23,953 nt of DNA, from the IMG/VR virus record IMGVR_UViG_3300006810_000381, positions 1 through 23,953 of that record. One strand, 5' to 3'. The DNA is from a virus. Each line of letters begins with the position of its first letter. The stretch's first letter is position 1. The notes beneath the pieces were generated by a model, which did not search any database, was not told where the DNA came from, and saw only the letters and a program-made list of their open reading frames with translations. This document shows positions 1 through 23,953 of this stretch, piece by piece. Made by a program: the position numbers and the translations under genes.

Positions 1-2
1 AG

Positions 3-212
3 GAGTTATATGAAAATTTAGCAGCTAGATTAAATTTAAGTTTTAAAAATAAATTAAAACCAGGTGAAAAGTTTTATGCCAGTGATGCTGTTAAGTTTCA
101 TATTGAAAATAAATTAGCTAGGATGGACTGCGGCGAAGCCAACTCAGACCACAATTTAGATGGTGGAAATTATTTTTTTATTCATGGGGGGTTGACAGAT
201 GAATCACGATGA
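3..212 (+). CDS. C-terminal part of an unknown phage protein (5' end outside window)
   Basis: An open frame enters from the left edge and stops with TGA at 210-212, giving 69 visible residues. The visible part has an amphipathic, Leu/Asn/Lys-rich start (ELYENLAARLNLSFKNKLK) and a more polar end with two Cys-free turns around GGNYFFIHGG. An in-frame ATG at 123 could be an internal start, but the frame reads like coding sequence upstream of it, so a truncated gene is more likely. Its last 14 bases overlap the next gene, which starts at 199; such overlaps are typical of co-transcribed phage genes. I recognise no domain and propose no function. Confidence 0.55.
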   Translation, partial: ELYENLAARLNLSFKNKLKPGEKFYASDAVKFHIENKLARMDCGEANSDHNLDGGNYFFIHGGLTDESR

Positions 213-576
213 TAGTAAAATTTTTTCTAAGCCAAGTCATGTAGCTAAGCTTAGCGCTAAGCTTAGCAATCCAATTAATTCCTTAAATAAAAAAAATAAC
301 TTAGATAGCTTAGCTAAGAATAATAACTTAGCTAAGATAAAGAGCTTAGCTAAGATAACAGCAAAGAAATCTAATCCAGCATATGTAGCTGTAGTTGAAA
401 GAAGCGCCAAGTTTCCCATTGATGAGCTGCAAAGGCGTGTTTTATCTAAGCTTAGAAAAAGATATTCAGAAGATGCTTACAAGGATTTGGTGATTAACCT
501 GGAGCATATATCCATGTTTGATAAACTTAACTGGCTTAGAGACATGGATGACAAGCTTAGAAAAGAGCGCAAGTAA
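199..576 (+). CDS. Lys/Asn-rich protein with short internal repeats, unknown function
   Basis: The gene encodes 125 residues. Residues 18-55 are low-complexity and basic, built from AKLS, SLAKNN, NLAKIK and SLAKIT units. Residues 60-125 look folded and helical, ending in a charged tail (DDKLRKERK). The start ATG at 199 follows a G-rich stretch (GGGGGG at 186-191) that could serve as ribosome binding site. It overlaps the preceding gene by 14 bases, and its stop TAA shares a base with the ATG of the next gene (TAATG). The repeats in the protein come from perfect DNA palindromes, so the DNA itself may be the functional element (see the repeat entries). The basic nature would suit a nucleic-acid-binding protein, but that is inference only. 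Confidence 0.7.
   Translation: MNHDDSKIFSKPSHVAKLSAKLSNPINSLNKKNNLDSLAKNNNLAKIKSLAKITAKKSNPAYVAVVERSAKFPIDELQRRVLSKLRKRYSEDAYKDLVINLEHISMFDKLNWLRDMDDKLRKERK
244..267. repeat. tandem pair of a perfect 12-bp palindrome
   Basis: GCTAAGCTTAGC occurs twice back to back (244-255 and 256-267). Each unit equals its own reverse complement. The pair lies inside a coding region and encodes AKLSAKLS. Related palindromes follow at 309-354. It could be a protein-binding array such as an origin or operator, or simply a peptide repeat. Confidence 0.8.
307..360. repeat. three 18-bp direct repeats, each with a palindromic core
   Basis: Three units begin at 307, 325 and 343 with an exact 18-base period. Each contains the 10-bp palindrome CTTAGCTAAG (309-318, 327-336, 345-354). 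They encode the hexapeptides SLAKNN, NLAKIK and SLAKIT. Because the core is self-complementary, it reads Leu-Ala-Lys on both strands. Regular spacing plus symmetry resembles iterons or operator arrays, but the arrangement may be selected only at the protein level. Confidence 0.8.
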
Positions 577-959
577 TGGATGTAGCGCAGTTAAATGATT
601 TATTCTTTGAAGCTGCCGAAACTGAGAGAAAGTTGCCTACTGCTTTTAGAAAGCAGAAGATGGCTAGTTGGCCAGATTATGTGACTGAGTGGTCTGGTTA
701 TGGTTACAGCACAACAGAACCAACTAGGTTAAAAGCTACACCAGACCAGATTACTAGGTTAGATAAAGCTATAGACCTGGCGTTAACTAAGATGGATGAC
801 GAGGATAGAAGGCTTACCTGGGCGGTAGCTCACTCAGCTGCATTTACTGATCGTGGTCCTAAATGGACTAAGATAGCAAAAATCCTAGGACTAAATGATC
901 CTAGGATTGTGAAGCGTAGATATAAAGATGCTTTGGTTAGATTGTATTATCGATTGTAA
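576..959 (+). CDS. DUF6362-like helix-turn-helix phage protein
   Basis: The gene encodes 127 residues. The N-terminal half carries an EAAETERKLP...SWPDYV pattern, and the C-terminus has a helix-turn-helix-like stretch (KWTKIAKILGLNDPRIVKRRYKDA, roughly residues 96-119) with a final basic/aromatic segment. From memory this matches the DUF6362 family, found in prophages and phages, often not far from terminase genes; its biochemical role is not known to me. DNA binding is a reasonable inference from the C-terminal segment. It starts with a TAATG overlap with the upstream gene, so the two are translationally coupled. Its 3' end overlaps a convergent gene by 23 bases. Confidence 0.75.
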   Translation: MDVAQLNDLFFEAAETERKLPTAFRKQKMASWPDYVTEWSGYGYSTTEPTRLKATPDQITRLDKAIDLALTKMDDEDRRLTWAVAHSAAFTDRGPKWTKIAKILGLNDPRIVKRRYKDALVRLYYRL

Positions 960-1248
960 TTTTATAAGATTTTTCAAACTTATTTTTGTTCATTCTATGC
1001 AAATATGCTTTTGGATTTTTTATACCAGCATTACGAAAAAAATTGTCTAAACCTTCATTAAGATCATTCATCATAGTAGCTTCATAATTTTCTTTGATAT
1101 CTGCAAACTTTCTATAACTAGTAACGTCTTGCTGTGATTTATCGCCATGATTTACATCTTCTGCTATATATTCCATTGCACATTCCCAAAACCATAATTC
1201 AGCATCTTTTTCATCAACTTCAACATCGATAATTACTTTATATTTCAT
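937..1248 (-). CDS. hypothetical protein, last gene of the leftward operon
   Basis: The gene encodes 103 residues, starting MKYKVIIDVEVDEKDAELWF, a beta-strand-like opening followed by charged helical sequence and a basic end (MNKNKFEKSYKITID). The start is preceded by AAAAAGGATAT on the minus strand, a good ribosome binding site within a leader that also occurs before ardA. It lies 33 bases downstream of the XRE regulator gene and is probably co-transcribed with it. Its 3' end overlaps the rightward gene at 576-959 tail to tail, with no obvious bidirectional terminator. I do not recognise the family. Small phage proteins beside ardA are sometimes anti-defence factors; that is guilt by association only. 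Confidence 0.6.
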   Translation of the reverse strand: MKYKVIIDVEVDEKDAELWFWECAMEYIAEDVNHGDKSQQDVTSYRKFADIKENYEATMMNDLNEGLDNFFRNAGIKNPKAYLHRMNKNKFEKSYKITIDNTI

Positions 1249-1281
1249 AACATATCCTTTTTAAAAAGTTGCTTACTGCTT

Positions 1282-1467
1282 TTATAGCTTTGGTTTATTG
1301 TTGGATAGTAGCCAATTCATAAGCACAACAACGGGACCGGGAATATCTTTTTCACCTGCCTCCCAACGTCTGACTGTCCTATCGGATGCGACTTTTAGTA
1401 AAGTCGCTAACTGCTTTTGTGAGAAGCCAAGCTTTCGTCTGGCTTCTCTAAATTCTGTTTTATTCAT
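1282..1467 (-). CDS. small XRE-type helix-turn-helix DNA-binding protein
   Basis: The gene encodes 61 residues that are almost entirely one Cro/CI-type HTH domain. The recognisable pieces are EFREARRKLGFSQKQLATLL, the recognition-helix region SDRTVRRWEAGEKDIPGPV, and a short hydrophobic helix (VLMNWLL). The GFSQ..LA.LL...TVRRWE..E pattern is characteristic of the family and gives high confidence in DNA binding. It has no extra dimerisation or LexA-like peptidase domain, so it is not a full CI repressor. It starts inside the end of the upstream gene (8-base overlap). Likely targets are operators in the divergent region 2854-3010 or near 1839-1858, making it a candidate autoregulator of this operon. 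Confidence 0.85.
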   Translation of the reverse strand: MNKTEFREARRKLGFSQKQLATLLKVASDRTVRRWEAGEKDIPGPVVVLMNWLLSNNKPKL

Positions 1468-1642
1468 TTTCTATTTCAAAAAGTGCTTCTTTTTTAGCTC
1501 TAGCAATTTCAAGTTCTGTTAAGCTTGTTTCTATTTGTGTAGCCATAGTTACACAATCATTAGCTTTGTCTTCTGTGTCAGCTGTTATAGCAAGCTTTAA
1601 AGCTAGTTTATAAGCTTCATAATTGTTCTTAGGTTCATTCAT
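1460..1642 (-). CDS. small helical protein, unknown function
   Basis: The gene encodes 60 residues, predicted entirely helical and acidic: an Ala/Leu-rich first half (YEAYKLALKLAITADTEDKA) and a charged second half (ELEIARAKKEALFEIENE). It is tied to its neighbours by a 4-base ATGA overlap with the upstream gene and an 8-base overlap with the downstream XRE gene, so all three are translated from one message. An antisense reading across this stretch exists, but the minus frame is supported by operon structure. No family recognised. Confidence 0.6.
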   Translation of the reverse strand: MNEPKNNYEAYKLALKLAITADTEDKANDCVTMATQIETSLTELEIARAKKEALFEIENE

Positions 1643-1824
1643 TGTCTTTTCTCCAGATATAAAGATTTTGCTTGTTCAAGCTCGTAATTAAAATCAATCC
1701 CATACTCAATACAAAAATTTTGCAGATCTAAAAGTAAGTCTTGAATATGCCAATCATTTGAATTTTTAAAATCTTTTCTTTGCTTGTATATTAGCAAAGT
1801 TGAAATAATGTTATCTGTGTTCAT
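1639..1824 (-). CDS. small hypothetical protein of the leftward operon
   Basis: The gene encodes 61 residues (MNTDNIISTLLIYKQRKDF...), with mixed charged and aromatic sequence, probably helical, ending SLYLEKRQ. It starts after GAAAGGTTAAACT on the minus strand, a usable ribosome binding site. The leader upstream has a 10-bp tandem repeat and resembles the ardA leader (TTATGGCC then a purine-rich RBS). Its stop overlaps the start of the next gene (ATGA). No known domain seen. Confidence 0.55.
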   Translation of the reverse strand: MNTDNIISTLLIYKQRKDFKNSNDWHIQDLLLDLQNFCIEYGIDFNYELEQAKSLYLEKRQ

Positions 1825-1838
1825 AGTTTAACCTTTCT

Positions 1839-1858
1839 ATAAGTGGCCATAAGTGGCC
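1839..1858. repeat. 10-bp tandem repeat upstream of a leftward gene
   Basis: ATAAGTGGCC occurs twice in direct tandem (1839-1848 and 1849-1858). It lies 15 bases upstream of the ATG at 1824. Part of it (TTATGGCC read on the minus strand) recurs upstream of ardA at about 2877-2884. It could be an operator for the XRE protein or a translational control element. Confidence 0.6.
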
Positions 1859-1876
1859 AAGATTGAGCTTATATAG

Positions 1877-1913
1877 CTCTCGCAAGGCAGTCAATAAAAC
1901 TGCCTTACAAGAG
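1877..1913 (-). promoter_or_regulatory. RNA hairpin in an operon gap
   Basis: A perfect 7-bp inverted repeat (AAGGCAG at 1884-1890, CTGCCTT at 1900-1906) closes a 9-base loop. Outer arms CTCT (1877-1880) and AGAG (1910-1913) extend the stem beyond a 3x3 internal loop. It sits between the 39-residue gene and the 61-residue gene. There is no clear U-tract on either strand, so I read it as an RNA processing, stability or attenuation structure rather than a classical terminator. Confidence 0.45.
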
Positions 1914-1921
1914 TAATATAA

Positions 1922-2041
1922 TTAATTAGAAAAGAATTGAGCTAACCAACTATTTATTTCTTTTTGTGTTACGTTGTAGGCTTTTAAATCTGATTCACTT
2001 GCATTATGAAACAAAAGCCATAGTAGCATTGCATTTGTCAT
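1922..2041 (-). CDS. 39-residue protein overlapping the end of the upstream gene
   Basis: A short frame starts at ATG 2041-2039 (minus) and ends at TAA 1924-1922: MTNAMLLWLLFHNASESDLK and so on to NSWLAQFFSN. It starts 38 bases before the end of the 102-residue gene in a different frame. A good ribosome binding site (GAGGATGAAGA then ATG) lies directly upstream. The N-terminus is hydrophobic (residues 4-12), and the rest is polar with a DLKAYNVTQKEINSWL helix-like stretch. Placement, Shine-Dalgarno and sensible composition support a real gene, but it is short enough to be chance. Function unknown. Confidence 0.5.
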   Translation of the reverse strand: MTNAMLLWLLFHNASESDLKAYNVTQKEINSWLAQFFSN

Positions 2042-2312
2042 TCTTCATCCTCTCTATTAATTCAACATTATCCTCACTAAATTCAGTTTCAGAAAAGCTT
2101 GAATCAAAATACATATAGTTTCTATATTCTTCAACAAGCTTATGAAGTGAATCCGTTGATATGGCTTTGTCTATTTCAGCGTTATGATTATCTCTAATAG
2201 CTTGAAACTTTTTAATGGCTTCTTGTTCTGTTTCAGCTTCAATTTCAAGGTTAGTGTCCATGGCTAAAGTAACATTTAATTTAACGCCATATAGTTTAAT
2301 TTTCTTAGTCAT
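2004..2312 (-). CDS. acidic hypothetical protein next to ardA
   Basis: The gene encodes 102 residues. The first ~45 look like a beta-alpha unit (KIKLYGVKLNVTL then LEIEAETEQEAIKKFQAI), a pattern common in small phage accessory proteins. The rest is acidic and helical (FSETEFSEDNVELIERMKND). A Shine-Dalgarno AGGAG lies inside the end of ardA on the minus strand, and only one base separates the two genes, so it is co-expressed with ArdA. Net negative charge would fit a DNA mimic or protein inhibitor, but I do not recognise it. Confidence 0.65.
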   Translation of the reverse strand: MTKKIKLYGVKLNVTLAMDTNLEIEAETEQEAIKKFQAIRDNHNAEIDKAISTDSLHKLVEEYRNYMYFDSSFSETEFSEDNVELIERMKNDKCNATMAFVS

Positions 2313-2313
2313 T

Positions 2314-2853
2314 TTACATACTCCTATAAATTATTGAATTGTTACCAACTGAAATCTCATTATAATCAAAGCTCAAATCTCTAGCCATTAATTGAATATC
2401 AAGATAGTTTTCTAAATGTTTTGGTATTTCACCAAACAAGCCTTCTTCTATAAATTGCCATGCTAAATCTTCAAAAGACATATCATAATAAATATCTATA
2501 TCTTCAAACAGATCTGGCGTTACTTCTTCATTAAATGGCTCAGATGTGATGTTTTCTTCATAGGCTATGATTAATGGGATCTTTTGATATTCTTCCCATT
2601 CGTTGGCAACCATAAAAAAAGCTTTTAAGTTGTAACCACCTTTAACGGCTTTGAATAGATCACAATCTATTGCAGAGCCATCAATAAAATCAAACATATA
2701 TTCTTCAACTGGTTGACCATAAACATTGAAGTTTTTATTATACTTAGATTGATAATCTTCAAAGCTATCAAAGTAAAAGCCTTGTGCATCTAAGTCATAT
2801 GGCTGGGCGTATAGTGTTAAAGTTTCAGCTTGTTTTAATTGTGCTTGTGTCAT
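2314..2853 (-). CDS. ardA: antirestriction protein ArdA
   Basis: The gene encodes 179 residues, close to the usual ArdA length of about 165-170. ArdA proteins are elongated, strongly acidic DNA mimics that bind type I restriction-modification enzymes and block restriction and often modification. Matching features are the opening LTLYAQPYDLDAQGFYFDSF, a central acidic stretch (FDFIDGSAIDCDLFKAV), and the conserved C-terminal pattern DLAWQFIEEGLFGEIPKHL followed by NYLDIQLMARDLSFDY. Acidic residues are abundant throughout. It is the first gene of the leftward operon, about 45 bases downstream of a near-consensus promoter, so it should be made early in infection. It is preceded by AAAAAGGATAT as ribosome binding site. 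Confidence 0.93.
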   Translation of the reverse strand: MTQAQLKQAETLTLYAQPYDLDAQGFYFDSFEDYQSKYNKNFNVYGQPVEEYMFDFIDGSAIDCDLFKAVKGGYNLKAFFMVANEWEEYQKIPLIIAYEENITSEPFNEEVTPDLFEDIDIYYDMSFEDLAWQFIEEGLFGEIPKHLENYLDIQLMARDLSFDYNEISVGNNSIIYRSM

Positions 2854-2884
2854 TTTGTTATATCCTTTTTAAAAGCGGCCATAA
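2854..2884 (-). promoter_or_regulatory. ardA leader with repeated RBS element
   Basis: Reading on the minus strand, TTATGGCCGC is followed by TTTTAAAAAGGATATAAC and then the ATG. Near copies precede the gene starting at 1824 (TTATGGCCACTTATAGAAAGG) and the gene starting at 1248 (CTTTTTAAAAAGGATATG). The shared leader suggests common translational control or duplication of a leader cassette within the operon. Confidence 0.5.
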
Positions 2885-2901
2885 TTGACCTAACATGATT
2901 C

Positions 2902-2929
2902 ATTATATTCATATGACTTTTAACGTCAA
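2902..2929 (-). promoter_or_regulatory. sigma70-type promoter for the ardA operon
   Basis: On the minus strand, TTGACG (2929-2924) and TATAAT (2907-2902) are separated by 16 bp, with a perfect -10 and a 5/6 -35. Transcription should start near 2895 and reach the ardA ATG after about 42 bases. A TGAC/GTCA dyad (2913-2927) overlaps the -35 and is a possible operator. Confidence 0.7.
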
Positions 2930-2955
2930 GCATTATATTTATTTAATCAATACTA

Positions 2956-2985
2956 TTGACTTAATGATCTGAAAAATGGCATAGT
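2956..2985 (+). promoter_or_regulatory. candidate rightward promoter upstream of terminase
   Basis: TTGACT (2956-2961) and CATAGT (2980-2985) have an 18-bp spacing, a 5/6 -35 and a 4/6 -10. It points at the terminase operon and lies back to back with the ardA promoter. A start near 2992 would give a transcript of only about 50 bases before the terminator at 3010-3045. Confidence 0.5.
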
Positions 2986-3009
2986 TTCGTTATCATATAG
3001 TTATCCTTT

Positions 3010-3045
3010 GCCTAGCAGCTACAGTTTTGGTTGCTAGGCTTTTTT
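3010..3045 (+). terminator. intrinsic terminator just before terS
   Basis: GCCTAGCA (3010-3017) pairs perfectly with TGCTAGGC (3032-3039), with wobble pairs extending the stem inward, followed by TTTTTT (3040-3045). No U-tract is present on the other strand, so it acts rightward. It ends 15 bases before the terS ATG. It either insulates the late genes from leftmost read-through or ends the short leader from the promoter at 2956-2985. Confidence 0.8.
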
Positions 3046-3060
3046 ATAAGCAAGGTACAA

Positions 3061-3483
3061 ATGGCCAAAGTTATAAAGATTAGAGTTACAAAGCCACAGA
3101 TGGAAAAGATCTGTGAGCGTATTGCAGAGGGCGAAAGCTTAACCAGGATTTGCAATAATACAAAGACGTTACCAAGTTGGCGTACTGTACTTAGATGGGT
3201 GCAAGAGAATGATGAAGCACATATTATGTATCGTAAGGCAAGGGCGTTGCAGTGTGAGGTTATGAGAGATCAGATACTTGACTTAGTTAAAATGGCTCTA
3301 CCAGATGATCCAAAGCTTGCAATGGCAGAAGTACAAAGAAGAAGATTAGAAGCAGATCATATGGATAAACATATAAGGCAGATGCAACCATTAGGTGTTA
3401 GGGATAAAGCAGAGGACAAGCAAGCAACGAATAATGGACAAGTAACGTTGAGTTGGGCGAATGGTAATCTTGAAATAGTGTAG
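3061..3483 (+). CDS. terS: terminase small subunit (Sf6 gp1-like)
   Basis: The gene encodes 140 residues from ATG 3061, preceded by AAGG at 3052-3055 with 5-base spacing. An upstream in-frame TTG at 3031 lies inside the terminator stem, so I reject that start. The small subunit recognises phage DNA and regulates the large subunit during packaging. The N-terminal ~55 residues form a helix-turn-helix-like unit (MEKICERIAEGESLTRICNN then SWRTVLRWVQEND), followed by long helices suited to ring assembly (YRKARALQCEVMRDQILDLV, MAEVQRRRLEADHMDKHI) and a polar tail. Length and layout match the Sf6 gp1 type. Its position directly before the large subunit agrees. Confidence 0.82.
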   Translation: MAKVIKIRVTKPQMEKICERIAEGESLTRICNNTKTLPSWRTVLRWVQENDEAHIMYRKARALQCEVMRDQILDLVKMALPDDPKLAMAEVQRRRLEADHMDKHIRQMQPLGVRDKAEDKQATNNGQVTLSWANGNLEIV

Positions 3484-3720
3484 GCAGATAGGTTTGCTTT
3501 CATGTTGTGTTGGCAGTAATCTCGCACACGAGCCATACAATGAACAGCTTTACTATTAATTACGTCACTCTATCTCTTGTAACCATTGCGAGCCATACAA
3601 ATAGTTACGAGTAGCGTACTCGTATGAGGCAGTTTTTAGGCAAACAGCCCCCCCCACCGCCCCACAATTAGGGCGCATCTGTATATATATATATTATCCT
3701 CTTAGGAGAGTGTCTAAGCC
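3484..3720 (+). other. 237-base terS-terL gap, candidate packaging/regulatory region
   Basis: No convincing gene lies here. It contains a 12-bp direct repeat CGAGCCATACAA (3529-3540 and 3589-3600, 60 bp apart), a perfect 8-bp inverted repeat with 3-base loop (TACGAGTA at 3606-3613, TACTCGTA at 3617-3624), an 8-C run (3648-3655) in a C-rich block, a small CGCCC/GGGCG hairpin (3658-3675), and an AT alternation (3682-3693) with a weak -10-like TATTAT at 3692-3697. In such a compact genome a gap of this size between terminase genes suggests a pac or cos element, a promoter, or both. Confidence 0.5.
3606..3624. repeat. perfect 8-bp inverted repeat, 3-base loop
   Basis: TACGAGTA (3606-3613) and TACTCGTA (3617-3624) flank GCG. 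It lies immediately after the second CGAGCCATACAA copy and upstream of the C-rich block. Plausible roles are a terminase or regulator binding site, or a hairpin in the mRNA leader of terL. Confidence 0.75.
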
Positions 3721-5007
3721 ATGAACATCGAGATTCCGTATTCACCTAGACCACTCCAGGCAAAGCTTCATAACGAGCTAACAACTAACCGCTGGGGAGT
3801 TGTGGTGTGCCACAGACGATTTGGCAAGACTGTGATGGCTATAAACCATTTACTGAGGGATGCTATACTTAATGATAAAACGAATCCCAGGTACGCTTAT
3901 ATAGCGCCTACTTATAGGCAAGCGAAAGCTGTGGCATGGGATTATCTAAAGCAGTTTGCTGGTAAAGTTCCTATGGTTAGGTTTCATGAGACTGAGCTTA
4001 GGTGTGATCTTCCTAATGGATCGAGAATACAGCTGCTAGGTGCTGAGAATTATGATAGTTTACGAGGTATATATCTTGATGGAGCTGTCCTAGATGAGAT
4101 GGCTGATATGCCAGAAAGTTTATTTCCAGAAGTATTAAGGCCAGCTTTATCGGATAGGAAGGGATGGGCGTTCTTTATTGGAACACCTAGAGGTCACAAT
4201 GCTTTTTTTGATTTATATGAAGCAGCGCAGAGTAATAAGGATTGGTTTACACAAGTTTATAAGGCTAGTGAAACTGATATAGTTGATGCAGAAGAATTAG
4301 AAGCTGCCAGGTTGATGATGACTGAGGACCAGTTTGAGCAGGAGTTTGAATGTTCCTGGGTTGCTAATGTACCAGGAGCTATTTTTGGAAAAGAACTGCA
4401 AGTTGCCCAGGAAAGTGGGCGCATAGGAAATGTTCCCTATGACCAGGCGCACAAAGTAGATACCTGGTGGGATCTTGGTATAGGTGATAGCACCGCTATT
4501 TGGTTTACACAGAGTGTTGGTAGAGCCATCCATGTTATAGATTTTTATGAAGCCAGGAATGAAGGGTTACCGCACTATGCGAAAATACTTACAGGTAAAG
4601 GCTATTTTTATGGAAGCCACAATGCGCCGCATGATATTGAGGTTAGAGAACTTGGCTCTGGCAAGAGCCGCCGTGAGATCTCATACGATTTGGGAATTAA
4701 TTTTAGGGTTGTACCAAAGCTGCCAGTTGAAGATGGCATACACGCTGCGCAACTTATTCTCAGCCGTTGTTGGTTTGACCAGGTAAATTGTAAGGCTGGA
4801 TTAGAAGCATTAAGGCAGTATCACCGAGCTTATAATGAAAGATTAAGGACATTTAGGAATAGTCCAGTACATGATTGGGCCAGCCATGCGGCTGATGCCT
4901 GGAGATATTTTGCTGTGGGTGTAAGGGAAAACCGAGGGTTTGAACGGCCACCACAAGCGATTGCAGATAGTAGTTATAATCCATTTAATAGTATAGGAGC
5001 AATGTAA
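3721..5007 (+). CDS. terL: terminase large subunit (ATPase/nuclease)
   Basis: The 428-residue packaging motor docks on the portal, translocates DNA with its N-terminal ATPase and cuts it with its C-terminal RNase H-like nuclease. The ATPase shows a Walker A variant CHRRFGKT (residues 30-37), Walker B AVLDE (122-126) and the coupling motif IGTPRG (153-158). The nuclease shows its first acidic strand at TWWDLGIGDSTAIW (248-261, D251), a second site around APHD (302-305) and a final acidic motif DWASHAADAWRYFA (385-398). The length is usual for the compact large subunits of Sf6/HK97-like podoviruses. Start ATG 3721 has AGGAG at 3704-3708, a rather long spacing of 12 bases. Confidence 0.95.
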   Translation: MNIEIPYSPRPLQAKLHNELTTNRWGVVVCHRRFGKTVMAINHLLRDAILNDKTNPRYAYIAPTYRQAKAVAWDYLKQFAGKVPMVRFHETELRCDLPNGSRIQLLGAENYDSLRGIYLDGAVLDEMADMPESLFPEVLRPALSDRKGWAFFIGTPRGHNAFFDLYEAAQSNKDWFTQVYKASETDIVDAEELEAARLMMTEDQFEQEFECSWVANVPGAIFGKELQVAQESGRIGNVPYDQAHKVDTWWDLGIGDSTAIWFTQSVGRAIHVIDFYEARNEGLPHYAKILTGKGYFYGSHNAPHDIEVRELGSGKSRREISYDLGINFRVVPKLPVEDGIHAAQLILSRCWFDQVNCKAGLEALRQYHRAYNERLRTFRNSPVHDWASHAADAWRYFAVGVRENRGFERPPQAIADSSYNPFNSIGAM

Positions 5008-5008
5008 T

Positions 5009-5239
5009 ATGGGCGGATTATTTGGCGGCAGTAAGCCAGCACCACCACCTCCACCACCACCACCTCCAGCGCAAGCTGTACCAGCACCGACTAAGAGGAG
5101 TGAGGTAGAGGATAAAATGAAAGATCCTAAAAGAGTGTCTAGGAAAAAAACCATAATGACTTCACCTCAAGGCGTATTGGGTGAAGAAGATGGAGTGGCG
5201 TACAAGACGTTATTAGGTGGTACAACTAAGAAGTCCTAG
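5009..5239 (+). CDS. small proline-run virion-associated protein with TI(M)TS...KTLLG tail
   Basis: The gene encodes 76 residues. The order is MGGLFGG opening, nine consecutive prolines (residues 12-20), a basic middle (KMKDPKRVSRKK) and the C-terminal motif TIMTSPQGVLG...YKTLLGG. From memory, small phage proteins with a Gly-rich start, Pro-rich stretch and a TILTS/KTLLG tail are common near terminase and portal genes, but their function is unknown. The poly-Pro run should stall ribosomes and need EF-P. The gene starts one base after terL ends and overlaps the acyltransferase gene by 23 bases. Its tail motif recurs in the Asp-rich protein two genes on. Confidence 0.75.
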   Translation: MGGLFGGSKPAPPPPPPPPPAQAVPAPTKRSEVEDKMKDPKRVSRKKTIMTSPQGVLGEEDGVAYKTLLGGTTKKS

Positions 5240-5666
5240 CTTTGGTGAGGTTGTTGAGCTTCTAAGGCATAGTCGGCTGCACAGATCTGTTAGGTTAAGA
5301 AAACTTATAGATAATTTTGAAACACCATTAACGATTAATCAGTATAGGTACTGGCGAAATAAACATGAAAAGCTTGTTGGGTTTTGTGCTTATGCTTTGG
5401 TTTCTGACGAAGTGTTAACAAAATTAAGGCATGGCGCATCAATGGAAAAAGATTGGTGGCAATCTGGCAATCATTTATGGCTGGCTGAGTTTGTTGCTCC
5501 CTTTGGTCATGTATCATTTATTGTAAAAGATACAGTCCGCTATTTTAACAAGGAACATAAAATTGAAACTGGATATTGGTATAGGCCTTCTAAAAGGAAA
5601 AGAGGACATATTGGGCGAGATCATGCCCTTGAACAATCCGACCTTATGTTTTATGGGTGGAGATGA
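5217..5666 (+). CDS. HlyC-family (toxin-activating type) lysine acyltransferase
   Basis: The gene encodes 149 residues from GTG 5217. HlyC-type enzymes move a fatty acyl group from acyl-ACP to internal lysines of RTX toxins in the cytoplasm. Matching features in order are LHRSVRLRKL with the catalytic-type His (H22), INQYRYWRNKHEKLVGFCAY (40-59), ALVSDEV (60-66), DWWQSGNHLWLAEFVAPFG (79-97) and a Lys/Arg-rich C-terminus. In HlyC the segment before APFG carries a conserved Asp (WFIDWIAPFG); here it is Glu91 (WLAEFVAPFG), a conservative change at a catalytic position. No RTX toxin is present in the window, and the gene is wedged between two virion-like proteins sharing a C-terminal motif. The substrate is therefore unknown and may be a phage protein. 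Confidence 0.85.
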   Translation: MVQLRSPSFGEVVELLRHSRLHRSVRLRKLIDNFETPLTINQYRYWRNKHEKLVGFCAYALVSDEVLTKLRHGASMEKDWWQSGNHLWLAEFVAPFGHVSFIVKDTVRYFNKEHKIETGYWYRPSKRKRGHIGRDHALEQSDLMFYGWR

Positions 5667-6480
5667 TGGCGGCGGCGGCGGCGGCGGTGGCGGCGGTGAT
5701 GACGATTACGATCCACCAGAAGAAGATCCAGGCTACGATCCAGATCCACCAAGCAGTCCAGATCCAAGTCCAGGCCCAGGTGATGATAATGATGATGATG
5801 ACGATAGTTATCAAGATAATCCAGCACCAGATGATCCGCCAGATGATTTTTATGAAGATGGTCCAGCACCACCAGATGATGATTCAGAAGATATATCAGA
5901 TGATGCACCAGAACCAGGTGATCCTGGCGGCGGTGGTGGTGGATCAGATGTTGGAAGTCCAGATACTGGGCAACCGGGATCAGACACACCAGACGATGGA
6001 ACTGACCAAGATGAAGGCATAGGTGAAGATGAATCTATAGTTGGTGATGATCCAGCTACAGAACCAGATGAGCCAGATGGCGGTGTTGATATAGACGATG
6101 ATCCAGTGCCAGATGATCCAGGTGATGGCGGCGATCCTAACGCTGGCGATGGCGGAATGGATATCGGTGGCGAGCCAGGTGGTGATCCTGGTGGCGGTGG
6201 CGGCGGTATGGATATCGGCACAACACCAGATGATAATGATGGTGATGATAATTTAGGTGGTAATGACGATAATGTTTACGATCCACCAGGCGATACTGTC
6301 ACAGATCCGCCAGCAGACAATACTACTGGATCTGCTAATCCTAGGGATGTTGTTAGAGCTGGTGATGAGGAAGAAGAAGAAGAGCGTAAGCGTGGTCGAT
6401 CAAAAGGCACAATATTAACTTCAGCTCAAGGTATTGTAGGCGGTGCGCCTATCCGCAGAAAAACTTTATTAGGATTATAA
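5653..6480 (+). CDS. extremely acidic Asp/Pro/Gly-rich protein with KTLLG tail
   Basis: From ATG 5653 the protein has 275 residues and begins MGGDDGGGGGGGGGGDDDYD. In-frame starts further upstream exist (ATG 5623; TTG 5563 with an AGGA), but that extension lies in another frame of the conserved acyltransferase, so I prefer 5653 with moderate confidence. Residues 1-250 are low-complexity Asp, Pro and Gly with no hydrophobic core, hence disordered and highly negative. The end is basic (RKRGRSKGTILTSAQGIVGG then KTLLGL) and matches the tail of the 76-residue protein. Local base composition is richer in G+C because of Gly/Pro/Asp codons. A flexible virion component or DNA-like polyanion is possible; function unknown. 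Confidence 0.7.
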   Translation: MGGDDGGGGGGGGGGDDDYDPPEEDPGYDPDPPSSPDPSPGPGDDNDDDDDSYQDNPAPDDPPDDFYEDGPAPPDDDSEDISDDAPEPGDPGGGGGGSDVGSPDTGQPGSDTPDDGTDQDEGIGEDESIVGDDPATEPDEPDGGVDIDDDPVPDDPGDGGDPNAGDGGMDIGGEPGGDPGGGGGGMDIGTTPDDNDGDDNLGGNDDNVYDPPGDTVTDPPADNTTGSANPRDVVRAGDEEEEEERKRGRSKGTILTSAQGIVGGAPIRRKTLLGL

Positions 6481-8106
6481 ATGGCTTCAGATGATTTAGC
6501 ACGATTACTCAATGAACGATTTGGCAGTCTAGCTGCGCAAAGAGTTACTTGGGAATCCCACTGGCAAGAAATAGCAGACTTTGTTGTTCCAAGAAAAGCA
6601 GATATTAATAAGGTTAGATCTCCTGGTGACAAAAGATCTGAACTTATATTTGATGGTACAGCAATTCATGCAGCAGAACTTATGTCTGCTTCATTACATG
6701 GGATGCTTACTAATCCTAGCACTAAATGGTTTAGTCTTAGATTTGGTGATTTAATATTAGATGGTAATGACGAAGCTAAAGAATGGCTGGAAAGTGTCGA
6801 AGATGTTATGTATCAAGAGTTTGCCAGCTCTAATTTTCAAGAACAAATACACGAACTGTACCATGATCTAATTACTTTTGGTACTGGCATCATGTTTGTT
6901 GAGGGTGATGACGAGCCTACACCAAGCTCATTAAGATTTAGCACCAGGCATATTGGTGAATGTTATGTTTCAGAAAATGAATATGGCCGTGTTGATACAG
7001 TATTTCGAAAATTTAAAATGCCTATGCGAGCTGCTATTAATCGTTTTAGTGCTGAACTTGTACCACAAAGAGTTGTTAAACAAAGCGAGCAAGATCCTTA
7101 TTCTTTGATTGAATTAGTCCATGCAGTTTATCCGAGGGATGATATAGACGTTACTAGGTTGGATTCTGTAAACAAACCATTTGCTTCTGTTTATTACGAT
7201 GCTGAAGAAAAAAAAGTTTTATCAGAAAGCGGTTTTGATGAGTTTCCATATCTTGCGCCAAGATATTTAAAAGCTAGTTATGAAATTGGTTATGGTCGAT
7301 CCCCAGCCATGACCGCTTTAGCAGACATAAAAATGCTTAATAAAATGTCTGAAGTAACAATTAGGGCCGCCCAAAAACAAGTTGATCCTCCACTTCTTGT
7401 TCCAGATGATGGTTTTATACTCCCTATAAGAACTGTACCTGGCGGCCTTAATTTTTATAGATCTGGATCAAGGGATAGAATAGAGCCGCTAAACATAGGC
7501 GCAAATAATCCATTAGGTTTAAACATGGAAGAACAACGTAGAAAAGCTATCCAATCAGCTTTCTACGTTGACCAGTTAATCTTGGGCCAAGGGCCACAGA
7601 TGACAGCAACAGAAGTTGTCCAGCGTACTGAAGAAAAGATGAGATTACTTGGGCCAGTATTAGGAAGATTGCAAGCTGAATTACTACAGCCACTTATAAC
7701 TCGAACTTATAATATTTTAGCAAGAAAACAATTATTTAGGACTGCGCCAGAGTTTATACAAGATAATGATATTAATATTGAATATGTAAGTCCATTAGCC
7801 AAAGCACAGCGCATGGGCGATGTACAATCTGCAATAAGATTGTTTGAGTTATTAGGTCCTATTATGCAAATCGACAGAGGTATCATGGATTTTGTTGATA
7901 GTGATGGATTAACTAAACATATGATACGAGCTTTATCAGTGCCAGCAACAGCTGTTAGAGGTGATGAAGAAGTTGCAGCCATTCGTGAACAACGAGCTGA
8001 AAGACAAGCGCAGCAAAGAGAATTACAACAAGCTCAACAAATAGCAGAAGCAGCTGGTAATGCAGCTCCAGCGCTTAAAGCGGCTCAAGGTTTAGGTGTT
8101 GTTTAA
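6481..8106 (+). CDS. portal protein (head-to-tail connector, T7 gp8-like family)
   Basis: The gene encodes 541 residues, the normal size for podovirus connectors. The protein forms the dodecameric ring through which DNA is packaged and ejected. Diagnostic stretches are LNERFGSLAAQRVTWESHWQ near the start, TAIHAAELMSASLHGMLTNP (about residues 60-80), a WFSLRF segment, FGTGIMFVEGDD, and MTATEVVQRTEEKMRLLGPV (about 375-394) before a Gln/Ala-rich C-terminal helix (REQRAERQAQQRELQQAQQI). These match the head-tail connector family. It starts immediately after the previous stop (TAA ATG), with AGGAT just upstream. Its TAATG end couples it to the next gene. Confidence 0.93.
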   Translation: MASDDLARLLNERFGSLAAQRVTWESHWQEIADFVVPRKADINKVRSPGDKRSELIFDGTAIHAAELMSASLHGMLTNPSTKWFSLRFGDLILDGNDEAKEWLESVEDVMYQEFASSNFQEQIHELYHDLITFGTGIMFVEGDDEPTPSSLRFSTRHIGECYVSENEYGRVDTVFRKFKMPMRAAINRFSAELVPQRVVKQSEQDPYSLIELVHAVYPRDDIDVTRLDSVNKPFASVYYDAEEKKVLSESGFDEFPYLAPRYLKASYEIGYGRSPAMTALADIKMLNKMSEVTIRAAQKQVDPPLLVPDDGFILPIRTVPGGLNFYRSGSRDRIEPLNIGANNPLGLNMEEQRRKAIQSAFYVDQLILGQGPQMTATEVVQRTEEKMRLLGPVLGRLQAELLQPLITRTYNILARKQLFRTAPEFIQDNDINIEYVSPLAKAQRMGDVQSAIRLFELLGPIMQIDRGIMDFVDSDGLTKHMIRALSVPATAVRGDEEVAAIREQRAERQAQQRELQQAQQIAEAAGNAAPALKAAQGLGVV

Positions 8107-8327
8107 TGAATATTCAAGATCTTAGGCTAGCTTACAAGACACTTTTAAATACTAAAGATGGCCAGATTGTAATGAAAGATTTGCAATCCAGGTATCACAT
8201 TAATGGATCTACATTTTCACAAGATCCTAACGAAACAGCCTACAGAGAAGGGCAGCGAACTGTAGTCTTATTTTTATTATCAATGCTGCAAGAACCAAAA
8301 ACTAGAGAGGACATAGTAGAAACATGA
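8106..8327 (+). CDS. Bbp19-like small phage protein
   Basis: The gene encodes 73 residues. The pattern LAYKTLLNTKDGQIVMKDLQ, then a short variable loop, then DPNETAYREGQRTVVLFLL matches, from memory, the Bbp19-like domain found between portal and scaffold genes of BPP-1-type podoviruses. Function is not established to my knowledge; the synteny suggests a role in head assembly. The start shares a base with the portal stop (TAATG), and the end overlaps the scaffold gene start by 4 bases (ATGA). Confidence 0.75.
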   Translation: MNIQDLRLAYKTLLNTKDGQIVMKDLQSRYHINGSTFSQDPNETAYREGQRTVVLFLLSMLQEPKTREDIVET

Positions 8328-9157
8328 GTGAAGAAGCCCAGGTAGCGGAAGCTCCAGTAGATGCTGGACAAGCTCCGTCTGCGCAGCCAGTTAGTGATTG
8401 GCGCTCAGAAATTCCAGAAGATATTAGAAGTCATAAATCATTAGAAACTATCCAGGATGTAGGATCATTAGCTAAATCTTATGTTAATGCACAGTCCATG
8501 ATAGGTGCAGATAAGGTTGTAAAGCCTGGTAAATTTGCTACATCAGACGATTGGAACAGTTTTTATGACAAAGTTGGTAGGCCAGCAAGTGCTGATGACT
8601 ACCAATTAGAGAATAAACTAGCCGAAGGCCAATCAGAAAACGCTGATATGGTTAGTTGGTTCAAGAAAACAGCACATGAAGTAGGGTTATTGCCGCACCA
8701 AGCTCAAAATTTATTAAATAAATATAATGAATTTAGTGGAAGCCAAGTCCAGCAATCAGCAAGTGTTACTGAAGATGAGATAAACAAGGTAGCATTAGAT
8801 TTAAAAAAGGAATATGGCCAGGCTTTTGACGATAGAATGGCTGTAGGCAAAGGCGTTTTAGAGAATTTTAGCTCTATACCAGTAGAAGAATTTGAAGATT
8901 TAACACTCAGTAATGGTATGAAACTAGGCGATCATCCAGCAATAATTAAAACAATGGTTAATATTGGACAATATATGAAAGAAAAAATGGGTGAAGATAC
9001 ACTAGCTGGTGTTAAAACCTCTGGTGGATTATCGCCAAGCGAAGCTTCTGAAAAGCTGGCTGAACTTACACAACCAAGCTCACCTTATTGGGATGCAAAA
9101 CATCCACAGCATAGTTTTTACGTTGATGAAGCTATGAGATATAGGGAGATGGTATAA
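8324..9157 (+). CDS. capsid assembly scaffolding protein
   Basis: The gene encodes 277 residues and is acidic. Residues 1-26 are disordered (Ala/Pro/Glu/Gln). Then comes IPEDIRSHKSLETIQDVGSL with AKSYVNAQSMIG, typical of phage scaffolds, followed by predominantly helical sequence. The C-terminus ends PYWDAKHPQHSFYVDEAMRY, a pattern seen at the ends of T7 gp9-like scaffolds that contact the capsid protein. Position between portal and major capsid genes is the classical one. The protein would guide procapsid formation and leave the shell during maturation. It overlaps the previous gene (ATGA) and the next (TAATG). Confidence 0.85.
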   Translation: MSEEAQVAEAPVDAGQAPSAQPVSDWRSEIPEDIRSHKSLETIQDVGSLAKSYVNAQSMIGADKVVKPGKFATSDDWNSFYDKVGRPASADDYQLENKLAEGQSENADMVSWFKKTAHEVGLLPHQAQNLLNKYNEFSGSQVQQSASVTEDEINKVALDLKKEYGQAFDDRMAVGKGVLENFSSIPVEEFEDLTLSNGMKLGDHPAIIKTMVNIGQYMKEKMGEDTLAGVKTSGGLSPSEASEKLAELTQPSSPYWDAKHPQHSFYVDEAMRYREMV

Positions 9158-9354
9158 TGGATGAAAGAGAATTTAGGCTTGAGGTTTTGAGAATGGTACT
9201 CGAAACTGGATCTGGTAGGATTATAGATGATCCATTAGATAGAGCTGACAAGTATTTGCAATGGTGCGAAATGGAAGATAAGCCAAATGGCCCTTCTAAA
9301 AAAAGTACTAGCAAAGTAGTCGAGATAAGCAAAGGCCCTCGCAACACCAAATAA
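9157..9354 (+). CDS. small hypothetical protein between scaffold and capsid genes
   Basis: The gene encodes 65 residues. The first 40 are helical and acidic (MDEREFRLEVLRMVLETGSG then DDPLDRADKYLQWCE), and the end is a Lys/Ser-rich tail (GPSKKSTSKVVEISKGPRNTK). It is translationally coupled to the scaffold gene (TAATG). A 62-base gap follows, holding a small CTGG/CCAG hairpin and the capsid RBS. Small genes at this spot are frequent in related podoviruses. I recognise no function. Confidence 0.6.
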   Translation: MDEREFRLEVLRMVLETGSGRIIDDPLDRADKYLQWCEMEDKPNGPSKKSTSKVVEISKGPRNTK

Positions 9355-9416
9355 CTTACGTCTGGATACACCAGGTAGCGTTTTAATTTTAATCTTAAAC
9401 TAACGGAGAAAGTGAA

Positions 9417-10280
9417 ATGAGTTCACAAATCACTACAGCTTTCGTTAATCAGTTTAGTTCTAACGTACAGTTATTATCGCAGCAAAGAGGTTCTTTGCTC
9501 CGTGGTTCTGTATCAGAAGAATCCGTAACTGGTGAGAAAGCATTTTTCGATCAAGTTGGAAGTGTTGCAGCTGTTAAGCGAACTAGCAGACACGCTGATA
9601 CACAAATTCTTGATACACCTCATTCAAGACGAATGGTAACTATGGACACTTATGAGTGGGCAGATCTTATTGATGATGCTGACAAAGTGAGAATGTTAAT
9701 AGATCCTACATCTACATATGCTCAAGCAGCTGCTGCTGCAATGGGCAGATCAATGGATGATTCAATCATAGCTGCTGCTACTGGTACATCAAAAACTGGA
9801 TCAAGTGGTAGTACAGATACAGCTATGGATGCTGGAAATATTATTGCTCATGGTTCAGCTGATTTAACTATAGCAAAGCTTATAAGCGCAAAGAAAATCT
9901 TGGATGAAGGTTCTGTAGATCCATCTATTCCTAGATATATTGCCGTAGCTCCAGCACAAGTTGAAGCTTTACTTGGTACTACACAAATCACATCAAGCGA
10001 TTTTAATACTGTTAAGGCGCTTGTTGCTGGTGAAGTAGACACATTCATGGGTTTTAAATTCATAATGTCTACCAGGTTAGCTGTAGCATCCAATATCAGA
10101 ACTTGCTTTGCTTGGGCTGAAGATGGGATCAAGCTTGCTGTAGGAAAAGACGTAATGGCAAAGATAGACGAGAGAGCAGATAAGTCATACTCAACTCAAG
10201 TCTTTTATTGCTCAACTTTTGGTGCAACACGAATGGAAGAAGCTAAAGTGGTTTCAGTCCTTTGTGATGAATCAGCTTAA
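9417..10280 (+). CDS. major capsid protein (BPP-1/Bbp17-type HK97 fold)
   Basis: The gene encodes 287 residues and forms the icosahedral shell. The N-terminal helix region (QITTAFVNQFSSNVQLLSQQ) is followed by RHADTQILDTPHSRRMVTMD and YEWADLIDDADKVRMLIDPT. This is a recognisable series in the family of podovirus capsid proteins that includes Bordetella BPP-1. The later segments IAVAPAQVEALLGTTQITSS and FMGFKFIMSTRL also fit. It has its own strong ribosome binding site (GGAG at 9403-9406) and a 62-base upstream gap, consistent with high translation. The cement candidate and a terminator follow. Confidence 0.9.
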   Translation: MSSQITTAFVNQFSSNVQLLSQQRGSLLRGSVSEESVTGEKAFFDQVGSVAAVKRTSRHADTQILDTPHSRRMVTMDTYEWADLIDDADKVRMLIDPTSTYAQAAAAAMGRSMDDSIIAAATGTSKTGSSGSTDTAMDAGNIIAHGSADLTIAKLISAKKILDEGSVDPSIPRYIAVAPAQVEALLGTTQITSSDFNTVKALVAGEVDTFMGFKFIMSTRLAVASNIRTCFAWAEDGIKLAVGKDVMAKIDERADKSYSTQVFYCSTFGATRMEEAKVVSVLCDESA

Positions 10281-10293
10281 AGGGAGATAGAAA

Positions 10294-10770
10294 ATGACAA
10301 CATTAAATTCTGATCTCGTAGCCAATTTTGAAGCCAACTATACAATGAGTGATGCAAGCCTTTTACAAGGTGTTACTCGTATAGCACAAGGCACAATAGA
10401 GCTAGCTGCTGGAGATAGCACAGACAATGATATTGTTATGCTTGCTCCAATACCAACTCATGCCAGTATTACATCATTAAAAATAGGCACAGACACCTTT
10501 GGTGGTTCATGTACCTTTAATGTTGGTCTATACACAAGTGCTGGCGTTGTAAAAGACGAAGATTGTTTTGCAAGTAGTGTCGCAGATGCTGGAGCAATGA
10601 CAGATGTTCGTTTTGAAGCAGCCGACATAAACACTGCTGGACAAAAGGTTTACACCATTGCTGGTGATAGCACTGATCCAACTGGTGTGTATTATGTAGC
10701 GGCTACATTCAATGCAACTGGCGGTACAGCTGGTACAATGTCATTCATTATTGAATACGTTATAAATTAA
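10294..10770 (+). CDS. putative capsid cement/decoration protein
   Basis: The gene encodes 158 residues rich in Thr, Gly, Ala, Ser and Val with alternating hydrophobics, so predicted mainly beta. Example stretches are GTIELAAGDSTDNDIVMLAP, GSCTFNVGLYTSAGV and GTMSFIIEYVIN. By position (directly after the major capsid gene, before a terminator) and fold type it corresponds to the cementing protein Bbp16 of BPP-1; I do not claim sequence identity. Such proteins sit on the capsid surface and stabilise it against internal pressure. The ribosome binding site is GGGAG at 10281-10285. Confidence in a structural role is fair, in the exact role moderate. Confidence 0.65.
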   Translation: MTTLNSDLVANFEANYTMSDASLLQGVTRIAQGTIELAAGDSTDNDIVMLAPIPTHASITSLKIGTDTFGGSCTFNVGLYTSAGVVKDEDCFASSVADAGAMTDVRFEAADINTAGQKVYTIAGDSTDPTGVYYVAATFNATGGTAGTMSFIIEYVIN

Positions 10771-10777
10771 ACAACCA

Positions 10778-10807
10778 GGACAGCGTAGCAATGCGCTGTC
10801 CTTTTTT
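10778..10807 (+). terminator. intrinsic terminator after the capsid/cement genes
   Basis: GGACAGCG (10778-10785) pairs perfectly with CGCTGTCC (10794-10801) around an 8-base loop, followed by TTTTTT (10802-10807). It lies between the cement gene and the tail adaptor gene. T7 also has a terminator right after its capsid gene; such a site lowers expression of tail genes relative to capsid genes. Confidence 0.88.
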
Positions 10808-10820
10808 ATAGGAATTAATA

Positions 10821-11411
10821 ATGGCTTCTGCGGTTGATATATGTAACTCAGCATTAAATATGATAGGCGCATCTACTATCCTTGCTTTAAATGAAGATAG
10901 TAAGGCTGGCAGAATATGTAATCAGCGATATGAATCTGTAAGGGATAGTGTTTTTAGAGCGCATCCTTGGAACTGTTTAATAGCAAGACAGACTTTAGCG
11001 GCTGACTCTGAAGCACCAAATTTTACATATTCAAAACAATTTACTTTACCGACAGATCCATTTTGTTTGCGAGTTTTAAAACTTTCAGATCCAGAAATAA
11101 AATTTGAAATTGAAGGGCGTAAACTTTTGACTGACGAAAGCTCAGTAGATCTTGTTTATGTTGCAAGAAAATTAGATCCTAATGAATACGATCAATTATT
11201 AATTAACACGATTGAAGCGGCTATAGCTGCTGATATAGCTTATGCTTTGATAGGCAGCACTACATTAACAGCAGCAATGTATGATCTTTATAGAAACAAA
11301 CTAACTGAAGCTAGGTTTGTAGATGCAACAGAAGGTAACACCATAAATACTGCAAGCATAACTGATAGTGAAGTATTAGCTGCTAATACATTTATTAATG
11401 CGAGGTTGTAA
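10821..11411 (+). CDS. tail adaptor / tail tubular protein A
   Basis: The 196-residue protein makes the ring joining portal to nozzle in podovirus tails (T7 gp11, P22 gp4 type). The opening VDICNSALNMIGASTILALN followed by SKAGRICNQRYESVRDSVFR and AHPWNCLIARQTL is highly typical of the family, as is FTLPTDPFCLRVLKL. A conserved C-terminal helical part (NTIEAAIAADIAYALIGSTT) follows. The ribosome binding site is AGGAA at 10810-10814. Its stop shares a base with the nozzle start (TAATG). Confidence 0.9.
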   Translation: MASAVDICNSALNMIGASTILALNEDSKAGRICNQRYESVRDSVFRAHPWNCLIARQTLAADSEAPNFTYSKQFTLPTDPFCLRVLKLSDPEIKFEIEGRKLLTDESSVDLVYVARKLDPNEYDQLLINTIEAAIAADIAYALIGSTTLTAAMYDLYRNKLTEARFVDATEGNTINTASITDSEVLAANTFINARL

Positions 11412-14005
11412 TGGCCAAGGCTTCACCAACCTTTAATAACTTTACAGCTGGTGAGCTATCGCCAAGGCTAGATGGTCGCACTGATATAAGTAAGTATTTT
11501 AATGGTTCTAAAACCATGCAAAATTTTACAGTGCATCCTCATGGTGGTGCAAGCAGAAGGCCAGGCACAATTTATGTAAATACTGTAAAAGCCAGTGCTA
11601 ATGCAACAAGATTGATACCTTTTGAGTTTAATGTTGAACAAGCTTACATATTAGAATTTGGCAATTTATATTTTAGAATACACAAAGATGGTGGCACTGT
11701 AACAAGTGGCGGATCAGCTGTTGAAGTAGCAACTGTTTACACTTCAGCTGAAGTCGCACAAATAAAGTTTACACAAAGCGCAGATGTTATGTACTTAGTG
11801 CATCCATCACATCCAGTTTATAAGATAACGAGGACAAGCCACACAGCATGGACATTCACCGCTGTCGATTTTAGGCGTGGTCCTATGCAAGATCCTAATA
11901 CAACAGCAACAACATTAACGGCTAATGGTAGAACTGGAAGTGTAACAATAACAGCTAGTGCTGATTTATTTGCTTCAACAGATGTTGGCAGGTTAGTTAA
12001 GCTGCATGATGGTTTTGCAAAGATAACAGCATTTACTAATGCAACGACTGTAACTGCGACTGTGCAAGAAAATACAGCTGGTAGAACTGAATTGATGCCA
12101 AGTATGACGGCAAGCACTTTAAGTTTTGCTGAAGGAGATCCAAGCGCTACTGGACTAGAGCATAATGATAGAATAGTTGATAGTGCTGCAAACTTTGTAA
12201 AAGAAGGTTTTAAAGTAGGGCAAAAGGTTGTTATTACTGGCGCTACAGAAACTGCTAACAATAATAGTTCTGCATTACTTGTCCAGGTAACAGACGATAC
12301 AATGTTATTTGCACCTTCAGTAGATGTTGTTGATGAAGCTGCAAGCGCATCTATAACTGTTGCTGGATTGTTAGAAGCAGACGATGATTTTAGTTTAGGA
12401 GCTTTTTCTACAACAACTGGTTTTCCAGCGTGTGTTAGTTTTTATGAAGAACGTCTGGTGTTTGCTGGAACAACAACACAACCTCAAACAGTGTTTTTTT
12501 CTGTGGCTGGTGACTTTGAAGATTTTGCAGATGGCACAAATGCTGCGGATGCTTTGAGTTATACGATTGGATCTAGTCAAGTAAACGTCATAAGATACCT
12601 GGCATCATCCAGGGTTTTGATTGTTGGTACTAGTGGTGGTGAATTTGCTGTGTCTGCTAGTGGATCTGCCGAGCCACTAAGTCCGACAAATGCACAAATA
12701 AAACGACAAGCAAGTTATGGAACAGCAGATATACAGCCTATAAATGTAGGGCCAGTAACATTGTTCGTTCAGCGAGCTTTGAGAAAATTACGAGAATTAG
12801 TATTTAACTTTGATACTGATAGTTATAATGCACCAGATTTAACAATACTTGCAGAGCATATTACTGAAACTGGTATTGTCGAAATGGCTTGGCAACAAGA
12901 ACCAGATAATGTGATTTGGTGTGTACTAACAAATGGCTTTCTTGTCGGTATGACATATAGACGAGAAGAACAAGTCGTTGCTTGGCATGAACATATTTTA
13001 GGCGGTAGGTTTGGTGATGCAACAATAACTGTGTCTGATTATGCAAATATAGCTGTAGGTACAACAATTAAGATAACTAAGACAAATGGAGAAACAATTA
13101 CATTTGTAAGTGAAGCTGCTGGTTCTTCTGATCCAGCTGATACAACATTTGGTTTTAGACCGAATACAAATAACAACACAACAGCTGATAATATATTTAC
13201 CAGAATAAATGCGCACTCAGATTTTACAGTGGCTAATCCTTCAGCAGCTATTGTTACCATTACAGAAACAGATCCAGAAACAACTGGGTATACAACAATA
13301 GAAACTAGCGATCCGACCAGGCTTACAACAACAAACCAAGGTAATGCGGTTGTAGAATCCATTGCTACAATACCTGGCACAGCTGATGAAGATGATCTTT
13401 ATATGATTGTTAAGAGAACTGTAAATGGATCAACTGTAAGGTATATAGAATATTTAAGTAATTATGAGTTTGGTACAGATGTTAAAGATGCTTACTTTGT
13501 AGATTGCGGTCTTACATATGATAGCACAGCAGCAACATCTATATCTGGTCTTACACATTTAGAAGGTGAAAAGATTGTTGTTTTGGGTGATGGTGCAACA
13601 CATCCAGACAGGACTGTATCGTCTGGTGGTATTACACTGGCTAGATCAGTGCAAAAAGCACATATAGGATTTAATTATAAATCAACATTGCAAACTATGA
13701 GAATAGATGCTGGCGGAACAGAAGGCACATCACAAGGCAAGAACAAAAGAATAAATAATATTACATTAAGATTATATAGATCAGTAGGTGTTAAAGTAGG
13801 TAGCTCAGAAGCAGAACTGGATCTTATACCATTTAGATCTTCAGCGGATGATATGTCGGAAGCTCTAGGAATGTTTACTGGAGATAAGGAAGTCGAGTTT
13901 AGAGGTGGTTATGATAATGATGGTTTTGTTTTTGTAAGGCAAGATCAACCATTGCCATTAACTGTATTAGCAATATTCCCAAGGCTGCAAACATTCGATC
14001 AATGA
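11411..14005 (+). CDS. tail nozzle protein (tail tubular protein B-like) with inserted beta domains
   Basis: The gene encodes 864 residues. The N-terminus (FNNFTAGELSPRLDGRTDIS, then MQNFTVHPHGGASRRPGTIY) is a hallmark of podovirus nozzle/stabilisation proteins that form the tube tip beneath the adaptor. The core includes FYEERLVFAGTTTQPQTVFF (344-363), an RALRKLREL segment and EMAWQQEPDNVIWCVLTNGF. Several beta-rich insertions interrupt it. Residues ~225-322 carry a DRIVDSAANFVKEGFKVGQK unit. Residues ~536-644 split the usual junction between WHEHILGG and NAVVESIATIPG. These insertions probably stand out on the surface of the tail. It overlaps the next gene by 4 bases. Confidence 0.88.
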   Translation: MAKASPTFNNFTAGELSPRLDGRTDISKYFNGSKTMQNFTVHPHGGASRRPGTIYVNTVKASANATRLIPFEFNVEQAYILEFGNLYFRIHKDGGTVTSGGSAVEVATVYTSAEVAQIKFTQSADVMYLVHPSHPVYKITRTSHTAWTFTAVDFRRGPMQDPNTTATTLTANGRTGSVTITASADLFASTDVGRLVKLHDGFAKITAFTNATTVTATVQENTAGRTELMPSMTASTLSFAEGDPSATGLEHNDRIVDSAANFVKEGFKVGQKVVITGATETANNNSSALLVQVTDDTMLFAPSVDVVDEAASASITVAGLLEADDDFSLGAFSTTTGFPACVSFYEERLVFAGTTTQPQTVFFSVAGDFEDFADGTNAADALSYTIGSSQVNVIRYLASSRVLIVGTSGGEFAVSASGSAEPLSPTNAQIKRQASYGTADIQPINVGPVTLFVQRALRKLRELVFNFDTDSYNAPDLTILAEHITETGIVEMAWQQEPDNVIWCVLTNGFLVGMTYRREEQVVAWHEHILGGRFGDATITVSDYANIAVGTTIKITKTNGETITFVSEAAGSSDPADTTFGFRPNTNNNTTADNIFTRINAHSDFTVANPSAAIVTITETDPETTGYTTIETSDPTRLTTTNQGNAVVESIATIPGTADEDDLYMIVKRTVNGSTVRYIEYLSNYEFGTDVKDAYFVDCGLTYDSTAATSISGLTHLEGEKIVVLGDGATHPDRTVSSGGITLARSVQKAHIGFNYKSTLQTMRIDAGGTEGTSQGKNKRINNITLRLYRSVGVKVGSSEAELDLIPFRSSADDMSEALGMFTGDKEVEFRGGYDNDGFVFVRQDQPLPLTVLAIFPRLQTFDQ

Positions 14006-14442
14006 TAATGGTAGATTATAAGCCAGAACATATTGAGTCTATCCTAGATGGCGATATGAGTAAAATGGCTAGAAAATCATTTGGTATGGCTGAAGATATA
14101 GCTCATGGATTAGTTGCACCTGGACTAGCTTTTTCTGGTTTGATTGATGGTTATGTCATAGCAAGCGCTGGCATAAAACCACTTTGGAATGGAGTTGGTG
14201 AAGGCTGGATAGTTGCATCAGATAAAATGCCAAATAAAAAACTTAGTGTCATTAAACTCATTAAAGATAATTTTGATAAAATGATTCACGATCATAATTT
14301 TGTAAGAGTTCAAGCTGGTGTTAGATCTGATTGGCCAGAAGCAAAAAGATTTGCTGAATTTCTAGGTTTTGAGCATGAAGGCATTATGCGCAAATATGGT
14401 CCAGACGGACAAGATTATTATAGAATGGCGAGGGTATTTTAA
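14002..14442 (+). CDS. GNAT-like protein, possible internal virion protein A
   Basis: The gene encodes 146 residues. The C-terminal half resembles GNAT acetyltransferases: RVQAGVRSDWPEAKRFAEFL then GFEHEGIMRKYGPDGQDYYR (residues ~102-141), the end being the classical motif B/tail. The acetyl-CoA binding loop expected before it (R/QxxGxG/A) is not evident; the corresponding segment reads GWIVASDKMPNKKLSVIKLI, so catalysis is doubtful. T7 gp13, at the equivalent place, is as I recall also assigned to this fold. The start overlaps the nozzle stop (ATGA); an alternative ATG lies two codons on. It may be an assembly factor for the ejection proteins. Confidence 0.75.
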   Translation: MIMVDYKPEHIESILDGDMSKMARKSFGMAEDIAHGLVAPGLAFSGLIDGYVIASAGIKPLWNGVGEGWIVASDKMPNKKLSVIKLIKDNFDKMIHDHNFVRVQAGVRSDWPEAKRFAEFLGFEHEGIMRKYGPDGQDYYRMARVF

Positions 14443-14948
14443 TGGGAGCGCAAGCAGCTATAGCAAGTGCAGTATTTAGTGCAGCTGGATCTATCCAAGC
14501 TGGTAGAGATCAAAAAAGAGCTTATAATTATAATGCCCAGGTAAATGAACGTAATGCTCAAGTTGCTGAGCAAGATGCAGAACAACTCGTTCTTATGGAA
14601 GAAGTCGAAATTGGTAGATTTAGGCGTGAGTTTGACAATCTACAAGCAGCAACATCTCAGTCATTTAGATTTAATGGATGGATGGCTGACACTGGAACAC
14701 CACTTAAAGTTGCCTTGGCAAACGCCCAAGAAGCAGATGAAGAAGTGGCTATCAGACGATATAATGCAAAAGTAGGTAAAGCAGAGCTTAAAGAAAAAGG
14801 CACTCAAGAACGTATGTCTGCAAATTTAAATAGGATGTACGGAAGAGCTGCTATGAGAGCATCATATTTTAAAGCTGGTAGTAGTTTATTATCCGGCGCT
14901 TCTTCTTACTCACAAATCAATGCACGATATGGAAAGTCAACTGTATGA
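14442..14948 (+). CDS. internal virion protein B-like ejection protein (gp14-like)
   Basis: The gene encodes 168 residues. A hydrophobic, small-residue N-terminus (AAIASAVFSAAGSIQAG) is followed by helical, Asn/Gln/Glu-rich sequence (NYNAQVNERNAQVAEQDAEQ), then FRREFDNLQAATSQSF...GTPLKVALANAQEADEEV and MYGRAAMRASYFKAGSSLLS. This is the typical layout of podovirus internal virion protein B (T7 gp14-like), which enters the cell first and forms the outer-membrane part of the ejection channel. It is coupled to both neighbours (TAATG at the start, ATGA at the end). Family-level confidence is good; the membrane role is inferred from T7. Confidence 0.8.
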   Translation: MGAQAAIASAVFSAAGSIQAGRDQKRAYNYNAQVNERNAQVAEQDAEQLVLMEEVEIGRFRREFDNLQAATSQSFRFNGWMADTGTPLKVALANAQEADEEVAIRRYNAKVGKAELKEKGTQERMSANLNRMYGRAAMRASYFKAGSSLLSGASSYSQINARYGKSTV

Positions 14949-17002
14949 GAGTTCCAACTTACAAATCTCAAGCCAAATTATCAAATCGTTCTGGCGGTAT
15001 AAATATGAGTGTGCGAGCAAGTCCAGGTGCATTGTCTGCTGGATCACAAGCTATGGCTAGCTTTGGTGACCAAGCTATGAAAACAAGTTTACAGTTTTAC
15101 GAGATTGAAAGAAAGAATGATTACGAAGCGCAAAAACAAAGCGGTATTGTTGAGTATGCAAAAGAGTTAGAAAGTATAAAAGAGCAAACAAGACAAAAGC
15201 CAAGCAATGTAGCAGATACTTATTTTGATACCGAGGCAGAAAAAGCAAGATTAAGAATTTCTAAAAATTTTACAAATGATGTTGCTAAAAGAGATTATCT
15301 TAATGAATCAGAAAAAGATTTTATTAATAAGAGAGTATCAGTTAGAGCAGAGGTATCTAACAGACGAATAAACGACCAAGCCTCTACTCACTTGTCAAGA
15401 GTAGCACAATTACAGAATGATGCAGTATACGGAAATGCCGCAGAAAAACACGCTGCATTAAACGAACTATTTGGCGATAAGCCTAATAAAATACTTGGTA
15501 TGTTTGATAAATTAAAAAACCTTGGTTATTATTCTTCTACTCAATCTATCACAGCTACTAATAAAATGATGGCTGCCATAACAGAAGGTAACATTATTAC
15601 TACGTTTGATGCACTAGGAACGTTAGAGGAAAAAAAAGAATATTTAGAAAGTTTTAAAGACAAGCCGCCTGCATCATTAGGTAATGTCAAAGTACGGCAG
15701 TTAACTAGAGGATTTAGAGCTGAAATAAATGGTCTTGTACGAGAACAGAAATTAGCTATTAGAGAGTTTAAAGTTGACATTAAAGATGCAAGTTATGTTT
15801 TAAAAACTGGTAATGAAGTTGATGATAAAATTATTAATGGCTTTGCTACGAAAGCACAAAACTTAAATGATGCAGATAGCATAGAGTTAGTAAAAAGATT
15901 AAATTTACAAAAAATTGTAATGTCTGGACTTAAAAAATCAAGTCCGCAAGAGGTTGTTAATTATATAAGCAACCTTAAAAAAAATGGGTTTGCAGGTGTT
16001 GAAGGTATTGGCATAGACTCAAGGTTTGAAGCAGATCTTGTTAAAGATGCTGAAACATTTTTAACAAATATGAGGACACAATTAGCTAGTGATCCTATAA
16101 GCTTTGCTGCAAAAACTGGTATTATAAAAAACTTTGTTCCGCTAAACTTTGACGATCCTACGTCATTAGGGGAAACTTTGATGGTAAGAAGCCAACAAGC
16201 TAGTGTTGTTAGCGCAAGATATGAAAATCCAATAAAATATTTTACACAAGATGAATTATCATCTCTTTCTGCAAAATTTCAAAATAGCACTACAGATCAA
16301 AAAATAGGTTTGTTTGGTGTAATGCAAAGTGTTTTTGGATCAAAGACAAAAGATGTATTAGTTGAAATAAATCAAAAAGGACCAGAGTTTGCACATATTG
16401 GAGGTTTATTATTAACCAAAAATATAGATAGCGCCACACTTGCTATGCAAGGCTATGATTTGATGAAATCAAATATCAAAGCTTCAGAATATACCAGTAC
16501 AAATGTTGTTCCTGCATACTCTGATACTATAAGAACTTCATTGACTGAACTTGCTCCATCAGTAAAAGGATCTTCAATAAGTGTTACAGAAGCTATTTAC
16601 ACAAAATTAGCGAATGAAAGAGGTCTTGTTAACTTTAATTCAGAGGTTTTTGGTGAGGCTGTTCAAAGATCATTAGGCGCTGTTTTTGTTGAGGGTGAGC
16701 AAGTATCAGGTGGTGTTCAAGATGTTAATGACCATCCAACATTAATACCTTCATCAATGAATCCAGATATGTTTGAAGATATGATTAAATCTTTAGATGC
16801 TCTTAATTTTGAAACAAACAATATAGATAAAAGTTTAATGGATAATATTAAAGATGGTGACTTTAATATGTATGCCATTGGTAATGGGGTTTATAAATTT
16901 GGGCGTGGTAAAAAGGGAACTACTACATTTCAGTATGCAGCAGATCTTGATGGCAACGAACTTATATTAAATGTGTATGATTTTTTTGAGATTGAACAAT
17001 GA
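14945..17002 (+). CDS. large internal virion (ejection) protein, gp15-like
   Basis: The gene encodes 685 residues. The basic N-terminus (RVPTYKSQAKLSNRSGGINM) is followed by a long, mostly helical body: ASFGDQAMKTSLQFYEIERK, YAKELESIKEQTRQKPSNVA and repeated charged helices. No enzymatic motif is visible. Size, helix content and place after the gp14-like gene match T7 gp15-type proteins, which form the periplasm-spanning tube for DNA entry. The final ~60 residues turn beta-like (MYAIGNGVYKFGRGKKGTTT). Overlaps of 4 bases bind it to genes on both sides. A transglycosylase domain was looked for and not found. Confidence 0.75.
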   Translation: MRVPTYKSQAKLSNRSGGINMSVRASPGALSAGSQAMASFGDQAMKTSLQFYEIERKNDYEAQKQSGIVEYAKELESIKEQTRQKPSNVADTYFDTEAEKARLRISKNFTNDVAKRDYLNESEKDFINKRVSVRAEVSNRRINDQASTHLSRVAQLQNDAVYGNAAEKHAALNELFGDKPNKILGMFDKLKNLGYYSSTQSITATNKMMAAITEGNIITTFDALGTLEEKKEYLESFKDKPPASLGNVKVRQLTRGFRAEINGLVREQKLAIREFKVDIKDASYVLKTGNEVDDKIINGFATKAQNLNDADSIELVKRLNLQKIVMSGLKKSSPQEVVNYISNLKKNGFAGVEGIGIDSRFEADLVKDAETFLTNMRTQLASDPISFAAKTGIIKNFVPLNFDDPTSLGETLMVRSQQASVVSARYENPIKYFTQDELSSLSAKFQNSTTDQKIGLFGVMQSVFGSKTKDVLVEINQKGPEFAHIGGLLLTKNIDSATLAMQGYDLMKSNIKASEYTSTNVVPAYSDTIRTSLTELAPSVKGSSISVTEAIYTKLANERGLVNFNSEVFGEAVQRSLGAVFVEGEQVSGGVQDVNDHPTLIPSSMNPDMFEDMIKSLDALNFETNNIDKSLMDNIKDGDFNMYAIGNGVYKFGRGKKGTTTFQYAADLDGNELILNVYDFFEIEQ

Positions 17003-19392
17003 GCTTTGCATTTTCTGAACAGACAACGTTTGCTAATAGACCAAAAATATCGAAAGGCACACAGTCATGGCAAAAAAATCTATTATCAGCTTTTGAGTCT
17101 TTTGAAGCAAATGATACGTCTACATCTGAATCCATTGTCTTACAAGAGCAATGGCAACCAATCATGGATATTTTAGAGGAAAAAAAAGACAGTTTAAAAG
17201 GTGATTTTTCAAGATCATTTTTTGATAGAAAACGAGCTTTGTATAATCCAGGTTCAAGATTAAGTATGACTTTGTTTGATGATGGGCGTTATGAGGAGTA
17301 TGAAAATCAAGCCAAATTTATCGAAAAGATAATAAAAGATAATGCAGATGTTGTGCCAGAACTACAAGATATAAATATTGCAGATATACATGAAAAGGCA
17401 AAACAAACCGCAATAAATAAAAAGAAAGATTTTGATGAAACTGTAGAACGTAATCCTGGCTTTGGCGCATCTGTTGTAAGGTTTGGTGGTCAAGCTGGCG
17501 CTGCATTTAAAGATCCAATAGTTTTGACAAGTCTTATGTTTGGTGGCGCTGGAACTAAATTACCGGGAATAGCCTTGAATCAAGCTGTAATAGGTGCTGG
17601 TTCAGAGTATCTCATACAAGGCAAAGTAGAAGAATGGTACAAATCGTTAGGATTAGAATATACTAGCGAACAGTTTTGGACGGCTGTTGCTTTAGGCGGA
17701 TTTATTGGTGGTGCTTCACCATTTGCTTTTAAAATAGCTGGTAAAACAATTAATTTAAGTGCAGACCAAGTAAAAAAAGGATTAAAAGCATACAAAGATA
17801 GTGGATATAAAGATCCAGCTGTAGACGTCTTAGACAGCACTATTGCAAAAAATGATGATGCCATAAACTCTAATCCGATTGAAGATGTAACAGAACACGC
17901 TGAAAGGTTATCAGAAGCAGACAGAGCTTTTGAAAACAATGAGTTGCCGAATATAACAGATAGAGCAGTATCTGAAAAAACTCCAAGCAGTTTATTCGAA
18001 ACAGAAAATATTAATGGAACTGTTTTTAGATTTGATCCAGACGAGATTGAGGTTGATGCAAAAACATTTCAATTCAAAGCTGGCGCAGATCCTAAAGGTG
18101 TTACAGATAGATTGATGGGAGTTGAAACGTGGGATGATGTTTTTTCAGGGCAAATAGTTGTTTATGAATTTGCAAATGGTAAAAAGTTTATTGCAGATGG
18201 ACATCAAAGATTGGCTTTAGCCAAAAGATTAAAAGGCAAAGGACAAGATGTAAATCTTATTGGAGCAAAATTAAAAGAAACAGATGGCTTTACGCCAAGT
18301 ATGGCAAGAGTGGTTGCTGCAATAAAAAACATTACTGAAGGAACTGGATCAGCTATTGATGCCGCAAAAATTGCAAGAGAAGCTCCTAGTCAATTCAAAA
18401 AAAGAGTTCCTCCAAGATCTGCTGTAGCAAGATATGCAAGATCTATAGTCAATTTATCAGATGATGATTTTGGTATGGTTGTTAATGGTGTTGTTGATGC
18501 TAATTATGCAGCTGTTGTAGGCAGATTAATTCCTAATAATAATGAATTACAAAATGCTGCCATGAGAGTTTTAGCAAAAAACACACCAGAAAATGAGTTT
18601 CAAGCAGAAGCTATTGTCCGCCAAGTAATGGAAGCTGGTTATCAAAAACAAACAACCGCAAATCTTTTTGGTGATGAAATTATTGCAGAAAGTTATTTTA
18701 CTGAAAGGTCTAAAATACTTGACCAAGCTGTAAAAATTTTGCGACAAGATAAATCAGCTTTCGATAGTTTAGTTAGAAACGCTGATAGAATTGAGGGTGA
18801 AGGTAATAAATTAGCTCAAAAAGCAAATGTTGACAGAGCTACACAAGATAGCCAAGCTATTTCGTTATTAAATACACTTGCAAATAGAAAAGGAAACCTA
18901 AGTGATGGCCTTACGGAAGCAGCGAAAATCGCAAGGGAAACAGGCAACTTCTCCAACGCTAGCAGAGGATTTGTCGAAAATGTCAGAAACGCAATTAGAA
19001 ATGGCGATCTCGAAAGCATCAGAATTGACAATGCTAGGGGGATTGTCAATGATACAACGGAAAGCGGCCAGATACCGAATGAGCCAAAAGATCTTGAAAG
19101 TTTCTCAGAACCAAGCGGCAGAGGAGCAAACCAACAAGCAGATCAGCTAGAAGAAGATATTTTTGGTGAACGGATTGACCAAACGTCCTCAAAACAGTAT
19201 GATGAAAACATAAAATCAGAAAGTGTTGTTACAACACGAACAGATCCAGAATTAGATAGAGAAATACCAACTGAATTAGTTGATGACGGCAGCGGAAATA
19301 TAGTTGCTAAAACTCAAACTTTACGACAATTACAAGAAGAATTTGCTCAAGATCAAAGGATGCTTGACCGCCTAGAGGGTTGTGTTAAATGA
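16999..19392 (+). CDS. ejection-type protein with ParB/DdrB-like domain
   Basis: The gene encodes 797 residues. The N-terminal ~150 are charged and helical. Residues ~155-250 are Gly/Ala-rich and hydrophobic (GFGASVVRFGGQAGAAFKDP, TAVALGGFIGGASPFAFKIA), suggesting membrane contact. Residues ~343-455 form a ParB-like domain: FRFDPDEIEVDAKTF, then VVYEFANGKKFIADGHQRLA with the DGHQRLALAKRL signature (400-411). From memory this is nearest to the DdrB-like ParB group named after the phage P1 defence-against-restriction protein. The remainder is helical and acidic. Position among internal virion genes suggests it is packaged and ejected. Its DNA near 18890-19150 has unusual codon use. ATGA overlaps link it to both neighbours. 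Confidence 0.72.
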   Translation: MSFAFSEQTTFANRPKISKGTQSWQKNLLSAFESFEANDTSTSESIVLQEQWQPIMDILEEKKDSLKGDFSRSFFDRKRALYNPGSRLSMTLFDDGRYEEYENQAKFIEKIIKDNADVVPELQDINIADIHEKAKQTAINKKKDFDETVERNPGFGASVVRFGGQAGAAFKDPIVLTSLMFGGAGTKLPGIALNQAVIGAGSEYLIQGKVEEWYKSLGLEYTSEQFWTAVALGGFIGGASPFAFKIAGKTINLSADQVKKGLKAYKDSGYKDPAVDVLDSTIAKNDDAINSNPIEDVTEHAERLSEADRAFENNELPNITDRAVSEKTPSSLFETENINGTVFRFDPDEIEVDAKTFQFKAGADPKGVTDRLMGVETWDDVFSGQIVVYEFANGKKFIADGHQRLALAKRLKGKGQDVNLIGAKLKETDGFTPSMARVVAAIKNITEGTGSAIDAAKIAREAPSQFKKRVPPRSAVARYARSIVNLSDDDFGMVVNGVVDANYAAVVGRLIPNNNELQNAAMRVLAKNTPENEFQAEAIVRQVMEAGYQKQTTANLFGDEIIAESYFTERSKILDQAVKILRQDKSAFDSLVRNADRIEGEGNKLAQKANVDRATQDSQAISLLNTLANRKGNLSDGLTEAAKIARETGNFSNASRGFVENVRNAIRNGDLESIRIDNARGIVNDTTESGQIPNEPKDLESFSEPSGRGANQQADQLEEDIFGERIDQTSSKQYDENIKSESVVTTRTDPELDREIPTELVDDGSGNIVAKTQTLRQLQEEFAQDQRMLDRLEGCVK

Positions 19393-21857
19393 GTTTTGGT
19401 GATTGCATTACCAATGGTAATAAAGAAAAAGATGAAGCTGGTAATAAACTTATTACAGACGAGCAAAAAGAAGAAGCTTTAGAACTTTTTAATAAATTAG
19501 ATGAAGAATACCAAGGCAAAATGTCTAGGGGTGCAGCTCAAGCACAAGCTGCTAGAGATACTTTTGACACACTAAAAAAAGAAGCTATGGAAAGAAAAAG
19601 AAGAAAGCTTCTACAATCACAAGTTGTAAAAGAGATAGAAAAAAATATTTCTGAATATAGAGATTTCAGAGGCAAAGAAAATGTTGGTAGAGCATCTTTA
19701 GCTTTGATTGAACAAGACACATTATCTACTTATTCTAGTTTAGAACAAAGAAAAGCATCAATACAACAAACCGCAACATCAATGTTAAATAATGTTTTGG
19801 CTAGTTTTAAAAGAAATTTAGTAGGAGAGGTAAGAAACAAAGCGCAACTTAAAAATATGGTTCGTGAAAGTTTTGGTGAAAACACTGGAGATGTAAGCGC
19901 TAAAGAATTTGCAGAGGCATGGAAAAAAGCTTCTGAATATTTAAGGCTTGAAAGAAACAGAGCTGGTGGATCAACTGCTCTAAGGGATGATTGGGGATTA
20001 CCGCAAAATTGGAATGAAGATGCTGTCGGCAAAGTTGCGCCAAAGCAATTTATAGATGATATAATTGATGACTTAGATCTAAGTAAAATGGTTAATGAAA
20101 GGTCAAACTTACCATTTACTAGAGAAACATTAGAGTTTGCATTGCGAGATGTATACGAAACTATAAGTACGGGTGGTTTAAATAAATTATCTGCAAATCA
20201 AGCTTTTAGAACAAAGTCACTTGCCAGCAGAAGAACAGACCATAGATTTTTAGTTTTTAAAAATGCTGATGGTTGGTTGCGAGCTATGGAAAAATATGGT
20301 GAGGCAAATCCATTTGATACTATGATGGGCCATATAACTAATATGAGCAAAGAAATAGCTCAGATGGAAATTTTAGGACCTAATCCATCAGCAACATTAG
20401 AATATTTAAAATTAAAAATAAGAAAAGATAAGAATAGTAGCGATTCAGCTCCTTATGATTTGCAGACACTTTATGAGGCTTCTATAGGAAAAAATAACAT
20501 TCCTATAAATGGAACTTTTGCATCAACTATGGCTGGTACAAGACAAACATTACAAGCGGCACAATTAGGATCTGCGGCAGTGGCAGCGGTTACTGATGTT
20601 AATTTTCAAAGAATGACAAGAAGTTTTAATGGGTTGCCACAAACTGGAACACTTAATGATTATTTTAAATTACTTAATCCATTAAAAGCAGAAGAACGAG
20701 GCAGAGTAGCTGTACGTTTAGGACTTATAGCTGAAGGTTGGACAAGTATAGCTTCAGGTCAAATGAGGTATGTGGGAGATATATCAGGGCCAGAAATAAC
20801 AAGGCGCATATCAGATTTTGTTATGAGAGCTAGTTTTCTTTCTCCTTGGACTCAAGCAGGTAGATGGGCATTTGGCATGGAATTTCTTGGTTTTATGGGA
20901 GATTCCGTTGGAAAAACATTTGACCAATTAGACGTACCATTAAGAAATGCTTTTGAAAGGTATGGCATAGGCGCTGATAAATGGGATATTATTAGATCTA
21001 CAAAATTATATAAACATGAAGGTGCTGAGTTTATTGATTTACAAGGTATTAGAACAAGAAAAGACATAGACGAAAACACAGCAAGATTACTAAGTTTAAG
21101 AGTTTCGGAAATGATTAATACTGAAACTAACTTTGCTGTTCCATCATCATCTTTACGAGGAAGAACAGCTTTAATTGGTGAAGCTCCCCCAGGCACTATA
21201 AGAGGTGAGTTTTTAAGATCATTTGCAATGTATAAGAACTTTGGTGTTACCTTGGCAAACACACATATTATGCGAGGTGTAACAGCTAAAGGAGCTAAAA
21301 GAAAAGGTCAATATTTAGCAGACCTAATGATAAGCACAACTGTAATGGGTGCTTTAGCTATGCAACTAAAAGAAATGAGTAAAGGTAGAGATCCAAGACC
21401 TATGACAGATTCCAATTTTTGGGGTGCTGCATTTCTACAAGGTGGTGGATTAGGTATTTTTGGTGATTTTTTGTTTGCAGATCATAATAGATTTGGTGGT
21501 TCTCTTACACAATCTTTGGCTGGTCCTGTTGCTGGTTTTGCAGAGGATATTTTTAAATTAACAATAGGAAATATACAACAAGTTGCAAAAGGTGAGGACA
21601 CAAAAGCAGCAAGTGAAATGATTAAATTTGCTGGTAAATACACACCAGGTAGCTCTCTTTGGTATGCAAGATTAGCTTTAGAAAGAGGTGTTATTGACCA
21701 AATGCAGCTTTGGGCAAATCCACGAGCAAGGTCTGATATGAACAGAGTTGTAGGCAGATATAGAAGGCAAAACAATCAAGGTTACTGGTGGAGACCGGGT
21801 AATCCATCACCAAGCAGATCTCCAAACTTAGATAATATTTTTGAGGAAATACAATGA
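19389..21857 (+). CDS. very large internal virion (ejection) protein
   Basis: The gene encodes 822 residues. The opening MSFGDCITNGNKEKDEAGNK followed by ITDEQKEEALELFNKLDEEY is one I associate with large virion proteins of marine and other podoviruses. A helical coil-rich region follows, then SPWTQAGRWAFGMEFLGFMG at about 480-500. Near the C-terminus are hydrophobic/Gly stretches (LMISTTVMGALAMQLKEM; FWGAAFLQGGGLGIFGDFLF) that could insert in the inner membrane. The tail is Arg/Asn/Pro-rich. As the last gene before the fibre it corresponds to T7 gp16 by position, but I see no transglycosylase motif. Its stop overlaps the fibre start. Confidence 0.72.
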   Translation: MSFGDCITNGNKEKDEAGNKLITDEQKEEALELFNKLDEEYQGKMSRGAAQAQAARDTFDTLKKEAMERKRRKLLQSQVVKEIEKNISEYRDFRGKENVGRASLALIEQDTLSTYSSLEQRKASIQQTATSMLNNVLASFKRNLVGEVRNKAQLKNMVRESFGENTGDVSAKEFAEAWKKASEYLRLERNRAGGSTALRDDWGLPQNWNEDAVGKVAPKQFIDDIIDDLDLSKMVNERSNLPFTRETLEFALRDVYETISTGGLNKLSANQAFRTKSLASRRTDHRFLVFKNADGWLRAMEKYGEANPFDTMMGHITNMSKEIAQMEILGPNPSATLEYLKLKIRKDKNSSDSAPYDLQTLYEASIGKNNIPINGTFASTMAGTRQTLQAAQLGSAAVAAVTDVNFQRMTRSFNGLPQTGTLNDYFKLLNPLKAEERGRVAVRLGLIAEGWTSIASGQMRYVGDISGPEITRRISDFVMRASFLSPWTQAGRWAFGMEFLGFMGDSVGKTFDQLDVPLRNAFERYGIGADKWDIIRSTKLYKHEGAEFIDLQGIRTRKDIDENTARLLSLRVSEMINTETNFAVPSSSLRGRTALIGEAPPGTIRGEFLRSFAMYKNFGVTLANTHIMRGVTAKGAKRKGQYLADLMISTTVMGALAMQLKEMSKGRDPRPMTDSNFWGAAFLQGGGLGIFGDFLFADHNRFGGSLTQSLAGPVAGFAEDIFKLTIGNIQQVAKGEDTKAASEMIKFAGKYTPGSSLWYARLALERGVIDQMQLWANPRARSDMNRVVGRYRRQNNQGYWWRPGNPSPSRSPNLDNIFEEIQ

Positions 21858-23953
21858 CAGTTTCAACAACAATCACTAAAAATTCGTATTCAGCAAATGG
21901 TACGCTTCATAGCTTTGCTTATGGATTTAAAATATTTGCAGATGCTGATTTGACTGTGATTGTAAGATCATCGGCTGGTACTGAAACAATTAAAACGCTG
22001 AATACACACTATGTTGTAACAAACGCTGGTACAGATGGTGAAGGAAATGTTTTATTTAAATTTAATACTGGCACACCTTCAGATGCGCATTATTCAACAA
22101 CAGATCAAAGGCCTCAGTCTGGTGAAACTGTAGTTATATTAAGAACACTTACAAAATCCCAGGGAACTGACTATGTTGAAAATGATCCATTTCCTAGTAC
22201 ATCCCATGAAGATGCTTTAGATAGATTAACTTTTATAACTCAAGAGTTACAAGAAGAAGTCGATAGAACTATTAAGTTATCTAAAACAAATACTATGACA
22301 TCGCCAGAATTTACAGTAGGCGCTTCTGATAGAGCAAATAAAATCTTGGCTTTTGATACTTCTGGTGAATTATCTGTTACACAAGAGCTTGGTACATATA
22401 AAGGCACTGATGCAACAGTAACAACAGAAGCATATGTTGTAAGGGATATTATTAAATCAACGACTGCTGGGCAGTTAAATAACGTGTATATATGTATTTC
22501 AGATGCTGTTGTAGGTGATAGCCTTACAGATACAGATCACTTTGAATTACTAATAGATGCAGTTACGGCAGCAACATCAGCTACAAACGCAGCAAGTAGT
22601 GCTACAGCTTCAGCAAGCAGTGCAACAGCAGCTGCAAGTAGTGCAAGCACAGCATCAACCCAGGCATCAAATGCAAGCACAAGTGCAAGTACAGCTTCTA
22701 CTCAAGCAACTAATGCAGCTAGTTCTGCAACAGCTGCATCAAATGCACAAGCAGCAGCAGAAGCTGCCCTGGAAACTTTTGATGATAGGTTTCTTGGAGC
22801 AAAAGCAAGTGATCCGACAGTCGATAATGATGGTAATGCTCTATTAGATGGTGCGTTATACTTTGATACAACTAACGATATAATGAAAGTGTATGATTTA
22901 ACAAATACACAATGGCGACAATTAACACTTACATCAACAAATCAAAATAATGTTAACACTGTTGCTGGTGCTATCAGTAATGTAAATACAGTAGCTGGTG
23001 CAAATAGTAATATAAGCACTGTAGCAAGTGATATATCAGATATAAACACAGTAGCTGGTATTTCATCTAATATAACAACTGTTGCTGGTATAAGTAGCAA
23101 TGTGACTTCTGTTGCTGGTAATTCAACAAATATAAATTCAGCAGTAAGCAATGCCACTAATATAAACACTGTGGCTGGTGCAATAAGTAATGTTAATACT
23201 GTTGGTAGTGGCATAACTAATGTTAATACTGTTGCATCTAATATATCTGGTGTTAACAGTTTTGCAGACAGATATAGAGTAGCAAGTTCTGCTCCGTCTA
23301 GTTCTTTAGATGTTGGTGATCTATACTTTGATACAACAGCAAATGAGTTAAAAGTTTACAAGTCGAGTGGGTGGGCAGCAGCAGGTTCTACTGTTAATGG
23401 TACTTCAGCCAGGTTTCATTATGATATAGGTAGCGCAGTAACAAGTGTAACTGGTAGTGATGCTAATGGTAATACTTTGGCATATGATGCTGGATTTATA
23501 GATGTATATGTTAATGGTGTTCGTATGTCTACGGCAGACGTAACCATTACAAGTGGAGATACAGTTACTTTTGCCAGTGCTTTGGCAGATGGAGATGAAG
23601 TTGACATTGTGGCGTTTGGTACGTTTGCAGTGGCAAACATTGTATCTACTGGTGCATTAAACTCTGGATCAATAACATCTGGATTTGGCAATATTGATAA
23701 TGGTACATCTACCCTTACCACCGGCAATTCAGATATAAATGGCACATTAAACGTACAAGGTGAAACAACATTACAAACACATCTTAATATGGGTGACAAT
23801 GATATTATCAAAGTAGGTGACAGTGCTGACTTACAGATTTATCATGATGGAAGTCATAGTTATGTAAAAGATAATGGCACTGGAAATCTACTTATTCAAG
23901 GTAGCACGGCTATTGTTTTAGAAGACCCCGATGGCAATAATATGATTTATGCC
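21854..23953 (+). CDS. tail fibre protein, N-terminal 700 residues (3' end outside window)
   Basis: The frame is open from ATG 21854 to the right edge with no stop. Residues ~1-140 form the usual podovirus fibre base (SYSANGTLHSFAYGFKIFAD, LNTHYVV, DYVENDPFPSTSHEDALDRL). They attach to the tail. Residues 243-298 are eight Ala/Ser/Thr heptads, a trimeric coiled-coil shaft. L335 and L490 begin two copies of an LYFDTT...KVY...W unit that bracket ten 10-residue repeats (367-466). Then comes a beta-rich module (FIDVYVNGVRMSTADVTITS) and NSDINGTLNVQGETTLQTHL with LQIYHDGSHSYVKDNGTGNL, which commonly precedes receptor-binding or chaperone ends. The host-specific tip lies beyond the window. Confidence 0.9.
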   Translation, partial: MTVSTTITKNSYSANGTLHSFAYGFKIFADADLTVIVRSSAGTETIKTLNTHYVVTNAGTDGEGNVLFKFNTGTPSDAHYSTTDQRPQSGETVVILRTLTKSQGTDYVENDPFPSTSHEDALDRLTFITQELQEEVDRTIKLSKTNTMTSPEFTVGASDRANKILAFDTSGELSVTQELGTYKGTDATVTTEAYVVRDIIKSTTAGQLNNVYICISDAVVGDSLTDTDHFELLIDAVTAATSATNAASSATASASSATAAASSASTASTQASNASTSASTASTQATNAASSATAASNAQAAAEAALETFDDRFLGAKASDPTVDNDGNALLDGALYFDTTNDIMKVYDLTNTQWRQLTLTSTNQNNVNTVAGAISNVNTVAGANSNISTVASDISDINTVAGISSNITTVAGISSNVTSVAGNSTNINSAVSNATNINTVAGAISNVNTVGSGITNVNTVASNISGVNSFADRYRVASSAPSSSLDVGDLYFDTTANELKVYKSSGWAAAGSTVNGTSARFHYDIGSAVTSVTGSDANGNTLAYDAGFIDVYVNGVRMSTADVTITSGDTVTFASALADGDEVDIVAFGTFAVANIVSTGALNSGSITSGFGNIDNGTSTLTTGNSDINGTLNVQGETTLQTHLNMGDNDIIKVGDSADLQIYHDGSHSYVKDNGTGNLLIQGSTAIVLEDPDGNNMIYA
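22580..22747 (+). repeat. eight Ala/Ser/Thr heptads in the fibre shaft
   Basis: Residues 243-298 read in register as 7-residue units: ATNAASS, ATASASS, ATAAASS, ASTASTQ, ASNASTS, ASTASTQ, ATNAASS, ATAASNA. The corresponding 21-bp DNA units are rich in GCA, AGT and ACA. Small residues at core positions suggest a thin trimeric Ala-coil. Confidence 0.8.
22952..23251 (+). repeat. ten tandem 30-bp repeats encoding a 10-residue unit
   Basis: Residues 367-466 are ten consecutive units of consensus (V/I)NTVAGxxSN with no gaps, for example VNTVAGAISN, VNTVAGANSN, INTVAGISSN, VNTVGSGITN. Unit 7 (INSAVSNATN) is the most diverged. DNA copies are diverged at third positions, so the array is old or kept by protein selection. 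It is probably a beta or coiled shaft segment of the fibre. Confidence 0.85.

What the first reader, a model, noticed from the sequence alone, without database searches (positions are those of the whole stretch)
5217..5666. HlyC-type lysine acyltransferase inside a structural operon, with Glu in place of the catalytic Asp
The protein shows the HlyC series (LHR His, QYR, DW.SG, APFG) but no RTX toxin is in the window. It lies between terminase and portal genes, wedged between two proteins sharing a C-terminal motif. The residue aligned with HlyC's conserved Asp before APFG is Glu91. Either the enzyme has a shifted mechanism or it is a retained acyl-ACP binder. A phage that lipidates its own virion or ejection proteins, or a host protein, would be a new use of this family.
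Basis: partly seen in the sequence, partly recalled or inferred. Interest (0 to 1): 0.7.

Follow-up and report, generated by a model that had tools for sequence, protein, structure and literature searches.

The report
Phage lipid-transfer enzyme beside tail proteins
A marine bacterial virus carries a relative of the bacterial enzyme that attaches fatty acids to toxins, placed among the genes for its own particle, which suggests (not yet tested) that some viruses may add fat to their own DNA-delivery parts to get through a bacterial membrane.

Summary
The ORF at 5217-5666 is a real, selected gene of the HlyC family (PF02794, 77 bits, cut-off 25; predicted fold closest to ApxC, Z 16.5). Ser19 and His22 are kept; Glu91 stands where characterised members have Asp. 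Glu is a clade trait, seen also in other phages and in 6 of 74 cellular relatives, so no shifted mechanism is needed. The gene overlaps two neighbours that share the phrog_831 domain, between terminase and portal. In related phages the same gap holds neither enzyme (43 of 70 intervals), or a GNAT-fold protein instead (9). IMG/VR contigs hold hundreds of HlyC relatives; a tree places them in several spots among cellular, often RTX-linked, enzymes. In five of seven gene arrangements the next gene starts Met-Gly, 94 of 96 loci. Best explanation: a captured acyltransferase that lipidates a DNA-delivery protein, as CdiC lipidates CdiA. Substrate and chemistry are inferred. Against: no Gly-Lys motif in either neighbour, no lysine that is specific to hlyC phages, lysine-poor partners in lineage D, His-less lineages, and Met-Gly starts in phages without hlyC. 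New variant of a known kind.

The parts
5217..5666 (+). HlyC-family (PF02794) acyltransferase-like gene, 149 aa; Ser19, His22, Glu91
5009..5239 (+). short Gly/Pro-rich phrog_831 protein, 76 aa, starts MGGLFGG; overlaps the hlyC start by 23 bases
   Evidence: phrog_831 E 1.1e-9 over residues 4-70; coordinates
5653..6480 (+). long Asp/Gly/Pro-rich protein, 275 aa from the ATG inside the hlyC end (MGGDDGG...), with phrog_831 C-terminal domain; all 3 lysines lie in that domain; best candidate substrate (inferred)
   Evidence: phrog_831 E 3e-7 over residues 257-304 of the longer TTG reading 5563-6480; start and lysines
3721..5007 (+). terminase large subunit (context)
   Evidence: PF03237 E 1.2e-13
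6481..8106 (+). portal / head-tail connector (context)
   Evidence: PF12236 E 4.1e-148

Best explanation
Shown: the gene is an HlyC-family member with the ApxC-like GNAT fold and a His/carboxylate pair at the active-site positions; it is under purifying selection; it is coupled by overlaps to two phrog_831 proteins encoded between terminase and portal; in related phages the same gap can hold a GNAT-fold protein instead. Inferred: it is a working acyltransferase, captured from an alphaproteobacterial RTX-type locus, that takes a fatty acid from host acyl-ACP and attaches it to a protein encoded next to it, most likely the long downstream one, whose position before the portal resembles that of T7 gp7.3, a tail-channel protein ejected early. 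The acyl chain would help the delivered protein enter or anchor in the envelope of the next cell, as the acyl chain put on CdiA by CdiC is proposed to insert into lipid A. The acceptor (lysine or N-terminal amine) is not determined. Glu91 would do the job of Asp as general base.
For: Family and fold; 56 of 56 dereplicated phage relatives match PF02794. Ser/His kept in 61 of 61 loci of lineages A, C, D, E with Asp or Glu in 61 of 61. Selection. Slot: of 70 complete terminase-portal intervals, 18 have HlyC (13 distinct contigs, 5 fetched twice), 9 a GNAT, 43 neither; GNAT identity by Pfam, over the cut-off in 2 of 4 tested, and by fold, Z 12.1. The same alternation at a second, unrelated place: between hub and J-like tail protein HlyC in HTVC112P/026P/111P, a GNAT in phage DSL-LC06; BPP-1 also has a GNAT between terminase and portal. 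Repeated capture: tree, (lineage D with a Rhodospirillales enzyme 98/92; starred branches force at least 2 changes of the cell label, the tree needs 4). Gene order enzyme-then-partner: in 5 of 7 arrangements the next gene starts Met-Gly, 94 of 96 loci, against 19 of 225 annotated genes in 15 phage stretches; Fisher on six cultured phages 5 of 6 against 4 of 113, p 4e-6. Precedent: CdiC (PMC8510554); hlyC directly before hlyA in the operon (PMC3034196). T7 gp6.7 and gp7.3 are ejected (PMC11784390).
Against: No acylation has been seen. Neither neighbour has a Gly-Lys motif. The three lysines of the long protein are invariant in lineage A, but the one before TLLG is also in relatives without HlyC (by eye), so it is not HlyC-specific. 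A similar acidic long protein occurs without HlyC (L207, L224). In lineage D the downstream protein has 0 to 5 lysines, none invariant, L033 none, and does not start Met-Gly (0 of 17). Lineages B, F, G (86 of 86 loci) lack the His and 4 lack both residues, yet keep the gene. Met-Gly starts also occur in the partner families of phages without hlyC (HTVC202P, HTVC010P, C72C1, T7 gp7.3). phrog_831 proteins and T7 gp6.7/gp7.3 share position, not a profile match.
Confidence: 0.45

Rival explanations
1. The protein is a non-catalytic (or no longer lipid-transferring) GNAT-fold assembly factor: a chaperone or scaffold that holds the disordered neighbour until it is packed into the particle, as suggested for T7 gp13, which Pfam calls a probable scaffold protein.
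For: Lineages B, F, G keep the gene at a fixed place without the His (86 of 86) and 4 of 43 in B without any carboxylate. Pfam names T7 gp13 'probable scaffold protein', and the window has a relative of it at 14002-14442 beside a gp14-like gene. The slot can be empty or filled by another GNAT-fold protein.
Against: In the window's own lineage Ser19, His22 and Glu91 are invariant in 16 of 16 loci, with R44, W81, G84, W88, P95, G97; a pure chaperone would not need this.
Confidence: 0.25
2. The enzyme works, but on a host protein, a host lipid or another phage protein (for example the portal), not on its neighbours.
For: Lineage G (HTVC103P, HTVC104P) has the gene in the early region by the single-strand binding protein, with no virion gene next to it. 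In lineage D the next protein is almost without lysine while the portal lies directly upstream.
Against: In A, B, C, E, F the next gene is fixed within each lineage and nearly always overlaps or abuts hlyC, across separate captures.
Confidence: 0.17
3. The acceptor is the N-terminal glycine of the partner, so that these phage enzymes work like N-myristoyltransferases rather than lysine acyltransferases.
For: Met-Gly start of the next gene in 11 of 13 A, 43 of 43 B, 14 of 14 C, 11 of 11 E, 15 of 15 F loci; partners with few or no HlyC-specific lysines; the His-less lineages are among those with perfect Met-Gly starts.
Against: L006 and L007 of the window's own lineage have no Met-Gly start; lineage D 0 of 17; Met-Gly occurs in sister phages without hlyC; a bacterial N-myristoyltransferase of this family is not known to me (recalled).
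Confidence: 0.1
4. A recently captured host gene without a role, on its way out.
For: It is absent from 52 of 70 intervals of related phages.
Against: dN/dS 0.10 to 0.31 in 8 pairs and full conservation of the active-site columns.
Confidence: 0.03

Closest known systems
ApxC / HlyC toxin-activating acyltransferases (PF02794; PDB 4whn)
   Same: Profile, fold (Z 16.5), Ser and His at the active-site spacing, carboxylate at the Asp place, gene directly upstream of a candidate partner
   Different: Glu instead of Asp; no RTX partner; lies in a phage structural operon; acyl transfer not shown
CdiC of class IV contact-dependent inhibition (PMC8510554, passages)
   Same: HlyC relative used on a non-RTX protein that meets a bacterial outer membrane; gene next to its substrate gene
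   Different: CdiC has His37/Asp107 and a mapped lysine; partner here is a small disordered phage protein
Annotated 'toxin-activating lysine-acyltransferase' genes of pelagiphages HTVC112P, 026P, 111P, 103P, 104P, 115P and Roseobacter phage CRP-235
   Same: PF02794 members in marine phages; CRP-235 has the His/Asp pair
   Different: The six pelagiphage proteins lack the His; other gene positions; no function stated in the records seen
T7 genes 6.7 - 7 - 7.3 before the portal gene 8
   Same: Small virion proteins around one ~130 aa protein upstream of the portal; gp6.7 and gp7.3 are ejected (PMC11784390)
   Different: No profile link of T7 gp7 to HlyC or to the slot GNAT; phrog_831 does not match gp6.7 or gp7.3

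Membership tests
PF02794 HlyC family | Profile match over the curated cut-off | tested here: met
   77 bits against 25; NCBIfam gave no match
PF02794 HlyC family | ApxC-like GNAT fold | tested here: met
   Foldseek E 2.8e-9, next 6.8e-3; Z 16.5, next 11.3; model pLDDT 83, pTM 0.76
PF02794 HlyC family | Active-site His with Ser three residues before, and a carboxylate before APFG | tested here: met
   Ser19, His22, Glu91; 16 of 16 loci of the lineage
Experimentally characterised toxin-activating acyltransferases (HlyC, ApxC, CyaC, CdiC) | The carboxylate is Asp | tested here: not met
   Glu91. Not taken as defining PF02794, since Glu occurs in 6 of 74 cellular relatives; it does bar filing this protein as a proven TAAT
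Experimentally characterised toxin-activating acyltransferases (HlyC, ApxC, CyaC, CdiC) | RTX (or CdiA-type) protein encoded next to it | tested here: not met
   No RTX array in six frames; neighbours are phrog_831 proteins. CdiA was not searched for as such
Experimentally characterised toxin-activating acyltransferases (HlyC, ApxC, CyaC, CdiC) | Transfers fatty acid from acyl-ACP to a lysine | not testable with these tools
   Needs biochemistry
GNAT N-acetyltransferases (PF00583) | Profile match | tested here: inconclusive
   No PF00583 row for the window protein at E up to 1, although the fold is of that class
T7 gp7 family | Profile-profile similarity | tested here: inconclusive
   hhalign probability 0.9 and 0.5 percent; only weak fold rows, E about 0.1

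The most novel reading that the evidence does not exclude
Several lineages of marine phages have independently captured HlyC enzymes from their hosts' RTX loci and turned them into virion-protein acyltransferases that put a fatty acid on the exposed N-terminal glycine (after Met removal) of the tail-tip or ejected protein encoded by the very next gene; GNAT proteins in the same slots do a smaller acyl version of the same job. That would be a bacterial-virus counterpart of N-myristoylation.
Probability: 0.1. Interest if true: 0.9.

Novelty: new variant of a known kind. Interest (0 to 1): 0.6.

Why it matters
If phages lipidate their own DNA-delivery proteins, that would be a modification of tailed-phage particles that I know of no report of (searches in the open-access library gave none; subscription papers are not covered), and a new way to cross the outer membrane. 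It would also make testable what the many GNAT-like proteins beside phage ejection genes do. Even without lipidation, the survey shows that a family named for toxin activation is widespread in marine phage contigs, where the 'toxin-activating' label misleads.

Tried and rejected
Shifted mechanism because of Glu91: rejected; Glu is a clade trait and also cellular.

T7 gp7 as a homologue of the slot proteins: tried by profile comparison and not supported; A6 against the slot GNAT also gave nothing. Fold search against viral models gave T7-like 'host range protein' rows only at E about 0.1, and the 50 rows listed for the slot GNAT carried no such name.

One homologous partner for all lineages: the long proteins of relatives of the window and those of lineage E are linked (hhalign probability 95, P 2.8e-8), but lineage D is not (probability 11, and 0.1 against E); a shared motif that I saw by eye there is left as an impression.

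Obligate pairing of HlyC with the acidic long protein: rejected, since L207 and L224 have such a protein without HlyC.

Lysine acceptor fixed by conservation: three invariant lysines in lineage A, none in D, so no common site.

Literature: one search listed 20 of 402 papers, none on phage HlyC function by title; the CRP-235 and HTVC026P papers (PMC9038755, PMC10504331) hold no word beginning with 'acyltransferase' (passages); PMC7029224 has it in its reference list only.

Full report
What is there. The window is a virus record of 23,953 bases. The ORF 5217-5666 encodes 149 aa and matches Pfam HlyC with 77 bits against a cut-off of 25, PHROG family phrog_20210 of unknown function and ApxC in the PDB with E 7.3e-7. 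NCBIfam gave nothing. AlphaFold2 on 56 aligned relatives gave pLDDT 83 and pTM 0.76, with residues 138-149 unreliable. Foldseek puts ApxC first (E 2.8e-9; next 6.8e-3), and VIA-align gives Z 16.5, rmsd 2.9 over 128 residues, against 11.3 for the next entry. The gene is selected: dN/dS 0.10 to 0.31 in the 8 pairs that printed, of 9 asked for.

Surroundings. Upstream 5009-5239 and downstream 5653-6480 both carry a phrog_831 domain (E 1.1e-9 and 3e-7); the starts and stops overlap. Terminase lies before and the portal after. The downstream protein from ATG 5653 has 275 residues, 67 Asp, 61 Gly, 39 Pro and 3 Lys, the lysines all in the last 30 residues; in the 14 rows examined (one of them, L011, the window's own copy) these three are always present. 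There is no RTX array.

The slot. A scan with the portal returned 80 loci of at least 598. Among 70 complete terminase-portal intervals (65 contigs, since five were fetched twice; part of them fetched through HlyC itself), 18 hold HlyC (13 contigs), 9 hold another protein and 43 neither. The other protein is GNAT-like: PF00583 over its cut-off in L166 and L173, just under in L187 and under in L206; its model (pLDDT 91) has GNAT acetyltransferases at the top (Z 12.1). The short and long phrog_831-type proteins are kept without HlyC in the intervals I read. The cultured relatives HTVC010P, Lederberg and HTVC100P have the pair without HlyC. BPP-1 has a GNAT annotated and confirmed by Pfam between terminase and portal. 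T7 has 6.7, 7, 7.3, 7.7 before its portal gene 8; this is a likeness of order, since phrog_831 did not match T7 gp6.7 or gp7.3 and T7 gp7 has no profile link.

How common it is. In 50,697 phage records seven cultured phages have HlyC relatives that I confirmed by annotation and by sequence: six pelagiphages and CRP-235 (further rows were short matches to capsid and deaminase genes and were dropped). Five of the six distinct pelagiphage or CRP proteins were given to Pfam and one, and all six match PF02794; HTVC104P was not given, being near-identical to HTVC103P. In IMG/VR one scan found 51 loci and another 382, of which 80 were kept. All 148 loci then held gave an HlyC-profile match, and 56 of 56 dereplicated members match Pfam.

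Seven arrangements. Grouping by the next gene gives lineages A to G. A: the window type. B: between a hub-like tail protein and a J-like central tail fibre. C: CRP-235 type, before a protein of unknown function, an endolysin and a protein with DNA-ejection-type matches. D and E: directly after portals of two other families. F: HTVC115P type, before a Lys-rich protein with only a weak 'membrane protein' match. G: HTVC103P type, in the early region beside single-strand binding protein and primase. Only in B does a profile name the next gene a tail protein; in A, C, D, E, F its virion role is inferred from place.

Active site by lineage (147 loci, the copy L011 left out). A 16 of 16 Ser/His/Glu; E 11 of 11 Ser/His/Glu; D 19 of 19 Ser/His/Asp; C 15 of 15 Ser/His, 12 Asp and 3 Glu. 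B, F and G have no His (0 of 86); the carboxylate is kept in 82 of 86 and lost in 4 of B. Among 74 cellular relatives (one of the two search patterns allowed Asp or Glu at this place, the other did not cover it) 50 are His/Asp, 4 His/Glu, 2 have Glu with the His place not aligned, and 18 others. So Glu is ordinary variation, and His loss marks one large phage clade.

Origin. The tree of 98 rows (130 columns, many forks unresolved) joins A with E (99/79) near two alphaproteobacterial enzymes (L235, and L236 on a long branch), D with a Rhodospirillales enzyme (98/92), C with a Sulfitobacter enzyme (91/74, weak), and B, F, G in one clade (100/99). The loci L235, L236, L244 and L247 hold 33, 24, 30 and 17 RTX-type motifs. 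The cell label needs 4 changes; well-supported branches force at least 2. I read this as repeated capture from host RTX loci, with the direction inferred.

The Met-Gly pattern. In A, B, C, E and F the gene after hlyC has an ATG-Gly start near the hlyC end in 11 of 13, 43 of 43, 14 of 14, 11 of 11 and 15 of 15 loci; in D 0 of 17; in G 3 of 28, where the three are alternative upstream starts (141 of the 148 loci, the others lacking a called next gene or being the window's copy). The loci are redundant, so lineages count more than loci: 5 of 7. Background: 19 of 225 annotated genes in 15 phage stretches, p 8e-5 for 5 of 7 at that rate. In six cultured phages (HTVC104P left out as near-identical to 103P) it is 5 of 6 against 4 of 113, p 4e-6, three of the six being one lineage. 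The control weakens the link to hlyC itself: the same partner families start Met-Gly in phages without hlyC (HTVC202P, HTVC010P, Lederberg, HTVC100P, C72C1) and in T7 gp7.3, though not in DSL-LC06 or CRP-821. In HTVC103P the F-type partner exists away from hlyC and also starts Met-Gly. So hlyC seems to be recruited beside a class of Met-Gly proteins rather than to cause the start.

Mechanism. Passages of PMC8510554 state that TAAT catalysis rests on a His/Asp pair, in one model with Asp as base and His protonating the ACP thiolate, and that CdiC, a HlyC relative, lipidates a lysine of CdiA so that the chain may insert into lipid A. Passages of PMC3034196 give acyl-ACP as donor, Ser20 and His23 of HlyC as catalytic candidates and the order hlyC before hlyA; Ser19/His22 here have the same spacing. 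Passages of PMC11784390 say T7 gp7.3 sits in the tail channel and is thought to be ejected first, and gp6.7 is a core protein. From these I infer lipidation of an adjacent DNA-delivery protein. Every step after family, fold, conservation and gene order is inference.

Against it, in one place: no Gly-Lys motif in either neighbour; no HlyC-specific lysine; lineage D partners nearly without lysine; His-less and dyad-less lineages kept in place; hlyC absent from 52 of 70 intervals of relatives; L006 and L007 of the window's lineage without the Met-Gly start.

Verdict. It is a new variant of a known kind: an HlyC-family enzyme in phage structural operons, with CdiC as the nearest precedent. The mechanism is testable with cultured phages.

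Noticed in passing
window 14002-14442 and 14442-14948: A T7 gp13-like protein (phrog_308 E 6.7e-12, phrog_4177 E 7.6e-28; a GNAT profile below its cut-off) directly before a gp14-like internal virion protein (phrog_418 E 9.7e-11): a second GNAT-like gene beside an ejection gene in the same phage.
   Followed up: partly
window 5653-6480 and relatives: The long acidic Asp/Gly/Pro-rich protein varies from 263 to 375 residues in the lineage while its last 40 residues hardly change.
   Followed up: no
L314 2004-2489 (phage DSL-LC06): A GNAT (PF00583, 38 bits) sits between hub and J-like tail protein, where HTVC112P, 026P and 111P have HlyC.
   Followed up: partly
L012, L013 (HTVC103P, HTVC104P): hlyC lies in the early region, apart from the HTVC115P-type Lys-rich partner gene, which HTVC103P still has elsewhere.
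   Followed up: partly
lineage D loci, e.g. L032 7384-8412 and L033: Proteins of about 300 to 380 residues with 0 to 5 lysines and many arginines, directly after hlyC.
   Followed up: no
viral fold library: A podovirus protein labelled N-myristoyltransferase N-terminal domain (A0A8S5MC07) and T7-like host range proteins appear as weak fold matches (E 0.1 to 0.3) of the window protein.
   Followed up: no
L119, L131, L138, L144: Four lineage-B HlyC relatives have Phe at the carboxylate place and Tyr at the His place but keep the gene position.
   Followed up: no
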